Positions 1-64,000 of a DNA stretch of 64,000 bases are shown in pieces. Positions within the stretch are counted from its first letter, which is position 1, and the number at the start of each line of letters is the position of its first letter. The notes beneath the pieces are model-generated. The model had not been told where the DNA came from. It was given only the letters and a program-made list of their open reading frames with translations, and ran no database searches. Made by a program: the position numbers and the translations under genes. The DNA comes from Candidatus Roizmanbacteria bacterium (GTDB lineage Bacteria; Patescibacteriota; Microgenomatia; UBA1406; GWC2-37-13): assembly GCA_016214055.1 (NCBI GenBank), contig JACRPE010000018.1, forward strand, positions 1 to 64,000, read 5' to 3'.

Positions 1-2
1 AT

Positions 3-167
3 ATACCACCCTATTCTTACTTGCAAAAGACAACAACTGGCATCGATGATACAATCAAATATGTTCCTCCCATTTTTCTTGACAAAGTCTCAGCCCAATT
101 AGGGGCATGGAGTGGATACCAGGTGCTGGCTCAGAACCAAAGGGTAAAAATGAAAGGCAAATATTGA
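3..167 (+). CDS. C-terminal fragment of an unknown protein (runs off the left edge)
   Basis: An open frame enters from the left edge and stops at the TGA at 165-167, giving about 54 residues that end in QNQRVKMKGKY. The composition is protein-like (Gly-Ala-Trp-Ser-Gly-Tyr stretch, mixed polar residues), but I recognise no family. The other two forward frames are interrupted within the first 115 bases. A palindromic repeat follows at 179-203. It could be the end of an enzyme or of a surface protein; only the upstream sequence can tell. Confidence 0.4.
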   Translation: MPPYSYLQKTTTGIDDTIKYVPPIFLDKVSAQLGAWSGYQVLAQNQRVKMKGKY

Positions 168-178
168 AAATAAATACG

Positions 179-203
179 TCATTCCCACGAAGGTGGGAAT
201 CCA
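179..203. repeat. Short palindromic repeat, family A variant
   Basis: The inverted repeat ATTCCCACgaaGGTGGGAAT is a divergent copy of the family whose core is ATTCCCGCCTACGCGGGAAT. It lies between the left-edge gene and the convergent GIY-YIG gene, where it could act as a two-way terminator. Confidence 0.6.
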
Positions 204-223
204 TACTAAAACTTCAACATTAA

Positions 224-514
224 TCAAATTTCATAATAAAGGTCTTTCCACGTAGAATTCATTTCTGTAATCAATCTTATTTTCCAAATTCTATTCCACT
301 TTTTTAGTTGCTTTTCCCTTGAAATAGCTGATTCAATATTTTCAAATACCTCATAATATACAAGATGATGAATTTCGTATTTTTTTGTAAAACCTGCAAT
401 TTTCTGTTGTTTGTGTTCGTACATTCTTCTTTTAAGGTTGTTAGTTATTCCAATATATAATGCACCATTTTTACAGGATGAAAGGATATATACAAAAGAA
501 TATTTATTGTGCAT
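224..514 (-). CDS. GIY-YIG endonuclease domain protein
   Basis: A small stand-alone GIY-YIG domain of about 96 aa. The typical core is visible: FVYILSS near the start, then ALYIGITNNLKRRMYEH, and a later EVFENIESAISREKQLKKW containing the usual conserved Glu region. Proteins of this UPF0213-like group are thought to cut DNA or act in repair, but their substrate is unknown. I start it at the Met at 514 (MHNKYSFVY). The open frame runs on to 661, but that extension reads through a family A palindrome at 528-557 and has no homology-like content. No Shine-Dalgarno sequence is seen. Confidence 0.85.
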   Translation of the reverse strand: MHNKYSFVYILSSCKNGALYIGITNNLKRRMYEHKQQKIAGFTKKYEIHHLVYYEVFENIESAISREKQLKKWNRIWKIRLITEMNSTWKDLYYEI

Positions 515-527
515 AAGATGTGGTTTT

Positions 528-557
528 AGATTGGATCCCCGCCTGCGCGGGGATGAC
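528..557. repeat. Short palindromic repeat, family A
   Basis: GGATCCCCGCCTGCGCGGGGATGAC forms a perfect short hairpin. The same unit occurs at 6185-6214, 29571-29602 and 49001-49034 and, altered, inside cysS at 31188-31228. It lies just upstream of the GIY-YIG gene start. Confidence 0.8.
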
Positions 558-697
558 GGAAAGGGATGTGGGGATGACGAAAAGAGATAATTTTTGACCT
601 TTAACCTTACTCTATGTAGTGTGCCAAATTTTGTCAATGGACTATATGCTACAAAAAACAAGGTATAGATTGAAACAGTAAGGAGAAAAATGCGATG

Positions 698-1330
698 TTA
701 CTCTATCGTTTCTTCCCCTTCGAAGGAGACGGCGGAGTCGCCGGCAGAACCGGTGTCGGCGGGGGTTGAAGTATCTGATTTAACCTGAGCTTTTTCAGGT
801 GCGGCAAAGGCAAAGGAGGAAATAACTTTATTATTTACGTCATTCCAGAAGTTTACGTTACCTCCTGAGGAGACGGTCAAGGTGAACAGAACCCCTTTAT
901 CCAGGGCAAGGGTCACGATACTCCCCTTTTCCGTGAATTGCTTTGCATCAAGGTCGGCAAGCTTGACGTCGGTTACGGCAGATTTTGATTTAACCAAACT
1001 GTCAAGCGCGGTCAAGCTACTTGAAACGGCGTCTATCGTCATCTTTCCCTGATTTTTAGATGAGGCGACGACGAGTGAAGAATACGCGTTCTCGTCTGTA
1101 GTATCCTTTGGAGAAACGGTGACGGTATCGGGGTAGTTGAATTTGAAGCCCGCGGGGTCGGAATATTCCTGAGTTGTCTGCGAAGTGGCAGATTCGGGTG
1201 CCTGGGAAGTGGAGAGAGAGTTTATTTTTACTGCTGGTGCGGGTTTGTAGCTTTTGTTTTGCACGATAACAATAGACAATACAACGACGATGAGGACTCC
1301 AAGACCGATAAAGACTGTTTTACTGTTCAT
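698..1330 (-). CDS. Membrane-anchored extracytoplasmic protein, function unknown
   Basis: A 210 aa protein with one N-terminal membrane segment (about residues 6-24, VFIGLGVLIVVVLSIVIV) and a short cytoplasmic start, so the rest should lie outside the membrane. A Ser/Thr/Ala-rich linker (about 30-55) leads to a domain starting at about residue 60 (GFKFNYPDTVTVSP), a pattern seen in PsbP-like and other small extracytoplasmic domains. The tail after about 180 is acidic and disordered. It overlaps the upstream gene by one base (TAATG), so the two are probably co-transcribed. No enzyme motif is visible. Confidence 0.7.
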   Translation of the reverse strand: MNSKTVFIGLGVLIVVVLSIVIVQNKSYKPAPAVKINSLSTSQAPESATSQTTQEYSDPAGFKFNYPDTVTVSPKDTTDENAYSSLVVASSKNQGKMTIDAVSSSLTALDSLVKSKSAVTDVKLADLDAKQFTEKGSIVTLALDKGVLFTLTVSSGGNVNFWNDVNNKVISSFAFAAPEKAQVKSDTSTPADTGSAGDSAVSFEGEETIE

Positions 1331-1752
1331 TAAACTTTAATTTTATATCTTTTAACTATTTTCTTCCCCGAAGTGAGCTCAATGGTTACTTCAAGCCTCA
1401 TGTTGGAAATACCCTGATGATAGGTACATACGCTGGTCGAACAGGTGCCGAAAAGTAACTCGCGGTTTGTGCTCCCTGAGGCTACATCGACCGATCCCAT
1501 GGCTCCCTGATCCGAATCATTACCACGGTAGGTGAGAATATAGGAGACACTGCGTGCTTTGGCCAGATTCCCGAAATAGACATTAAGCGCACGTCTATCG
1601 CCTCTCAATTTAGGAGATACGACCACACTCCCGCCACCTCCTCCTCCACTGCTGCGTGCGGGAGATGAAAAACGGGGTAGTAGTTTGGCCTCAACAGAAG
1701 ATGCAAAAAGAAATAACGATAAAAGTAAAATGAAGAGAGACTTTAGTGACAT
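1330..1752 (-). CDS. Small secreted protein with a glycine-rich linker
   Basis: About 140 aa starting at MSLKSLF; the open frame extends 11 codons further up but without a better start. A clear signal peptide (LFILLLSLFLFASSVEA) is followed by a run of Gly residues and a compact C-terminal domain with two cysteines (FGTCSTSVCTYH) that could form a disulphide outside the cell. It ends one base inside the start of the next exported protein. The family is not recognised; a beta-sandwich-like fold is a guess from the alternating hydrophobic pattern. Confidence 0.6.
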   Translation of the reverse strand: MSLKSLFILLLSLFLFASSVEAKLLPRFSSPARSSGGGGGGSVVVSPKLRGDRRALNVYFGNLAKARSVSYILTYRGNDSDQGAMGSVDVASGSTNRELLFGTCSTSVCTYHQGISNMRLEVTIELTSGKKIVKRYKIKV

Positions 1753-1799
1753 GGATACATTATAACAAAATATACAAATAATCAAATAAAGAAATGAAC

Positions 1800-1917
1800 A
1801 AATAAATGTTTAAATAATCAAATGAAGAAATAAGCAAATAAACAAATTAACGGGTTAACGAATTAACAGATTATTGAATTCGTTAATTTTTTAATTCGTT
1901 AATTAAATTAATAAGTG
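1800..1917. repeat. TTAAC-type octamer array
   Basis: AT-rich stretch with repeated units such as TTAACGGG, TTAACGAA and TTAACAGA, followed by the inverted form (TTCGTTAATT). It lies between two minus-strand genes, just after the flippase stop. The inverted halves could pair as a weak hairpin. See the finding on this repeat family. Confidence 0.8.
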
Positions 1918-3171
1918 CTATTTTCCAGAAAGGAGAAAGGCTCCCAGATAGGAGGCGGCGACGAGTGCGGAGAAGATGATGTTGGTCCACATGAGATATA
2001 CCAGGGTTTTGGGAAGGAAGAAAAGGGTGATTAAGTAAAAGGGCAGGAGGAGGGCGAGGATGAGGGCATAACGGCTTCTTTTAGCTAAAAAATAAGTATT
2101 GAGAAAACTTATGGCCGCGTAAAACATTCCAAATATTGCGGCAAGTCCCAAGAAAGGTACCACGTCCTGAAAAGTACTTCCGAATAATGAAGAGATAAAG
2201 AAAGTTCCCAGATAAGTATATCCAAAATAGCCCATTCCACCTACAAATACCAATATTCCAAGGGTTATCAAAAGTACCCGGTCCTGCAGATATTTTTTGG
2301 AATTGCCCGCAAAAAAAACAAAGGAAATTTGAGTAAGGGGGGCTACCACATACAGAATGATCTTCGCAAAAAGTGCCCAAGAACTGTAAATCCCGGTTTC
2401 GCCGGATGAAAAGAATTTCTTTACAAACATCACATCAATATTGCTGAGCATGGTAAAGGAAAGTACGGAAAATAGAGTAATAATAAATTGGCTTCCTGAA
2501 AAGAAACGTTTCAATTTAGTTACCGTGGACGAAGTATTTTTGGGAATATGGTTACGGAGGAGTTTAGACAAAATCATAAAGGATATAAAGACGATGAAGA
2601 CACCCGAGAGAAATTGAAAAATCAGGACTTCATTCAGTGCTCCATATTTGAAAACGGGTATAGCGATGCTTGCCAGTTTGAACACCACACTTGCCAAGCC
2701 AAGCAGGGAAAAAAGAAAAAAAAGTTTGAGACCCTGATAAATCGATAAGTAGAAACTTGAAACAATCCCCAGAAGGATGGCCGGAATGAGAAGGTAGGAT
2801 ACGACCGGTGACAGATTGGTAATCCGGCTGATAAAGGGTATTCCCAACATGCTTAATCCGATGAAGGGAAGAAGGCGAAACAGTATGTGTCTAAATTGGA
2901 TTGCAAAAGAGTTCGCGTACAGATAGGGACTTGCGGTATGTGAGCTAATTCGTTGGATGATGATGTTGGACAGAACGACCATGGGGACGGAAAAAAGAGC
3001 AATATAGGAATAAAAAGCAATGAGCTCACCGTAACCTGAGGGGCCAAGGACGCGTGCGGCAAAAAAATTAAAGACATAGTTGAGAGCGTTTGCCATAAAA
3101 GCAGAGAGGGTTAAAAATATCCCCCCTTGGACATATTCGTTGGACCAGTAAAGTTTGATGTGACGTCTCAT
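1918..3171 (-). CDS. Polysaccharide flippase (MOP/Wzx-like)
   Basis: A 417 aa polytopic membrane protein with about 12 hydrophobic segments, the usual size for the oligosaccharide flippase branch of the MOP superfamily. The start ALNYVFNFFAARVLGPSGYGEL is typical of Wzx-like proteins (membrane helix 1 followed by LGPxxYG). Family members move lipid-linked sugar units across the inner membrane. It is the last gene of a four-gene minus-strand run, each joined to the next by an ATGA overlap (here 3168-3171), which supports an assembly operon for a surface glycan. The substrate cannot be read from the sequence. Confidence 0.85.
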   Translation of the reverse strand: MRRHIKLYWSNEYVQGGIFLTLSAFMANALNYVFNFFAARVLGPSGYGELIAFYSYIALFSVPMVVLSNIIIQRISSHTASPYLYANSFAIQFRHILFRLLPFIGLSMLGIPFISRITNLSPVVSYLLIPAILLGIVSSFYLSIYQGLKLFFLFSLLGLASVVFKLASIAIPVFKYGALNEVLIFQFLSGVFIVFISFMILSKLLRNHIPKNTSSTVTKLKRFFSGSQFIITLFSVLSFTMLSNIDVMFVKKFFSSGETGIYSSWALFAKIILYVVAPLTQISFVFFAGNSKKYLQDRVLLITLGILVFVGGMGYFGYTYLGTFFISSLFGSTFQDVVPFLGLAAIFGMFYAAISFLNTYFLAKRSRYALILALLLPFYLITLFFLPKTLVYLMWTNIIFSALVAASYLGAFLLSGK

Positions 3172-3800
3172 AAGTTCGCAGTACTTTGCCGTGCAGGGAT
3201 ACCGATATAGATGGCGGAGAGTTCAAGATTTTTTGTGACCACCGCGCCCGCACCGACCGTAATATTATTTTTAATCCGTAATTGAGGAAGAAGGGTCGCA
3301 CTTGACCCAAAAAAATTATTATTGCCTATTTCGCAACGGCCCGTGATAACGGTACCGGGACTTATATTATTTAGATGTCCCACCCGGGTGTGGTGACCGA
3401 TTGAGGCCATACGGTTCACAATATTCGTATTGCCCAGCGTTACTTGAGGCGCAATGACACAACCGGCGCCGACAAAGTTTCCCTCCCCCATTTTTACACC
3501 TTTCGCAACATGAGAAAACGAGTGTATGACATTATCAAAACGTAATTTGTATTTGGCAAGTTGAGTAAATAGAAGTTGTTTATTTTGATCCATGAATCCG
3601 TAAAAGAAATGAGTTGTCAGGGGTTTGAAAGATTTTAAATCCACAATTTTGACGTGAGCAGGAATATATTTGAGGATATCCTTTTCAATGGGAATATTCA
3701 GTACAATGTGAGTTACGATTCCCCGGCGCGACTCAATCGCATCAATGATATCGTAGATAAAATAACCGGCGCCAAAGAGAGTCCATGAGGATTTTTTCAT
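3168..3800 (-). CDS. NeuD-family sugar O-acyltransferase (left-handed beta helix)
   Basis: A 210 aa protein with the two-part layout of NeuD/PglD-like acyltransferases: an N-terminal nucleotide-binding-like part (WTLFGAGYFIYDIIDAI) and, from about residue 95, hexapeptide repeats of a left-handed beta helix (VGAGCVIAPQVTLG, ISPGTVITGRCEIG, VGAGAVVTKNL). Such enzymes transfer acetyl or another acyl group from CoA to a nucleotide-linked sugar. Flanked by a glycosyltransferase and a flippase, it probably decorates the glycan made by this cluster. ATGA overlaps join it to both neighbours. Confidence 0.85.
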   Translation of the reverse strand: MKKSSWTLFGAGYFIYDIIDAIESRRGIVTHIVLNIPIEKDILKYIPAHVKIVDLKSFKPLTTHFFYGFMDQNKQLLFTQLAKYKLRFDNVIHSFSHVAKGVKMGEGNFVGAGCVIAPQVTLGNTNIVNRMASIGHHTRVGHLNNISPGTVITGRCEIGNNNFFGSSATLLPQLRIKNNITVGAGAVVTKNLELSAIYIGIPARQSTANL

Positions 3801-4552
3801 TTGATATTTCCAATTGTATCATGAAACAGCCGGCCGATGCTTTTGTAGGAATGAGAAACATCTTTTTTAATTCCTAAAAAAGGAAAAAACACCGTGTTAT
3901 TTTTATGATTAATTTTTTTGAAAAAACGGAAATCATTTGCCGGACCGTATTCGGGATCAATATTTTGAGGGTAGCGAAATTTTCGTGCAATGGATCTTGA
4001 AAAGGAATAATTGGTTATGTCAATTCTCCCTACATTGATGGGGAAAAAGGGAAGAAGCGTTGAGTCGGGAAAAAGAGTTTGGGTGATGATAATATCTTTT
4101 TTAACAAACGAGTCTGACATATATAATTTTGCAATATAACTATTGTTTGCAACTCTTGAGTTTGCGTCAATAAACACGTAGCGGACTGCATCATATTTTC
4201 TGAATGCATACGTTCTCCTTTTGCCGATATTAATTAGAAGTTTCTGCCAGTCGGGAGTGGGCTGAAACTTTAATTGATCATAAATAAAACGGGGGTCGTT
4301 CTTTTGAAGTTTACTAATATATTTTTTAATTTTTGGAGATAAACCGTTACTTATACTCACATGTATAAAGTGAGGAAATGTTTGTGATTGTAAATCGCGG
4401 ATTAAATCCTTGAGTGGCTTGAGTGCCGGGTCAAATACCGGAGTGATGATACATAAATAGGGATGAATTATTTTATCCCGTTTAAAGAGAAAAGATGAAA
4501 AAGGGTGAAACAAGAGAATACAGTGTTTGAAAAAGTGTTTCAACATGGTCAT
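3797..4552 (-). CDS. Glycosyltransferase, GT-A/family 2-like
   Basis: A 251 aa protein that starts the catalytic fold at about residue 31 with LCIITPVFDPALKPLKDLI, the classic family 2 beginning (a strand, then a helix that binds UDP). The later VFIDANSRV sits where the metal-binding DxD is expected; the second acidic residue is Asn, so metal binding may be altered. The tail is short. Cytoplasmic or membrane-associated sugar transfer to a lipid-linked acceptor is the likely role. It overlaps both neighbours by four bases. Confidence 0.7.
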   Translation of the reverse strand: MTMLKHFFKHCILLFHPFSSFLFKRDKIIHPYLCIITPVFDPALKPLKDLIRDLQSQTFPHFIHVSISNGLSPKIKKYISKLQKNDPRFIYDQLKFQPTPDWQKLLINIGKRRTYAFRKYDAVRYVFIDANSRVANNSYIAKLYMSDSFVKKDIIITQTLFPDSTLLPFFPINVGRIDITNYSFSRSIARKFRYPQNIDPEYGPANDFRFFKKINHKNNTVFFPFLGIKKDVSHSYKSIGRLFHDTIGNIK

Positions 4553-5394
4553 GTGATACCAAGAATTTTTCGGGCCTCATTAGGAGTCGCTACAGTCAAC
4601 TGCATATCCCGAATGATGCCGGTAATTCTTCTGACCAAAGTTTCGTTGGTTGCTAACACTTTTTTAGTCCGGTCAAAATAGAGATTGTCTTCCAATCCGA
4701 CTCTGATGTGACCACCAAAGCATAACCCCATGACGTTTGCATCAAGCTGGAACATACCCACCCCCGCACTGCTCCATATTGCGCTAGGGAGGAGGAGCGA
4801 GGTAAAGGCGGAAACCATGGCGGGGTGAAGAGGGGCAGTACCCAATGAACCAAAAAATACGTTAAAGTATGGTTTGTCATCATTTAAGACTCCTTTTTGC
4901 AAAAGATGATTTGCCTTGTGGACCATGCCGGGTTCAAACACTTCAAACTCGGGTTTGATTTTTCTCTCCCTCATTTTTCCTGCAAGCTGTTCAATCATCC
5001 GGGGAGAATTCACCGACTCATCCCGTATAAAATTCATCGAGCCAACGGTTAATGACGCCATATCTGGTTTGAGATCGCCCTTCAAATCCAAAACCTCAGC
5101 TCTTTTTTCAAACTCATTCCAAAAGCGGCCCGAGGTAGTTGTGCTAATAATCAGATGTTTATTTTTCTCCCTAATTCCGTAAATAATTTTGGCAAATATT
5201 TCCTTTTTCCAGGTAGGTTTACCGTCTGTGTCCCGCGGGTGGATGTGAACAATTGACGCACCAAGTTTTGCACAGGCGAGCGCATCTTTAATAATTTCTT
5301 TAGGGGTTATGGGCGTATATCTGTTCAATTCCTTGGTGGGAACCATGCCGGTTAAGCAGACGTTTAAGATGATCTTGGAGCTTTGAGTAGGCAT
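4549..5394 (-). CDS. Beta-keto acid cleavage enzyme family protein (BKACE, DUF849)
   Basis: A 281 aa TIM-barrel protein of the 3-keto-5-aminohexanoate cleavage family. The zinc site shows in VHIHPRD (His50, His52), and GGHIRVGLEDNLYF near residues 220-235 is the family's second signature. Known members use acetyl-CoA to split beta-keto acids. Here it is the first gene of the glycan operon, so it may make or remove an acyl precursor for the neighbouring acyltransferase; that is inference. Its promoter appears at 5401-5429, with only six bases between the -10 box and ATG. Confidence 0.85.
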   Translation of the reverse strand: MPTQSSKIILNVCLTGMVPTKELNRYTPITPKEIIKDALACAKLGASIVHIHPRDTDGKPTWKKEIFAKIIYGIREKNKHLIISTTTSGRFWNEFEKRAEVLDLKGDLKPDMASLTVGSMNFIRDESVNSPRMIEQLAGKMRERKIKPEFEVFEPGMVHKANHLLQKGVLNDDKPYFNVFFGSLGTAPLHPAMVSAFTSLLLPSAIWSSAGVGMFQLDANVMGLCFGGHIRVGLEDNLYFDRTKKVLATNETLVRRITGIIRDMQLTVATPNEARKILGIT

Positions 5395-5400
5395 GTCTGT

Positions 5401-5429
5401 ATTTTAATCTATTGGCGGCAAAATAACAA
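5401..5429 (-). promoter_or_regulatory. Promoter of the minus-strand glycan operon
   Basis: Read on the minus strand: TTGTTA (5429-5424), 17-base spacer, TAAAAT (5406-5401), then six bases to the ATG at 5394. This implies an mRNA that begins at or next to the start codon. It overlaps the divergent promoter for the ABC exporter. Confidence 0.6.
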
Positions 5430-5441
5430 ATCTGATACAAT
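5412..5441 (+). promoter_or_regulatory. Promoter of the ABC exporter genes
   Basis: TTGGCG (5412-5417), 18-base spacer, TACAAT (5436-5441) with a TG two bases earlier (extended -10), then six bases to the ATG at 5448. No ribosome-binding site fits, so a leaderless transcript is likely. Confidence 0.6.
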
Positions 5442-5447
5442 AGAATC

Positions 5448-6173
5448 ATGACTGCCATCACTTTTGATTCCGTGCATAAGTATTTCTATTTCCAGCATCA
5501 AAAAACAGTGAAAGAGTTGGTGCAGGCTTTGTTTAAGAGGCAAAAAACGCTCGAACGGGTACACGCACTGAACGATGTTTCATTTAACATAAACTCCGGT
5601 GAAACAGTCGGAATCATCGGAAAAAACGGTGCGGGAAAATCCACCCTGCTCAAACTCATTGCCGGTGTCTCCTCACCCACAGAAGGGAAAATCTCAATAA
5701 ACGGGAAGGTTGCTCCCCTCATCGAGCTGGGGGCGGGATTTCATTATGAGCTGACGGGACGGGAAAATATATTTTTAAACGGGGTGATCATGGGGCTCAA
5801 GGAACAGTATATCCAAAAAAAATTCCATGACATCGTCGCGTTTGCTGAGGTAAAAGAATTTATAGACACTCCTTTAAAATACTATTCCTCGGGTATGCAG
5901 ATGAGGCTTGCTTTTGCGGTTGCCGTATTTACGAACCCCGAAATATTATTAGTGGACGAAATTCTTGCCGTCGGTGATGAGGGATTTCAAAAGAAATGTC
6001 TGGATAAAATGAATGAGTTTAAGAAAAACGGCACGACCATCGTCTACGTCTCCCATGCCATGAATACGGTTGCGGAGTTTTGTGATAGAGTGATTTATCT
6101 GGAACAGGGGAAGGTGAAGTATGATGGAAAAGCGGAGGAGGGAGTTAGCCTTTATAAACAAAATATTATTTAG
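5448..6173 (+). CDS. Polysaccharide ABC exporter, ATP-binding subunit (Wzt/TagH-like)
   Basis: A 241 aa ABC ATPase: Walker A GKNGAGKST at about 58-66, signature YSSGMQMRLAF, Walker B ILLVDEILAVGDEGF, switch His in YVSHA. The sequence between Walker A and signature (ELGAGFHYELTGREN) is typical of the O-antigen/teichoic-acid export group. It lacks the C-terminal sugar-binding domain that longer Wzt proteins carry, so export probably does not need a capped chain. It pairs with the permease that follows and powers glycan export across the inner membrane. Confidence 0.92.
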   Translation: MTAITFDSVHKYFYFQHQKTVKELVQALFKRQKTLERVHALNDVSFNINSGETVGIIGKNGAGKSTLLKLIAGVSSPTEGKISINGKVAPLIELGAGFHYELTGRENIFLNGVIMGLKEQYIQKKFHDIVAFAEVKEFIDTPLKYYSSGMQMRLAFAVAVFTNPEILLVDEILAVGDEGFQKKCLDKMNEFKKNGTTIVYVSHAMNTVAEFCDRVIYLEQGKVKYDGKAEEGVSLYKQNII

Positions 6174-6184
6174 GTTGAAATTAT

Positions 6185-6214
6185 AGCCTGGATTCCCGCC
6201 TACGCGGGAATGAC
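6185..6214. repeat. Short palindromic repeat, family A
   Basis: GGATTCCCGCCTACGCGGGAATGAC lies between the two exporter subunits. Its last bases create a spurious ATG (6210) upstream of the real permease start. Confidence 0.8.
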
Positions 6215-6227
6215 TACAAAAACAATT

Positions 6228-6995
6228 ATGATTATTTTTAAACATTGGGAACTGATAAAACATCTCACCCAAAAGGAAATAAAGGCGCGGTACAAGCAAT
6301 CATTTCTTGGATTTTTTTGGGTGGTCCTCAGTCCTTTTTTCCAGATGCTCATCATGAGCTTTATCTTTTCCAAAGTCATGAGGGTAAACGATCTGGGTGT
6401 CCCCTACCCCGTCTATCTTTACGCAGGTCTTCTTCCCTGGTTATTTTTTTCAAATTCTTTGCAAAATGCGACTGAGGAACTGGTTGAAAATGCATCCCTG
6501 ATAAAAAAAATATATTTCCCCCGCGAGATACTTGTCTTATCCGCGCTTTTAGCCAAGACGTTTGACTTTGCCCTTTCAACCCTCATATTTTTGCTACTCA
6601 TGATGTGGTATCGGATTCCTTTTACTCCCTATATGCTATTATTCCTCCCCCTTTTTGCATTACAGTTTTTATTTACCTACGGTGTGTCGTTGTTTCTTGC
6701 CGCAACAAATTTATTTTATCGGGATGTTCGTTATTTACTCAGTTTAGTAATTATCCTCTGGTTCTATTTGACACCGGTTATCTATGCTACCGAATTCTTT
6801 CCTCTCCAATACCGGTGGATATTCCAGGTAAATCCGATGTCCGTATTTATCAACGCATACCGGCAGATATTGCTGACAAATGGTTTGCCTAACTTTCCGA
6901 GCTTGGGCATAGGCGTATTGGTAAGTGTTGTTATTTTCATTATTGCACTTCATATATTTCGCCGACTTGAGGGAATGTTTGCGGATGTGGCTTGA
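6228..6995 (+). CDS. Polysaccharide ABC exporter, permease subunit (Wzm/TagG-like)
   Basis: About 255 aa with six membrane segments, as in the ABC-2 family. The start region HLTQKEIKARYKQSFLGFFW and the later LSVIILWFYLTPVIY-like segment near residue 185 are hallmarks of Wzm/TagG permeases. It forms the channel for the ATPase encoded just before it. I begin at the Met at 6228 (MIIFKHWELI); the Met at 6210 belongs to the family A repeat. No Shine-Dalgarno is seen, so the start is not certain. GalU further along the window could supply sugar precursors. Confidence 0.9.
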   Translation: MIIFKHWELIKHLTQKEIKARYKQSFLGFFWVVLSPFFQMLIMSFIFSKVMRVNDLGVPYPVYLYAGLLPWLFFSNSLQNATEELVENASLIKKIYFPREILVLSALLAKTFDFALSTLIFLLLMMWYRIPFTPYMLLFLPLFALQFLFTYGVSLFLAATNLFYRDVRYLLSLVIILWFYLTPVIYATEFFPLQYRWIFQVNPMSVFINAYRQILLTNGLPNFPSLGIGVLVSVVIFIIALHIFRRLEGMFADVA

Positions 6996-7001
6996 ATTTG
7001 C

Positions 7002-7007
7002 TATAGT
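7002..7007 (+). promoter_or_regulatory. -10 box of the glycosyltransferase gene
   Basis: TATAGT ends eight bases before the ATG at 7016. No ribosome-binding site is present in that space, consistent with a leaderless start. A -35 box is unclear. Confidence 0.45.
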
Positions 7008-7015
7008 AACCTTCG

Positions 7016-8341
7016 ATGAAAGCCTCAACACTCAGGTATAAGATAAAAGAGAAGCGGTTTGAAGTGTGGCAGATGAAAGAGAAGCTTTTCTTGAATGACG
7101 GACAGGCACTTCGACTCATCTGGAATGAAATACGGTTTATCTACGATGATTTTGAGTCATATGTCTTTCGAGGAAGGGAAAATAAGAAAGATGACGAATT
7201 AAAAGAACTGAGCATATATCTTCTCCACCTCAAACGATTATCCCGATCACCATTTATCATCCTCGTATGGTTGTTGAGAGGGTTGACCCTGATGAAATCA
7301 AAGTTAAAACTTCTCAGACAGGAAAATACATTACAAAGAGAACATGCTTCGTCCACAAAGCACAAACGTGTCAGTAGGATGGACATCATTATTTGTAGCG
7401 ATGCAAGGTTTGACGAAAGGCCACGAAGAGCCACCTATATCGCTCGAGCTCTTGCTACACGTGGTCACAGGGTTTTTTTTATTGAACCAAGATTTATCAC
7501 TGACAGTAAACGATATGCTTTTGAGAAACGTGATGAGAATATATACACAGTCAACTTATCTGCATCGAAAGAGTTTGATATTTCTTTTCATAAGATTTCA
7601 AAAAGAGAAGTAAAAAAGATTAGGAAATCGTTTCACTCATTTTGTCAGGAGGTTGACTTCTCAAAACATACTTCAGTATTGATAGGCCACTCATTCTGGA
7701 GAAAGATACTCATATCCTGTAAGTATCCAAAAAATATAATTCCCGAAGATATGGGAACCGATTATAACCATTTTGCTCCTGCCTCAGTAAAAACGGATAC
7801 ATGCGCGGTGGGTCTCTGTTGGATAAAACAGCCGGTGCTCGGGATACTTGAAGGTTCAGATGGTAAGATAGATCCCAAACTTATTGATAAAATTGCATCG
7901 GTATTTTCAACTGCATCCATTGTGATTGAGGGGAGAATTGAATCAAAAAAGCTCATTGAAATCGCAAAAAAACACCAAAACATTTTTCCGGTTGGGGAAA
8001 AATCCTACTCTCAGCTCCCTAAATTTCTTCAAACGTATGACGTCTGTATCATGCCATACCTAAAAGGAATATTTAAATCAGATTCGCAGGAAATGTATGA
8101 TTATTTATCTGCAGGAAAAGCGGTCATAACCTCCTTGAAACCGGTTAGTACAAAAATAAAAAAATTCGTGTATGTTTCAAAAAATGAAGATGAATTTATT
8201 TTAAATATAAAAAAAGCATTAAAAGAAAAAGGAAAAAAACAAATTAAGAAAAGACAGCTATTTGCAGAAAGTCAAACATGGGAACGTAGGGTAAAAAAGT
8301 TAGAGAATATATTGCGAAGAGGTTTTTCAATGGCAAAATGA
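7016..8341 (+). CDS. Glycosyltransferase, GT-B/family 4-like
   Basis: A 441 aa protein. Residues 1-120 are basic and helical, without a recognised domain. From about 121 a GT-B fold begins (DIIICSDARFDERPRRATYIARALATRGH), and the C-terminal half has the donor-binding pattern CIMPYLKGIFKSDSQEMYDYLSAGKAV, where the Glu and the SAGKAV turn are typical of retaining GT-B enzymes. It probably transfers a sugar in the cytoplasm for the cluster's glycan. Its last 70 bases overlap the end of the convergent acyltransferase gene, so both C-termini share DNA. Confidence 0.85.
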   Translation: MKASTLRYKIKEKRFEVWQMKEKLFLNDGQALRLIWNEIRFIYDDFESYVFRGRENKKDDELKELSIYLLHLKRLSRSPFIILVWLLRGLTLMKSKLKLLRQENTLQREHASSTKHKRVSRMDIIICSDARFDERPRRATYIARALATRGHRVFFIEPRFITDSKRYAFEKRDENIYTVNLSASKEFDISFHKISKREVKKIRKSFHSFCQEVDFSKHTSVLIGHSFWRKILISCKYPKNIIPEDMGTDYNHFAPASVKTDTCAVGLCWIKQPVLGILEGSDGKIDPKLIDKIASVFSTASIVIEGRIESKKLIEIAKKHQNIFPVGEKSYSQLPKFLQTYDVCIMPYLKGIFKSDSQEMYDYLSAGKAVITSLKPVSTKIKKFVYVSKNEDEFILNIKKALKEKGKKQIKKRQLFAESQTWERRVKKLENILRRGFSMAK

Positions 8342-9330
8342 AATAACCAGGAAGCTAATAACGTAATGATAATAACCGGGATAACACTGAGTCCTATCAT
8401 TACTTGATTTGAAATCTTCAAATAATCCGACAGAAATATAGCAATAAATGAAATGAGCGTTGCGTGTATGAGGAATAATGGATAGGAGATATCTCCTCCC
8501 AAAAGGATTAAGCGAGGAACGGGTAAGGGTTGTTTTTTTTCCATCCAAACTGATGAAAGCGTGAGAAGTGCAAAAGGAATTCCGAAAGTGAAGGGGCGCA
8601 GGTAAGCTGGCCATTGAGAACCGAAATCGAACATATAATAAATGGACCAGACTACGATGAGGACAATAATAGACAAATAAAAAAATAATCGAATAAGTAA
8701 ATATGACTTAATTTCTTCTTGTGAAGCAATGTGTCCCGCAATGGCTCCGAATAAAAACTCCAGAATAAAATGATCCAAAGGAATATAAAAGGGAGGAAGG
8801 CGGATGGAGAAATTTATTCCCATGAGGAGAAATATGTAGAGAATGAATAAAATAATAGTCTGTTTTTTTGTCAACCACATGAGGCAACAGCCGAAAAGAA
8901 TATAGAAAAATATTTCATAACTTAAACTCCAGACGGGTGCAATCATAACCGGCCATTGGGGAAAAAGGGCAATGGTTTTCACTATGTAGAAGATGTCCAT
9001 ACCAAACGATTTCATAATATTTTTCCCCATAATGGTATATATGAGGGTGATAATGAAAATAACGGCCCAGTAGGGAGGATACACGCGTATAAACCGTTTT
9101 ATAAAATAGTTTTTTACTTTTTCAATATTTTTGAAATCTTGTTGATAGGACCAAAACAATATAAACCCTGAAAGGACAAACAAAAAATCTACTCCCACGA
9201 ATCCCCCTTTAAAGAAGTTGAAGAGTACCCGGTAGTGAAATTTTTCCTCATACACGAGAGTGAGATGAAATAGAGCAACTAACATAGCCGCAATTCCCCG
9301 ATAGATGTGAAGCAGTTTAAATTTTTTCAT
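8272..9330 (-). CDS. Membrane acyltransferase, family 3 (OafA/YrhL-like)
   Basis: A 352 aa protein with about ten membrane segments. It opens with LLHIYRGIAAMLVALFHL: the Arg and His match the conserved catalytic RxxA..H region of acyltransferase 3 proteins. GGFVGVDFLFVLSGFILFW is another family signature. These enzymes acetylate sugars of surface polymers from the cytoplasmic acyl-CoA pool. It ends inside the convergent glycosyltransferase gene (8272-8341). It is probably part of the glycan decoration set. Confidence 0.9.
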   Translation of the reverse strand: MKKFKLLHIYRGIAAMLVALFHLTLVYEEKFHYRVLFNFFKGGFVGVDFLFVLSGFILFWSYQQDFKNIEKVKNYFIKRFIRVYPPYWAVIFIITLIYTIMGKNIMKSFGMDIFYIVKTIALFPQWPVMIAPVWSLSYEIFFYILFGCCLMWLTKKQTIILFILYIFLLMGINFSIRLPPFYIPLDHFILEFLFGAIAGHIASQEEIKSYLLIRLFFYLSIIVLIVVWSIYYMFDFGSQWPAYLRPFTFGIPFALLTLSSVWMEKKQPLPVPRLILLGGDISYPLFLIHATLISFIAIFLSDYLKISNQVMIGLSVIPVIIITLLASWLFHFAIEKPLRNIFSNFFTLRSHV

Positions 9331-9358
9331 TGATAATTGTATTGTAATATGTTATATT
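9330..9358 (+). promoter_or_regulatory. Promoter of the SAM riboswitch-metK transcript
   Basis: TTGATA (9330-9335), 17-base spacer, TATATT (9353-9358). Transcription would begin near 9365, directly at the 5' side of the riboswitch P1 stem. Confidence 0.65.
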
Positions 9359-9367
9359 ATTTTTCAC

Positions 9368-9501
9368 GCCTAAGTATCAAGAGCGGCAGATAGACTTAAG
9401 TCTGTAAGTTACGGCTTACCATTCTGCCCGGCAACCGGCCCCCCGATTTGGAGGGTGCGGTGCAACATCCGTCCCCTCCGATTCGGAGGGGGAAGATAGG
9501 C
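9368..9501 (+). promoter_or_regulatory. SAM-I clan riboswitch upstream of metK
   Basis: Conserved S-box core elements appear in the right order: ATCAAGAG at 9376-9383, CCCGGCAACCGG at about 9427-9438, GGTGC then AA and TCC near 9459-9470, and AGATAGGC at the 3' end. GCCTA (9368-9372) pairs with TAGGC (9497-9501) as P1. The 5' core (GCGGCAGATAGACT) departs from the usual GGTGGAGGGACTGGCCC, so it may be a SAM-I/IV variant. P1 ends only 12 bases before ATG 9514 and overlaps the purine-rich GGAGGGGG, so control is more likely at translation than by a terminator. High SAM would then reduce MetK synthesis. Confidence 0.75.
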
Positions 9502-9513
9502 CATTATAATTTA

Positions 9514-10629
9514 ATGGAATACACTATGTTGTACTCATCTTTCACTTCCGAGTCCGTGTGTGCGGGGCATCCCGATAAAATTTGTGACCAGATCTCCGAT
9601 GGCATTCTTGATGTTGCCCTGTCTCAGGACAAATATGCAAGAGTTGCGGTTGAGTCCCTCGTTACTAAAAACTTTGTGTGCATGGCTGGTGAAGTTACTG
9701 TAAAAGGCAACATGCAATATAAGAAAATTGCACGGGAGGTCATAAAAAAATTGGGATATACAGATAAAAAATTGGGATTTACCTATCAGTCCCCCATCAT
9801 AACTAAAATTCATACCCAATCTTCAGAAATTGCACAAGGAGTAGATGCGCAGGGCGCCGGAGATCAGGGGATGATGTTTGGATATGCCTGCACGGAAACT
9901 CCTTCATATATGCCCCTCCCCATCATGCTTTCCCACGAACTTGCACAGCGAATGGATGAAGTACGAGAGAAAAAGATTCTTCCTTATCTACGACCCGACG
10001 GGAAGACTCAAGTAAGCGTGGGGTATGATAAGGGATTACCTAAATCTATAGAACAAGTAGTTCTTGCAGTACCTCATCGTGAAGACATATCCTTAACTCA
10101 AGTGAAAGAAGAATTATACATACACGTCGTGATCCCGGTTCTCAAAAGATACGGTTATGAAGTAAATATGTCTGACTTGATTGTAAATGGAACGGGTGTT
10201 TGGCATATCGGAGGTCCTGCCTCAGACACCGGGGTAACCGGACGAAAAATCATTGTTGACGCCTATGGCGGTATGGCTCGGGTAGGAGGAGGGGCTTTTT
10301 CAGGGAAAGACCCGACAAAAGTAGATAGATCAGGGGCATATGCAGCTAGATATTTGGCAAAAAATATTGTTGCGGCCGGTTTGGCGTCGCGGTGTGAGGT
10401 ACGTCTTGCTTATTTTATCGGTGCAAAAAAACCGGTCATGCAGGAAGCGGAAACATTCGGAACTGCAAAAAAGTCTGAAAAGGTAATAAAAGATTTTATG
10501 AATAAGATATTGGATACTTCAGTCAAGGGAATTCTTGAGGGGTTACAATTGCGGAAACCAATTTATTTCAAAACTGCAAGTTATGGACATTTTGGCCGAG
10601 ATATATTTCCTTGGGAGAAGATAATGTGA
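9514..10629 (+). CDS. metK: S-adenosylmethionine synthetase
   Basis: About 371 aa; makes SAM from methionine and ATP in the cytoplasm. Family signatures: FTSESVCAGHPDKICDQISD at the start (ATP-binding His and Asp), GAGDQGMMFGYACTET in the middle (normally GAGDQG), and GGGAFSGKDPTKVDRSGAY (P-loop-like). I start at 9514; 9526 is the alternative. The open frame extends to 9448, but that part lies in the riboswitch. The next gene starts at the metK stop, so metK heads an operon with a nucleoside kinase, followed by ahcY. Confidence 0.95.
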   Translation: MEYTMLYSSFTSESVCAGHPDKICDQISDGILDVALSQDKYARVAVESLVTKNFVCMAGEVTVKGNMQYKKIAREVIKKLGYTDKKLGFTYQSPIITKIHTQSSEIAQGVDAQGAGDQGMMFGYACTETPSYMPLPIMLSHELAQRMDEVREKKILPYLRPDGKTQVSVGYDKGLPKSIEQVVLAVPHREDISLTQVKEELYIHVVIPVLKRYGYEVNMSDLIVNGTGVWHIGGPASDTGVTGRKIIVDAYGGMARVGGGAFSGKDPTKVDRSGAYAARYLAKNIVAAGLASRCEVRLAYFIGAKKPVMQEAETFGTAKKSEKVIKDFMNKILDTSVKGILEGLQLRKPIYFKTASYGHFGRDIFPWEKIM

Positions 10630-11693
10630 AGAAATATAATTCAATCATAATCGCCGGTTCTATGTCTTGGGATACTATTATGGACTTCCCGAGAAGGTTC
10701 GTAGACTTTCTTGCACCTGAAAAACTTCACCAGATCAATGTGTCATTTGTAGTTGATAACCTGGAAAAGCAGATGGGAGGAACAGCTACCAATATTGCTT
10801 TTGCCGCCTCACAGATTAAAAAAATACTAATCAGTCATCCTGAATTTATTTCAGGATCTGATTCAAAACAGATGCCGAAACGAGTTCGGCATGACACAAG
10901 TATCTATATTCTCGGTGGGTTGGGAAAGGATGGAAAAGACCATCTACGTTTTTTTAAAAAAAATAAAATTGATACTCGGGGAATCGTGGTTGACAAGAAT
11001 ATATTCAGTGCGAATGGGTCCGTGATTACTGACATAAAAGATAATCAGATTTGGGGGTTTTATTATGGAGCTTGTGAGAGGGGTAAAGATGTAGAGTTTA
11101 CAAAATTTGTAAGGAAGGACAACCTGATGATCATATCTGCAAATCATCCTCGGGCATTTCTGGCCGCCCAAAAATATGCAGTGAAGAATAAAGTTGATTA
11201 TTTATACGATGCCGGAATGTCACTCACTTGGATAACGGATAAAGATTTGAAACAAGGAGTTATGAATGCAACTTACTTAATCGGAAATGATTATGAAATT
11301 GCGATGATAATAAAGAGAATTAAAATGACGGAAAAGGAATTGGTTAAGAAAGGAGTCAATGTAATTACGACTTTAGGAGAAAAGGGAGTTAAATTCGAGG
11401 GAAATCCTAAATCCCAAATACTAAACCCTAAACAAATTCTAAATTCCAAATTGCAAAAAGAAATAAGCTTATATATTCCTGCGGTGAAAGTTCATAAGGT
11501 AGTGGATCCGACGGGGGCGGGAGACGGGTTCAGGGGAGGATTTATGGTTGCATTGGCTTTGGGGTATGATATGATAGATTGTTTGAAGGTTGGAAATGTG
11601 GTAGCGAGCTTTGCCATTGAAAAATACGGAACGGTAAATTATAAGATGAGTAAAGGTGAATTTGAAAAAAGGTTAAGGTTGATTAGTAGTTAG
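10626..11693 (+). CDS. PfkB-family carbohydrate/nucleoside kinase, probably adenosine kinase
   Basis: A ribokinase-fold kinase of about 355 aa. It shows the N-terminal GGTATNIAFAASQ (substrate site) and DPTGAGDGFRGGF, whose GAGD holds the catalytic Asp and anion hole. Between metK and ahcY, phosphorylation of adenosine freed by AhcY is the likely job. The GTG at 10626 overlaps the metK TGA; an ATG at 10611 is possible. Two stretches look inserted: residues about 70-90 (HPEFISGSDSKQMPKRVRHD, a family F palindrome) and about 259-279 (NPKSQILNPKQILNSK). Without them the length fits the family better. Confidence 0.85.
   Translation: MKKYNSIIIAGSMSWDTIMDFPRRFVDFLAPEKLHQINVSFVVDNLEKQMGGTATNIAFAASQIKKILISHPEFISGSDSKQMPKRVRHDTSIYILGGLGKDGKDHLRFFKKNKIDTRGIVVDKNIFSANGSVITDIKDNQIWGFYYGACERGKDVEFTKFVRKDNLMIISANHPRAFLAAQKYAVKNKVDYLYDAGMSLTWITDKDLKQGVMNATYLIGNDYEIAMIIKRIKMTEKELVKKGVNVITTLGEKGVKFEGNPKSQILNPKQILNSKLQKEISLYIPAVKVHKVVDPTGAGDGFRGGFMVALALGYDMIDCLKVGNVVASFAIEKYGTVNYKMSKGEFEKRLRLISS
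10834..10896. repeat. Palindromic repeat, family F, inside a kinase gene
   Basis: CATCCTGAATTTATTTCAGG and then GATGCCGAAACGAGTTCGGC, each a hairpin, translated in frame. Intergenic relatives lie at 40619-40698 and 52062-52120 with the same two-hairpin order. This is direct evidence for a repeat inside a coding region. Confidence 0.85.
11402..11462. repeat. Tandem-like AAATCCCAAA/AAACCCTAAA repeat inside the kinase gene
   Basis: Low-complexity stretch with units such as CCTAAATCCCAAATACTAAA and CCTAAACAAATTCTAAATT, translated as NPKSQILNPKQILNSKLQKE. It falls between two family core blocks, so it is probably a surface loop insertion. Confidence 0.65.
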
Positions 11694-11768
11694 CGCTCCG
11701 ATTATGTCATTTTTGCTCAATGGGAGCCCTTTAATTCCCAACTCGCAAAAACGCCATAATCTTCGCGC
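11693..11768. repeat. Long palindromic element, family B (copy 1)
   Basis: The left arm at 11693-11716 (GCGCTCCGATTATGTC then ATTTTTGC) pairs imperfectly with the right arm at 11745-11768. The loop holds a second small inverted repeat (GGGAGCCC and TTCCC). It begins inside the kinase stop codon and ends 14 bases before the ahcY ATG. A sister copy lies at 36936-37012, before recR. Confidence 0.75.
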
Positions 11769-11782
11769 AGAAATTTATCATT

Positions 11783-13036
11783 ATGAAATACGACATAAAA
11801 GACATCAATTTAGCATCCGAGGGTAAGAAGTTAATAGAATGGGCGGGGCGGGATATGCCGGTCTTAAAGCTTATCCGCGAACGCTTTATCAAGGAAAAAG
11901 CATTGAAGGGCGTACGTTTGGGCGTCTGTTTGCATGTGACTAGTGAAACCGCGAATTTGGCCATTACGCTCAAGGCCGGGGGAGCCGAAGTTTTTCTTTG
12001 CGCAAGTAATCCCCTTTCCACTAATGACTCAGTTGCTTCATCCCTCGTCAAGGATTTTAATATCCCCACTTTTGCAATAAAAGGCGAAGATAATAAAACC
12101 TATTACAAACATTTGAATATGGTATTGGATACCGAACCGAATCAAACGATGGACGACGGGGCTGATCTTGTTGGCTTGATTCATAGCAAGCGGAAAGAGC
12201 TCCTTAACGTTGTGGTTGGATCGACTGAAGAAACCACAACCGGAGTCATACGTTTACGCGCTATGGAGAAAGATCATGCGTTAAAAATTCCGGTGCTCGC
12301 AGTGAATGATAATCTCACCAAACATTTATTTGACAACCGATACGGTACTGGACAGTCGACTATCGACGGAATAATACGTGCAACAAACATTCTTCTCGCC
12401 GGTCGCACGTTTGTTGTTGTGGGTTACGGATGGTGCGGACGGGGTTTGGCAAGCCGTGCCCGGGGAATGGGGGCTCACGTAGTGGTAACCGAAATTGACC
12501 CGGTGAAGGCGCTTGAGGCACGAATGGATGGATTTGTGGTTGAACCCATGAAAGAGGCTATTGCTCACGCAGACATCATCGTCACCGTCACCGGAAACAA
12601 ACACGTTATCGACGCGGACCATCTTAAGGTTGCAAAAGATGGGATAATCATGGCTAATTCGGGACATTTTGATGTAGAAATAAATAAAGAGGCACTCAAA
12701 AAGCTTTCTAAAAAAGTAAAAACACTGCGACCTTTTGTTGAGGAATATGATATGGGAAAGAAAAAAATATATTTGTTAGCCGAAGGACGCCTCGTCAATT
12801 TAGCTTCAGCCGAAGGGCACCCCGCCTCAGTTATGGATATGAGTTTTGCAGGGCAGGCGTTGGCCTCCGAGTTCATGTGGAATAACCGCGGGAAACTGAC
12901 GGGAAAAGTGTACCAACTTCCTGAAAAATTAGACAGGCAGATTGCGGCATTAAAACTGAAGGCAGAAGGGATATGCATAGATACTTTGACTTCCGAGCAG
13001 AAAAAGTATTTGGAATCCTGGAAAGAAGGAACATAA
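11783..13036 (+). CDS. ahcY: Adenosylhomocysteinase
   Basis: A 417 aa NAD-dependent enzyme that splits S-adenosylhomocysteine into adenosine and homocysteine in the cytoplasm. Signatures: [33 protein letters not shown] (substrate Glu), [18 protein letters not shown] (catalytic Lys/Asp region), NAD site [15 protein letters not shown], and HFDVEI. At 417 aa it is the shorter form, without the roughly 40 aa insert of many bacterial enzymes. With metK and the nucleoside kinase it forms a SAM-recycling module. The family B palindrome lies directly upstream. Confidence 0.96.
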
Positions 13037-13042
13037 TTCTGC

Positions 13043-13048
13043 TATAAT
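13043..13048 (+). promoter_or_regulatory. -10 box of the pyruvate kinase gene
   Basis: A perfect TATAAT ends seven bases before the ATG at 13056. No ribosome-binding site fits in between; a leaderless mRNA is the simplest reading. Confidence 0.55.
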
Positions 13049-13055
13049 TAGCTTC

Positions 13056-14471
13056 ATGGATAAACTAACGAAGATTGTTGCAACAATCGGTCCTTCGTGT
13101 GATTCACCGGAGATGATTGAGAAACTGATTTTAGCCGGGGTGAATATTTTCCGCTTCAATTTTAAGCATAATATTCTTGAGTGGCACGGTGACCGCATAC
13201 AAAGGGTAAATAAAATCTCCGAAAAATTGGGAGTACCTGTAGGTACCCTTATTGATCTGCAAGGACCTGAAATACGGATAAATATGTCTGTAGATCAAAT
13301 TACGGTAAAAGAATACGATCTTCTCTCCTTTGGCGAAGGACAGGATTTATCCATATCTCATCCTCAAATAATCCAGCACCTGACCATTGGACAAAAAATA
13401 TTAGCCGACAGCGGATCGTTTTCTTTTACCGTTGAAAAAAAAGACGGGAAAACATATTTACGATCCCAGTCATCAGGTATCTTAAAAAACAAAAAAGCAT
13501 TAAATATTCCCGGCGCCGACTTCCCCTTCCCGGTTATGGTTGACCGTGATTTTGAAGGATTGAAGATTGCATCCCTCAATGAGATAGATTTTGTAGCGCT
13601 TTCATTTGTGCGTACTGCCGATGATATTCGTGTCGTGAGGAGCGAGATGAAAAAATATAAAGTGAACGCTAGACTTATTGCAAAAATTGAAACGGAAAAA
13701 TCTCTCAAAAACCTGGATGAAATCATTGACGTGAGTGACGGGATCATGGTAGCAAGAGGTGATCTGGGTGTTGAGCTCCCTCTTGAGGAGGTTCCTTACT
13801 ATCAAAAAATTATCATAAAAAAAAGTATAAAAAAAGGTATCCCCGTCATCACCGCTACCCAAATGCTTGAAAGCATGATAGAAAAGCCTTTTCCCACACG
13901 GGCCGAAGTGTCTGATATTGCCAATGCAACCTACGATCTGACTGATGCGGTTATGTTATCCGGCGAGACTGCAACAGGTGCACATCCTGTTGAAGCTGTG
14001 AAAGTCATGAGTAAAACTCTCGCCTTCAATGAATTGAAGAACATGGTGGACAGCCGGAAACGGTTTGATTTTCAAGTAGCAGACCAAAATGCAACTTTAT
14101 GTGATGCGGCTTATGGTTTATATTTGGCATATCGTAATCAGAATAAAAAAATTGCGGGATTTCTTGCATTTACCCATGCCGGGAACACCGTGCGCCTCCT
14201 TTCCCGCTATCGTCCCCTCGTGCCTATTTTTGCATTTGATCCGACCGATACCATAAGTGACAGCCTCACTATACAGTATGGAGTTATCCCCTTCTCTTTT
14301 AAATCTTCCTTAAAAAAAACTGAAGTTGAAAAAGAAGACATATTGAGGGCAGTTGCTTTTTTGAAAAAAAAATCATTGACGAAAAAAGGGGACATTTTGA
14401 TCGTGCTTCACGGTGAGTATTGGGCGGCGGAAGGAAAAACTTCGACGGTAAAAATTTTGAAAGTTGAGTAA
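13056..14471 (+). CDS. pyk: Pyruvate kinase
   Basis: A 471 aa glycolytic enzyme that turns phosphoenolpyruvate and ADP into pyruvate and ATP. Visible: the start KIVATIGPSCDSPEMIEKL, DLQGPEIRI, IAKIETEKSLKNLDEIID (Lys/Glu of the active site), MVARGDLGVELPLEEVP, and TQMLESMIEKPFPTRAEVSD. Length matches the usual 470-480 aa. The C-terminal regulatory-type domain is present (about 340-471). With the class I aldolase at 47934 it supports a working lower glycolysis. Confidence 0.97.
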   Translation: MDKLTKIVATIGPSCDSPEMIEKLILAGVNIFRFNFKHNILEWHGDRIQRVNKISEKLGVPVGTLIDLQGPEIRINMSVDQITVKEYDLLSFGEGQDLSISHPQIIQHLTIGQKILADSGSFSFTVEKKDGKTYLRSQSSGILKNKKALNIPGADFPFPVMVDRDFEGLKIASLNEIDFVALSFVRTADDIRVVRSEMKKYKVNARLIAKIETEKSLKNLDEIIDVSDGIMVARGDLGVELPLEEVPYYQKIIIKKSIKKGIPVITATQMLESMIEKPFPTRAEVSDIANATYDLTDAVMLSGETATGAHPVEAVKVMSKTLAFNELKNMVDSRKRFDFQVADQNATLCDAAYGLYLAYRNQNKKIAGFLAFTHAGNTVRLLSRYRPLVPIFAFDPTDTISDSLTIQYGVIPFSFKSSLKKTEVEKEDILRAVAFLKKKSLTKKGDILIVLHGEYWAAEGKTSTVKILKVE

Positions 14472-14474
14472 TTC

Positions 14475-14584
14475 CGCGTTCTTGAATATGCCTTTTCGCA
14501 AATGCAGCAAGCTAATAAGCATGATTTCAGACATAACGTTGGTTGCCACGCATGCCATTTGCTCAAATCCATATTCTTCGAACG
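14475..14584. repeat. Palindromic element, family C (copy 1)
   Basis: Left arm CGTTCTTGAATATGCC (from 14477), then CTTTTCGCAAATGCAGCAAG; the right arm (GCCATTTGCTCAAATCC, then ATATTCTTCGAACG) is its imperfect inverse. It lies between pyk and lepA. A shorter relative of the left half is at 51409-51467. Confidence 0.65.
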
Positions 14585-14617
14585 ATTTCGGTAGGTTTAT
14601 TATTAAATAATTTTATT

Positions 14618-16444
14618 ATGGATGTAAGTCGTATTCGAAATTTTGCAATTATCGCCCATGTGGATCATGGTAAATCTACGTTGGCTGATCGATTTCTAGA
14701 ACTCACGGGTGTAGTGAAGGCGGGAGGGCACGAGGAACAATTCTTGGATCGAAATCCCATATCCCGTGAGCGAGGAATCACTATTAAACTGGCGCCAGTT
14801 ACGATGAAATACAAATTAACGAATTCAAAAATTAACGAATTAACAAATTTGTTAACCCGTGAACCCGTTAACCCGATAATTAGTCAAGAATATACTTTAA
14901 ACCTAATTGATACACCTGGGCATGTAGATTTTTCTTACGAGGTTGATCGAACGTTGGCATGTGTGGAGGGAGTAATACTATTAGTCGATTGTACTCAAGG
15001 AGTGCAGGCGCAGACAATCGCCAATGCTTATAAGGCTATAGAAAAAAATCTCGTCATTATTCCTGTCATAAATAAAGTTGATATGGCCAATGCGCAGGTT
15101 GAAAAGACTAAAAAACAACTCATGGGATTCTTGGGGATTGATGAAAGTGAAATTTTTGAAATATCCGCAAAAACAGGATTAAATGTTGAAAAATTACTGA
15201 AAACCGTTGTAGAAAAAATACCGGCTCCAAATAAGATTGCCACGTCACCCGGCTTCGCCGAGGTTCCTCGCAATGACAAACTTCGCGCCCTCATTTTCGA
15301 CTCATATTACGATTCGCATAAGGGAGTCATTGCCTTCATCCGCGTCATAAATGGAAGTATCAATAAAGGAAAAGAAATAAAGATGGTCCATACCGGAGAG
15401 TCATTTAAAGTATTGGAAACGGGGATATTTAAACCAGATCTTTCTCCAACAGATACATTATCATATGGAGAAATAGGCTACGTTGCCACCAATTTAAAGG
15501 ATATTCATAAGGTCGAAATCGGTGACACGATGGGTGAGGCTCGAATAGAAACTGAGCCCCTCCCCGGATATAAAAAAGTCAAACCAATGGTATATGCTTC
15601 AGTTTTTCCTACAGACACACAGGACTATCTCAATTTAAAGAAGGCTCTTGAAAAATTATATCTGAATGATTCCGCTCTTCAATTTTCATCCATCTTCAGT
15701 AAAGCACTGGGTGCCGGGTTTCGCGTGGGGTTTTTGGGTCTCCTTCATGCGGATGTGGTGCGCGAACGATTGGAGCGGGAGTATGAGTTGTCCATTGTCC
15801 TTACTCCCCCGCAGGTGGAGTACAAAATCGAGAACGGAGAGTTTTATGAACCGTATGCGAAAATTCTGATCCTAACCCCCGAAGAATACATGGGCGCCAT
15901 CATGAAATTATGTGATGATTACCGCGCAACATTTATCACCATGGATAATAGAAATCAGGTCTCTTTGACCTATGAAATTCCTATGTCAGAGATGATTTCT
16001 GATTTTTTTGATAATCTAAAAAGCGTGACGAGCGGGTATGCATCGCTTGATTGGGAACTCTCGCGCTATCAACATGTGGATGCAGATAAACTTGAATTAT
16101 TACTGAATATGGAGCCGATTGAGGAATTCTCTGAGGTGGTTGTGAAAGAACGGGCAATGAAAAGGGGTGCAGAATTAACTAAAAAATTACACGGAGTTAT
16201 CCCACGGCAACAGTTTGAAATACGAATCCAAGCACGTTATAAAGGAAAAATACTGGCGAGTGAGCGCATTGCGCCATTTCGTAAAGATGTGCTTATGCAT
16301 AAGGGAAAGTTGGTAGGAGGCGGGGATTTTTCACGGAAAAGAAAACTGCTCGAGCAGCAAAAAGAAGGAAAGAAGCTTATGAAATCCGTGGGGACGGTGG
16401 AGATACCCAAGGAAGCATTTATGAAGATGTTTAAAAAGAATTAA
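14618..16444 (+). CDS. lepA: Elongation factor 4 (LepA), GTPase, with two repeat-derived insertions
   Basis: About 608 aa ribosome-associated GTPase that back-translocates or remodels stalled ribosomes. Motifs: G1 AHVDHGKST, G2 RERGITIK, G3 DTPGHVDF, G4 NKVDMANA; then LepA-specific blocks such as FRVGFLGLLHADVVRERLER. The start at 14618 (MDVSRIRNFAIIAHVDHGKS) matches the family; the longer frame lies in a palindrome. Two odd inserts: residues about 66-91, between G2 and G3, are a translated TTAAC array (TNSKINELTNLLTREPVNP); residues about 207-221 (IATSPGFAEVPRND) come from another palindrome. Both sit where loops vary in relatives. Confidence 0.95.
   Translation: MDVSRIRNFAIIAHVDHGKSTLADRFLELTGVVKAGGHEEQFLDRNPISRERGITIKLAPVTMKYKLTNSKINELTNLLTREPVNPIISQEYTLNLIDTPGHVDFSYEVDRTLACVEGVILLVDCTQGVQAQTIANAYKAIEKNLVIIPVINKVDMANAQVEKTKKQLMGFLGIDESEIFEISAKTGLNVEKLLKTVVEKIPAPNKIATSPGFAEVPRNDKLRALIFDSYYDSHKGVIAFIRVINGSINKGKEIKMVHTGESFKVLETGIFKPDLSPTDTLSYGEIGYVATNLKDIHKVEIGDTMGEARIETEPLPGYKKVKPMVYASVFPTDTQDYLNLKKALEKLYLNDSALQFSSIFSKALGAGFRVGFLGLLHADVVRERLEREYELSIVLTPPQVEYKIENGEFYEPYAKILILTPEEYMGAIMKLCDDYRATFITMDNRNQVSLTYEIPMSEMISDFFDNLKSVTSGYASLDWELSRYQHVDADKLELLLNMEPIEEFSEVVVKERAMKRGAELTKKLHGVIPRQQFEIRIQARYKGKILASERIAPFRKDVLMHKGKLVGGGDFSRKRKLLEQQKEGKKLMKSVGTVEIPKEAFMKMFKKN
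14815..14890. repeat. TTAAC octamer array inside lepA
   Basis: Units AATTAACGAATT, AAATTAACG, AATTAACA, TTTGTTAACCCG, GTTAACCCG are read in frame in the GTPase domain. Outside genes the same array occurs at about a dozen sites in this window. Confidence 0.85.
15239..15282. repeat. Palindromic repeat inside lepA
   Basis: TCACCCGGCTTCGCCGAGG followed by TTCCTCGCAATGACA, translated as SPGFAEVPRND. The ending resembles the GAATGAC end of family A repeats. It sits between the GTPase domain and domain II. Confidence 0.7.
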
Positions 16445-16514
16445 AGAGTTAAAAAGTTAACGGGTTAAAGAGTTTATTAACCCTATAACTCTCAAAACCC
16501 TTTAACACTTTAAC
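16445..16514. repeat. TTAAC array between convergent lepA and miaA
   Basis: GTTAACGGGTTAAAGAG and the inverse CTCTCAAAACCCTTTAAC can pair; the site may end transcription from both sides. Confidence 0.6.
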
Positions 16515-17429
16515 TTAGATATACTTCCAAATAATGTTCGGGTCTTTTTTCATAAATGTAAGTTGGCGTTTGGTATATTGGAATTCTCTCAAAATCCACT
16601 CATCGATTGCCAGCTGTTTCGTAATCTTACCTTTCAGATACCGCATAACTTGCTGGTATCCAATCGTCTTCATTCCCGGGTCATTTTCTGTATACCCTTG
16701 AGTCAACAATTTCTTAACCTCATCTATAGCTCCTTCCTGTAACCTTTTATCTACTCTCAGTTTAATCGTACTCAGCAACTTTTCACGGTCATGAAAAGTT
16801 AGGCCTATAAACTCGATATTTTTGTCTTTGAAAAAATCATTGAAAATGAATTTCATTTTAGTGGGAACTTTTATACCCTTCTTTTTATAGAAAGAAGCGA
16901 TTTCAATCTTGCGGATAAGGCGTTGAGGGTTTTTTTTATCGCTTTCATTTAAACTAGCAAACAGAGGTTTATCAATCTCAACAAGCTTTTGTTGAAGATT
17001 CTTTACTGGAAACTCATTTAGTTTCTCACGTAGCTTTATGTTGGGGGGTATATTTTCCGTTTGAACCTGATACAGAAGATGATAGAGGTATAAATAAGTA
17101 CCACCAACAAGGATAGGGGTCTTTTTTCGCTTTAAAATATGCATTAAAACTTTCATTGCCGTTTGCGTAAAATCAAAGGACGAGAAGTATTCCTTGGGGT
17201 CGACCAAGTCGTAGAGCCAAATCAAATTTGAAGTTTGTTTACCCTGAGGAACGTAGGGAAATTTGAAATTTTTAATTATCTCCTTGTCTTTTCCCGTGAT
17301 GATGTCCAGTTTTTTGTAGATTTGGCGGGAGTCAAAATTCACGAGTTCTCCATCACATTCTTTAGCATATTGAAGTGCAAGACTTGTCTTACCTGTTGCG
17401 GAAGGGCCGGTTACTATTATGATTTTCAT
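16515..17429 (-). CDS. miaA: tRNA dimethylallyltransferase
   Basis: About 304 aa; adds a dimethylallyl group to A37 of tRNAs that read UNN codons. P-loop GPSATGKTSLALQYA at the start, then DSRQIYKKLDIITGKD (family: DSxQxYxxxDIGTAKP), VGGTYLYLYHLL and a C-terminal GYQQVMRYLKG followed by TKRQLTFMKK. The start at 17429 (MKIIIVTGPS) is favoured; 17435 is two codons earlier. It lies between TTAAC arrays, convergent with lepA and probably co-transcribed with folD. Confidence 0.95.
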   Translation of the reverse strand: MKIIIVTGPSATGKTSLALQYAKECDGELVNFDSRQIYKKLDIITGKDKEIIKNFKFPYVPQGKQTSNLIWLYDLVDPKEYFSSFDFTQTAMKVLMHILKRKKTPILVGGTYLYLYHLLYQVQTENIPPNIKLREKLNEFPVKNLQQKLVEIDKPLFASLNESDKKNPQRLIRKIEIASFYKKKGIKVPTKMKFIFNDFFKDKNIEFIGLTFHDREKLLSTIKLRVDKRLQEGAIDEVKKLLTQGYTENDPGMKTIGYQQVMRYLKGKITKQLAIDEWILREFQYTKRQLTFMKKDPNIIWKYI

Positions 17430-17496
17430 GGTCAACGGATTAACGAATTAACGGATTAATTTGTTAACCAGTTAATTTTTTAATTCGTTAATTAAC
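17430..17496. repeat. TTAAC array between miaA and folD
   Basis: TCAACGGATTAACGAATTAA followed by the inverted GTTAATTTTTTAATTCGTTA. Same family as the other arrays. Confidence 0.75.
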
Positions 17497-18363
17497 TTAC
17501 TGCATTTTGGCTGCGTCGATGAGGTTCTTGTAGAGGTATAACACGTCAAGAGGACCAATACCTCCGGGAGTTTCGGTATAAAATCCTGCCACATCTTTAA
17601 TATCTTTTTCATCATAATCCCCCTTGAGCCGTCCTCCTTCATGACGAAGACCCATGTTTATGAGAACTACTCCATTTTTGAGCATCTCTGCAGTAACCAC
17701 TTTTTTCCCCACCGCAGTCAGGATGATGTCTGCCTCTTTATAATATTCAGTAGGGCTGATAGTCTGGGAGTTGGTTGATACAAAATTAATTTTGGCATTT
17801 GTCAGCACTTTTCCCACCGGTTTACCGCCGGTTTCACCACGTCCGATAATCACGATTTTCTTGTGTTTTAAAGATTTCTTTAAGCCATTCATATCCTTTT
17901 TCATGTCCACAAATAAATTCTTGTCTGCTTTTAGACTGATATAGAGGTATTTAAAAAGAGTAAGTACCGCAAGTCCCAAAGGAGAGAAGAACTCAGTCTT
18001 TCTGCGGTGCCCTTCAATTTCTTTTTTGATATCAATAAAATCGTACACGCTATCGGTGCTGAGCTGGGAGGGAAGCGGCTGTTGGATGATAATGCCCGTT
18101 GTCTCCGGATCGTGGGAAGTTTCCTTTATCAGGCGGACAAATTTCTCAAAAGGAGGAGTTTCCTTGATGTTGATAAACTCAAACTTGACTCCGATGCGTG
18201 AGGCTATTGCTTTTTTAATTTTTACAAATGAAAGCTGGTCTGAGGCGGTGCCGACGAGAAAAACGACCAATTTGATGGATTTTTTCTTCTTTTTCAGTGC
18301 AAGTACTTCTTTTTTAAGCTCCTTTTCTAACTCCTGTGCGATTTTTTTGCAAGGAATAATCAT
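17497..18363 (-). CDS. folD: Bifunctional methylenetetrahydrofolate dehydrogenase/cyclohydrolase
   Basis: A 288 aa one-carbon enzyme linking methylene- and formyl-tetrahydrofolate. Visible family blocks: VGTASDQLSFVKIKKAIA (catalytic Lys in the YxxxK-like site, where the usual Tyr is Phe), IIIQQPLPSQL, and the Rossmann part KKIVIIGRGETGGKPVGKVL, then GGIGPLDVLYLYKN. The usual GRSxxVGxP is replaced by GRGETGGKPVG. Tyr-to-Phe at the catalytic YxxxK could change activity and should be checked. TATAAT at 18377-18372 ends eight bases before ATG. Confidence 0.88.
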   Translation of the reverse strand: MIIPCKKIAQELEKELKKEVLALKKKKKSIKLVVFLVGTASDQLSFVKIKKAIASRIGVKFEFINIKETPPFEKFVRLIKETSHDPETTGIIIQQPLPSQLSTDSVYDFIDIKKEIEGHRRKTEFFSPLGLAVLTLFKYLYISLKADKNLFVDMKKDMNGLKKSLKHKKIVIIGRGETGGKPVGKVLTNAKINFVSTNSQTISPTEYYKEADIILTAVGKKVVTAEMLKNGVVLINMGLRHEGGRLKGDYDEKDIKDVAGFYTETPGGIGPLDVLYLYKNLIDAAKMQ

Positions 18364-18371
18364 GTTTGCCC

Positions 18372-18377
18372 ATTATA
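18372..18377 (-). promoter_or_regulatory. -10 box of folD
   Basis: TATAAT on the minus strand with eight bases to the ATG at 18363 and no ribosome-binding site between. It lies in the short gap after the gyrA stop. Confidence 0.5.
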
Positions 18378-20888
18378 TCAAACTAAGGTCGCGCTTACAA
18401 CCTCATCGCCTTTCTGGGAAAAGCGCATAAGGATGACTCCCTTGGCTGAACGCGAGCGTGGTGGAATTGAGGCTAAAGGGATTTTCACTATTTGACCATG
18501 GCCACTCGTGATGATGACGGTAGAGTCGGTCTGATTGATGATCTGAACGAATATAATCTGTCCTATTTTCTCATCAACTGAGGCTACTTTAACCCCCTTT
18601 CCCCCCCGGTGTTGGCCTTTGAACAGGGAAAGGTTTGTCTTTTTACCCACACCTTTTTTACCAATTACAAATATATTTTTCTTAAAATCAGCGTTGGCAA
18701 ATACGTCAGATGAGGCTATTTCATCCCCGTCTTTGAGCTCAATTCCCCGAACCCCTATTGAGGCTCGACCGGTTGGTCTCACTTCAGATTCCTTGAAAAT
18801 GATTGCCTTACCCTGATGGGTGGTGAGAAGAACGTTCATATTACCATCTGTCATCTTGACCCAGAGAAGTTCGTCATTCCCTTCGAGTCTGATTGCGATG
18901 ATACCGTTGGTACGGATATTTGCAAAGTCCGCAAATGGCGTCTTTTTCACTGTGCCATGTTTGGTTGCCATAAAGACAAACTTGGGACCTTGAACGGGAC
19001 TTGCGTCTACCTGGTATGTCAATAACGAAGTGACCTTTTCCTCAGGACGAAGTGTCAGAAGGTTCACGATGGCCTTTCCTTTTGATATGCGGGAACCCTG
19101 CGGGATATCCCAGACCCTATTTTGAAAAATACGGCCCATGTTGGTAAAAAAGAGGATTGAGTCGTGGGTCATGGCGGTTGTAATGTGATACACATTATCA
19201 GTGTCTTTTGTTTCAATACCGGATACACCCTTCCCCCCCCTATTTTGTACTCTGAATGTCTCACGGGGAACCTGTTTGATATATCCTTCTTTTGTCAAAA
19301 CCACAATGACTTCCTTATTCTCAATAAGCTGCTCATCAGTTATTTCTCCCGGGCGGGCTTTGATGACTTTCGTCTTCCGCTCATCACCGTATTTTTCTTT
19401 GAGATAAAGAAGCTCTGTTTTTATCACTTTCAGAATTTTCAAAATATCCTTGAGCAATGCTTCAAGATATGCGATCGTCTCCCGTAACATCTTAAGTTCG
19501 TCTTCGATCTTTGATCTTTCCAATCCGGTTAACCTGCGAAGTTGCATCTCAAGAATTGCCTGAGTCTGAAGCTCGGAAAGACCGAATTTTTTCATCAACT
19601 TAACCTTGGCCTCCGGTTCATCTTTTGCCTGTTTAATGACCTTAATCACCGCATCAATATTATCAAGCGCTATCAGGTATCCTTCGAGAATATGAGCTCT
19701 TTTCTTGGCCTCTCTCAATTCAAATTCTGATCTGCGCGTAACCATATGCACCCGGTGTTTAAGATACAGCTCGAGTATCGTCTTCAACGAAAGTGTCTGC
19801 GGAATTCCGTCAACGAGTGCTACCATGTTGACCGGAAACGAGGTTTGCAGCTCAGTAAATTTGAATAAATTATTCAAGACTTTTTTGTAGGATGCGTCAC
19901 GTTTCAACTCAATTACGACCCGTATACCATCGCGATCTGACTCATCGCGGAGGTCTGAAATACCGACGATTTTTTTATCGTTCACCAAGTGTGCAATCTT
20001 TTCAACAAGATTCGATTTATTTACCTGATAAGGTAATTCACGTACAATCATGGCCATTTTGCCTTTTCCCATATCTTCTTCCTCAATCTTGGCTCGGATG
20101 AGTACCTTGCCTTTACCGGTAAGATATGCCTGTTTAATATCCGCAACTCCATAGATGATACCGCATGTGGGGAAGTCCGGTCCTTTGACATATTCAAAAA
20201 GATCCTCAGAGGTTACATCAAAAAGGAGGTGTTTTTTTTCATCTTTCTTGTCCCCCTCAATCTTCGCCTTATCAATCATGCAAACTATGGCATCAACCAG
20301 CTCGTTCAAATTATGTGGAGGAATTTTGGTGGCCATACCGACGGCAATTCCCTCCGCCCCCATGAGGAGAAGATTGGGAAGCTTTCCGGGAAGATAAAAA
20401 GGTTCCTTGAGGGTTGCGTCAAAGTTGTCTCCCCATTCGACTGTTTCTTTATCAATGTCAAAAAGCAGTTCATCCGCAATTTTTGCGAGTTTAACTTCGG
20501 TATAACGCATAGCGGCTGGAGGGTCTCCATCGACCGAGCCGAAATTACCCTGGCCTTTGATGAGAGGGTAACGCATGGTAAAGTCCTGTGCCATACGGGC
20601 CATGGCCTCATACACAGGAGCATCTCCGTGAGGATGATACTTTCCCAACACTTCTCCTACCACTTTTGCGGATTTTGAAAAACGGGCGCTTGAAGAGAGT
20701 CCTAACTTATGCATCGCATAAAGAATACGTCGGTGCACAGGTTTCAATCCGTCCTTCACATCGGGAAGTGCACGGGACACTATGACAGACATCGCATAGT
20801 TCAAATATGCCCGCTTCATCTCTGCCGTAATTTCGGTAGTGATCAGTTTGGGGTTAATGGGGGCGGGAACGGTGTTATTGTCTGCCAT
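18378..20888 (-). CDS. gyrA: DNA gyrase subunit A
   Basis: An 836 aa type II topoisomerase subunit that cuts and rejoins DNA to add negative supercoils together with GyrB. Blocks: [50 protein letters not shown] (active-site Tyr), and C-terminal beta-pinwheel repeats. The QNRGGKG motif at the start of the C-terminal domain is the GyrA box (usual QRRGGKG), which marks it as gyrase rather than topoisomerase IV. The quinolone-region residues differ from E. coli: GDAPVYE for GDSAVYD. It is followed by folD and preceded by ppa. Confidence 0.97.
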
Positions 20889-20927
20889 ATATTATTAACG
20901 AATTAACAAATTAAAAAATTAACGAAT
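20889..20927. repeat. TTAAC array between ppa and gyrA
   Basis: ATTATTAACGAATTAACAAA and ATTAACGAATT units in the gyrA upstream region. Confidence 0.7.
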
Positions 20928-21443
20928 TTATTTCTTCATTCCTTTTTTGATCGCTTCAAGAGCATCCTTTTTAGGTAAAAAATTTCTCGTTTTTACCCAT
21001 TTGCCTTTTTCAAGTTCTTTGTAATGATTAAAAAAATGGTGTATTTTTTGCTTGACTGTCTCATTTAAATCGTCGATATCTTCGACATCAGAATAAAATG
21101 GATCAACCTTTTTTGTAGGTACGGCTAATATTTTAGTGTCAATCCCCTCTTCATCCTCCATCTCCAACATGCCAATTGGACGGGCGGGAATGACGGTACC
21201 GGGGTGTACGGGATATGTTGATATGACAAGTACATCGACCGGGTCTCCGTCTTCGGCTGACGTGCCGGGGACAAATCCGTAATTGAATGGATAGACCATG
21301 GTGGTAAAGGCAAAGCGGTCTACCATAATAAACCCCGATTCTTTGTCCATTTCATACTTGATAGCTGATCCCTGTGGTATTTCAATGACCACGTTGACTT
21401 CCTCAGGTGGGTTTTTACCGACTGAAAGTTTTTTGATATCCAT
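20928..21443 (-). CDS. ppa: Inorganic pyrophosphatase, family I
   Basis: A 171 aa soluble enzyme that hydrolyses pyrophosphate and pulls biosynthetic reactions forward. Metal-binding [11 protein letters not shown] (family D-x-DPxD), [11 protein letters not shown] and [21 protein letters not shown] are clear signatures. The length fits bacterial family I (about 170-180 aa). It lies between gyrB and gyrA on the same strand, with TTAAC arrays on both sides, so the three genes may have separate transcripts. Confidence 0.96.
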
Positions 21444-21529
21444 ATATATAAGTTAATTATTAACGAATTAACAAATTAACAAATTAAATAATTAGTTAAC
21501 CCGTTAATTTTTTAACCCGTTAATCAGTG
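21444..21529. repeat. TTAAC array between gyrB and ppa
   Basis: TTATTAACGAATTAACAAAT and repeats, then the inverted GTTAACCCGTTAATTTTTTA and CCCGTTAATC. A clear example of forward units followed by reverse units. Confidence 0.8.
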
Positions 21530-23464
<1,935 letters not shown>

Positions 23465-23466
23465 TC

Positions 23467-23472
23467 ATTATA
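23467..23472 (-). promoter_or_regulatory. -10 box of gyrB
   Basis: TATAAT on the minus strand, eight bases from the ATG at 23458; a weak -35 (TTTACT) is 17 bases further up. Confidence 0.55.
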
Positions 23473-23514
23473 GCTAAAATATTTTGTTTAGTAAAGATGT
23501 ATTACTGTATCAAA

Positions 23515-23542
23515 CTAAAAACCCCCTCCGATTAAGAGGGGG
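23515..23542 (-). terminator. Rho-independent terminator after rplL
   Basis: On the minus strand a GC-rich stem (GCCCCCTC paired with GAGGGGGT) is followed by TTTTTAG. It sits 44 bases after the rplL stop and before the gyrB promoter. The stem is built from a CCTCCGATT-type repeat also seen near 9470 and in cysS. Confidence 0.8.
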
Positions 23543-23585
23543 CTTTTAAGAAATTAAGATACTTAGGTTTCTTAGGTTGCTTATG

Positions 23586-23978
23586 TTACTTAAGTTCGAC
23601 CTTTCCACCTGCGGCTTCAACTTTGGCTTTTGCGGCCTCAGCATCTGCTTTTTTAGCGTCTTTTAAAAGTTCTTTTGGTGCGCTCTCGACGAGTTTCTTT
23701 GCATCCATAAGACCTAGGTTAGGCAACACTTCTCGGACTGCTTTGATGACTGCAAGTTTATTTGCACCTGCGTCAGTAAGCACTACTGAAAATGCTGTCT
23801 TTTCCTCTGCTGGGGCGGCTGCTCCTGCGGCTGGTGCTGCAGCGGCGGCGACCGGCATAGCGGATACTCCAAATTTTTCTTCTAAATACTTTGCCAAATC
23901 TGCCATTTCAATGACGGTTAATGTTTCGAGTTCTTTTGCGATCTTTTCAAGTTTTTCTGATAATTTTACTTCTGCCAT
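23586..23978 (-). CDS. rplL: Ribosomal protein bL12 (L7/L12)
   Basis: A 130 aa stalk protein that recruits translation factors to the ribosome. It has the N-terminal dimer domain ([20 protein letters not shown]), an Ala-rich hinge ([16 protein letters not shown]), and the C-terminal domain [25 protein letters not shown]. Length is normal. A strong Shine-Dalgarno (GGAGGTG) precedes the ATG, unlike many genes here, as expected for an internal operon gene behind rplJ. Terminator follows at 23515-23542. Confidence 0.97.
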
Positions 23979-23994
23979 ATTATATCGTCACCTC

Positions 23995-24076
23995 CTCAAA
24001 ATGATATAAATAGTAATTTCCCGATTAACGGGTTAACGGGTTAACGAATTATATAATTCGTTAATTTGTTAATTCG
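23995..24076. repeat. TTAAC array between rplL and rplJ
   Basis: GATTAACGGGTTAACGGGTT, then ATTATATAATTCGTTAATTT: three forward units, an AT centre and three reverse units, so the array is itself an inverted repeat. Confidence 0.85.
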
Positions 24077-24622
24077 TTAATTAGTCTGCTTAGCCCTAGC
24101 GTTTAAAATGTAAACGAATTTCTGCATATTGAATTTGAGTGCATGCACGAAGTGAGAAGTTGGGCTTTTCATGCCTCCAAGCAGCTTACCAACTAATTCA
24201 CCACGACTGGGAAGTTGGGCGATGCGAAGAAGACTTTCCTCACCGTAGGTTTGTTTATCCAGGACACCGACTTTAAATCCGACCGTCTTGTCTGCTTTTG
24301 AAAACGCAAAAAAGGTATTCATTCCCAAACTCCAATCTTTTCCAAAGCCCAAAAGGCCCGTATTTTCTTTGAGATTGCGGGTTTGCTTTTGTAAATCTCT
24401 CAAATGTGAACTTTCCTTCGAGGATGAGATGATATTGATTGCTTTTTGTAAAATGGTGTTTTTTATCACCATGAGCTTTGAATCATTTTTTTTGAGCTGC
24501 TTGCGCAAACTTTCCAGTGAAGTATGAGTAGTCTTTTCAAATTTTATGAGCGCAAAACTGGAAGAATTCTTCAAAAAAGAAGTTATTTTATCAAGCTGGG
24601 ATTGTTTATTAGTATTGACCAT
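24077..24622 (-). CDS. rplJ: Ribosomal protein uL10
   Basis: A 181 aa protein that anchors bL12 dimers to the 23S rRNA. It has the expected SSFALIKFEKTTHTSLESLR start region, KLMVIKNTILQKAI, and a C-terminal helix (FVHALKFNMQKFVYILNAR) for L12 binding. The helix looks short, probably two or three L12 dimers. It lies directly upstream of rplL, with a TTAAC array between them. Its leader (24625-24715) contains a paired stem and may be an L10 autoregulatory site. Confidence 0.95.
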   Translation of the reverse strand: MVNTNKQSQLDKITSFLKNSSSFALIKFEKTTHTSLESLRKQLKKNDSKLMVIKNTILQKAINIISSSKESSHLRDLQKQTRNLKENTGLLGFGKDWSLGMNTFFAFSKADKTVGFKVGVLDKQTYGEESLLRIAQLPSRGELVGKLLGGMKSPTSHFVHALKFNMQKFVYILNARAKQTN

Positions 24623-24624
24623 AT

Positions 24625-24715
24625 GGTTTCACTTTCGGCCGACTTCCGTCGAGCGTCTCCTTTAGGAAATTAATAAATCTTATAATCCCGCCAAGGCGGG
24701 ATAAGCCTAAAGTCT
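24625..24715 (-). promoter_or_regulatory. Possible L10 leader (autoregulatory RNA)
   Basis: On the minus strand CTTTAGG and CCTAAAGG flank a GC hairpin (ATCCCGCCTTGGCGGGAT), then an AAAGGAGAC box and a second GC-rich hairpin (GACGGAAGTC) lead to the ATG. A paired leader before rplJ is where L10 binding sites are found, but I cannot match the known consensus with confidence. The GC hairpin may be a repeat (related to 53459). Confidence 0.3.
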
Positions 24716-24767
24716 TGGTGAACGATTCCTCATTTTATCAGATCGAAAAGAGAAGTGCAACCTGACA

Positions 24768-25067
24768 TTATGACTCGGCTAACAATTCTCTCAGTGATTT
24801 GCTTTGTCTTTCGGCTTTTTCTTTGCGTTTACCTTTTGAATCTCCCAATTTCGCCTGCATTTCAGCGGCCAATTTTTGCTTTTTCTGGAATTTTTCAACC
24901 TTACCCTTAGTATCGATAAACCGGTGCTCGCCGGTATAAAGAGGGTGACATTTGCTGCAAATATCCACCGTGATGGTTTGCACAGTTGAGCCGGTGACGA
25001 ATTTATTGCCACAGCTACAGGTAACCTGTACATCTGAAAAATATTTTGGGTGAATTTTTGCTTTCAT
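24768..25067 (-). CDS. rpmE: Ribosomal protein bL31, zinc-binding type
   Basis: A 99 aa protein. It begins MKAKIHPKYFSDVQVTCSCG and shows Cys18/Cys20 and DICSKCHPLYTGEHRF (two more Cys), so it is the zinc-binding C+ form. The C-terminal tail of about 30 charged residues (KGKRKEKAERQSKSLRELL) is longer than in E. coli. TATAAT lies upstream near 25090. It lies alone between rplJ and an exported protein. Confidence 0.95.
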   Translation of the reverse strand: MKAKIHPKYFSDVQVTCSCGNKFVTGSTVQTITVDICSKCHPLYTGEHRFIDTKGKVEKFQKKQKLAAEMQAKLGDSKGKRKEKAERQSKSLRELLAES

Positions 25068-25113
25068 AGGAAGTGAGCCATAATTATAACATATACAGTA
25101 CTATTTGCTAGTA

Positions 25114-26022
25114 CTATTTTTGGCAAGCGGGATTTTCCTGTCCGTATTCCCACCAGGCGCAGATAAATTTCCCCGTCTTAGCGTCTATTTTCAATCGGTT
25201 TATGGTCGTATTTTTATTTATTCCCGGTTCATATACCCCCATCTCCCACATGTTATTTTCAGGTTTTTCCATATCAACCAAAATACCGTACTGCTTTGGT
25301 AAATCGATAAGTTTAGGCGGAAGGCGGATGGCCACGTTTGCTGCGTCATTTTTTGACATAATAATTTCCTTAATATTTGAGGTAAAACGAAGCTTCAGAC
25401 CCTTGATCCGCAAGCATGTATTTGCCCCGTCTTCCCCTGGATCGGCATTAAAGTATAATACCGGAAAATTGGATGTGCTTAGATTCGGCAAATATAATAT
25501 GCAGTTTGTTCTCGTAATAGTTGAGTTCCTTGAGAAATCACCGGAGATAAGATTATTTTTTACCCCTGCAACGTTGACATTATAATATTCATATCGTTTG
25601 GTAAAGGAATAGCCGGAGATAAGCTCCTTATCACTTGACGTCTTCCAACCAGTACCCACCCATCCGTTTCCTTCAGTTCCGTCGCGGATAATATCTTGAT
25701 TTGCCTTCATAAATGCAATCTCTGTAGGGTAAAAATCAAGATAGTCCTGACCGCCAGGGCGGTCTGATAAAAGAAATCTTGTTTGTGAAACTTGCCTATA
25801 CTTTGGATATTCATAATCAAGATACACGGAGATCTTAACAGCATCCTTCATAAAAGAAATAGGGACGAGGGCATTTTTATTATTTATTGCCGATTGTGTC
25901 AACTCAGGTCTTTGAAAATAACTGATAATGAAATAGTTGAAGGCCATCAAAGCAATTATAAGAAAGAGAGTGGGTCTCATAAAACGAAGATGGTTTGGTT
26001 TCCGCTCCCTATGCTTGGTCAC
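25114..26022 (-). CDS. Membrane-anchored extracytoplasmic protein, unknown
   Basis: A 302 aa protein with a positively charged start, one membrane helix (about residues 17-35, TLFLIIALMAFNYFIISYF), and a large outer part with no domain that I recognise. GTG is the start codon. Residues about 84-92 (LSDRPGGQD) are encoded by a palindrome (GACCGCCAGGGCGGTC at 25749-25764), another candidate in-frame repeat. Two conserved-looking Cys pairs (NCILYLP, NTCLRI; ICAWW, PACQK) suggest disulphides outside the cell. It lies just upstream of a transporter start on the same strand, so its operon place is unclear. Confidence 0.6.
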   Translation of the reverse strand: MTKHRERKPNHLRFMRPTLFLIIALMAFNYFIISYFQRPELTQSAINNKNALVPISFMKDAVKISVYLDYEYPKYRQVSQTRFLLSDRPGGQDYLDFYPTEIAFMKANQDIIRDGTEGNGWVGTGWKTSSDKELISGYSFTKRYEYYNVNVAGVKNNLISGDFSRNSTITRTNCILYLPNLSTSNFPVLYFNADPGEDGANTCLRIKGLKLRFTSNIKEIIMSKNDAANVAIRLPPKLIDLPKQYGILVDMEKPENNMWEMGVYEPGINKNTTINRLKIDAKTGKFICAWWEYGQENPACQK

Positions 26023-26043
26023 ACCATCATTGTACAGAAGAAA

Positions 26044-27285
26044 TTAAGTTTGCGCCACATCTTCATGATGATTGTATCGGACAAGGGAGGGAACGAGTTT
26101 GGCCATGAGAAGAGCCGCTACTATAGTTCCCACTCCTCCAAACACAACTGACCAAGGAGTGCCTACAAGTGTTGCCGCAATCCCCGCCTCAACTTCACCC
26201 AACTGAGGACCGCCCATATAGAAAATCATATTTATTGAAGTCATCCGTCCACGTAAATGATCGGGGGTGGTAAGTTGTCGGACAGTATTACGGATAATAG
26301 AACTGACCGAATCCGAAGCACCGGCTACAAATAAACAAACAAGAGAGAGAAAAAATATTTTACTTGCTCCAAAAAGGGCCGTGGATATTCCGTAAATTAT
26401 GATCGAAGTCAGAAGAACTTTTCCCTGATTATAAACTTTGTGTAATGAGGAAAACAGAAGGCCAAAGATGACTGAACCTAGAGCTGGTGCGGCGTACAAA
26501 ATACCCAGTCCTTGAGGTCCGACATTAAGAATATCTTTTGCAAATATGGGCATAAGCGTCATGGATGAAGCAAAAAAAGTAGCAAAAAAATCCAGGAGCA
26601 TGGTGCTCCAGATCAGGGGGGTATGACGGACAAAAGATATTCCCGTCTTGATACTTTTCAAACTAAATTCGGTAAGGTGTTCATTTTTAGGAATTTGCTT
26701 AATCAGAAACATGGCAATATTTACCGCGAAAAAGGAAATCATTGCATAAACATATATAAATCCAACCCCCCAAAACCCGATGATAAACCCCCCGATTGAG
26801 GGTCCAATGATGCTTGCCGCCTGCCAAATAAGGGAATTTAATGACACTGCCCTCATGAAATGCTCACGAGGAACTAAATGAGGCACTATCGATTGGCGGG
26901 CAGGCATGCCAAAAGCGTGAGCACTGGCATAGATTGCCACAAGAATATATATCATAAAAGGTTGGATTGTATGAGTAAAGGTAAGTGCGGCGAGTGTGAA
27001 GGCGACAGAAATGAGTATAATCTGAACAACAAAGATGAGCTTTTTTCGATTAACGATGTCAGCCACTAAACCTGCTAAAAGTGAGCATGCAAGCATGGGG
27101 ATGAACCGTGCGGCTCCAATGAGACCAAGTGACAAGGGCGACTTAGTCAACAGATATACCTGCCAATTAAGCGCTATAATCATCATCTCAGCCCCGATTT
27201 GAGAAATAAAAATACCCCACCACATGTAGGCATAGTCGGGGTAACGGAAGACGATAAAAGGAGATACTTTTTTATCCATAGACAT
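26044..27285 (-). CDS. MFS transporter, drug/metabolite efflux type
   Basis: A 413 aa protein with twelve predicted membrane segments. Markers: the start FRYPDYAYMWWGIFISQIGAEM, loop 2-3 AGLVADIVNRKKLI (the MFS motif GxLaDrxGrr/k), and a second half starting near 210. It resembles the EntS/MFS_3 group of exporters, but the substrate cannot be read. It overlaps the stop of prfA by one base (TGATG), suggesting co-expression. Confidence 0.85.
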   Translation of the reverse strand: MSMDKKVSPFIVFRYPDYAYMWWGIFISQIGAEMMIIALNWQVYLLTKSPLSLGLIGAARFIPMLACSLLAGLVADIVNRKKLIFVVQIILISVAFTLAALTFTHTIQPFMIYILVAIYASAHAFGMPARQSIVPHLVPREHFMRAVSLNSLIWQAASIIGPSIGGFIIGFWGVGFIYVYAMISFFAVNIAMFLIKQIPKNEHLTEFSLKSIKTGISFVRHTPLIWSTMLLDFFATFFASSMTLMPIFAKDILNVGPQGLGILYAAPALGSVIFGLLFSSLHKVYNQGKVLLTSIIIYGISTALFGASKIFFLSLVCLFVAGASDSVSSIIRNTVRQLTTPDHLRGRMTSINMIFYMGGPQLGEVEAGIAATLVGTPWSVVFGGVGTIVAALLMAKLVPSLVRYNHHEDVAQT

Positions 27286-27980
27286 CAGACTTGCGCTTCA
27301 AAAACTTTCTCCCACTTCCCCGACGCAATAATGTCTTCAAGATTGTGGAAACTTTTATTGATCCGGTGGTCGGTCAATCTATTCTGAGGAAAATTATAGG
27401 TGCGGATTTTGTCTGAACGCTCCCCTGTGCCAATATTCTGCACATACGACTGCATGACTCCCCGTTTCTTTTCCTCCTCAAGTTGAAACAGTTTTCCCAA
27501 GAGAAGGTCCATGGCAATTTTGCGGTTGGCTTCCTGGTAGCGCTCCTGACTGGCGGTTGTCACTATACCGGTTGGTTTGTGAGTCAAACGGACTGCTGTT
27601 GATACCTTATTAACATTTTGTCCTCCTTTACCACCTGCGCGATAGAATTGCCATTCCACATCCGCAGGGCTGATCTTAATATCAGACTGTATTATTTGCG
27701 GAAGTACAACAATGATCGCGGTTGAAGTTTGGATTCTTCCTTTTCGTTCAGTGTTAGGCACTCTCTGTACGCGGTGAACACCCGTTTCATGTTTAAAAAG
27801 ATTGTATACTCCCTCTCCGTTTATTTTCAAAATATTTTCATCGAGTGGTATCGCTTTGAATCCATGTCTCTGTGCATATTTGATATAGGACATGAGAAGG
27901 TCATTCATCCAGATTTTGGACTCATCCCCTCCGACTCCGGGGAGGCTTTCTATGATGGCGATGTTGGGATTAATTAACAT
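27285..27980 (-). CDS. prfA: Peptide chain release factor 1 family protein lacking domain 1
   Basis: A 231 aa protein that begins exactly where domain 2 of release factor 1 starts ([19 protein letters not shown]). It has the codon-recognition PNT (usual PxT), and GGQ in [20 protein letters not shown], needed to release the peptide. Usual length is about 360 aa, so domain 1 (about 100 aa) is missing. Only 55 bases separate it from hisS, and they are a TTAAC array, so no hidden N-terminus fits upstream in frame. PxT argues for UAA/UAG recognition. Whether it works as a full release factor or as a rescue factor is open. Confidence 0.85.
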
Positions 27981-28034
27981 ACTTTAATAGTTAACGAATT
28001 AACGGGTTCACGGATTAACGAATTCGTTAATCTT
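27981..28034. repeat. TTAAC array between prfA and hisS
   Basis: AGTTAACGAATTAACGGGTT, then the inverse TTCGTTAATC and TTTTAATCCGTTAAT at the hisS 3' end. The array fills the whole gap. Confidence 0.85.
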
Positions 28035-29249
28035 TTAATCCGTTAATTTTTTAATTACATTTTCTATTGTTTCCGTAGTTTGCTCCCCTGTCTTCATGTC
28101 TTTGAGTTTTACCACATTATTTTTTACTTCCTCAGGACCGAAAATGAGGACATAGGGAAGGTTTTTTTTATTGGCATATTTAAGTTGTTTCTCAAGTTTG
28201 ACTTCAGGATCAGGGTACAACTCAACTGCAACTCCACTCTTTCTGATACTCTCTGCAACCTTCATCGAATTGTTCCACAGTTCTTTTGAGAAGACGGAAA
28301 CCAATACTTTTGAAACGGATTGAAAGTCTGGAACGAGTCCACATGCGAGAGCTGCCTCAAGAGTGCGGTCAAAACCGATACCTATACCGGTTCCCGCGAC
28401 TTTTTGTCCGCTGATTCTTTCAATCATCGCATCGTATCGTTCACCTCCACCGACCGAACTTTCTCCGGCTTCCGGGATAACTATTTCCCAAATGGGTCCT
28501 TGGGAATAAGAAAAAGACCGGGCGAGAGTCGGCTCAAATTTATACCATGTTTTATCAAATCCTGCTGATTTGAGATAATCAAAAATTATTTTTACCGTCT
28601 CATCTGGTTTTATATTTTGTACATATGACAAATAGTACTTCGCTTTATCCAAGTCTATTCCTTTTTTTACCATCTCCTGAATAACCCCCTCTTCTCCTAT
28701 TTTTTTAAGCTTATCAATTGCGGCTATGGCGGTATAGGGAACATCTTTCATCAGGTCCCTATTGTTGACTAGGGCGATTGCAGATTTAAAACCTAACTTT
28801 CTGTAAATATCTAGCGTAACAGCTATTACTTCAGCATCCGCAACCGGAGACAAAATACCAAATATATCAATATCAAATTGCGTAAATTCCCGATAGCGAC
28901 CCTTCTGAGGTTTTTCCGCGCGGAATGCGGGTTGAATTTGATATCTGCGGAACGGATAGATAAGTTGACTTGCGTACTGTCCTATCACCCGGCAGGTTGG
29001 TACTGTCTGATCGTAACGGAGCGCAACATCGCGGCCTCCCTGATCTTTAAACTTAAAAAATAATTTTTCATCTTCCCCAATTTGTCCCGCAAATAATTCA
29101 AGGGGCTCAAGAGTAGGTGTCTCAAGCGGCTCATATCCCCAAGATTCACAGACTTTTATCATGATATTTCTTAGCCACTGACGTTGCATGGCCTCCTTCG
29201 GCAAAAAATCACGGAAACCTTTCAGAGTTTGAAGTACTGTTTTTGACAT
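28035..29249 (-). CDS. hisS: Histidine-tRNA ligase
   Basis: A 404 aa class II synthetase that loads histidine on tRNA-His. Motif 1 region FLPKEAMQRQWLRNIMIK; motif 2 FRAEKPQKGRYREFTQFDID; histidine-binding SVGGGERYDAMI; motif 3 GTGIGIGFDRTLEA. The C-terminal anticodon domain (from about 320) is present. Length is slightly below the usual 420. A leaderless-type promoter (TATAAT at 29260-29255, five bases from the ATG) overlaps the end of a tiny membrane protein gene upstream. Confidence 0.96.
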   Translation of the reverse strand: MSKTVLQTLKGFRDFLPKEAMQRQWLRNIMIKVCESWGYEPLETPTLEPLELFAGQIGEDEKLFFKFKDQGGRDVALRYDQTVPTCRVIGQYASQLIYPFRRYQIQPAFRAEKPQKGRYREFTQFDIDIFGILSPVADAEVIAVTLDIYRKLGFKSAIALVNNRDLMKDVPYTAIAAIDKLKKIGEEGVIQEMVKKGIDLDKAKYYLSYVQNIKPDETVKIIFDYLKSAGFDKTWYKFEPTLARSFSYSQGPIWEIVIPEAGESSVGGGERYDAMIERISGQKVAGTGIGIGFDRTLEAALACGLVPDFQSVSKVLVSVFSKELWNNSMKVAESIRKSGVAVELYPDPEVKLEKQLKYANKKNLPYVLIFGPEEVKNNVVKLKDMKTGEQTTETIENVIKKLTD

Positions 29250-29260
29250 ACATTATTATA

Positions 29261-29434
29261 TCATTTCTTCTTGAGGAACAGCTTTTTGTTGAGGAGATAG
29301 GTGAAGACAAGTATAAGTAGAAATAACGAAACATAGGGTTTTCCAAAGACAAGCACTTCAATAAGCACGATAACACAGGCCGTGTTAATGAAGAAAAATC
29401 CCACAGCAAATTGACGCCAATATTGTTGTTCCAT
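29261..29434 (-). CDS. Small membrane protein, 57 aa
   Basis: A short frame, MEQQYWRQFAVGFFFINTAC then two hydrophobic stretches (VIVLIEVLVFGKPYVSLFLL, ILVFTYLLNK) and a basic end. The two helices with a Gly-Lys-Pro turn look like a real hairpin membrane protein and not a shadow. It ends 11 bases before the hisS start, on the same strand. No relatives can be named. Confidence is moderate because short hydrophobic frames can arise by chance. Confidence 0.45.
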   Translation of the reverse strand: MEQQYWRQFAVGFFFINTACVIVLIEVLVFGKPYVSLFLLILVFTYLLNKKLFLKKK

Positions 29435-29570
29435 AAAAGTTATTATTGCGATTGGCTTTCCATGATAAACCCTACGAAAATGTAGATGTTCAATGCAGAT
29501 TGCCTCTTGAAAAAAGACATTATATATGAATCGAAATAAAAAATCAAAATGAAAAAAGGAAGATGTTGTT

Positions 29571-29602
29571 TTAGCCTGGATCCCCGCCTGCGCGGGGATG
29601 AC
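29571..29602. repeat. Short palindromic repeat, family A
   Basis: TTAGCCTGGATCCCCGCCTG, then CGCGGGGATGACAG. Nearly identical to 528-557, including the flanking TTAG and GATGAC. Confidence 0.85.
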
Positions 29603-29654
29603 AGAGAGGAGGCGAGGATGACAAGGAGAAAATAAGGATAATAAACTCTTGATG

Positions 29655-29660
29655 TATAAT
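29655..29660 (+). promoter_or_regulatory. -10 box of the MFS transporter
   Basis: TATAAT ends seven bases before the ATG at 29668, with no ribosome-binding site. Confidence 0.5.
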
Positions 29661-29667
29661 ATTTAAT

Positions 29668-30852
29668 ATGGCAGGTGATAAAAAGCAGAAAATTCCCCGC
29701 ACAGTTCTTATTTTGAGTTTGGTCAGTCTTTTCAATGATATTGCCTCAGAGATGATTTATCCCATCGTTCCTATTTTTTTGACCGCGGTTCTCGGAGCCC
29801 CGGTTACGGTAGTAGGTCTCATCGAAGGATTGGCTGAGGCGACTGCAAGCTTCATGAAATTTTTGGCCGGGTATTGGTCCGATCGAGTACATAAGAGAAA
29901 GGTGTTTGTAGTAGTGGGATACGGATTAGGAGCAATTTCTAAAATTCTTATTGCTCTTGCTACATTGTGGCCTTTCGTGTTATTTGCCCGATTTATTGAC
30001 CGGTTAGGAAAAGGAATTCGTACCTCTGCCCGGGATGCGTTATTGTTACAAAATACCACAAAAGATAATAAGGGATTTATATTCGGTTTTCATCGTGCTA
30101 CCGACTCACTTGGCGCAGTCATCGGTCCCCTTTTGGCACTTCTGCTTATGCATTATTTGAACGAAAACATGAGGTTGACGTTTGTAATTGCATTCATACC
30201 TGCGTTAATCGGAGTTGTTCTTCTCGTATTATTTGTGAAAGAAAAGGCAAATCCGCCGGCTGTTGAAGGTAAAAAAAGCATAATCCGTATTTCCTGGAAA
30301 GAAATAAATCCATCGCTTAAACTTTTTTTTGTAATCAGTATGATATTTGCCATTGGAAATAGCTCAGATGCATTTCTCATTCTTCGTTCAAAACAACTGG
30401 GATTGACTACCACTCTCGTGGTTTTAATTTATGTGTTATACAACATCGTACAAACACTGTTTGCAACTCCCGGAGGTCAACTGGCTGATAAAATCGGAGC
30501 CCGAAAAGTATTTGCGATTGGACTTGCAGTTTTTGCTTTTGTTTATTTTGCATTTGGATTCATCAACAACCCAGTCTGGATTTGGATTTTATTTCCCATC
30601 TACGGTATTTATATCGCATTTACTGACGGAGTATCAAAAGCATACATTTCAGAATTCATCACTGAACGTGAATCGGGCACATATTTCGGTATTTATCAAA
30701 CAGGAACCGCCATTTGTCAATTCCTCGCATCATTTATCGCGGGAGTTTTGTGGACGAAGGTGGGACCATCCATTGCTTTTTGGTACGGAGGAGGTATGGC
30801 TACCTTAGCGCTCCTGATGCTTGGATATGGACGATTTGCAAAAAAATTATAA
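29668..30852 (+). CDS. MFS transporter
   Basis: A 394 aa membrane protein with twelve segments. The MFS loop motif is visible (AGYWSDRVHKRKVFVV, and the second copy GGQLADKIGARKVFAIG). The N-terminal LVSLFNDIASEMIYPIVPIF and the later IDRLGKGIRTSARDALL are typical of a group of bacterial MFS proteins of unknown substrate, some annotated as multidrug exporters. Monocistronic, probably leaderless. The end overlaps the cysS stop by six bases, convergent. Confidence 0.85.
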   Translation: MAGDKKQKIPRTVLILSLVSLFNDIASEMIYPIVPIFLTAVLGAPVTVVGLIEGLAEATASFMKFLAGYWSDRVHKRKVFVVVGYGLGAISKILIALATLWPFVLFARFIDRLGKGIRTSARDALLLQNTTKDNKGFIFGFHRATDSLGAVIGPLLALLLMHYLNENMRLTFVIAFIPALIGVVLLVLFVKEKANPPAVEGKKSIIRISWKEINPSLKLFFVISMIFAIGNSSDAFLILRSKQLGLTTTLVVLIYVLYNIVQTLFATPGGQLADKIGARKVFAIGLAVFAFVYFAFGFINNPVWIWILFPIYGIYIAFTDGVSKAYISEFITERESGTYFGIYQTGTAICQFLASFIAGVLWTKVGPSIAFWYGGGMATLALLMLGYGRFAKKL

Positions 30853-32280
30853 GCTCTTTAATTTTAAGTGGAAGCCGTCTTTGACATCTTCAACTGTATA
30901 TCCTTTTTCCTCAATCTGCCTTCTCAACTCATCTGACGTCTTAAAATCTTTTACGGATTTAGACAGTTTTCTTTTTTCAGCAAGGTCAATTATTTCCTGA
31001 GGAATAACATCCTCATGGACTTCATCCAATTTTAAGCCAAGGACTTTATCAAAATCTAAAATAATTTCGAGTTTAGAAGTATTATTTACATCTGATTTGA
31101 GTACATCCCAAACTAATGCAAGGGCCTGGGGGATTTGAAAGTCGGTGGAGATAAAATGAGAGAATTGTTCTTTAAAAGAAGTAGTTTTAGACTGGATTCC
31201 TCCTCCGATTCGGAGGGCGGGAATGACAAAATGAGAGGGGATGACAGCGTGTTTATTCAAAGTTACCATCTGTTCTTTTAATCGTCTATAGCCTTCTTTT
31301 GCTGCGCTTAACGCTTCCCAGGTAAAATTTTGCTTTGAGCGATAGTGGGCTTGAAGAAAAAAATAACGGAGATCCATTGCGCCAAAGCCTTTTTCCTTAA
31401 TTTGGGAAAGAGTAAAACCGGTCCCTTGTGACTTTGCCATCTTGGCATCATCCACATTGAGATGTTCGTTATGCAACCAGTAGTTTACAAATTTTACTCC
31501 GTTAGCCGCCTCACTTTGTGCAATTTCATTCGTGTGGTGGACACTTACATGTTCCACCCCGCCCATATGGACATCTATTGTATTTCCAAGCAAAGATTTT
31601 GACATCGCGGAACACTCAATATGCCACCCCGGAAATCCTTCGCCCCAAGGTGAAGGCCAGGTCTGCAGTGCGTTTTTATGAGCGCCTTTTTTGAAAAACC
31701 AAATGGAAAAATCGGCAAAGTGTTTTTTGGCAGGATCATCCGCAGTTCCTTTCCCTAACCCTTTTTGATTAAAATCAATCTTTTGATGATTCAATTCGTT
31801 ATAACGCGGAAAAGTTAATATATCAAAATACACTGCATACTCGGTGACATAAGCGTGTTTTTTTTCGATAAGCTCCGAAACCATTTCAATCATCTGTGTA
31901 ATGTACTCGGTAGCTCTTGGCTTGAATGATGGTTCAAGAATGTTTAAGTCGCGGGTATCCTGTTCGAATATGCCGATATATTTATCAGCAATCTCCCGGG
32001 GGGGAACACCTTCACGCTTTGCACCCTTTTCCATTTTATCTTCCCCTTCATCCTGGTCGGATACCAGATGACCAACGTCGGTGTAGTTCCGGACCATCGT
32101 CACTCCATAACCGAGATAAGAAAATGATCGGCGGATCAAATCGGCGCATGTCATAGCCCGCAGATTGCCGATGTGTTGAACCCAGTAGACGGTAGGGCCG
32201 CATTGATAAAAGGAAACATGGCCCGGCTTTATGGGTTTGAATTCTTCTAATTTGCGGGTTAACGTGTTGAAAAGTTTCAT
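30847..32280 (-). CDS. cysS: Cysteine-tRNA ligase with a repeat-derived insertion
   Basis: A 477 aa class I synthetase. Zinc ligand Cys27 with CGPTVYWVQHIGNLRA (HIGH-type HIGN), CSAMSKSLLGN and WHIECSAM for zinc and cysteine binding, and the KMSKS loop as KMAKSQGTG. Residues about 351-364 (HFVIPALRIGGGIQS) come from a family A-type palindrome read in reverse (31188-31228) and interrupt the helical part after the catalytic domain. The TTAAC array at 32281-32342 lies directly before the start. Confidence 0.94.
   Translation of the reverse strand: MKLFNTLTRKLEEFKPIKPGHVSFYQCGPTVYWVQHIGNLRAMTCADLIRRSFSYLGYGVTMVRNYTDVGHLVSDQDEGEDKMEKGAKREGVPPREIADKYIGIFEQDTRDLNILEPSFKPRATEYITQMIEMVSELIEKKHAYVTEYAVYFDILTFPRYNELNHQKIDFNQKGLGKGTADDPAKKHFADFSIWFFKKGAHKNALQTWPSPWGEGFPGWHIECSAMSKSLLGNTIDVHMGGVEHVSVHHTNEIAQSEAANGVKFVNYWLHNEHLNVDDAKMAKSQGTGFTLSQIKEKGFGAMDLRYFFLQAHYRSKQNFTWEALSAAKEGYRRLKEQMVTLNKHAVIPSHFVIPALRIGGGIQSKTTSFKEQFSHFISTDFQIPQALALVWDVLKSDVNNTSKLEIILDFDKVLGLKLDEVHEDVIPQEIIDLAEKRKLSKSVKDFKTSDELRRQIEEKGYTVEDVKDGFHLKLKSL
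31188..31228. repeat. Family A-type palindrome inside cysS
   Basis: TTAGACTGGATTCCTCCTCC, then GATTCGGAGGGCGGGAATGA: same ends as family A (TTAG...GGATT, GGGAATGAC) with a different stem (CCTCCGATTCGGAGG). It is read in frame. Confidence 0.8.
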
Positions 32281-32342
32281 AGAACAAGGACTAATTAACG
32301 GATTAAGAAATTAACGAATTTGTTAACCCGTTAATGCGTTAA
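32281..32342. repeat. TTAAC array between an EEP nuclease gene and cysS
   Basis: TAATTAACGGATTAAGAAAT, ACGAATTTGTTAACCCGTTA, ATGCGTTAATC: forward units then reverse units. Confidence 0.8.
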
Positions 32343-33119
32343 TCAAATTAACTTAAATACGGCAAAGACAGGATAATGATCAGAATACTGCACGTCCACT
32401 TTTTTTGCAAATAAAGAGACGCAGTTTTTGTAAAAAATATAATCTAACTTGAGGCGGTGGTGAAAAAATTTAAAAAGTATTTTAGCAAGAAACTTTTCCA
32501 TAAAAGTGTAGTGCATAAGCGCCCCTTCAGTGGTAAAAAATATGGTGTTTGTTGCCTCTTTCATGTCATACTCCCCCATCAATGACTCGAGTTTTTTGCG
32601 CCCGTAGGGATAATTAAAATCTCCCGTGAGAATAGTCGGGACTGCAGAGTCGGCAAGCTTCACATCGTCAAGGGTAGTGTGAATTTGCTTCAGTCGGATA
32701 CTATTGGTGCCGTAGGCGGATAGATGAATATTATATATGACAATTTTCTTTTGCAATTTTTTGCAAATAAACTCAGTCTTAAGAACCGTGCGGGGTTTGT
32801 TTCCCGTTTTGAAAATGCGTAACAGATAGGCGAGTATTTCCATAGCACCCCTCTGTAGGAAAATAATTTTTGACTCATGGAAAGTAAATTTTTCCGCATT
32901 ATAAAAAGTGGCAACTCCGTAGATGTGACCGAATTTGATAAACGCATTTGAGTAATCGGCTAGTTCATATCCCAATTGTTCAATTTTCTTGAACGTGTGA
33001 TCAGTAGTATCAACTTCCTGAAGACAGATGATATCAGGATGCTGGGAGTCGCATATTTTCTTTAATCCGACCACCGCATCACTGAATAGCGTATTGTATG
33101 TCAGAAGCGAAAAATCCAT
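32343..33119 (-). CDS. Endonuclease/exonuclease/phosphatase family protein
   Basis: About 258 aa of the DNase I-like metal-dependent phosphoesterase fold. Motifs: start LLTYNTLFSDAVVGLKKI, catalytic Glu in ICLQEVDT, metal Asp/Asn in LTGDFNYPYG, and DHYPVFAVF at the end (the SDHxP catalytic His). Its substrate could be DNA, RNA or a phospho-lipid. The start at 33119 (MDFSLLTYN) is chosen because the frame upstream lies antisense to the tRNA locus. Confidence 0.88.
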   Translation of the reverse strand: MDFSLLTYNTLFSDAVVGLKKICDSQHPDIICLQEVDTTDHTFKKIEQLGYELADYSNAFIKFGHIYGVATFYNAEKFTFHESKIIFLQRGAMEILAYLLRIFKTGNKPRTVLKTEFICKKLQKKIVIYNIHLSAYGTNSIRLKQIHTTLDDVKLADSAVPTILTGDFNYPYGRKKLESLMGEYDMKEATNTIFFTTEGALMHYTFMEKFLAKILFKFFHHRLKLDYIFYKNCVSLFAKKVDVQYSDHYPVFAVFKLI

Positions 33120-33159
33120 GATATATTGTACAAAAGGGAAGAAGCAAACACAAATAAGG

Positions 33160-33165
33160 TATAAT
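33160..33165 (+). promoter_or_regulatory. -10 box of the tRNA locus
   Basis: TATAAT on the plus strand, 14 bases before the first tRNA-like acceptor strand (33180). Confidence 0.5.
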
Positions 33166-33179
33166 GGAATGAAGAAAAA

Positions 33180-33389
33180 CGGGATGTAGTTCAGATGATT
33201 CGCAAATGCGGTTCCCCTGTAAAAATCGGAGTGTAGTTCAGATGGTAGAACACGCGGTTCGGGACCGCGAGGTCGCGGGTTCAAGTCCCACCACTCCGAC
33301 ACGATTTTTACAGGGTAAAGGGTTTACACTGTAAATTGAGACAATTTACAGTGACCGCGAGGTCGCGGGTTCAAGTCCCACCATCCCGA
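33180..33389 (+). other. Interrupted tRNA-Pro-like gene enclosing a complete tRNA-Pro
   Basis: 33180-33214 looks like a tRNA 5' half: CGGGATG, TA, GTTCAGATG, then GCGGTTC. 33353-33389 is a perfect 3' half: GACCGCGAGG, TCGCGGGTTCAAGTCCCAC, CATCCCG, A. Their acceptor strands CGGGATG and CATCCCG pair over seven bases and differ from the inner tRNA by two compensatory pairs. The split lies in the anticodon loop. The 138-base insert holds a 14-bp perfect inverted repeat around the inner tRNA (33215-33228 with 33302-33315) and a 12-bp hairpin (33328-33353). The D-arm of the outer copy is poorly paired, so it may be a remnant. Confidence 0.4.
33227..33299 (+). tRNA. tRNA-Pro (anticodon CGG)
   Basis: A complete 73-base cloverleaf: acceptor CGGAGTG with CACTCCG (seven pairs), D stem GTTC with GAAC, anticodon stem CGCGG with CCGCG around TTCGGGA, T arm GCGGG-TTCAAGT-CCCAC with one C-A mismatch, discriminator A. 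The loop gives anticodon CGG, reading CCG. C1-G72 fits bacterial tRNA-Pro. The CCA end is not encoded (CAC follows). It lies inside the larger tRNA-like structure of the surrounding 210 bases. Confidence 0.92.
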
Positions 33390-33426
33390 CTTAAGAAGCA
33401 TTGAATAAATACCCAAAGACGAAGAT

Positions 33427-34287
33427 CTATCTTAATCGTTCTAAAATGTTAGTGAAAGAAAGTTTTTGTTTAACTTGCAAATGATGATCAATTCCAGTCG
33501 CAACAGATCGTGGTAATAAATTTAGGGCACCATAACTGCTGTTAATCGCCTGAATATAGGTTCGAAAATCCGGTATTGTCAAACTTTCTCTCACTTTATT
33601 AAAGGTCTCTCTGTATTTTTTTGGATCATGTGCTTGAAATGCTCTTTGTTTTAATCTACTCGCAATCCTTCGACTTCGATCTCTTCTTGGATCATTTTTC
33701 TTTTGTTTATACGGAAAATCAGGATCGAGGAACAGATCATCCCAATATTTGAAAAAAAAATCAAAATTACTACCTACTTCATATTCCCAATCTTTTTGGT
33801 TAAATTCACCCTCTTTCATTTTATTTATTGCTCCTAATCTTATATTTTTAAGCATTTCAACGCTACCACCTATATATTCATCGGGTGTAAAAAGTAAGCA
33901 TGCAAATTCGGATGGGGAGTTGATGAATTTCTTCATTGCTAAACATCCGCCAACAATATTAATCTTTAGTTCTTTGATGATTTCCTCATTATAAGAAAAT
34001 GCATTCATTACTTTCTGAACATTTTTCTCTGAATCCATTACAAGTTGATAGTCATAATCAGATTTTTCATCAGTAGCCCATATAAGACTTCCAATAGGGA
34101 TTGTTATATAGGTTTGAGGATCAATGCCAAATTTATTGAGCACATCATGAAGACGGGTTTTTGCAAGTTCACGGTGATTTCGCGTTTGCTCATCTACGAG
34201 AGGATGCTCCCAGACTCTCGTGACAAACTTTCTGACTTGTTCAAGTGGAAACGATACATATTCTCCGTGTTCTGATTGATTATCCAT
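33427..34287 (-). CDS. Nucleotidyltransferase-fold protein, function unknown
   Basis: A 286 aa protein. ITIPIGSLIWATDEKSDYDY resembles the polymerase-beta nucleotidyltransferase pattern (GS, then an acidic pair, here D-Y-D), placed near residues 66-85. The remaining two thirds are helical and rich in charged residues, with no second domain that I know. Members of this fold add nucleotides to RNA, proteins or small molecules, and some are toxins; no antitoxin-like partner is seen here. Gene 34344 upstream is in the same direction. Confidence 0.55.
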   Translation of the reverse strand: MDNQSEHGEYVSFPLEQVRKFVTRVWEHPLVDEQTRNHRELAKTRLHDVLNKFGIDPQTYITIPIGSLIWATDEKSDYDYQLVMDSEKNVQKVMNAFSYNEEIIKELKINIVGGCLAMKKFINSPSEFACLLFTPDEYIGGSVEMLKNIRLGAINKMKEGEFNQKDWEYEVGSNFDFFFKYWDDLFLDPDFPYKQKKNDPRRDRSRRIASRLKQRAFQAHDPKKYRETFNKVRESLTIPDFRTYIQAINSSYGALNLLPRSVATGIDHHLQVKQKLSFTNILERLR

Positions 34288-34343
34288 GAACTTCTTTAGT
34301 AATTATATCTTTTAATAGCTCTATGAGACTACTTAACTTAATA

Positions 34344-34889
34344 TTATTGTTTCCCCGTTGAGGGTTTGATTTCGGCTGTTGAGGGGAGCTGTGTTTTTTT
34401 CTTCTTTTTTGGCGCAAGAATGCTTTGCCTTTCTTTTCCTTGAGGTTCACCGGATATCTGTGATTGTCGTTGTTTTTCAGCTTCCTTTCTCTTTTTTTCA
34501 TGCTCCTGATAAGCCTCCTGACGTTTTTTCTCCTCCTCTTTTTGCTTCTTTTCCATCATGATCTTTTCATCGCCACTCTTTACCATTTGGAATAGTTTAT
34601 TTCGAAGTGCATCCGTCTTTGATTTATCTTGATTTTGATATTTTTCTTGAAGTTTAGCAAAGTCAAGAGGAGTTGTTCCTTTTGCCCCCTTAACCCCCTC
34701 CTTCGTCCCTCCGGATCGGAGGGCTTCGGCGGGCGAGTCCGCGGTCCCTTCAGCACTAAAAGCATTTTTAAGCATATTTGCAGGGTTGAAGGTTTGTTTA
34801 AGTTGCTTTCCCCCGCTTTTTGCCATGCTTTGCCCTGCCTCGAGGGCCTTTTCGAATGTGTCATCCCAAAATGTTCCCTTATTTGCCAT
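34344..34889 (-). CDS. Conserved charged coiled-coil protein of Microgenomates type (DUF5660-like)
   Basis: A 181 aa soluble protein. N-terminal part WDDTFEKALEAGQSMAKSGG; then a linker; then a Lys/Glu-rich coiled-coil (EKKQKEEEKKRQEAYQEHEK, about residues 112-140) and a basic end. I recall similar proteins as DUF5660 in Patescibacteria, but I cannot check this. Residues about 48-66 (ADSPAEALRSGGTKEGVKG) come from a palindromic GC-rich repeat (CCCTCCGGATCGGAGGG), unlike the AT-rich rest. It lies five bases from the MIP18-like gene on the same strand, so co-expression is likely. Confidence 0.6.
   Translation of the reverse strand: MANKGTFWDDTFEKALEAGQSMAKSGGKQLKQTFNPANMLKNAFSAEGTADSPAEALRSGGTKEGVKGAKGTTPLDFAKLQEKYQNQDKSKTDALRNKLFQMVKSGDEKIMMEKKQKEEEKKRQEAYQEHEKKRKEAEKQRQSQISGEPQGKERQSILAPKKKKKTQLPSTAEIKPSTGKQ
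34690..34745. repeat. GC-rich palindromic repeat inside the charged protein gene
   Basis: CCCTCCGGATCGGAGGG followed by CTTCGGCGGGCGAGTCCGC, translated as ADSPAEALRSGGTKEG. GC content far above the neighbouring gene. The CTTCGGCGGnC part matches the recR insert. Confidence 0.7.
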
Positions 34890-34892
34890 AAT

Positions 34893-35195
34893 TTATATCC
34901 CCATCAATGCTTTTCCTCGCTCACTCATTCTTTCAAGACTCCATGGTGGGTCAAACGTCAACTCGAGTTTAATATTCTCGTCTTTAAACCCCAGTTCGGT
35001 CAGTTTCTGTTTCATTTCCATCTCAATCTGGGAAAAAAGAGGGCAACCTATTGTCGTCAGAGTCATCAGGATATGGACGGCATCCTTCTTCAAAGTAACT
35101 TTATAAATAAGTCCAAGATCTACAATCGATATATGGATTTCCGGATCCATGACATCGGTCAAAGCATTTATGATTTTCTTTACAGTTATCTTCAT
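34893..35195 (-). CDS. Iron-sulphur assembly factor, MIP18/DUF59 family (SufT-like)
   Basis: A 100 aa MIP18-like domain. The signature DPEIHISIVDLGLIYKV (near residue 18) and TTIGCPLFSQIEMEMK with its Cys are present. Related PaaD/SufT proteins help to place iron-sulphur clusters on target enzymes. It is cytoplasmic. The downstream gene follows within three bases. A divergent RNase J gene lies upstream. Confidence 0.88.
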   Translation of the reverse strand: MKITVKKIINALTDVMDPEIHISIVDLGLIYKVTLKKDAVHILMTLTTIGCPLFSQIEMEMKQKLTELGFKDENIKLELTFDPPWSLERMSERGKALMGI

Positions 35196-35215
35196 CTTTA
35201 AAGTATAGCAAATGC

Positions 35216-35221
35216 TATAAT
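35216..35221 (+). promoter_or_regulatory. -10 box of the RNase J gene, followed by a TTAAC array
   Basis: TATAAT followed by a TTAAC array (35220-35255) that forms the whole short 5' leader of the RNase J mRNA. The ATG is at 35258. This places the repeat in transcribed RNA. Confidence 0.5.
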
Positions 35222-35255
35222 TAACGAATTAACTGATTAACAAATTAAAAAATTA
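35220..35255. repeat. TTAAC array in the RNase J leader
   Basis: ATTAACGAATTAACTGATTA, ACAAATTAAAAAATTAAT, ending two bases before ATG. Confidence 0.8.
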
Positions 35256-35257
35256 AT

Positions 35258-36931
35258 ATGGAGAATACTTATAAACTTCGTTTTATTCCGCTCGGTGGAG
35301 TCGTGGGTGTTACCAAAAATATGTACGTATATGAGAACTATGTGAATGATGTCCTCAAAGACATTCTCATAGTAGACTGCGGTATCGGATTTCCGATGGA
35401 GAAAGAGCTGGGTGTTGACTTCGTCATTCCCGATATCACCTACCTAAAAGATAAAACAGACAAAATACGCGCTCTTCTGGTAACTCATGGCCACGAGGAT
35501 CATACTTCTGCTATCCCCTATCATTATAAAGACTTAGGAAGTCCGCCGATCTACACAAGCAATCTTACAGCCTCATTCATTGAAAATAAATTTAAAGAAT
35601 TTGGCATAACTGAAAAGGTTAACCGAGTAGAGTATCGGAAGGACTATGAATTTGGAGATTTTAAAGCACGCTTCATCAATATTACGCATTCCATTCCGGA
35701 CGCAACACATATACAGATAAAAACACCAGTTGGCAATCTCTATCACGGCCCAGATTTTAAACTAGATCTGACCCCCCCCTATGGGGCACCGCCGGATTTT
35801 TATGAAATTACAAAAGCGGGACATGATGGATTGTTATGTCTGCTATCTGACGCACTCGGAAGTGAGCGCGATGGCTTAACTTTATCTGAGGCAATCGTCG
35901 GATCAACTTTTGAAGATACCATGCGGAAGACGAAGGGTAAGTTTATCATGACAACATTTTCTTCAAATATTTCCCGTATCCGTCAATGTGTAGAGGCGGC
36001 TATTAAGTTTAATCGTAAAATTGTATTTCTAGGTCGTTCAATGCGACAAAATACTGAAATTGCGAAGGCCATCAATTATCTACCCATTCCTTTTAACCTT
36101 GTAGGAAAAGAAGATGAAGTTATGAAATTACCCGCAAACAAAGTATGTCTTATCGTCGCAGGTTCACAGGGGCAGTACGGCTCAGCCCTTTCAAAGTTAG
36201 CCAACAAGATGAATAAGTTTGTAAAAATTACCCCCGGGGACCGCGTGATCATATCTTCAGACCCGATTCCGGGGAATGAGACAGAAGTATATTCACTTAT
36301 CGAAGAGTTAACCATGCAAGGAGCTGATGTCATATACTCAGACATACAGGATCAATTGCATGCTTCAGGTCACGGATCCCGAGAAGACCTCAAATTCCTT
36401 ATCCGCTTTACGAACCCTGCATATTTCATTCCCATTGGGGGGACCATTCGCCATCAACAGGAGTACCGTAAATTAGCTGAATCTCTCGGTCATAAGCCAG
36501 ACTCAGTATTTTTACTTCGAGAAGGTGATTCGGTTTGGTTCACAAAAAATAAAGCAACACGAGGAGAGGTAATTGAAACAAAGAGTATTTATGTCGACGC
36601 GTATGGTATCGGCGACATAGGGAGCGCGGTGTTGCGGGACCGTAAAACATTATCATCCGAGGGTATTGTGGTTGCGGTTCTTCCACTTGGCGCCAATGGG
36701 CGCTTAGTTGCCCGTCCTAAGATCATGTCAAAGGGATTTGTATTTGAAAAAGTTGGTCAGGAGTTGTTTGAGGAAGCAACCCGCATAATTGAAAAGAAAT
36801 TAAAACCTCAAGGAACCGAGCTCAGCGACATGAATAAAGCACGTGGTGATACGGTGCGTGAACTTGAAACTTATTTTTTCAAGGAAACGGGGAGAAAGCC
36901 CTTGATATTGGTTGAGACAATTCAGATATAA
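35258..36931 (+). CDS. rnj: Ribonuclease J
   Basis: A 557 aa metallo-beta-lactamase/beta-CASP RNase that degrades RNA from the 5' end and cuts internally; in bacteria without RNase E it is the main mRNA decay enzyme. Motifs: THGHEDHTSAIPYHYKD (metal site), ITHSIPDATHIQIKTPVGNL, YHGPDFKLDLTP, SDALGSERDGLTLSE, and HASGHGSREDLK and IGGTIRHQQEYRKLAE of the beta-CASP domain. The C-terminal domain (460-557) is present. Leader is a TTAAC array. Confidence 0.94.
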   Translation: MENTYKLRFIPLGGVVGVTKNMYVYENYVNDVLKDILIVDCGIGFPMEKELGVDFVIPDITYLKDKTDKIRALLVTHGHEDHTSAIPYHYKDLGSPPIYTSNLTASFIENKFKEFGITEKVNRVEYRKDYEFGDFKARFINITHSIPDATHIQIKTPVGNLYHGPDFKLDLTPPYGAPPDFYEITKAGHDGLLCLLSDALGSERDGLTLSEAIVGSTFEDTMRKTKGKFIMTTFSSNISRIRQCVEAAIKFNRKIVFLGRSMRQNTEIAKAINYLPIPFNLVGKEDEVMKLPANKVCLIVAGSQGQYGSALSKLANKMNKFVKITPGDRVIISSDPIPGNETEVYSLIEELTMQGADVIYSDIQDQLHASGHGSREDLKFLIRFTNPAYFIPIGGTIRHQQEYRKLAESLGHKPDSVFLLREGDSVWFTKNKATRGEVIETKSIYVDAYGIGDIGSAVLRDRKTLSSEGIVVAVLPLGANGRLVARPKIMSKGFVFEKVGQELFEEATRIIEKKLKPQGTELSDMNKARGDTVRELETYFFKETGRKPLILVETIQI

Positions 36932-36935
36932 ATTC

Positions 36936-37012
36936 GCTTCGATTATGTCTTTTTATCGCCAATTGGGGACCCCCAGTCAACCCCAAAGGCGCAAAAAAGA
37001 CATAATCTCCGC
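36936..37012. repeat. Long palindromic element, family B (copy 2)
   Basis: Left arm GCTTCGATTATGTCTTTTT, right arm AAAAAAGACATAATCTCCGC; 14 perfectly paired bases (GATTATGTCTTTTT). Loop with a second inverted repeat (TTGGGGACCCCC and AACCCCAA). It lies between the RNase J stop and the recR ATG. Same design as 11693-11768. Confidence 0.75.
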
Positions 37013-37020
37013 TTATAATC

Positions 37021-37659
37021 ATGACAACCTTGCCCTCAAGCTTAAAACAAATTGCTTTATTTTTAAACCGCCTTCCCGGTATCGGTGAAAAGACGGCAAA
37101 TAGATTGGCAATGTACTTTTTAAGGATGCCGGAAATAGAACTGAAGACCTTTGGTGAAAATATATCAAATCTGAAATCGCGAACAAAATTATGCAAGGAA
37201 TGCTTCAATCTCACCGAGGAAGAGTTTTGCGGAATTTGTACAGACAACACCCGAGATAAAAGTATCATCACCGTCGTTGAAACAGTCCTCGACCTACTCT
37301 CTTTTGAAGTCGGCAATATTTATCATGGAGTGTATCACGTACTTCATGGGAGAATTGATCCCCTTAACTCCATCGGCCCAGACGATATTTATATCAATCA
37401 ATTATTAAATCGTATTAAAGAGTTATCCTCCTTCGCTAAAGCTTCGGCGGACAAAGACGAGTTAAAAGAAATAATACTGGCGACAAATCCGGATATGGAG
37501 GGAGAAGCAACCGCGAGATACATAAGTAACAAATTAAAAACTTCAAACTTCAAATTTCAAATTACCCGCCTAGCTTACGGGCTTCCCATGGGGGCGAACC
37601 TGGAATACGCAGATTATGGGACATTGGGGAAGGCGATTGAGGGAAGAAGAGAATATTAA
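37021..37659 (+). CDS. recR: Recombination protein RecR with a repeat-derived insertion
   Basis: A 212 aa DNA repair protein that loads RecA at gaps together with RecF/RecO. It has the HhH-type start (LNRLPGIGEKTANRLAMY), a Cys4 zinc finger (CKECFNLTEEEFCGIC), and a TOPRIM domain (SIITVVETVLDLLSFE then YHVLHGRIDPLNSIGPDD). Residues about 137-147 (SFAKASADKDE) come from a repeat CTTCGCTAAAGCTTCGGCGG, an in-frame insertion in the TOPRIM domain. In most bacteria recR follows dnaX-ebfC; here it is convergent to prs next to them. TATAAT ends one base before the ATG, so the true start signal is unclear. Confidence 0.93.
   Translation: MTTLPSSLKQIALFLNRLPGIGEKTANRLAMYFLRMPEIELKTFGENISNLKSRTKLCKECFNLTEEEFCGICTDNTRDKSIITVVETVLDLLSFEVGNIYHGVYHVLHGRIDPLNSIGPDDIYINQLLNRIKELSSFAKASADKDELKEIILATNPDMEGEATARYISNKLKTSNFKFQITRLAYGLPMGANLEYADYGTLGKAIEGRREY
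37429..37462. repeat. Repeat inside recR (FAKASADK-coding)
   Basis: TCCTTCGCTAAAGCTTCGGC then GGACAAAGACGAG. Translated SSFAKASADKDE. The stretch is GC-rich and partly self-complementary, unlike the AT-rich gene around it. Confidence 0.75.
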
Positions 37660-38585
37660 ACAAAATTCTTAAATTCCTCGGCAATAAGAGGAGCAATAGT
37701 AACTTCATGCAATTTCTTAAATTTCTGAGTTGATTTTAGTGCTATTGAGTCGGTGGTAAAAAAACGTTCAATGAGTGATGATTGTAATTTTTTTGGGGCA
37801 TTTGGAGCAAAATCATGATGCACAACTGCGGCGAGCACCTTGGTTGCACCACGATCTAAACAAAGTTGGGCAGCGTGAATGAGCGTGCCCCCTGATGTAA
37901 TCATATCATCCACAAGTATGGCTACTTTACCTTTTACATCCCCGTATAAATCTAGTGCGACACTCTGGTGAATATGCTCAAGATCTCGTCTCTTTTCAAC
38001 CACGGCGATAGTGTGATTTTGATGTCCAAACAATTCATCAGAGAATTTACGGGCGCGCTCTACTCCCCCATGATCGGGAGAAACAACGGCAACTTTTGAA
38101 ACTGTAACATCTTTAATATATTTTTTAATTTCCCTTGCTAAAATAGGAAAAGCATCTATATTTTTAAAAGGTATGGAAAATACACCCTCTGTGGCTTCAT
38201 CGTGAAGATTAACAGTATAGATTTTATAAAATCCAATCGATTCGAGAAATTTAATAATTACATTAACAGATACACATTCACCGGGTCGATGTTGTACATC
38301 CTGACGTGCATATCCAAAATAGGGAATAATGCCTATAACTTTTTTTGCCTCTTGACGACGTAAAGCATCACAGAAAAAAAATAATTCCATAAGGTGTGTG
38401 TCAGTTGGGTTAGATGTGGATTGGATAAGAACACAGACACTGTTCTTTACGTCACCATTAATATGTACTCTTATTTCTGAATTTTCAAATCTGACTACTT
38501 CAGAGTCTGCGATTGGAGTAAGTAACAAATGAGATACGCGAGATGTAAGTGCTACATTTGAAGTTCCTGAAAAAAGTTTAAACAT
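37656..38585 (-). CDS. prs: Ribose-phosphate pyrophosphokinase
   Basis: A 309 aa enzyme that makes PRPP from ribose-5-phosphate and ATP. Signatures: LFSGTSNVALTSRVSHLL start, FFCDALRRQEAKKVIGIIPYF, GYARQD (flexible loop), VNLHDEATEGVF, and the PRPP loop ILVDDMITSGGTLIHAA. It converges with recR with a four-base overlap and is followed upstream by ebfC within two bases, so ebfC and prs are likely co-transcribed. Confidence 0.96.
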   Translation of the reverse strand: MFKLFSGTSNVALTSRVSHLLLTPIADSEVVRFENSEIRVHINGDVKNSVCVLIQSTSNPTDTHLMELFFFCDALRRQEAKKVIGIIPYFGYARQDVQHRPGECVSVNVIIKFLESIGFYKIYTVNLHDEATEGVFSIPFKNIDAFPILAREIKKYIKDVTVSKVAVVSPDHGGVERARKFSDELFGHQNHTIAVVEKRRDLEHIHQSVALDLYGDVKGKVAILVDDMITSGGTLIHAAQLCLDRGATKVLAAVVHHDFAPNAPKKLQSSLIERFFTTDSIALKSTQKFKKLHEVTIAPLIAEEFKNFV

Positions 38586-38586
38586 A

Positions 38587-38850
38587 TTACCCCTGTTGTT
38601 GTGATATTTCTATTAATTTGCGTGCTGCAAGTTCCTGAGTTTTCTTTACTGCCTCGTTGATTGCCTCAGCGATACGATTCTCGATAACTCCATCGACGGT
38701 AACTTCAATCACCTGTTGGTCTCCACGCATAGTGATGACGACTCCATTCTTTTCAATAGAAACCTGCTCCTGCTGAAGTGCACTTTGCATCTTCTGGGCT
38801 TGCTGTTGTAACTTCTGAATATCTCCGAGACCTCCGAGTGGATTGAACAT
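38587..38850 (-). CDS. ebfC: Nucleoid-associated protein YbaB/EbfC family
   Basis: An 87 aa DNA-binding dimer. Family features: long helix LQQQAQKMQSALQQEQVSIE, strand VITMRGDQQVIEVTVDG, second helix AIAEAINEAVKKTQELAAR. Usual neighbour of dnaX, as here (the dnaX gene lies upstream on the same strand with a TTAAC array between). It likely bends or bridges DNA. Confidence 0.93.
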   Translation of the reverse strand: MFNPLGGLGDIQKLQQQAQKMQSALQQEQVSIEKNGVVITMRGDQQVIEVTVDGVIENRIAEAINEAVKKTQELAARKLIEISQQQG

Positions 38851-38864
38851 ATGAATAAATTAAT

Positions 38865-38932
38865 TTTATTAACGGGTTAACAAATTAAAAAATTAATGAA
38901 TTCGTTAATTCGTTAATCTTCTAATCCGTTAA
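38865..38932. repeat. TTAAC array between ebfC and dnaX
   Basis: TTATTAACGGGTTAACAAAT, then the inverse TTCGTTAATTCGTTAATCTT and AATCCGTTAATTA. Confidence 0.8.
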
Positions 38933-39958
38933 TTACTTACTTACTCGTTTATTATAGAACTCTACAACGGCAATCTCAAGGGGAATCGACTCAATCGGGC
39001 TATTTCTCATGCTCACGTAGGCTTCTGTGAAAAGTTTCATAAGAAGTGTTATCTCAGGAAGTGAAAATGTAAGCTCCGGATGACCTTCCCCGATTTTATG
39101 CTTGGCCAACAATAAATCATGGAGCTGACTGAGCAATTCTTCAATAAGATTTTTAAAACTTCCTCCCGCATTTGCAAACTCTTCAATCCAAGCAAGGGCC
39201 TGAGGAGCCTCTTTTGTATGAAGTGAAAGAAGTAAGCTCTCTTTTGATCTGACACCTAGATATCCAAGCACATCCCCCATTTCCAACTTATGTTGCAGAA
39301 CAAGCTCCTCGAGAAGTTTCGCCGCATCACGAAATGAACCGTCTGCATGGTGAGAAATAAGGTCGAGTACTGCGGGTTCAACTTTTAGTTTTTCCAGTGT
39401 AACAATACGGTGTAGCATGTGCAGGAGTTCCTCTTTTTTCGCTTTGCCGAAGATGACGTTGACACAACGGGACATAATAGTTTTCGGCACTTTTTCAGGA
39501 TTGGTAGTTGCCAAGATAAAAATGACGGTTGAGGGAGGTTCTTCTAATGTCTTAAGGAGTGCATTAAAACCATCGGAGGTAATCATATGAGCCTCATCGA
39601 TGATGAATACGCGATAGTTTCCCGCGATAGGGAGAAATGATGATTCCTTGATCAAGTTTTTTACTTCATTGATTCCCCTGTTTGACGCAGCATCCATTTC
39701 CAAAACGTCGGGAAAAGAAGATGCATCTATACTCTTGCAGTTTGCACATACATTGCATGGCTCTACAGATTTGCGGGCGATGCAATTTAAGGATTTTGCC
39801 ACGATGCGGGCTGTTGAGGTCTTTCCGGTTCCTTTTTGACCAACAAATAAAAAGGCATGTGGCAATGATTTACTTTCTAATATTTTCTTAATTGATTCGC
39901 GTGGAGTGACGTTGTCGATCTCTTCAATGGTATGGGGACGGTAAGTTAGGTAATACAT
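38933..39958 (-). CDS. dnaX: DNA polymerase III subunit gamma (DnaX), short form
   Basis: A 341 aa clamp-loader ATPase. P-loop VGQKGTGKTSTARIVAK, zinc-type Cys4 CNVCANCKSIDASSFPD, Walker B IIDEAHMI, sensor/SRC TTNPEKVPKTIMSRC. It ends after domain III, so there is no tau extension and no need for a dnaX frameshift. The translation start is at 39958. ebfC follows. TTAAC arrays lie on both sides. Confidence 0.95.
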   Translation of the reverse strand: MYYLTYRPHTIEEIDNVTPRESIKKILESKSLPHAFLFVGQKGTGKTSTARIVAKSLNCIARKSVEPCNVCANCKSIDASSFPDVLEMDAASNRGINEVKNLIKESSFLPIAGNYRVFIIDEAHMITSDGFNALLKTLEEPPSTVIFILATTNPEKVPKTIMSRCVNVIFGKAKKEELLHMLHRIVTLEKLKVEPAVLDLISHHADGSFRDAAKLLEELVLQHKLEMGDVLGYLGVRSKESLLLSLHTKEAPQALAWIEEFANAGGSFKNLIEELLSQLHDLLLAKHKIGEGHPELTFSLPEITLLMKLFTEAYVSMRNSPIESIPLEIAVVEFYNKRVSK

Positions 39959-40018
39959 ATAATTAACGGGTTAACAGATTAACGAATTAATTTGTTAATT
40001 TTTTAATCTGTTAATCTT
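39955..40018. repeat. TTAAC array between dnaX and ybeY
   Basis: TAATTAACGGGTTAACAGAT, TAACGAATTAATTTGTTAAT, CTGTTAATCTTTTAAT. It reaches into the 3' end of ybeY and supplies its stop codon. Confidence 0.8.
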
Positions 40019-40364
40019 TTAATAGATTCTCAATTCCGTGTTTGATCATTGCATCGATCATATCCTCAACTTTTTTATTTCTTTCAGCTGCCAAGAGAAC
40101 CACCTGAGGATAACATAAAAAAACCTCACCTAAAAGGCGGTCATCATGAGTAGGTTCATCCTTATATGAAAAGGAAAGAACCGGAAGTGCAACATTCTCC
40201 TTCTTATAGCGTAGGGCAATTGCTTTCATCTTTGTTTTTCCCACAAAAATACAGTTCAGATGAAAGTTACTACTAACTTCATTAGTCCGAAGAAGCTCCT
40301 CAATATAAGTAACTATACGCTTGCGGTTTATTTTATATCTTGAAGATGTGATGATATGGATCAT
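40011..40364 (-). CDS. ybeY: YbeY-family protein with an incomplete metal site
   Basis: A 117 aa protein of the YbeY endoribonuclease family (16S rRNA processing, ribosome quality control): HLNCIFVGKTKMKAIALRYK, VLSFSYKDEP, LLGEVFLCYPQVV match the family. The catalytic end should be HGxLHLxGYDH with three His, but here it is HGIENLLKD and stop, so two of three metal ligands are absent. The last residues are coded by a TTAAC array. The enzyme is therefore probably inactive, or the gene was cut short. It overlaps rpsU by four bases. Confidence 0.8.
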   Translation of the reverse strand: MIHIITSSRYKINRKRIVTYIEELLRTNEVSSNFHLNCIFVGKTKMKAIALRYKKENVALPVLSFSYKDEPTHDDRLLGEVFLCYPQVVLLAAERNKKVEDMIDAMIKHGIENLLKD

Positions 40365-40585
40365 ATTTTTTTCTCGCGACGCTTAAAAAAGCCCATTCGT
40401 CCTCTTTTTCTGCGCGCTCGTGCCTTCATGAGATCCTTCGCATCTTCCCTTTTTTTGATTGAGGGTTTTCGATAATATTGTTTTTTTCGAAGCTCATCGA
40501 CAATATTCTCGTCCATAAAAAGACGAGAGAATTTTCGAAACATACTGTCTTTGGTTTCACCACTTCTTCTTGTTATCACTACCAT
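40361..40585 (-). CDS. rpsU: Ribosomal protein bS21
   Basis: A 74 aa basic protein of the small subunit, near the mRNA exit. Family pattern: ITRRSGETKDSMFRKFSRLF, then a very basic end (KARARRKRGRMGFFKRREKK). A strong Shine-Dalgarno (AAGGAGGTG) precedes the start, one of the few good ones in this window. It overlaps ybeY by four bases. A family F palindrome lies just upstream. Confidence 0.93.
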   Translation of the reverse strand: MVVITRRSGETKDSMFRKFSRLFMDENIVDELRKKQYYRKPSIKKREDAKDLMKARARRKRGRMGFFKRREKKI

Positions 40586-40618
40586 AAAACAAACACCTCC
40601 TTCAAATATTTGAAACCT

Positions 40619-40698
40619 GTCATCCCGAATTTATTTCGGGATCTTAATTTCAAAACAGATGCTGAAACCCTTACAGGGTAAACAAGTTCAGCATGACA
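40619..40698. repeat. Palindromic repeat, family F, intergenic copy
   Basis: CATCCCGAATTTATTTCGGG, then GATGCTGAAACCCTTACAGG and TTCAGCATGACA. Same order as the copy inside the kinase gene. It holds an additional TTACAGGGTAAA palindrome. Confidence 0.85.
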
Positions 40699-40721
40699 TA
40701 GTTTGCAATACTGACATTCTA

Positions 40722-41555
40722 TTATATTTCCTTTATTATTTCAATGAGTTGTTGGAGGGTTAAGGGAGACGGAACCTGTCCCGGTTTCTTGCTGGAACCA
40801 TTCAACAACATATTTTTTCCTATATGGAGAAACCAGGTGCCCTTCCTATCTTTTTTCATTATTTCCTCATAGAGAGGTGTCAAATCAAGCTCTTTTTTGG
40901 GTGGTGTTTTTATACGGATCCCTCCTTTTTCGGGATCCTTAATCGCAACTAACTGGAATCCCAATTTTTGAGCCAGGCGTAAAGCCTCATCATTTCGGGT
41001 GTTCATCACTAATGACTTTCCCCATTTGGACTGAAAAACATAACCATCCTTTATTTCCTTTTCAGCCTTAGTTTTATTTTTGAACAGTTGCAGATGCGCA
41101 TCCAGCAATATAAAAACTAATTCCATCACTTTTCGATCCTCGCCGAGCGACTGTTTCAGTGCCCCAACTTGTTGGACCAAACTGAGATCCCATTTGTCAG
41201 AGGCCGCATCCGGATAAAAGCATTCGGCAAAGTGGTCCAGTTCATTTACGAGCGAGACAAGACGTTTAAGTGCTTCGACATTTTTTTCTTCAACCCAACT
41301 CTGTGAAAGTAAATATTTATATACAAGTTTTGTGGCTGATGTATATTCCTGAAGTTGATGATGGTCAAATTTTCCAAATCCCGTGTCAAGGTAAAGAATA
41401 TTGGGGTTACTGTCAGGTATTACCTCTTCCCAATTCACCTGCTGGGGGGTAAAGACGATTTCTGCCTCATCCCACTCAGGGAAAAACCGCTTTACAAGCC
41501 ATGTTGATGCGATGCAGTCGAGGTCAACGGAGAGGTGGGTTACGATTGTTTTCAT
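40722..41555 (-). CDS. DHH/MYG1-like predicted phosphohydrolase
   Basis: A 277 aa protein. The start THLSVDLDCIASTWLVKRFF and LYLDTGFGKFDHHQLQE match the metal site pattern of DHH-type and MYG1-like hydrolases (HxxxDxD, then D...DHHQ). The rest has no named domain. MYG1 relatives are nucleases; DHH relatives also split cyclic dinucleotides, so the substrate stays open. It follows proS on the same strand, 22 bases downstream of it, so co-expression with the proline genes is possible. Confidence 0.6.
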   Translation of the reverse strand: MKTIVTHLSVDLDCIASTWLVKRFFPEWDEAEIVFTPQQVNWEEVIPDSNPNILYLDTGFGKFDHHQLQEYTSATKLVYKYLLSQSWVEEKNVEALKRLVSLVNELDHFAECFYPDAASDKWDLSLVQQVGALKQSLGEDRKVMELVFILLDAHLQLFKNKTKAEKEIKDGYVFQSKWGKSLVMNTRNDEALRLAQKLGFQLVAIKDPEKGGIRIKTPPKKELDLTPLYEEIMKKDRKGTWFLHIGKNMLLNGSSKKPGQVPSPLTLQQLIEIIKEI

Positions 41556-41576
41556 AGGGTTGTTAGGAAACTTAAG

Positions 41577-43286
41577 TTACTTAAGTAACTTAACAATTTC
41601 GTCAACACTTAATAATTTTGAATCTTTACTCATTCTTTCTTTGTACTCAATCTTATCTCCTGTCTTTTTGGAAACGACTAGACGAATGGGGATACCGATT
41701 AAGTCTGCATCGGCAAATTTCTCTCCCGGTGAAGTACTTCTATCATCAAAAAGAACTTCAATATCCTTCTTCAATAATTCTTCATAAAGGTTCTTGCATT
41801 TTGCATTTACCTCTTCGTCTTCAAGATTCAGACCAATTAGATGAACTTGGAAAGGGGCGATTGCAGAGGGCCAAACGATTCCCCTTTCATCGTGATGCAT
41901 CTCAACAATTGCGGCCATCGTGCGACCAATTCCGATACCATAGCACCCCATATAATATGGCTTTTCCTTCCCATCCTGATCAACAAATGTTGCATCCTTC
42001 ATAAGGCGCGAATAGTGATACCCAAGTTGAAATATATTACCCACTTCAATTCCTTGTTTTTCCACCAGTCGTTGTACACCATCGCGACTCATGTAACCTT
42101 CTTTGGCAAGGGCGATATCTCCCTCAACATCAGGCTTGTAATCGCGATCAATATTCATATTGAATAAATCCAGATGTTTTTTATTTGCCCCGCCATAAGC
42201 GTTTTTAATTGTTCTCAAAGATGAATCCGCAACCAAAAGGAGCGAAACATCTTTATCCATAATCTCCTTTATTTTGACCGGTGAAATAAACCCCGGTTCT
42301 GAGTGAAGTTTCCCCCGTATTTCCTCATCGGTTGCATGACGAAGTTCGATTGACCCGCATACATGCTTTAATTTTGTTTCATTCACGTCGTAATCTCCGC
42401 GGATAATAGACAAAATAAATCTCCCTTTCTCGTCCACAAAAAGAACGTCTTTTATTTGTTGCCAGAGAGGTTTTTTATGAAGCTTGACTCCGTCTTCCAT
42501 GGTAGTACCACGGACGGCTGGAACTTCCTGAAGAGGTAATAACTCCTCCCCGAGGTTTTTATTTGCCGGTATAAAAAGGGCCACGTCTTCATGGGCGGCA
42601 TAGGTACCATCGGGCGTAACCAAATAGTTACTCTCCCCTATCTTTGCATCAACCACAAACTCATGACAGTACTCTCCACCGATATATCCGTTATCTGACT
42701 CGACTACCTGTGTGGTGAGACTCAAACTGTCAAAGATGCGCTTGTACGTGTCGCGCATATTTTTGTATTCTTTTTTAAAATCTTCAACATCCGCATGAAA
42801 CGAATAACCGTCCTTCATGATAAACTCCCGCACTCGGAGAAGTCCACCACGGGCACGTATTTCATCACGAAATTTTGTGGAAAATTGATAAATATTAAAA
42901 GGTAAATCCTTATATGAAAGATGGAATTTACGGACTACGTCCACAAACATTTCTTCAGCCGTACCTCCGAGTGCAAATTCTGCGTCTCGACGGTCTTTCA
43001 CTTTCATTAGCTCAAACCCAGTGGTATTGGTGCGGTTAGTTTCTTTCCACAGTTCAAGGGGGTGAAGCACCGGAGAGACCATCTCTTGGGCGCCAGATGC
43101 ATCCATTTCTTTTTTAACCAGTTTCATAATTTTTTGCTGGACCTTCATTCCCAGGGGGAGAAAGAAATACCGACCGGCGGTGGACTCACGGATATATCCT
43201 GCACGAAAGAGAAGTTTATAGGAATCAGCTACCGCGTCTTGCGGGGCATGCCGGGAAGTTTTTCCGAAAAGTTTTGAGTAATACAT
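41577..43286 (-). CDS. proS: Proline-tRNA ligase
   Basis: A 569 aa class II synthetase with the bacterial editing (INS) domain. Motif 1 region FFLPLGMKVQQKIMKLV; motif 2 FRDEIRARGGLLRVREFIMKDGYSFH; editing domain middle (about 210-400); motif 3 MGCYGIGIGRTMAAIVE. The C-terminal anticodon domain follows. It is the fourth gene after the T-box leader (proB-proA-proC-proS), and its substrate tRNA-Pro is probably what the leader senses. Confidence 0.96.
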   Translation of the reverse strand: MYYSKLFGKTSRHAPQDAVADSYKLLFRAGYIRESTAGRYFFLPLGMKVQQKIMKLVKKEMDASGAQEMVSPVLHPLELWKETNRTNTTGFELMKVKDRRDAEFALGGTAEEMFVDVVRKFHLSYKDLPFNIYQFSTKFRDEIRARGGLLRVREFIMKDGYSFHADVEDFKKEYKNMRDTYKRIFDSLSLTTQVVESDNGYIGGEYCHEFVVDAKIGESNYLVTPDGTYAAHEDVALFIPANKNLGEELLPLQEVPAVRGTTMEDGVKLHKKPLWQQIKDVLFVDEKGRFILSIIRGDYDVNETKLKHVCGSIELRHATDEEIRGKLHSEPGFISPVKIKEIMDKDVSLLLVADSSLRTIKNAYGGANKKHLDLFNMNIDRDYKPDVEGDIALAKEGYMSRDGVQRLVEKQGIEVGNIFQLGYHYSRLMKDATFVDQDGKEKPYYMGCYGIGIGRTMAAIVEMHHDERGIVWPSAIAPFQVHLIGLNLEDEEVNAKCKNLYEELLKKDIEVLFDDRSTSPGEKFADADLIGIPIRLVVSKKTGDKIEYKERMSKDSKLLSVDEIVKLLK

Positions 43287-43291
43287 AGAAT

Positions 43292-43332
43292 AATGGTTAT
43301 ATTTATTATAACGGTTATAACGGGAATAATTA
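43292..43332. repeat. GTTATAAC nonamer array between proS and proC
   Basis: ATGGTTATATTTATTATAAC, GGTTATAACGGGAATAATTA. Nine-base units like those inside proC and upstream of nadD. Confidence 0.7.
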
Positions 43333-44121
43333 TGAGAAATTTAACTGGCGACTGCGATTATAGGCGGCGTGTATGGCTTGCGCAAAGATTTGTTTGAATT
43401 TTCTTCCTTCAAATATTTTTATGGCGGCCTCTGTTGTTCCACCTTTCGAAGTGACTTGCTTGCGTAAATCCTCAACGCATATTGCTGCTTGGGCAAGAGT
43501 TGCGAGTGAGCCTTTTAACGTCTGCATGATGAGTAATTTACTCATCCCATCATCAAATCCTTGCTTGCGAGCAGACTCCATAAAAGCTTCAATAAAATAG
43601 AAAAAGAAAGCCGGACCGCTTCCTGAGACTGCGGTTACTTTGTTTAAGTCGTCTTCATGTTGCATTTCAAGTTCTTGGCCAAAGGAACTCAACAATAATC
43701 TTATGACTTTTACATCGTGCGTCGTAATATGTTTATTTCTTACCCAGCACGACATGGACTCCCCAATTTTCGCGCACAGATTTGGCATGACTCGGATAAT
43801 TTTTGCTTTATTTCCCAAGTGGTTTTGAATAGAACTGATAGAAAACCCCGCGGCGATGGAGATAAAAAGCTTGTCAATAAATCTTATATCCGTTATATCT
43901 GTTATAGCGGTAATAACAGAGCTCATGTCCTGTGGTTTGACACAAAGGATTATGATCTGAGATTTTAAAACCGCGTCTACGTTTTCACTTGATGAATTAC
44001 TTATGACAAGTTGAGAACGTTTTACTATTTTTTTATCAAGTAAGCCCTGAACAATGGCTTTACCCATGTTTCCATATCCGATGATGGCTATATGTTTATT
44101 CTCTAATATGTCCTTTACCAT
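43330..44121 (-). CDS. proC: Pyrroline-5-carboxylate reductase
   Basis: A 263 aa NAD(P)H enzyme for the last step of proline synthesis. Rossmann start IAIIGYGNMGKAIVQGLL; IRVMPNLCAKIGESMSCWV; and TAVSGSGPAFFFYFIEAF, all family blocks; the C-terminal VTSKGGTTEAAIKIF is the active-site end. Residues about 68-80 (AITDITDIRFIDK) are coded by four nine-base units, an in-frame repeat. It overlaps the end of proA by 26 bases. Confidence 0.95.
   Translation of the reverse strand: MVKDILENKHIAIIGYGNMGKAIVQGLLDKKIVKRSQLVISNSSSENVDAVLKSQIIILCVKPQDMSSVITAITDITDIRFIDKLFISIAAGFSISSIQNHLGNKAKIIRVMPNLCAKIGESMSCWVRNKHITTHDVKVIRLLLSSFGQELEMQHEDDLNKVTAVSGSGPAFFFYFIEAFMESARKQGFDDGMSKLLIMQTLKGSLATLAQAAICVEDLRKQVTSKGGTTEAAIKIFEGRKFKQIFAQAIHAAYNRSRQLNFS
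43883..43917. repeat. GTTATAAC nonamer array inside proC
   Basis: CTTATATCCGTTATATCT, then GTTATAGCGGTAATAAC: four nine-base units, translated as repeated ITD. The period is a multiple of three, so the frame stays open. Confidence 0.75.
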
Positions 44122-45265
44122 ATGCTATCCACTTGTAAATTGTTAACTCTTTCAGCCCCACCGGACCACTAGCATGTAATTTACCGGTAGCAATACCCAT
44201 CTCAGATCCTAAACCAAACACATACCCGTCATGCAAACGAGGTGAACAATTTATGAAGAGTGCTGCCGTGTCAACCTGCGAGGTTGCCAAGGCAATGACG
44301 GCAGGGTCGGATGCGATGATGCCTTCCGAGTGAGCGTTTCCGTATTTATTTATAAACTTTATAGCGGCAGTTGCATCGGCCACCACCTTTATCGATACTC
44401 TCATATCGAGAAACTCGGTGGTCCAGTCATTTTTTACTAGCGCAACTCCCTGTTGTGTTAAACTTTTGCAAATTGCTTTTAGAAATGTTCCCATCAACTC
44501 CTTGTGAATTATGATGGTGTTTAGTGAGTTACAGGCAGACGGCTTGGTTACTTTGGCATTAATTATTATTTTTTCAACAATTGAAAGATCGGCACTTTTA
44601 TCAATATATATGCGCGCTCCCCCTGCAGAATGGGCAAGAACAGGAATTGAGGAATGTTTTTGGATGTTTTCCACCATGGCATAACTTCCGCGCGCAATGA
44701 CTAAATCGATCAAGTCACTACGTGTAAGAAGTTCCAGTACATTTTTTCTATCCGTTGAGGTAATAAAATTGATCGTCTCCTTTCTAAAACCTGTTTTTTT
44801 AAGGGCCTTAAGAATACACTTATACAAAATTATATTTGTATGCATTGCTTCAGAACCACCCTTGAGAATGGCGACGTTACCCGATTTGATACATAGGGCG
44901 GCAACGTCTACGGTAACCTCAGGGCGTGCCTCATAAATGATGGCAATAACCCCAATCGGGACTCTGATTTTATGTAATAATAAACCGTCCCCAACAATTT
45001 TCTGTTCAATAATTTCGCCGATTCCCGCATCAAGGTGTTGCATTTCTAAAACCTTAATGACGAGATCATTAATTCCTTTTTCATCAATAGTTAATCGTTG
45101 GAGAAAGACATCAGAGAGGTTTTGTTCCCGAGCCTTCTCTAAATCGTGACGATTTTCTTCAAGAATATATTTTTTATTTTTCTTCAAAATGGATGCTAAT
45201 TCCTTAAGAAAAGAGTTCTTTTCAGTTTCTGTTTTTTGAGCTAATTCTAATGAGGCTTTTTTCAT
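44096..45265 (-). CDS. proA: Gamma-glutamyl phosphate reductase
   Basis: A 389 aa aldehyde-dehydrogenase-fold enzyme that reduces gamma-glutamyl phosphate to the semialdehyde. Family blocks: KIRVPIGVIAIIYEARPEVT, ALCIKSGNVAILKGGSEA, HSAGGARIYIDKSA, the catalytic Cys region SACNSLNTIIIHKE, and GLGSEMGIATGKLHASGPVG. It overlaps proB by four bases (ATGA), so a single transcript is likely. Confidence 0.96.
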   Translation of the reverse strand: MKKASLELAQKTETEKNSFLKELASILKKNKKYILEENRHDLEKAREQNLSDVFLQRLTIDEKGINDLVIKVLEMQHLDAGIGEIIEQKIVGDGLLLHKIRVPIGVIAIIYEARPEVTVDVAALCIKSGNVAILKGGSEAMHTNIILYKCILKALKKTGFRKETINFITSTDRKNVLELLTRSDLIDLVIARGSYAMVENIQKHSSIPVLAHSAGGARIYIDKSADLSIVEKIIINAKVTKPSACNSLNTIIIHKELMGTFLKAICKSLTQQGVALVKNDWTTEFLDMRVSIKVVADATAAIKFINKYGNAHSEGIIASDPAVIALATSQVDTAALFINCSPRLHDGYVFGLGSEMGIATGKLHASGPVGLKELTIYKWIAYGKGHIRE

Positions 45266-45873
45266 AGAAATGTTTTTAAAATAATATTTTTAACTTTGCC
45301 GTTAACAATAGTTGAGTCAATATGTTTTCGTTTCAAAATATTTATTACATCCTGCTTTGCCCCTCCCCCACCGACTCCATATACGGAGCCCTTCATGGTT
45401 GACAACATGATAAATTTGGTTGCGTGAATGGCAATAGCAACCTGTGCACCCAAAAAATCATTTCCTTTAAAACCATTAAGTTCCAGGACATCATTTTCGT
45501 TAATAATAGGAATAACCCCAAGTTCAATATATGGGTTGATAAGTCGAGATACTTCGGATATGAAGAAGTCGTCCTTTTTGAAAAGTATTTGGGCGATGGC
45601 GAGGCCTTTTTCTTTGAATTTTTGATAAAAGATTGAGGTGAGATATGCTTGACCGACACCAGCCGCAAGGCGGCGACTCATAGCGTCTTGTTTAACCTCT
45701 ACAAAAGTTGAACCACTTCCTACGGCGCCGGAAACAACTAGGACGACCCCTATTCCTGTGACTCTTAATTTCATCACCTGCTCTGCAATACATGCCACAC
45801 GATACTCATCCAACTTATTTCGGTTGGTGAGAAGGACGCTTCCGCCGATCTTTATCACAAATACTTTTTTCAT
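45262..45873 (-). CDS. proB: Glutamate 5-kinase, short form
   Basis: About 203 aa of the amino-acid kinase fold. Blocks: FVIKIGGSVL, LVVSGAVGSGS, RLAAGVGQAYLTSIFYQKF, IINENDVLE. It lacks the C-terminal PUA domain of longer enzymes and part of the usual kinase tail (E. coli has 367 aa), so feedback control by proline may differ. The start at 45873 (MKKVFVIKIGGS) is preferred; the open frame upstream lies inside the T-box terminator. First gene of the proBACS operon. Confidence 0.88.
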   Translation of the reverse strand: MKKVFVIKIGGSVLLTNRNKLDEYRVACIAEQVMKLRVTGIGVVLVVSGAVGSGSTFVEVKQDAMSRRLAAGVGQAYLTSIFYQKFKEKGLAIAQILFKKDDFFISEVSRLINPYIELGVIPIINENDVLELNGFKGNDFLGAQVAIAIHATKFIMLSTMKGSVYGVGGGGAKQDVINILKRKHIDSTIVNGKVKNIILKTFL

Positions 45874-45878
45874 ATCCA

Positions 45879-45971
45879 ATAAAAAATCCTCGTCATTACC
45901 TTCCATCAAATTGATGAAATTATGCCCAACATCGCATGAAGCTACGTCGGGCAAGGTAAGGACGAGGATTT
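45879..45971 (-). terminator. Intrinsic terminator of the T-box
   Basis: AAATCCTCGTCCTTACCTT pairs with AAGGTAATGACGAGGATTT over a long stem; two smaller hairpins lie in the loop (GCCCGACGT with ATGTTGGGC; TTTCATCAATTTGATGGAA). A run of six T follows directly. It ends a few bases before the proB start. Confidence 0.8.
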
Positions 45972-46175
45972 AATCTCGTGGTACCACCTCACATTCGATC
46001 TTAAAAAAAATACACCAAACCAGTTGGTGTATGTCTTTTTCAAGATCCTCTTTAGCGCTCCTTCCCGCAAAGCGGGATGACACACCTTGGTTTATTTGTA
46101 CGGTGACCTTCCGTACTGCTCATCGCAGTCAGCTCGTTTGGCGGGAAACCAAACTAATACGCTTTTCCAAATTGT
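45879..46175 (-). promoter_or_regulatory. T-box leader of the proB-proA-proC-proS operon
   Basis: On the minus strand the T-box core GGTGGTACCACG (in GAGGTGGTACCACGAGATT) is followed by AAATCCTCGTC. This can pair upstream (antiterminator) or with GACGAGGATTTTTT (terminator, U-run next to the proB start). Stem I features are visible: GAGCTGACTGCGATGAGCAG and GGAAGGTCACCGTAC, matching the usual distal loops. A CCA proline codon is available at 46088-46090 near the expected specifier place, but I could not prove the loop. The leader also holds a GC palindrome (46060-46083). Uncharged tRNA-Pro would open the operon. Confidence 0.85.
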
Positions 46176-46216
46176 ATGTTAAGTATAACATAAAAAGGAA
46201 GAAAATACAAAAGTAG

Positions 46217-46498
46217 TTAGGAATATTCAGGAGGGGCCTCGGGAGGTGGAGGTGGACGATCATCAGTTTGTACAACGTTGAGTATTTCAACTTCTTTTCC
46301 ATCTGTAACCTGAACCTCCGTTTTAGTACCTGGCCCCGTAAGGACTTCAGATAGTTTTGTAACTAAGGTTGACGGCGATGTTGGTGTCGTATCAGCTAAC
46401 ACATGATCCGGTGCTTTTTGTGCATTTTCCTCTGGAGTATGTAAAACCCCAGTTCCAGCCTTCGGTGGTTCCGTTGTGTGTGTGTGTTCTTCAGACAT
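46217..46498 (-). CDS. Small acidic disordered protein
   Basis: About 93 aa, rich in Thr, Pro, Glu and Asp, with MSEEHTHTTEPPK at the start and DRPPPPPEAPPEYS at the end. No Cys, membrane segment or known domain. Its composition suggests an unfolded protein or linker, exported or regulatory. The open frame and the sharp amino-acid bias support a real gene, but no function can be given. The start may be two codons earlier (46504). Confidence 0.5.
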   Translation of the reverse strand: MSEEHTHTTEPPKAGTGVLHTPEENAQKAPDHVLADTTPTSPSTLVTKLSEVLTGPGTKTEVQVTDGKEVEILNVVQTDDRPPPPPEAPPEYS

Positions 46499-46538
46499 AT
46501 TCATTATATTACTAAGTTAAAAATAAAAAGCAAGCGAA

Positions 46539-47201
46539 CTATGGGCAACCGGCGGATTTGAGGAAGCCGGCGCGGGTGGCCTCATCTTCCGTACAGAAAT
46601 ACTGTTCACCGATATCTTTTTCCATGATGATTTGGCTGTATTGTTTACAACCGGGGAGATGGTAGTATTTTTTGTAGGTAGCTTTGTCAATATTCCCTTT
46701 TATTAAACAATTATTGGTCAAATTTGATGTATTTGATGAACGGCAGAGAGGGCCCCAGAGGCCGAGGTTATTATCTTTTGCGGTATGAAAAACAGCCGTC
46801 AATACTTCTCTTTGAGAGTTCTTGCGGTAATCGGGACGAGCCCAACCTTTTTCCATAATGATTTTATTCACGAGCAGATCTTTCACAAAATACCATTTTG
46901 TCGTATAAACTAAGGCGAGTGAACGACCAAATGTTTCCTGAACCTCTTCCTCAACTATTACTTGTTTTTTTAAAATAAGACTTGAGAGTAATTCTCGTGC
47001 TTCCTTTCCACCACATCGATTATATTCAGGTGCGTCAACCCCCATAAGTCTCACTCGTTTGCCTGAGGTAAGTTGAAAGGTATCTCCGTCGACAACCTCA
47101 GCGACCGTCAGAGATAAATTTCTCTCTTTTACGAAATATAAATTAATAATAGAAGAAATGAGAAGAAAAATAAAAACTATTACCTGAAATATATATTTCA
47201 C
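46539..47201 (-). CDS. Secreted thermonuclease-family nuclease with C-terminal Cys/His domain
   Basis: About 220 aa. A membrane or signal segment (KYIFQVIVFIFLLISSIINL), then a staphylococcal-nuclease-like domain: VVDGDTFQLTSGKRVRLMGV, DAPEYNRCGGKEARELL, FGRSLALVYT. The tail YHLPGCKQYSQIIMEKDIGE then QYFCTEDEATRAG is the Cys-rich module often fused to such nucleases. Probably cuts DNA/RNA outside the cell, a possible source of nucleotides. I favour GTG at 47201: the ATG at 47237 lies inside the palindrome at 47225-47236, and TATAAA (47213-47208) ends six bases before the GTG. Confidence 0.85.
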   Translation of the reverse strand: MKYIFQVIVFIFLLISSIINLYFVKERNLSLTVAEVVDGDTFQLTSGKRVRLMGVDAPEYNRCGGKEARELLSSLILKKQVIVEEEVQETFGRSLALVYTTKWYFVKDLLVNKIIMEKGWARPDYRKNSQREVLTAVFHTAKDNNLGLWGPLCRSSNTSNLTNNCLIKGNIDKATYKKYYHLPGCKQYSQIIMEKDIGEQYFCTEDEATRAGFLKSAGCP

Positions 47202-47207
47202 TGTATT

Positions 47208-47236
47208 TTTATAATAACATAAAATGTATCGATACA
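47208..47236 (-). promoter_or_regulatory. Promoter of the nuclease gene with overlapping operator
   Basis: On the minus strand TGTATC (47236-47231), 17-base spacer, TATAAA (47213-47208), then six bases to GTG 47201. The perfect palindrome TGTATCGATACA (47225-47236) covers the -35 box, as expected for a repressor site. Confidence 0.45.
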
Positions 47237-47244
47237 TCGAAGTA
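47224..47244. promoter_or_regulatory. 21-bp direct repeat with perfect palindrome, copy 1 (likely operator)
   Basis: ATGTATCGATACATCGAAGTA, first 20 bases given as ATGTATCGATACATCGAAGT; the identical sequence is at 47790-47810. The core TGTATCGATACA is a perfect 12-base palindrome. It lies between the nuclease gene and the divergent TrpR-like gene. Confidence 0.65.
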
Positions 47245-47336
47245 GAGAGTATATTGACAAAAAATAACTTGTTGTAAAGGGCTTAATATGCATTTTTGTA
47301 GCATATAGACCCTTGTGTATATTTAGTGTTTATGAG

Positions 47337-47368
47337 ATATCTAGTATATGGCACAAATTTCTAGATAT
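47337..47368. promoter_or_regulatory. Inverted repeat around the start codon of the TrpR-like gene
   Basis: ATATCTAG and CTAGATAT flank the start codon (47348) at 16 bases distance. CTAG half-sites are also used by E. coli TrpR, but with closer spacing. It may be a second operator or chance. Confidence 0.3.
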
Positions 47369-47785
47369 GAGGTTAAGGAAGAAGTGTTAGATAGACTGCA
47401 GTGTTTGTTTTTTGATGTCGTCGCAAAGCAACATTCGAAAGAGAATTTTTTAACCCTATTGAATGAACTTCTTTCACCAACCGAAAGAATAATGCTGTCT
47501 AAACGAATTGGTATTATATACCTTTTGGAGAAGGGGGTAGCCATCCATCGAATATGTAAAGCCCTGCATATGTCGACCAGTACCGTAGCTCAATATATAT
47601 TAAGGTTTCGGGATAAGAAGTCCCTCATTAATCAAATAGTGAAAAATGTGATTCAAAGGGAGAAAGTCAAAGGAGCAATAAAGGACGTGTTTTCAGAATT
47701 CTTTATACAGCCAGGAATAAAAAAAGGCCATCATTACCTGAAATATAATTGGGATAAGGAGAAAGAAAGAAGAGAGGAAATCTAG
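47348..47785 (+). CDS. TrpR/YerC-family DNA-binding regulator
   Basis: A 145 aa protein with a Trp-repressor-like helix-turn-helix: LLSPTERIMLSKRIGIIYLL then GVAIHRICKALHMSTSTVAQ (about residues 40-85), close to the YerC/TrpR pattern LTPxER...IAxxLxxSxxTI. The C-terminal 50 residues are basic and may bind DNA or form the dimer. No ligand site is evident. Two identical 21-bp repeats with a palindrome flank the gene, at 47224 and 47790; the first lies over the divergent nuclease promoter. It probably represses that gene and perhaps itself. Confidence 0.8.
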   Translation: MAQISRYEVKEEVLDRLQCLFFDVVAKQHSKENFLTLLNELLSPTERIMLSKRIGIIYLLEKGVAIHRICKALHMSTSTVAQYILRFRDKKSLINQIVKNVIQREKVKGAIKDVFSEFFIQPGIKKGHHYLKYNWDKEKERREEI

Positions 47786-47789
47786 TGCG

Positions 47790-47810
47790 ATGTATCGATA
47801 CATCGAAGTA
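47790..47810. promoter_or_regulatory. 21-bp direct repeat with perfect palindrome, copy 2
   Basis: Identical to 47224-47244, same orientation, five bases after the TrpR-like stop. After it both copies continue with a similar AGTATA. With the first copy it brackets the regulator gene like a cassette. Confidence 0.65.
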
Positions 47811-47933
47811 ATAAGTATACTATAGGATATATATAAAATCAAGGGGATTTTAAGAATGGTACTTTAAAAACGGACTTTTAAGAACGGACTTATAAAAACG
47901 GACGCTGCAGTTGGACGTAGAGATAAGTTTGCT
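47811..47933. other. Intergenic region with three AACGGACTT-like direct repeats
   Basis: TTTAAAAACGGACTT, TTTAAGAACGGACTT, ATAAAAACGGACGC follow each other at 47863-47905, about 14 bases apart. Their role is unknown. No gene is seen. Confidence 0.5.
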
Positions 47934-48944
47934 TTATATTTTTCCAGATCTTGCCTGGGATACTTTTTTGGCCCGATCGAGAAATACTTTTTGCGCGGTA
48001 GTCACATTTTCCTGCTTTCCCGACCATGCCTGTAGACCTTCCTGTTGGAGAGCTCGTCCATACGAGTAACTCAATTGCCAGGGAAGTTTGCCGGCATATA
48101 ATTGATTCATCTTTGCCAAATACTCTGTTGATTGATCGGGGTTTAAGCCGCCGGAGAGGAAAACCATACCGGGAACCTCGGGTGGAACCGTTGCAAGGAG
48201 CGTCTCAACGGTAAATTTGGCTATATCGTCTGCACTCGTCATTGCAAGATGCTCTTTTCCGGGAAGAACCATATTCGGCTTTAACAACATTCCCTTCAAA
48301 TCAACTTTAAACTCTTTCAACCAGCGAAAGACGTCGGTCAAGACTTTCTTTGTAATTTCCTTACTTGTTTCAATCGTGTGAGATCCAGTCAGAACAAGTA
48401 TTTCCGGTTCAACGATTGGCACAAGACCAGCCTCTTGAACTAATGCGGCATATTGGGCGAGCGCAATAGAATTACCCGTTATAACTGCGTCAGAGGGCAT
48501 GTTTTCACCGACACTGTAGACTGCGCGCCATTTGGTGAATGTGGCGCCGAGCTCTTTATACTCGAGTAGTCTCTTCCCCAATTTGTCCAACCCTTGAATA
48601 AAAACCTCTTCACCTAATCCCGGCAATTTAACCGTTCCCCCATCGACCTTAATTCCAATATGGATTTTTTTGGATTGAAATAAATCCTGTAATTTTACAC
48701 CGCCGAGCGTGGGAGTACGGAGCGTCTCATCATATAAAATAACCCCACTTATGTACGACTCAACACCTGTCGAAGTCATCATAATTTCACGCCATTTGTT
48801 TCTGTTTTCCAAAGTGGACTCAACATGGATTGCGTCCAACCTTTTTGTCATCGTGCCGGTACTTTCATCAGCGGCGAGGATACCTTTTGAAGGAGCAACT
48901 AATTGATTAGCGACGGTTGAAAGGGAAAGTTGTGGGTTGTTCAT
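47934..48944 (-). CDS. Fructose-bisphosphate aldolase, class I
   Basis: About 336 aa; splits fructose-1,6-bisphosphate in glycolysis by a Schiff-base mechanism. Blocks: KGILAADESTGTMTKRLDAI, IGIKVDGGTVKLPGLGEEV, TKWRAVYSVGENMPSDAVI, VPIVEPEILVLTGSHTIE, GMLLKPNMVLPGK (catalytic Lys) and VFLSGGLNPDQSTEYLA. This is the animal/plant-like class I type, which many bacteria lack. The start at 48944 (MNNPQLSLSTVAN) is preferred over 48989, because the longer part is a hydrophobic extension with no family match. Confidence 0.95.
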   Translation of the reverse strand: MNNPQLSLSTVANQLVAPSKGILAADESTGTMTKRLDAIHVESTLENRNKWREIMMTSTGVESYISGVILYDETLRTPTLGGVKLQDLFQSKKIHIGIKVDGGTVKLPGLGEEVFIQGLDKLGKRLLEYKELGATFTKWRAVYSVGENMPSDAVITGNSIALAQYAALVQEAGLVPIVEPEILVLTGSHTIETSKEITKKVLTDVFRWLKEFKVDLKGMLLKPNMVLPGKEHLAMTSADDIAKFTVETLLATVPPEVPGMVFLSGGLNPDQSTEYLAKMNQLYAGKLPWQLSYSYGRALQQEGLQAWSGKQENVTTAQKVFLDRAKKVSQARSGKI

Positions 48945-49000
48945 ATACCCAAATGATATAAAAAGAATCAAGAAAATGTCAAGCGGCATTAAAAGGAGGT

Positions 49001-49034
49001 TTTAGCATGGATTCCCGCCTACGCGGGAATGACA
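49001..49034. repeat. Short palindromic repeat, family A
   Basis: TTAGCATGGATTCCCGCCTA then CGCGGGAATGACAAA. It lies between the CMP-kinase-like gene end and aldolase start on the minus strand. Confidence 0.85.
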
Positions 49035-49047
49035 AAAACGGGTAATA

Positions 49048-49572
49048 TTATTTAAGTGAGTCTATGACGATTTGCAGAACCTTCTTTGAAGTAATGTGGG
49101 AGGTGTCGATGATGAGATTGTAGTTTTTCTCATCGAAGAAGTCGTCGCGCTTATATATTTTTTTTAGTTTATCAATCCAGTTTGCCAGACGTTCCTTCAC
49201 TCGTTTTTGAGCTTCGCTTAAGGGTACTTTTTCACGTTCCGAAAAACGTGCAGCTCGTACACCATCGTCGCACACCAACAGTATACGTAGCACGTCTGGG
49301 ATATTATTTGCCATGATGCCGGACATCCAGCCGTCCACAATCAAGTGACCCTTTGCATGCAATCTATCCCGCACCATATAATCGATTTCCTTTGTAAGCT
49401 TATCATTCTGCTCATTGGCATCCTCGAGAGTCATATGTTTTTTTGCAACATATTCGCGAAAATATTTCCCTGTTTGAAAGACGGGCCATTTCAACTTTTT
49501 CTGGAGGTCGTTAAAAAGAGTGGATTTGCCGGAGCAGATTTTTCCCGAGATGGCAATTTTGGTATAAGTCAT
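49048..49572 (-). CDS. Cytidylate kinase-like protein 1
   Basis: A 174 aa P-loop kinase: TKIAISGKICSGKSTLFNDL with a full Walker A (GKICSGKS), a lid-like Arg-rich stretch (RAARFSEREKVPLSEAQKRV). It resembles the cytidylate kinase 2 (Cmk-like) family, which phosphorylates CMP or dCMP, but the usual family length is 180-220 aa. It overlaps the next gene by four bases and is clearly paralogous to it (same MSGIMAN/LSGFVAR, RILLVCDD/RVLLICSH). Confidence 0.75.
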   Translation of the reverse strand: MTYTKIAISGKICSGKSTLFNDLQKKLKWPVFQTGKYFREYVAKKHMTLEDANEQNDKLTKEIDYMVRDRLHAKGHLIVDGWMSGIMANNIPDVLRILLVCDDGVRAARFSEREKVPLSEAQKRVKERLANWIDKLKKIYKRDDFFDEKNYNLIIDTSHITSKKVLQIVIDSLK

Positions 49573-50114
49573 GGGCGGAAGCCGAGCTTGTCTAAAACAA
49601 TACCTAATGTTTCCATAGGCCCCGATGAGTATGTATCAATGACGAGTTGATAATATTTGGGACTCCAGAAATCATAATCTCCATATAATTTTTTCCACTT
49701 CGTGATATTTTCATTCTCCCTCTGAGACATCCAGTTTTTTGCCTCCTCGACCGTTACACTTTCTCTATTTACCACACGATCTACTCGAATATCTTCGTGC
49801 GAACAAATAAGCAATACTCTTAAGACTCTATCAATCTCGCGCGCAACAAATCCGGAAAGCCAGGCTTCATATATAAGGTGGGATTCTTTTTGGAGCATGT
49901 CCTGAGTCATCGCCTCCATGGCTTGCTCATGTTCGTCGGAGCGTGATGCGGCCCCCTGCTTATTTTCGTGGATATGATGAACCCGGTCAAATTCGCGTTG
50001 GATGGCTCCCACATTTATCCTTTTCCAAGACAAAGCTTTTTCAAGATTTTTAGCAAGAGTAGTGGTACCTACTGCAATTTTTCCCGATATGGTTATGTTT
50101 TCAAATTTGAGCAT
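49569..50114 (-). CDS. Cytidylate kinase-like protein 2
   Basis: About 181 aa. P-loop is ENITISGKIAVGTTTLAKNL, where the Walker Lys is Thr (GTTT), as in archaeal-type CMP kinases. The LIYEAWLSGFVAREIDRVLR region corresponds to the paralogue's LIVDGWMSGIMANNIPDVLR. The start at 50114 (MLKFENITISG) is preferred. Two copies of a nucleotide kinase side by side suggest division of substrates (CMP versus dCMP), or loss of activity in one. A family D palindrome lies just upstream. Confidence 0.72.
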   Translation of the reverse strand: MLKFENITISGKIAVGTTTLAKNLEKALSWKRINVGAIQREFDRVHHIHENKQGAASRSDEHEQAMEAMTQDMLQKESHLIYEAWLSGFVAREIDRVLRVLLICSHEDIRVDRVVNRESVTVEEAKNWMSQRENENITKWKKLYGDYDFWSPKYYQLVIDTYSSGPMETLGIVLDKLGFRP

Positions 50115-50142
50115 AAAATAAATTGCAAAATGCATCAACATG

Positions 50143-50193
50143 TTTTTTTATGCCGCCACACCCTAAAGGGAACCCTGGCGATTGCATAAAAAA
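50143..50193. repeat. Palindromic repeat, family D (copy 1)
   Basis: TTTTTTTATGCCGCC ... GGCGATTGCATAAAAAA, arms joined by CCCTAAAGGGAACCC. The other copy is 55381-55436. T/A runs at both ends suggest a two-way terminator. Confidence 0.7.
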
Positions 50194-50206
50194 CCATGCT
50201 TGATAC

Positions 50207-51352
50207 TCATCTAAACAATCTCATCACATCATTAATTGAAACCAGTATTCCTAATCCAATGAGTAATACAAAGCCACCAAGGTTAATATACTGCTCAATC
50301 TTTTTGTGTATGGGGCGGCCGGTGATCCATTCATAGATTATGAATACGAGCCGTCCACCATCCAATGCCGGTAATGGCAAAACATTCATAGCAGCTAAAG
50401 AAAGACTTAAAATCGCCATGATATTCAATATATTTTTGATCATTTTCTCTCCGGAAGTTTTGACGATCTGGTCAACGATGGAAAATATACCTATGGGTCC
50501 GGAAACAGTCTGCGAAACCGGTTCAAAAGATTTGCTTTTAACTGCAACCTTGAAAAGTTCACCTATGGTTGAATAGTTATAACTTAAGACATTGTAGGAG
50601 TGCATGAAGCCTGAAAGTAATTTTTGTTTGGGAGTTTCATATTTAAGAACTACCGTGTCTAGGAGATTTACTCCGATTATGGCACGTTTAAGTTCTGCGT
50701 TATAAATTGGAACAACAGAAATGATGTTCTTCTTCCCGTTCCGTACGTTTTCAAGATCAAGAGACACCACTACTCCAGGTGACGACTTAATAATATTGAT
50801 TAGTTCGGATGACGAGGTAATTTGTTTCCATGGAGCTGATCCAATTTGAAATTTCTGCACAATGTCTTCAACTTGTATTCCCGCTTTTGCGGCGGGAGAA
50901 TTGGAAGTAATATTTGTGGCGATTACCCTCCCCTCTTGGGTACCAAAACGGAAATGGTAGGGCTTAAGTAAGGGAAGCGGGTCAGATTGAAAGTGATTTA
51001 AGGTTAGAAGGGAGTAGTATATTGATACCCCGAGCACTGCGTTCATAATAACTCCAGCCAGAATAATAAGCGTCTTTACCCATGGTTTTTTATACACGAA
51101 TGAAGAAGAATTTTTTTTCTGTCCTGCGACTTCCTCATATTCTTCTCCGTAAAGCTTGACGAATCCACCAAGTGGAATCGCATTTACACTGTAAATAGTA
51201 TCGCCCACCTTCTTTCCCCACAAACGGGGAGGGAAACCAAAACCGAATTCTTCAACCCGAACGCCGCTTTTTTTTGCAACGATAAAATGGCCGAATTCAT
51301 GGATGAGAACAAGAAGACCAAGGATGAGAAAAAAAAGAATAAAGCTAAACAT
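50207..51352 (-). CDS. rseP: RIP metalloprotease RseP (site-2 protease family M50)
   Basis: A 381 aa membrane zinc protease with four segments. HEFGH in LVLIHEFGHFIVAKKSG binds zinc (with Asp in ALDGGRLVF), and a PDZ domain lies in the middle (about 130-210, including TSNSPAAKAGIQVEDIV). It cuts membrane proteins to release regulators or signal-peptide remnants. The gene lies after frr on the same strand, as in the usual rpsB-tsf-frr-rseP order. Confidence 0.93.
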   Translation of the reverse strand: MFSFILFFLILGLLVLIHEFGHFIVAKKSGVRVEEFGFGFPPRLWGKKVGDTIYSVNAIPLGGFVKLYGEEYEEVAGQKKNSSSFVYKKPWVKTLIILAGVIMNAVLGVSIYYSLLTLNHFQSDPLPLLKPYHFRFGTQEGRVIATNITSNSPAAKAGIQVEDIVQKFQIGSAPWKQITSSSELINIIKSSPGVVVSLDLENVRNGKKNIISVVPIYNAELKRAIIGVNLLDTVVLKYETPKQKLLSGFMHSYNVLSYNYSTIGELFKVAVKSKSFEPVSQTVSGPIGIFSIVDQIVKTSGEKMIKNILNIMAILSLSLAAMNVLPLPALDGGRLVFIIYEWITGRPIHKKIEQYINLGGFVLLIGLGILVSINDVMRLFR

Positions 51353-51408
51353 TATAAGAGTATAGCAGAGGTTATATGAAAATAAAATGAGATTGCGATT
51401 AAAACAAT

Positions 51409-51467
51409 GTTCTCGTATATGTCTTTTCGCATATGCAGCAAGCTAGTAGGCAGAGTTTCATTCGAAC
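51409..51467. repeat. Palindromic element, family C, partial copy
   Basis: GTTCTCGTATATGTCTTTTC, GCATATGCAGCAAGCTAGTA. Same as the left half at 14475, plus a weak right end (TTCGAACAG). Confidence 0.6.
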
Positions 51468-51477
51468 AGTTACTACT

Positions 51478-52032
51478 TTATATCTCCCTTATTTCTTTTT
51501 CTTTTGCTTCCTTTATTTCAAGAAGTTGAGTGTTTGCTTTTTGAGTTATGAGATCAATCTCTTTTTCCATACGGTACTTCTCATCTTCGGTCATGGTTTT
51601 TTCGTCAAATTGAGTCTTTATTTTCTTTCGTACATCATCGCGGTGATTGCGTACGATATTCCTTTTTTCTTCAATCTTCTGATTCACCAGTTTGACATAT
51701 TTTTCCCTCTGCTCTTCAGACAAGGGAGGAACGCGGATGATAAGACGGGTTCCTTGTACTTGTGGGGAAAGACCTAAAGGTGATTTGAGTATGGCCTTTT
51801 CTATGTCAGGAATGGCCGAGGGATCAAAGGGAACAATGACGAGCGCGGCAGGACCTTCCGTTGTAATGGTTGCCATCTCCATCAATTTCAGTTTTGTTGA
51901 ACCGCCGTATGCATCGACGACGAGCTGTTCAATTATGATGGGATTGGCACGGCCGGTACGAATCGTTTTTAAGTCTTCTGTTAAAGCGGTTGCAGTGAGT
52001 GAAAGTTGTTGTTTAAAATCGGAAAGGTCCAT
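51478..52032 (-). CDS. frr: Ribosome recycling factor
   Basis: A 184 aa protein that splits post-termination ribosomes with EF-G. Typical blocks: TEDLKTIRTGRANPIIIEQL, YGGSTKLKLMEMATI, RLIIRVPPLSEEQREKYVKL, VRNHRDDVRKKIK. Length is normal. It follows tsf and precedes rseP; pyrH, which usually lies between tsf and frr, is missing. Confidence 0.96.
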   Translation of the reverse strand: MDLSDFKQQLSLTATALTEDLKTIRTGRANPIIIEQLVVDAYGGSTKLKLMEMATITTEGPAALVIVPFDPSAIPDIEKAILKSPLGLSPQVQGTRLIIRVPPLSEEQREKYVKLVNQKIEEKRNIVRNHRDDVRKKIKTQFDEKTMTEDEKYRMEKEIDLITQKANTQLLEIKEAKEKEIREI

Positions 52033-52061
52033 AGGCTATTTTATTCTATTTTCTACAATTT

Positions 52062-52120
52062 GTCATCCTGAACTTGTTTCAGGATCTTTCAGAAAGATGC
52101 TGAAATATATTCAGCATGAC
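52062..52120. repeat. Palindromic repeat, family F, intergenic copy
   Basis: CATCCTGAACTTGTTTCAGG, then GATGCTGAAATATATTCAGC. It lies between frr and tsf. Confidence 0.85.
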
Positions 52121-52132
52121 AGAGCGTCAAAC

Positions 52133-52585
52133 TTATAGCGACCATCTCAAAATCCGTGTTACTTTCATATTTTCTCCAAACTTCAGTGCGGTTTCTTTGA
52201 ATAGATCACTCATTTTTTTTGACGGATCCCGGATATATTCTTGTTCTAACAGTTCCTCAACTGTTTCGGCTGGCAATGATGCAAGCTGCATCGCAAGGTC
52301 AGTTCCTAATTTTTGAAACTGTTCATTATTTGCCACAAAATCTGTTTCACATTGGATTTCGATGAGCGTAGCTATTTTTTTATTATGGTGAACGTAGGAA
52401 AATATGGCACCTTGAGAGGTTGATCTTCCTGATTTATCAGCCAGTTTATCAGCTCCCCATTTGGTGAGAAGTTTTTGGGAGGCGGCCATGTCATTACCCG
52501 TTTCTTCAAGCGCTTTTTTACAAAGGGAAAAAGAAACGCCGGATTTTTCACGAAGAAGTTTTAATTTGGCAAAGTCTACTGCCAT
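52133..52585 (-). CDS. tsf: Elongation factor Ts, minimal form
   Basis: A 150 aa guanine-exchange factor for EF-Tu. The N-terminal UBA-like part (KLLREKSGVSFSLCKKALEE, residues 5-35) and the core TLIEIQCETDFVANNEQFQK are clear. It lacks the second half of the core and the coiled coil found in E. coli (283 aa). The start at 52585 (MAVDFAKLKLLREKSGVS) is preferred; the longer frame lies in rpsB. The shortened form is probably common to this lineage. Confidence 0.92.
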   Translation of the reverse strand: MAVDFAKLKLLREKSGVSFSLCKKALEETGNDMAASQKLLTKWGADKLADKSGRSTSQGAIFSYVHHNKKIATLIEIQCETDFVANNEQFQKLGTDLAMQLASLPAETVEELLEQEYIRDPSKKMSDLFKETALKFGENMKVTRILRWSL

Positions 52586-52586
52586 A

Positions 52587-53318
52587 TTATTTTGATTTAG
52601 GTGTGACCGCGTCAGACGTGGGAACAGCCTTGGACGTGGCATACGCCGTAATAATATCCTTGATAACGATTTGAGCGGCGTTTGCAGAATCATCATTACC
52701 TACAACAGGATAGGTAACTGTGTCAGGATTAGCATTCGTATCAAGAAGAGCTACGACGGGAATGTTATTTTTTTGAGCTTCGTTTAAAGCGTTCTTTTCT
52801 TTTTTGACGTCCACAATGAACATGACTTCAGGACGTTTCTCCATCTTTGATAAGCCAGAGTAGAGTTTGTTTAACCGGTATAATTCCTTACTGAATTTTG
52901 TGCGCTCATGCTTTACAAACTTGTCCCACTCGCCTTTTGTCTTGGATTCCTCCAGTTCATTCATCTTTTTTACGTTCTTCATGAGTGTTTCGAAGTTGGT
53001 AAGAAGACCGGGCATCCATTTGACGGTGATTGAAGGAATACCGTGCTCCTTGCAAAGTTCATCCACAAATTGACTTACGGTCTTTTTGGTGGCAACTACG
53101 AGAAGATATTTACCCGCCTTTGCCTGCTCCTTCATGAATGCCTGAGCCGCCTCAATCTGCGCAAGCGTGATAGTAAGATCGATGATGGCGGTACCGTTGA
53201 CCATCTTATATATGTATTTTCGTGCCTTGGGGTGAAGTCTATTTTTCTTGTGACCTAAATGTACTCCTGCGTTAAAAAGCCTTTCAATGGCGGCTGTTGT
53301 GTCTTTTTTTTCTTTCAT
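52587..53318 (-). CDS. rpsB: Ribosomal protein uS2
   Basis: A 243 aa protein of the small subunit. Blocks: LFNAGVHLGHKKNRLHPKAR, YIYKMVNGTAIIDLTITL, VATKKTVSQFV, LPGLLTNFETLMKN, IPVVALLDTNANPDTVTYPV. It is the first gene of the rpsB-tsf-frr-rseP run. Its promoter (TATAAT at 53332-53327, eight bases before ATG) is of the leaderless type. The gap to the next gene is 1 base. Confidence 0.97.
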   Translation of the reverse strand: MKEKKDTTAAIERLFNAGVHLGHKKNRLHPKARKYIYKMVNGTAIIDLTITLAQIEAAQAFMKEQAKAGKYLLVVATKKTVSQFVDELCKEHGIPSITVKWMPGLLTNFETLMKNVKKMNELEESKTKGEWDKFVKHERTKFSKELYRLNKLYSGLSKMEKRPEVMFIVDVKKEKNALNEAQKNNIPVVALLDTNANPDTVTYPVVGNDDSANAAQIVIKDIITAYATSKAVPTSDAVTPKSK

Positions 53319-53326
53319 AAGTTAAC

Positions 53327-53354
53327 ATTATACTAAAAAAACCATCGTTTGCAA
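53327..53354 (-). promoter_or_regulatory. Promoter of rpsB
   Basis: On the minus strand TTGCAA (53354-53349), 16-base spacer, TATAAT (53332-53327), eight bases to ATG 53318. The adjoining TTTTTTTAG and CTGAAAAAACAAATT stretch recurs before the MgtE-like gene at 59655. Confidence 0.6.
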
Positions 53355-53369
53355 TTTGTTTTTTCAGTA

Positions 53370-53500
53370 CCACACTGTAAAATTATTTAGGGGTTTTACA
53401 GTGTAAACCCATTTTACACTGGAAATTTCTGTTTAGTTTCCAGTGCTAAGCTGCTTTAATCCCGCCAAGGTGTGATAAACCAGCGTAAGATGGGTATATA
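53370..53500. repeat. Composite palindromic repeat, family E/G
   Basis: Holds TTTTACAGTGTAAACCC, ACTGGAAATTTCTGTTTAGT then TTCCAGT, and AAGCTGCTTT...AAACCAGCGTAAGATG. The last unit repeats at 59708-59756. The region lies between rpsB and the HIT gene. Confidence 0.65.
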
Positions 53501-53531
53501 ACAACGAGCCCCTCAATGTTCAAGGGTAAAG

Positions 53532-54308
53532 TTAACGGGGAATGAATAAACCAGAGCCGTTACAATGCGACATGAGTTTAGCAAACCGCACATATGCTTC
53601 GTTAGCCATATTTGGATTGCTAGGTATTTGTTTCCAATTCACTGGTTCTCCATACATGGTTGAGAGATGTCGTTGGGTTGTCATAGATACCATACGATCA
53701 TCTTGATCTTCAACCCATAAGCCTCTATTACCAATATTAAAGAAAAGATATGGGTTACCGGTATATAACTCTCTGAGAGCTTCGATCGGATTTCCTTGAT
53801 GTGTCTCTACATCACGCGGACTCCATCCTTCCCTCGTCAATGCGTCTCGCATGTAATTAAGAGGATCTAGCGAATTTGATCCAAACACAACATGAGCATG
53901 TCTGTGATGAATACTCATATTTTTATCTGGGCGGTTAATATGATTTATATCAGGCATACCGCCCCCGTGTTCAGCGTATATAACTTCTCCAGAAGCCTCA
54001 GAACGCAATCTTTTCAAGAAATGCGCAACCTCGTCAACTAAAAGTTCAGGCTGGGCAAAAGCAGTTCTGTGTTTCTTTCCTACTATTAAAACATGTTGCC
54101 CATCAGGACGGACGGGAAAAGAATCAGGAATAACTCGCAAATTATCCGACTCATATAGGGTTATTTCCGCTAAATTTCTTGCCGAGTGCCCGCCTCCCCA
54201 CCCGTCCCACTTTTCCAGGTGTCTTGTAGGCTCTGACTTACTTGGCTCACAAAATAGACATCCAGGTTTAATAGGGGGAAATGGAGAAATGGTCAATTCA
54301 ATAGCCAT
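53532..54308 (-). CDS. HIT-family protein
   Basis: A 258 aa protein. CLFCEPSKSEPTRHLEKWDG begins a HIT-like fold (CxxC at the start), VRPDGQHVLIVGKKHRTAFA in the middle and IHHRHAHVVFGSNSLDP carrying HxHxH of the histidine-triad site. The C-terminal 90 residues are specific to this branch. HIT proteins hydrolyse nucleotide phosphates or adenylated compounds; the exact substrate is open. Confidence 0.8.
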   Translation of the reverse strand: MAIELTISPFPPIKPGCLFCEPSKSEPTRHLEKWDGWGGGHSARNLAEITLYESDNLRVIPDSFPVRPDGQHVLIVGKKHRTAFAQPELLVDEVAHFLKRLRSEASGEVIYAEHGGGMPDINHINRPDKNMSIHHRHAHVVFGSNSLDPLNYMRDALTREGWSPRDVETHQGNPIEALRELYTGNPYLFFNIGNRGLWVEDQDDRMVSMTTQRHLSTMYGEPVNWKQIPSNPNMANEAYVRFAKLMSHCNGSGLFIPR

Positions 54309-54446
54309 GATTTTGATATACGAAAATTGATAATGAAGCTGGAGGGAGCACCGTTGTGGCGGCGGTAAGGTAGTGCGGCCATCGGTTGCTGGATAGGTCT
54401 AAAACGGTCCAGTACTCTTCCTATCTCTCTTAATTAAGGAATATGA
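54309..54446. other. GC-rich intergenic region with possible structure
   Basis: 54330-54420 is richer in G and C than the surroundings and can pair at several places (CTGGA...TCCAG, ACCG...CGGT, TGGC...GCCA). No known RNA family was recognised; SRP RNA was tested and rejected. It lies upstream of the HIT gene and could be its leader. Confidence 0.35.
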
Positions 54447-54605
54447 TTATACACGAACATTTTGTTCTTCAATAGCTTTTTCAGTTTTTTTTGCGGAATG
54501 AGTGGAGTTGGATAGAAGTGAAAGAAATGATTTATCAGGAGGGAGGCCTAATCTTTGGAGAGTTTTGAGCTGGTTCCTCAATTTATTTTGTAGTTTGTCT
54601 GTCAT
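54447..54605 (-). CDS. Possible small helical protein, 52 aa
   Basis: A short frame starting MTDKLQNKLRNQLKTLQRLG, charged and helical, ending EEQNVRV. The longer frame (to 54731) begins in a GTTATAAC array and is unlikely. Nothing similar is known to me. It may be a real small protein, as it lies in an otherwise gene-free 450-base stretch, but the evidence is weak. Confidence 0.3.
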   Translation of the reverse strand: MTDKLQNKLRNQLKTLQRLGLPPDKSFLSLLSNSTHSAKKTEKAIEEQNVRV

Positions 54606-54705
54606 ATTCTGACGAGCCAAATGTAAATCTATACATATTATATACATATCATATTTTTTGTCAAGGGCAAAATAGAAAGTGGAAGGTAGAAGATAGAAAA
54701 AAATA

Positions 54706-54732
54706 ATGGTTATAACGGTTATAATAGTCATA
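54706..54732. repeat. GTTATAAC nonamer array upstream of nadD
   Basis: ATGGTTATAACGGTTATAAT then AGTCATAA. Three nine-base units. Same family as in proC. Confidence 0.7.
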
Positions 54733-54757
54733 AATATTATAAAATAGTGAAAACATT

Positions 54758-55369
54758 ATGAAAATAGCAATTTTAGGAGGAGCATTCGACCCGCCGCATA
54801 TAGGACACTATCTCGTGGCATCGCAGGTTAAAGAAAATCTGAAAATGGATGAGGTGTGGTTGATGACCTGCTATTCTTATTTTCCCGAATTCCCGATAAA
54901 ATTTGCAAAAATTACCCCCTATGAGGAGCGACATAAAATGGCCTCATATTTTAAGAAGATCGGAATTCAAGTATCTGATTTCGAGGGGCAATATAATAAG
55001 AGAAGCCGGACAATAGATACCCTTCGTTTACTTTATAAAAAATATCCCCAACATTCTTTCTCCTGGATCATCGGCTCCGACTGTCTCCCCTCTTTTCACC
55101 TCTGGAATGAGTGGAGGGAATTGGTCCAAAAACATAATCTTATTATATTTCCCCGCGATACCGACTTTAAGACGTTGGAAAATCGAGTACGGGAAGCTTT
55201 TAAACTTAGGAGAATTCCGCCAAATATCACCATCGTCGAGGGAGATCTTATGGTGAGTAATATCGCATCGACTCATATACGGAATAGAGTGAGAAGGAAC
55301 TTACCCATTACGTCGTTTGTATTGCCTGAGGTGGAAAGTTATATAAAAAAAAATAGATTATATATATGA
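54758..55369 (+). CDS. nadD: Nicotinate-nucleotide adenylyltransferase
   Basis: A 203 aa enzyme that joins nicotinate mononucleotide with ATP to give deamido-NAD. Signatures: LGGAFDPPHIGHYLVASQV (HIGH site), VWLMTCYSYFPEF, SWIIGSDCLPSFHLWNEWRE, and IASTHIRNRVRRN (family ISSTxIR). nadE follows 95 bases downstream with a family D palindrome between; together they complete NAD from nicotinate mononucleotide. Confidence 0.93.
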   Translation: MKIAILGGAFDPPHIGHYLVASQVKENLKMDEVWLMTCYSYFPEFPIKFAKITPYEERHKMASYFKKIGIQVSDFEGQYNKRSRTIDTLRLLYKKYPQHSFSWIIGSDCLPSFHLWNEWRELVQKHNLIIFPRDTDFKTLENRVREAFKLRRIPPNITIVEGDLMVSNIASTHIRNRVRRNLPITSFVLPEVESYIKKNRLYI

Positions 55370-55380
55370 ATTATCAAACA

Positions 55381-55436
55381 TTTTTTTATGCGGCTTCACC
55401 CCCGGAGGGGGTACCCCCAAGCCATTGCATAAAAAA
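55381..55436. repeat. Palindromic repeat, family D (copy 2)
   Basis: TTTTTTTATGCGGCTT ... AAGCCATTGCATAAAAAA with a centre CCCCCGGAGGGGGTACCCCC. It lies between nadD and nadE. Confidence 0.75.
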
Positions 55437-55463
55437 TTATTTGATAATTCAAGACGAAGATTT

Positions 55464-56204
55464 ATGAATTCAAAAATTGAAACGGAGAAAATAATTTCAT
55501 TTCTTCAGAACATTTTGAAAAGGACGGGGTTAAAAGATATTGTCCTTGGCTGGTCGGGAGGTATTGATTCGACGTTGTGCCTCTTTTTGTTAGTAAGGGC
55601 AATGCCGAATGAAAACATTCACGTCTTGCACCTGCCATATATATATTCCTCAATTAACGAATTAACGAATTCAGACATTAACGGATTAAAAGTTCATGAG
55701 ATAAATATTAAGAAGTCTGTTGATACCTTATGGAAAACAGTGAACCCCTCCGATTCGGTGGGTGAGAATGGCAAGGTGAGACTTGGAAATATCATGGCGC
55801 GGGTGAGGATGATTACGCTCTTTGATTTTGCCAAAAAAGTGAATGGTCTGGTATGTGGTACGGAAAATAAATCGGAACATCTTCTTGGGTACTTTACCCG
55901 GTATGGCGATGGAGCCTCCGATATTGAGCCGATACAACATTTGTTTAAAACTCAAGTATTTGAATTGGCAAAATATCTAGGCGTTCCCGATACTATCATA
56001 AAAAAATCTCCCAGCGCAAATCTTTGGGATGGACAGACGGATGAGGGCGAGTTTGGTTTTACCTATGAAGAGGCAGACGAAGTGTTAAGTGAGTTAAGGG
56101 AATATAAAGGAATAGTAAAGGAGTATAAGGGGAAAGTAAGGGAAAAAATTATGGAGCGGGTGAAGAAAAATAAATTCAAACGAGAAGTACCCTACACATT
56201 ATAA
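55464..56204 (+). CDS. nadE: NAD synthetase, ammonia type, with TTAAC insertion
   Basis: About 246 aa; amidates deamido-NAD with ammonia and ATP. P-loop LGWSGGIDSTLCLFLLVRA, ATP/NAD blocks RVRMITLFDFAKKVNGLVCG, TENKSEHLLGYFTRYGDGAS, SPSANLWDGQTDEGEFGF. Residues about 62-76 (SINELTNSDINGLK) are coded by a TTAAC array in the loop after LHLPYIYS. The start at 55464 (MNSKIETEKI) is preferred; the upstream codons lie in the family D repeat tail. Confidence 0.94.
   Translation: MNSKIETEKIISFLQNILKRTGLKDIVLGWSGGIDSTLCLFLLVRAMPNENIHVLHLPYIYSSINELTNSDINGLKVHEINIKKSVDTLWKTVNPSDSVGENGKVRLGNIMARVRMITLFDFAKKVNGLVCGTENKSEHLLGYFTRYGDGASDIEPIQHLFKTQVFELAKYLGVPDTIIKKSPSANLWDGQTDEGEFGFTYEEADEVLSELREYKGIVKEYKGKVREKIMERVKKNKFKREVPYTL
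55649..55692. repeat. TTAAC array inside nadE
   Basis: CTCAATTAACGAATTAACGA, ATTCAGACATTAACGGATTA. Read in frame as SINELTNSDINGLK. The second clear array inside a conserved gene. Confidence 0.85.
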
Positions 56205-56308
56205 TTTGAAATTTGAGGTTCGAAATTTGAAATCAATTTTCAATTGATAAATGTTTAAAATAATTTAAATTGAGATTTGATTATAAATTTTAAATTTCAA
56301 ATTAAAAA
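56205..56308. repeat. AT-rich inverted repeat between convergent nadE and the SAM hydrolase-like gene
   Basis: GAAATTTGAGGTTCGAAATT, TTTTCAATTGATAAA and TTTAAATTTCAAATTAAAAA. Its self-complementary form between two convergent genes suggests a two-way terminator. No gene is seen. Confidence 0.55.
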
Positions 56309-57130
56309 TTACTTTATCTCTATCTTCTGTCCGGGACGGGGATGATTGAATTCTGCAAGGCCGGTGGTGGGATTTTTTTCAGTAAAATGTCTCCATACGG
56401 ATATTTCTAAGTTGGGATTATCCTTCGTTCCCGATGAGCCGGGATAGATGACGAGCTGCCCGGGAGTTGCTCCAAAAAGATTATCTACATAGAGTGCTTT
56501 CTTCTTCACATCATTGAGTGTAATTTCTACCGTATTTCCATATTCAAATATTCCCTTCAGTTCTTCGTGTGTCATAGTGGTCTTAATGTTTCCATGATTA
56601 TCAATGTGTCCAACATAGTGATCGTCAAGTCCCGGAATATTGTTTGCGGGTACTTCTTCAAGCTCCATCTCATCTTCCATCTCATCCATGAGGTGAGCGC
56701 TCACTCGCGCGTATAAATCTCGTGACCGAAACTGACTCCCCTGGTCAAGTCCCTGGTAATGAAATATGAGATCGATTTTATTTTTAACAAGCGAAAAATC
56801 ATATCCGGCATTGGGTCCGCAGAGGAACATGCCTGATTTTAATTTCACAATAATAAACTCTGCGCCTTTTGCCTTTTTGACTCCCTCCATGGTTTGAATA
56901 CGGGGGTCAGTGTTTTGGAAAATCACGGTATTTAATGGATCGCCATATTGCTCCTCAGTATTAATTATTTGATTCATGAGGAAGCCCGTGTGGATAGTTG
57001 AAGGGGTTGAGGCAACGAAAGTAATGTTTGCTCCGCGATTGTCTTTTAAGAAACCTTCAACTGCCGTTTTCACTTCCTGACAATTCAATGAATCGTGTGC
57101 CCAATCCGCGATGATGATGAGTTTTTTCAT
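56309..57130 (-). CDS. SAM hydroxide adenosyltransferase family protein (DUF62)
   Basis: A 273 aa protein. Family signs: IIADWAHDSLNCQEVKTA start, FLCGPNAGYDFSLV (family GPNNG region), FRSRDLYARVSAHL (FHGRDxFAP in most), VGHIDNHGNIKTTM (family VDxFGN). Known members split SAM into adenosine and methionine with hydroxide, or halogenate it. The residues differ from the usual ones, so activity is a guess. A SAM-recycling module and riboswitch lie elsewhere in the window, which would fit SAM control. Confidence 0.75.
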   Translation of the reverse strand: MKKLIIIADWAHDSLNCQEVKTAVEGFLKDNRGANITFVASTPSTIHTGFLMNQIINTEEQYGDPLNTVIFQNTDPRIQTMEGVKKAKGAEFIIVKLKSGMFLCGPNAGYDFSLVKNKIDLIFHYQGLDQGSQFRSRDLYARVSAHLMDEMEDEMELEEVPANNIPGLDDHYVGHIDNHGNIKTTMTHEELKGIFEYGNTVEITLNDVKKKALYVDNLFGATPGQLVIYPGSSGTKDNPNLEISVWRHFTEKNPTTGLAEFNHPRPGQKIEIK

Positions 57131-57145
57131 AGAACAAACAGCATA

Positions 57146-58420
57146 CTAAAATTTTATAAACTGTGCAACCACTGTGAATAGCGAGGCTATGGCAATGACA
57201 ACGGTGCCGCCGATTGCAAACCATTTTTGAAAAGGATTGTTTATGTATTTTCCCATGAGTTTTTTATCGTTGGTAAACTTGATAAGGTAAAAAAATATGG
57301 GGGGTAATGCCATCGCATTCAGGATTTGCGTCGCGATTACTATTTGAAATAAGTTTACAAAGGGAAGAAGGATAATAAAAAACGCGGCAAGGAGTTGTAC
57401 TAAAAAGAGAATATAAAAAGTTTTACTTTTGGTAAAACTGTTATCGAGACTGCCCGAATAACCGAAAAACTCAGAAAATGCATATGTGGTTGAAAGACCG
57501 ACGATGACAATACCCATAAACCCTGCATTCATGATCCCAAAGGCAAAAAGCGTTGCAGCAAGTTTCCCCGCAAACGGCTCAATGGCAAGTGATGCCTGTT
57601 CTCCGGAAAGAAGGGGCACTTGATGGACGAAGAGGGTTGCGGCGGTTGCAACAATCATAAAGAAGGAAAAAAAGTCGGTGAGAAACGCTCCCCAATATGT
57701 TTCTATCTGTGAAAATAAGAGCTTGCCTTTTTCAATCTGCTTATCCAGACCAAAACTGCTGATAAAAAATTGTCCCCAGGGAGTGATGGTGGTGCCGAGC
57801 ACGCCGAGGCCGGTTATGATATACAGCTTCCAGTAGCCATCCGTAAACTTTATCCCTTGAGGCCACGCAAGATTGGCAAGGGCCAAGTGCCAGTTTGGAT
57901 TGGATTTAAAAGCCGAAAAAATATACGCTAGATAAAAAAAACAGGAAACAAGCATGATATTTTGGGTTGCTTTATAGTTACCTTTCGTAACAAAGAAAAA
58001 GGTAACCGCAATCAGTATTGCGGCAAGGGGTATTGCAGGTAAATGAAGAATGTGCGCCGTGGTTTTGAACGCGGCAACGTCAACGATTATCGTTCCCATA
58101 TTTGCAACAAACAAGCATGCAAAAATGAAAATGGCCGCCTTAATTCCAAACTTTTCTCTGATTAAGTCGCCAAGGCCTTTCCTCGTGACCAAACTCAGCC
58201 TCATTCCCATTTCCTGAGTAATGGCAAGAAGTATAGTGACCCACACCAACAAAAACAAAATGGGATACCCTAATTGAGCTCCTGCAATGGCGTATGTTGC
58301 AACTCCTGAGGCGTCATTATCAGCCATAGCCGTGATAGTCGCCGGTCCAAAAATGCTCAAATATAAAAGGAGGCTCATTTTTATCCGTTGAAAATAGAGC
58401 GCAAATTTATTGTTATTCAT
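57146..58420 (-). CDS. Nramp-related divalent metal transporter
   Basis: A 424 aa membrane protein with about eleven segments. GPATITAMADNDASGVATYA lies where Nramp proteins have DPGN in segment 1, and FGIMNAGFMGIVIVGL where MPH is expected in segment 6; both metal-binding motifs are changed. Such divergent members (including Mg2+-carrying ones) exist, so Mg2+ or Mn2+ are guesses. An 11-base gap separates it from a soluble MgtE-like protein, suggesting a joint system. Confidence 0.85.
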   Translation of the reverse strand: MNNNKFALYFQRIKMSLLLYLSIFGPATITAMADNDASGVATYAIAGAQLGYPILFLLVWVTILLAITQEMGMRLSLVTRKGLGDLIREKFGIKAAIFIFACLFVANMGTIIVDVAAFKTTAHILHLPAIPLAAILIAVTFFFVTKGNYKATQNIMLVSCFFYLAYIFSAFKSNPNWHLALANLAWPQGIKFTDGYWKLYIITGLGVLGTTITPWGQFFISSFGLDKQIEKGKLLFSQIETYWGAFLTDFFSFFMIVATAATLFVHQVPLLSGEQASLAIEPFAGKLAATLFAFGIMNAGFMGIVIVGLSTTYAFSEFFGYSGSLDNSFTKSKTFYILFLVQLLAAFFIILLPFVNLFQIVIATQILNAMALPPIFFYLIKFTNDKKLMGKYINNPFQKWFAIGGTVVIAIASLFTVVAQFIKF

Positions 58421-58431
58421 GGGAAGTTATG

Positions 58432-59655
58432 TTATAACCTTTTTTGTATAAATCCTGCAACCTGATCAAATGTCAGTATGCCCAGCATATTCTTATTATT
58501 ATTGACGACGGGTAGCGCGGGTAGATGATACCTCAGCATCTTGCGGATGGCAATCTCAATCGGAGTGGTAAGCCTGATTTCGATAAGGTTTTGAGTCATA
58601 AATTTATATACAGGCGTCTCCCGGTCCTGCATGAGAAGGTCGTGGGGATTAAAGACACCTACTAATTGCTTCTCAGAATTAAGCACATAAATGGCGGCAA
58701 AAAAAGAATACTCTGCCGTGTCGCCTTTTATCTTACCCATAACTTCGTGTACCGTTGCCGTGGGCGTTGTGGTCATATACTCTGAGGTGATAATTTTTCC
58801 AATCGGAGTGCGGGAAAGATTCATAAGGTGCTGAAGTTCCTTTCGTTTATGCTCAGGAATGAGAATGAGAATTTCTTCCCGCTTCTTCCGGGGAATCGCC
58901 AGAAGTATATCAACCGCCTCATCAATATGGATAAGTTGGAGTATGCTAGCCGATTTATCCGCCTCCCAATGGAGAAAAAGATCCCGTTGATAATTGATAT
59001 TCAAATTACTTATGACTTCGGCGGCAAACTTTTTGTCCAAAATCCGCAAAAACTTATGCACATTTTTTTCATTTGTCTTTTCCAGATAATCGGCCAAGTC
59101 TTCCGGGCGCATATCCTGTAATTTTTCTTCGCGTTTTTTTAATCTCACTTTTCCCTGAGTGAGCTCAAGAGGCTGGATATCACCCCATGAGAGAAATTGA
59201 GATGCGAGATTGTATCCGAACAAATGAAGAAAGTTATAAGCCAACGATTCTACACCCACTCTGCGCAGGATCCCCAACAAACCAATATCCACGCCGGTTA
59301 TGGCCATCTCATACTTTTCCGGAGTATTGAGCTCTTGAAGAGATACATCATTAACCCGCACGATCTTGTTGCCTCCTATATCGATAATTTGCTTATCCAA
59401 CAGATTCTTTTTAATATAAAGTTCATTTTCTTCAAGCCCTCCTGTCATGTATGCTTTTTTTATCACTACGCTGTGGTTCATCTTCAGCACATATTCAAAC
59501 GGAAGAATGAGCTGGTCGTGGCGGTAAGTGTTAATGACGAGTTTCGACACCTTAGGGTTTGATGAGACCATGAAGATGATGTCATCAAGCTTCCCTATTT
59601 CTATCCGGTCTTCTGTAAATACTTTTTTTCCCTCAAGTTCTGAGAAGTAGAGCAT
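58432..59655 (-). CDS. PRC-barrel, MgtE-N and CBS domain protein (soluble Mg sensor-like)
   Basis: About 407 aa with no membrane segments. Order: PRC-barrel-like LYFSELEGKKVFTEDRIEIG (about 1-80), a linker, MgtE N-terminal helical domain (RPEDLADYLEKTNEKNVHKF then KRKELQHLMNLSRTPIGKII, about 180-290), and two CBS domains (290-407; TTPTATVHEVMGKI, LTTPIEIAIRKML). MgtE channels carry N-domain and CBS as a Mg2+-sensing gate; here the channel part is absent and an Nramp-like transporter follows. It may sense metal and control that transporter. Leaderless-type promoter at 59667-59662. Confidence 0.8.
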   Translation of the reverse strand: MLYFSELEGKKVFTEDRIEIGKLDDIIFMVSSNPKVSKLVINTYRHDQLILPFEYVLKMNHSVVIKKAYMTGGLEENELYIKKNLLDKQIIDIGGNKIVRVNDVSLQELNTPEKYEMAITGVDIGLLGILRRVGVESLAYNFLHLFGYNLASQFLSWGDIQPLELTQGKVRLKKREEKLQDMRPEDLADYLEKTNEKNVHKFLRILDKKFAAEVISNLNINYQRDLFLHWEADKSASILQLIHIDEAVDILLAIPRKKREEILILIPEHKRKELQHLMNLSRTPIGKIITSEYMTTTPTATVHEVMGKIKGDTAEYSFFAAIYVLNSEKQLVGVFNPHDLLMQDRETPVYKFMTQNLIEIRLTTPIEIAIRKMLRYHLPALPVVNNNKNMLGILTFDQVAGFIQKRL

Positions 59656-59661
59656 AGTAGT

Positions 59662-59667
59662 ATTATA
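59662..59667 (-). promoter_or_regulatory. -10 box of the PRC/MgtE-like gene
   Basis: TATAAT on the minus strand, six bases from the ATG at 59655. The sequence upstream (TTTTTTAG, CTGAAAAACAAATT) matches that before rpsB. Confidence 0.55.
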
Positions 59668-59707
59668 GTACACTAAAAAACCCTTGATTAAAATTTGTTT
59701 TTCAGTA

Positions 59708-59756
59708 TCTACTCATCTAAGCTGCTTTGCTATGCAAACCAGCGTAAGATGAGTAT
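59708..59756. repeat. Palindromic repeat, family E (copy 2)
   Basis: TACTCATCTAAGCTGCTTTG, then GCAAACCAGCGTAAGATGAG: an imperfect hairpin of about 20 pairs. Core shared with 53446-53500. Confidence 0.75.
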
Positions 59757-59803
59757 ACACAAACAGTGCGTATTTGCAAGGGATGGGAATGAGCAATCGA
59801 ATT

Positions 59804-59833
59804 TTGACTTGAAACGTATAAAAGTGATATAAT
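59804..59833 (+). promoter_or_regulatory. Promoter of the Ig-like protein and galU
   Basis: TTGACT (59804-59809), 18-base spacer, TATAAT (59828-59833). The ATG lies nine bases after, again almost leaderless. Confidence 0.7.
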
Positions 59834-59842
59834 ATGTGACAT

Positions 59843-60256
59843 ATGGATAAGAAGCTAGGAGCTTTGTTGGTCGTATTTTTTCTTTCGGTTACTCTTTTCA
59901 TTACTGTTGTATTCTTTAATAAACCAATTGCTAAATTTACCCGTGCGAAAGAGGACTTCCTCCCTTCTATCGCTAATTCCCTTATATTTGCCTTTCCCTT
60001 GACGGTCAAGGCAGACGGGGTGAGTGCAAGCACCGTCAACGTATTTATCCGCAGTGATAAGGGTATGCCGGTCAAAGAGCAGAAAATCACCCTATCCACC
60101 TCACTGGGGGAGATAAAAGAAACGGATGGAGCGACAGATGATCAGGGGAAAGCGACCTTCCATATTACCTCCTCCAAACCCGGTATCGCGGCAATTGAAG
60201 CCACTATCGGTGGCACCATGACGCTCAGTCAGAAATTATCAGTTAAATTCGAATAA
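59843..60256 (+). CDS. Membrane-anchored protein with an Ig-like (Big-1) domain
   Basis: A 137 aa protein. One membrane helix (LGALLVVFFLSVTLFITVVF), then a single beta-sandwich domain of bacterial Ig-like type (ADGVSASTVNVFIRSDKGMP, GEIKETDGATDDQGKATFHI, KPGIAAIEATIGG), as found in invasins and surface adhesins. It lies outside the membrane. galU follows five bases later, so they are co-transcribed, though no metabolic link is obvious. Confidence 0.8.
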   Translation: MDKKLGALLVVFFLSVTLFITVVFFNKPIAKFTRAKEDFLPSIANSLIFAFPLTVKADGVSASTVNVFIRSDKGMPVKEQKITLSTSLGEIKETDGATDDQGKATFHITSSKPGIAAIEATIGGTMTLSQKLSVKFE

Positions 60257-60261
60257 CTACT

Positions 60262-61146
60262 ATGAAACCTAAAAAAATTACTAAAGTTGTTATTCCTGCG
60301 GCCGGATTCGGTACGCGTTTTTTACCTCAAACCAAGGCGATGCCTAAAGAGATGCTTCCCGTTGTAGATAAACCCGTTATTCAGTATGTGGTTGAGGAGG
60401 CGGTACACTCGGGAGTTGAGAACATTATTATTGTAACCGGTGCCAATAAGCGGGCGATTGAGGATCACTTTGACGTTCCCAATGAAGACCTAGTTAAAAA
60501 TCTCATGGCGGGGAACAAGGAACAAGTTTTAAAGGAAATTAGGAAACTTTCGGAGATGGCAAATTTCATTTATGTACGTCAAAAAGGACCTTATGGCAAT
60601 GGGACCCCGGTATTGGCCGCAGAACCTGTCATAGAGGACGAGCCTTTTGCGGTGCTGTGGGGCGATGAGTTTATTTACTCGAAACCTCCCCGTCTTAAAC
60701 AAATGATTGACGTATACGAAAAATATGGCGGTATTGTCATCTCAGGTGTGAAAATCGACAAGAAAGAAGACCTAAAACGATATGGTATTGCAGAACTTGA
60801 ACATGTTGAAGGAAATGTGCATAAAATTTTGCGGATTGTGGAAAAACCGGAAGCGGATGAAGCCCCGTCAAACATAGCGACTCACGGAGGTTATATTCTT
60901 CCTCCTGAAATATTTAGCGCTCTGAAAAGAATTAAGCCGGGGAAAGGCGGGGAGATTTGGTTGGTCGATGCCATAAATTTATTGAAAAAAGAAGGAGTCC
61001 CCGTCTATACTGTCGTAATCAAAGACGGCAAGTATTACGACACGGGAAATAAATTTGAATATTTAAAAACCGTGGTCGAGTTTGCCCTCCAACACACCGA
61101 GCTTAACGGAGATTTCAAGAAGTTTTTGAAGGGGTTGAGGATATAA
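60262..61146 (+). CDS. galU: UTP-glucose-1-phosphate uridylyltransferase
   Basis: A 294 aa enzyme making UDP-glucose. Signatures: VIPAAGFGTRFLPQTKAMPK, EMLPVVDKPVIQYVVEEA, FAVLWGDEFIYSKPP, GIAELEHVEGNVHKILRIVE, DTGNKFEYLKTVVEFA. It likely supplies glucose donors to the glycan cluster at 1900-9300. It is the second gene behind the Ig-like protein. Confidence 0.96.
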   Translation: MKPKKITKVVIPAAGFGTRFLPQTKAMPKEMLPVVDKPVIQYVVEEAVHSGVENIIIVTGANKRAIEDHFDVPNEDLVKNLMAGNKEQVLKEIRKLSEMANFIYVRQKGPYGNGTPVLAAEPVIEDEPFAVLWGDEFIYSKPPRLKQMIDVYEKYGGIVISGVKIDKKEDLKRYGIAELEHVEGNVHKILRIVEKPEADEAPSNIATHGGYILPPEIFSALKRIKPGKGGEIWLVDAINLLKKEGVPVYTVVIKDGKYYDTGNKFEYLKTVVEFALQHTELNGDFKKFLKGLRI

Positions 61147-61169
61147 AAATCCTGAGGTTCAGCTACGTA

Positions 61170-61478
61170 TCAACACCCGGGGTTAAAAATCTTGACTTCA
61201 CAAACGGCGTCCAAGGATAAGGGTCCATAAATATGCGGGTGTTTTTCCCCACTTCCCGAGGAAAATTCGTAGATTATTTTTGGCGTTACTTTTTCCGTAT
61301 CAATGGTCAAAATAAGAAGATCATTTCTCCCTTTGAATATCCGATTAGCCGTCGGCAAAATTTGTTCCTTCGTTGAAGCATGAATGAATCCCTCCTTTGC
61401 AAGTGAGGTGGGAGAATAGAACTCTTGCATTTTCGCTTTATCCCAATCGGTTTTGGGGATAAGGTGGTAGATGAGCAT
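61170..61478 (-). CDS. DUF952 family protein
   Basis: A 102 aa protein. Typical: LIYHLIPKTDWDKAKMQEFY start, KEGFIHASTKEQILPTANRI (FIHxS pattern) and HPHIYGPLSLDAV (H-x-YGP). The function of this family is not established. It follows the damaged reductase gene on the same strand by eight bases. Confidence 0.88.
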   Translation of the reverse strand: MLIYHLIPKTDWDKAKMQEFYSPTSLAKEGFIHASTKEQILPTANRIFKGRNDLLILTIDTEKVTPKIIYEFSSGSGEKHPHIYGPLSLDAVCEVKIFNPGC

Positions 61479-61485
61479 GGGTTAT

Positions 61486-62322
61486 TTATAAAACATATTT
61501 TTTTCTGTCCTTTATTTCTCGGACAATTTTTTCAATCATTTCATCATAAGAAACGTACGGTAAGCCCAATTTTTTTAGATGTTGGTCTACGTGTGGGAAT
61601 GTGACAGACATTGAATCATCACCTTTATCAATCGGAGTTACTTCAATGTCAAAATGGCCTAATATATCTTTAGCCATCTGGAAACGAGATCTCTTTTCCT
61701 CAGTAAAAATAGGGACAATAAGTTTTTTAAGATCTCTATTCAGAATCTCATCAATAATGGCAGTTATAAGACCTATATAACCTATTGGAGTAATCCAAGA
61801 AGTATCATAAATTGCTGGAATTTTTTCATCAATATTTTTTAGTCATCTGTTAAACGGTCGGTCGTTCGTTGTATTTGGGCTATATCCAAGAACAAATGCA
61901 GGTCGAAGATGTATGTAGTTATCAGTTGAACTTGCAATTATCTTTTCTGATTCAACTTTGGTTTGGCTGTAGAGCGTGGCTGGCTCGTAGGCAACAATAG
62001 AGGAAAGATAGATTATTTTTGAATTAAATTTTATTGCTGATGAGGCGATAAACTCTGTGGCGATTTGGTTTAATAATAAAGCCTCCGGAGGATGTGTGGC
62101 ACACCAACGGGGATCTGCAATATTGGCAACGTGAATAATAATCTGAGGTTTGAAAGCAGTTATTAATTTTGTAACGTCATCTTTTTTGGTAACATCCAGC
62201 TTTGTAAAAGACCTACTTAATTGAAATGTAGAGTAAGTCCCAATTACCTCATGCGCGTCTTTTAAGTCAAAAAAAATACGGGCACCTAAATAGCTACTTG
62301 CGCCGAGGATGAGAATTTTCAT
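61486..62322 (-). pseudogene. NAD-dependent sugar reductase/epimerase-like gene with an in-frame TGA
   Basis: 62322-61846 codes MKILILGASSYLGARIFFDL, an extended SDR start, with YSQTKVESEKI (YxxxK) and RPAFVLGYSPNTTNDRPFNR. A TGA at 61843-61845 interrupts the frame, which then continues without shift (LKNIDEKIPAIYDTS to KDRKKYVL) to 61486, for a total near 279 aa. RmlD-like members have about this length. A single in-frame stop fits a recent mutation or a sequencing error. TGA as a sense codon is not supported, since metK and other genes end in TGA. Confidence 0.75.
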
Positions 62323-62340
62323 ACATTTATTGTATCAAAA

Positions 62341-62413
62341 ATACTGGTGAGGGAGGCCATTTCTAACCTACGAGCCTGCCTGCCGGCGAGGCAGGGTTAA
62401 AAGTGGGCCAGTA
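62341..62413. repeat. Nested palindromic element
   Basis: TACTGG ... CCAGTA form the outer ends; GGCCATTTCTAACC and GGTTAAAAGTGGGCC the middle; CTGCCTGCCGGCGAGGCAG the centre. It lies between the damaged reductase and the kinase-like gene. GC-rich centre in AT-rich surroundings. Confidence 0.65.
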
Positions 62414-62420
62414 GGACTAG

Positions 62421-63262
62421 CTATATATTAACATCAAAATAGTGTTTCAGAAAGACTTTGGTGAAGAAATGAGAAACTTTTGAAAAAATATGATCAGTGA
62501 ACGATTGGCGAGGATCATTAAATCTATAAAAATCAGTATCGATTATTCTCAGTTGACCTTTTTTATCTATCATTATATTTGCGATTTTCGCCTCCCCCTC
62601 TTTAAATACCAACTTGCGAAATTGCTTTTTTATCCACTTCAAAAAACCACTCATTCCTACAAAATCTAGTGATATATTCTTTTCCTTTATTGCTTTTTTG
62701 TTCATGAGGACAATTTCCTGAAGCTGTTTCTTTATGGCAGGGGTATAATTTTTGTCGGTAATGGGCTCCCCGACTATTACTTCTTGAATCTGACAAGCTA
62801 TTTTCGTTGAGGGATCTTCTTTATATTGCGTTTCAGGGAAGTAAGAACCAAAATACCTCTGAACTTCTTGGATATTCTCTCCCTCAGAAATTCCTTTATT
62901 CATGGTGCTGAGTGTCCCCCCAGGGCGAGTAAGCTTGATAACTTTTTCTATTCCCTCAGGAGTGACGTATTTATATACTGCATGATTTGCTCCGACTCCT
63001 AATGGTATGGGGTCAACTTTATTTACACAATACCTACATGTTGGAAAAAAAGAAGGGTATCTTTGGTAAATTCAGCTTTTGTTGATGAAGATGATGCTTC
63101 GATGGTAGATCTCATTTGACTAGTTTTTGCAGTATCTGTATTTGGTATCTCTGGATTTTTGGGTATGACCGCTCTTTCCCTTGTAGGAGGATGTGCGTCT
63201 AATGGTGCGGTAAAACCTTTTTCCTTAAAAGTGTTTATGGGTCGTGAAAGGGTTGTCTCCAT
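62421..63262 (-). pseudogene. Kinase-like gene split by a -1 frameshift at a T7 run
   Basis: Two frames join into one: 63262-63046 codes METTLSRPINTFKEKGFTAP and a disordered region to TKDTLLFF; in the -1 frame it continues YCVNKVDPIPLGVGANHAVY, KYVTPEGIEKVIKLTRPG, and then to 62421. GVGANHAVYKYV resembles a glycine-rich loop, VIKL a Lys strand, and EAKIANIMIDKKGQLRIIDT the catalytic Asn and DxD of small kinase-like proteins. The shift lies at U UUU UUC, a possible slippery site (63045-63051), so recoding is an alternative to damage. Without the shift two truncated proteins result. Confidence 0.6.
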
Positions 63263-63422
63263 GAAAGCAATAATTTAGTTCAATAAACGGGCTAGGAACC
63301 ATGACTGTTTGCGATACAGTCAAACGTGTTTCCGTTTACGTTAACGGAATCCGCTCTTAATAAATAAAAGCAGACTTCTGTTTCTTTATCTCTACTTGCG
63401 TAGAAGCAAAAAAACAAAAAAG
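63263..63422. other. Region after the 16S gene: two hairpins, no 23S or tRNA
   Basis: On the minus strand after the 16S end come TTCCGTTAACGTAAACGGAA and GACTGTATCGCAAACAGTC, two small hairpins that could serve in processing or termination. No spacer tRNA or 23S start is seen, and protein genes follow. Confidence 0.6.

Positions 63423-64000
<578 letters not shown>

Follow-up and report, generated by a model that had tools for sequence, protein, structure and literature searches.

A tRNA-Pro(CGG) gene nested in the anticodon loop of a second tRNA-Pro gene in Candidatus Roizmanbacteria, with counterparts at other tRNA loci

The Rickettsia palindromic elements are hairpin elements inserted within genes. 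Mitochondrial repetitive or double hairpin elements likewise insert within genes, including RNA genes such as mitochondrial rRNA (PMC2800124), and together with the REPINs (PMC3116915) they are the closest parallels in form to the structures described here. The closest parallel in logic is the tRNA-dependent lysogeny of mycobacteriophages, in which the tRNA gene destroyed by the element is made good by a cognate tRNA that the element brings (PMC10865867). Archaeal tRNA introns of the Thermoproteales have moved between tRNA genes, according to work cited in PMC10714607, and tRNA-Sec inside selB is an example of a tRNA gene nested in another gene (PMC8124441). Full-text searches of an open library turned up no description of one tRNA gene lying within another. 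Here we describe such an arrangement in a 64,000-nt stretch of DNA (the window) from contig 18 of a 1.2-Mb genome (GCA_016214055.1; G000) of Candidatus Roizmanbacteria, tiny bacteria that are uncultured. The genomes used were mostly metagenome-assembled genomes (MAGs), and included the Candidatus Roizmanbacteria assemblies G007 (PFLI01; CG_4_10_14_0_8_um_filter_33_9), G083 (PFTH01; CG_4_9_14_0_8_um_filter_34_12; 89% complete, 5% contamination) and G084 (PFOE01).

The nested tRNA-Pro(CGG) and its counterparts

A sequence-only reading had proposed that positions 33180-33389 hold a complete tRNA set into the anticodon loop of a second, divided one. Direct reading, ARAGORN and Rfam upheld this proposal. 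An intact tRNA-Pro(CGG) (33227-33300) lies within a second tRNA-Pro whose anticodon loop is split, and both programs called the inner tRNA only (33227-33299/33300, 63 bits). All features are on the forward strand. Downstream of the promoter block AAACACAAATAAGGTATAAT (33146-33165) comes the 5′ half of the outer, resident tRNA-Pro (33180-33214), which has a degenerate D-arm and ends in the anticodon loop (..GCGGTTC). It is followed by the left arm CCCTGTAAAAATCG (33215-33228) of an inverted repeat that encloses the inner tRNA; this arm is similar to the CTGTAAA..TTTACAG palindrome family, and its partner, the right arm CGATTTTTACAGGG, occupies 33302-33315. A linker read directly, TAAAGGGTTTA (33316-33326), joins two inverted hairpins and resembles TAAACCCATTTTA, which connects two hairpins near 53408. 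The hairpin CACTGTAAATTG AGA CAATTTACAGTG (33327-33353), a member of the TTTA-CACYG..CRGTG palindrome family, precedes the outer 3′ half (33354-33389, starting at 33353 or 33354). This half comprises the 3′ strand of the anticodon stem, the T-arm and the acceptor strand CATCCCG, and 31 nt of it are identical to the inner tRNA. The insert of 138 bp is too small for a gene.

Most structural details of the sequence-only reading stood up as well. The inverted repeat is indeed perfect over 14 bp (33215-33228/33302-33315) and forms part of a 17-nt pair at 94%, but the left arm extends over the first two inner-tRNA bases, leaving 12 bp strictly outside that tRNA. The 12-bp hairpin after the inner tRNA (33327-33338/33342-33353) was confirmed as perfect, and so were the seven pairs between the outer acceptor strands CGGGATG and CATCCCG. 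When the 210-nt nest was folded, it reached −84 kcal/mol (z = −5.0), a stability matched by 0 of 200 shuffles. The minimum-energy structure included 7/7 outer acceptor pairs, with the 5′ strand paired to 33382-33388, in agreement with the suggestion that the insert can fold away and bring the outer halves together. The outer copy had further been described as a remnant with a weak D-arm, and it proved to carry GTTC with no GAAC partner and to lack its D-stem. Excision of the insert left an anticodon loop of TTC+GA, short by two bases (GG).

The sequence-only reading had named a lack of conserved outer halves in relatives as grounds for its refutation; comparison with related genomes gave the opposite result, since the architecture recurs with other isoacceptors and in other genera. 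G000 itself carries a tRNA-Pro(GGG) nested in a tRNA-Pro that is split in the anticodon loop and bears a D-loop hairpin (contig 24), a fully nested tRNA-Thr(TGT) (contig 4) and a half-nested tRNA-Thr(CGT) (contig 21); the last lies behind an outer 5′ half that carries two hairpins in its D-arm, and the outer 3′ half is gone. The inner genes are the sole Pro(CGG), Pro(GGG), Thr(TGT) and Thr(CGT) genes found in G000. G007, from another Roizmanbacteria genus, has a nested tRNA-Pro(TGG) whose outer copy carries D-loop and T-loop hairpins. G083, also from another genus, has nested Pro(TGG), Thr(TGT), Thr(CGT) and Arg(TCT), together with an additional plain tRNA-Thr(TGT) on a separate contig. Inner and outer copies are of identical isoacceptor type wherever the outer anticodon arm allows a judgement; the Arg(TCT) outer of G083 has no such arm. 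One nested tRNA-Thr of G083 with a D-loop hairpin was called by ARAGORN only as intron-bearing and fell just below the Rfam cut-off, a warning that nested tRNAs can be misread in annotation.

Several further observations concern these genomes. In G007, 21 tRNAs were found in total though the genome is rated 92% complete; several lie at contig ends, and tRNA loci there may break the assembly or escape detection. Contig 10 of G000 holds an intact tRNA-Phe amid three broken tRNA-Phe copies carrying TCCGAnTCGGA palindromes (L061, 1110-1750), and at position 13473 of C10 (L075) ARAGORN called a tRNA-Val(AAC) with a 389-nt intron, scored 23.3 by Rfam, below the cut-off. A linker of about 65 nt (CCAG..GTAT..TTGCTAAATTTGATAAAATTTAGCTTA..CGGGATCCCG) is common to Thr(TGT) of G066 (L278) and Thr(CGT) of G083 (L101), which differ in genus and isoacceptor; it lies between the outer 5′ half and the inner tRNA.

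Empty sites, alternating tRNA-Thr types and palindrome positions

G002, a sister species with a single-contig genome in the genus of G000, contains a plain tRNA-Pro(CGG) in the same neighborhood of cysS and an exonuclease gene; upstream of it lies a promoter block that is identical, in an ungapped alignment, to the one before the outer tRNA of the window. In G002, Leu(GAG) and Arg(TCT) also flank a plain tRNA-Thr(TGT), and this neighborhood matches those of the nests in G000 and G083. Judged against this empty site, the Thr(TGT) break falls exactly between anticodon bases 35 and 36 (TTTG^TAA). Since plain genes occupy both sites in G002, with the same promoter in the case of Pro, we take the outer gene to be the old resident and the insert to have entered its anticodon loop.

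Two types of tRNA-Thr(UGU) alternate across the family, namely type A (GCCTGGA..TCCAGGC) and type B (T-arm GTCAG or GTCGG, acceptor ending CT/AG), and the Thr(TGT) nests are type B inside type A. In the Thr(TGT) nest of G083, the outer 3′ half is identical over 39/39 positions to the plain type-A gene of G059, and the outer 5′ half has been overwritten by inner sequence, probably through gene conversion. Three genomes of one genus differ: type A is present in G002 and B nested in A in G000, and in G001 B precedes a fragment bearing a D-loop hairpin. In G046, an intact B lies about 60 nt downstream of an A fragment that carries hairpins at the D-loop and the 35/36 site. Because the Thr(TGT) copies belong to different, alternating types, the nest has the appearance of an intermediate in tRNA gene replacement, and we read these arrangements as stages in the replacement of one gene by another, in an order that we infer. 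At Pro(CGG), an unusual C.A mismatch in the T-stem is common to the inner and outer copies, which suggests that local duplication or gene conversion may also have been involved there. Taken together, the recurrence, the empty sites and the series A, B inside A, and B within one genus provide a testable route for a tRNA gene swap, by which an essential, single-copy tRNA gene would be exchanged without a lethal step.

Palindromes of several families were found at fixed sites of extra tRNA copies (D-loop, anticodon loop and T-loop 53/54), showing that tRNA loops are fixed insertion sites of palindromes. The family TTTA-CACYGnAAA..TTTnCRGTG has 14 strict copies in G000, nine of them within or abutting tRNA genes (p about 5e-17 under a simple binomial model). 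In the tRNA-His fragments of G002 and of G007, position 53/54 is occupied by hairpins of differing families, and D-loop hairpins of other families occur in an Arg fragment of G081 and a Gln fragment of G002. A search for intact T-stems interrupted at 53/54 by a hairpin returned seven unique cases, five clearly tRNA-like, against one case in three times as much shuffled sequence. Among 84,980 genomes, the T-arm hairpin pattern coincided with a tRNA-like T-arm and a true hairpin in three Roizmanbacteria MAGs only, the remaining matches having no such T-arm and hairpin. The pattern is absent from IMG/VR, and a phage origin was set aside; a looser D-loop pattern gave 34 candidate viral matches. 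Between genera, cassette arms and hairpin stems co-vary on both sides, as in the Thr(TGT) cassette arms TAAGTT/AACTTA vs. CAATCT/AGATTG, as would fit the preservation of a structure formed by RNA or by single-stranded DNA, or the correction of palindromes when DNA is replicated. G000 has one Y1 transposase, but such enzymes are present in 52 of the 72 family genomes with no specific link to the palindromes, so the presence of an IS200-type transposase is uninformative as an explanation.

Other structured segments were noted along the way. At 53373-53490 of the window, with no tRNA near, two inverted hairpins of the TTTA-CACYG family (CACTGTAAAA..TTTTACAGTG TAAACCCATTTTA CACTGGAAA..TTTCCAGTG) are followed by a segment in which TAAGATGGGT is able to pair with ACCCATTTTA; the segment had no Rfam match, and a similar arrangement occurs in G017 (L099) and G047 (L093). 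The tRNA-Pro(CGG) genes of G019 and G004 are followed by a conserved, structured-looking element of about 150 nt (CTAGAATCCG..GAAGAATGAG..CCTCCGAA..GGAGGACA; L008 1575-1870, and L011 after tRNA-Pro), likewise with no Rfam match. It occurs twice in G019, flanking a second tRNA-Pro fragment, and pieces similar to it lie behind other tRNAs. Many tRNA genes of G000 and G002 have a 3′ CAC followed by a hairpin, with unrelated stems, and GTGTAAACAC, possibly a processing signal or an insertion site.

Proposed mechanism and rival explanations

We consider it probable that a palindrome-enclosed cognate tRNA entered the anticodon loop of a resident tRNA gene as a DNA insertion, that the inner copy works while the outer one decays, and that such events are recurrent in Roizmanbacteria. 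At the window locus, a tRNA-Pro(CGG) within palindromic arms would have entered the resident tRNA-Pro gene. The old promoter would now drive the inner tRNA, the functional copy, in a transcript whose leader is the outer 5′ half and whose trailer is the outer 3′ half, and the outer copy would be a dead tRNA in decay. More generally, palindromic elements, which may be mobile, would enter tRNA genes or extra copies at fixed loop positions (D-loop, anticodon 34-36 and T-loop 53/54). Some of those at the anticodon site would hold a cognate tRNA in their loop, making the insertion survivable and replacing the isoacceptor gene. Three findings run counter to parts of this scheme. No mobilizing enzyme was tied to the nests, which weighs against insertion; the T-stem mismatch common to both Pro(CGG) copies points to local duplication or gene conversion; and the tRNA-derived parts of the Thr(CGT) outer 5′ segment are 34/35 identical between genera, compared with 63/74 for the inner tRNA, a striking conservation that exceeds expectation for dead sequence. 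Combined with the formation of at least five outer acceptor pairs in seven of the eight folded nests (z −5 to −11.5), this conservation makes a leader or processing role conceivable. More tentatively, the nests could belong to a class of minimal, gene-less mobile elements that home into tRNA anticodon loops with a replacement cognate tRNA in the palindrome loop, the outer copy being kept temporarily as a structured leader; if this were true, invasion would equal tRNA gene replacement.

The same conservation and acceptor pairing could be read differently, with the outer copy and its hairpins as a conserved structured leader or scaffold RNA that serves the inner tRNA as a processing aid, in expression control or as a tRNA-like decoy. 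The co-varying cassette arms are in line with this, as are perfect hairpins that differ in stem sequence from genus to genus but keep to the same D-loop and T-loop positions. However, the structure is absent from G002 and most relatives, unrelated hairpin families sit at the same sites, several outer arms contain mismatches, and outer copies occur without a 3′ half (Thr(CGT) of G000) or an anticodon arm (Arg(TCT) of G083). We regard such a conserved role as unlikely.

The sequence-only reading had also named a tandem duplication with repeat insertion. A plain tandem duplication followed by deletions would leave 5′ and 3′ fragments on either side, with the nesting a coincidence. It could account for 3′ fragments that follow intact tRNA-His and tRNA-Leu in G007 with no 5′ half, and for a Pro(CGG) fragment with a shared duplicated flank in G009. 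Nevertheless, it fits poorly and is ranked below insertion, because the halves share an anticodon-loop breakpoint in several loci (exact for Thr(TGT) against the empty site of G002) and because the inner and outer Thr(TGT) copies are of different types. In addition, inverted-repeat arms directly flank the inner tRNA, and we judge this origin improbable.

It is equally hard to accept, and if anything harder, that the outer tRNA is functional and the inserts are introns cut from RNA, one of which releases the inner tRNA. The inserts do fold away, exact removal completes the Thr(TGT) loop (TTTG^TAA), and the insertion sites (D-loop, anticodon loop and 53/54) are like the non-canonical sites of archaeal tRNA introns. 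On the other side, the tRNA splicing endonuclease (PF01974) was found in 0/6 genomes, with archaeal control genomes 4/4 positive, and Rfam scans gave matches to tRNA alone in the G083 nests and to tRNA and a partial 16S rRNA in the window, but to neither a group I intron nor any other RNA family. When the inserts were cut out exactly, a correctly read tRNA resulted in only one of the eight joined outers, and not for the window locus, whose outer copy lacks the D-stem and two anticodon-loop bases. The outer copies of G083 Arg(TCT) and G000 Thr(CGT) cannot be tRNAs. Since most outer copies are decaying, one having no anticodon arm and one no 3′ half, and since searches for an endonuclease and for a group I intron were negative, the outer copies in all likelihood yield no spliced tRNA, and the spliced intron contemplated in the sequence-only reading was rejected as the main reading. 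An assembly artefact is hardly credible: nearly all the genomes are MAGs, G083 is 5% contaminated, and palindromes and tRNA copies are difficult to assemble, but the same architecture and boundaries appear in three separate assemblies with differing sequences, and the window nest lies mid-way along an 80-kb contig.

Comparison with known systems

The preferred reading, insertion of a cognate tRNA as DNA, resembles tRNA-dependent lysogeny (PMC10865867) in that the insertion lies in an un-rebuilt tRNA gene, the cognate tRNA is supplied, and empty sites exist in G002. Unlike in that system, the window insert is about 140 bp with no integrase, no other gene and no phage, and the replacement tRNA of a nest lies directly in the gap behind the old promoter. 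As in REP/REPIN sequences (PMC3116915), the elements are short non-coding palindromes with conserved ends and compensatory stem changes; the TTTA tag with the CACYG..CRGTG hairpin and the inverted pairs at 33215-33353 and 53373-53445 of the window follow this pattern. Unlike REP/REPIN sequences, they are low in copy number (the 14 strict copies of G000, nine at tRNA genes) and are not scattered in extragenic DNA; they lie inside RNA genes, with a tRNA contained in one hairpin loop, and the Y1 proteins, common in the family, showed no specific link to them of the kind that joins RAYT transposases to REP/REPIN. The mitochondrial hairpin elements (PMC2800124) differ in that the sites here are loops of extra tRNA copies, the host is a bacterium, and a tRNA forms the loop content. 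Archaeal tRNA introns (cited in PMC10714607) are likewise insertions in tRNA gene loops; here, in contrast, there is no splicing endonuclease, most outer copies are unrestorable by removal, and a whole tRNA lies inside. Finally, whereas tRNA-Sec is nested in the protein-coding selB (PMC8124441), the host in the nests described here is the cognate tRNA gene.
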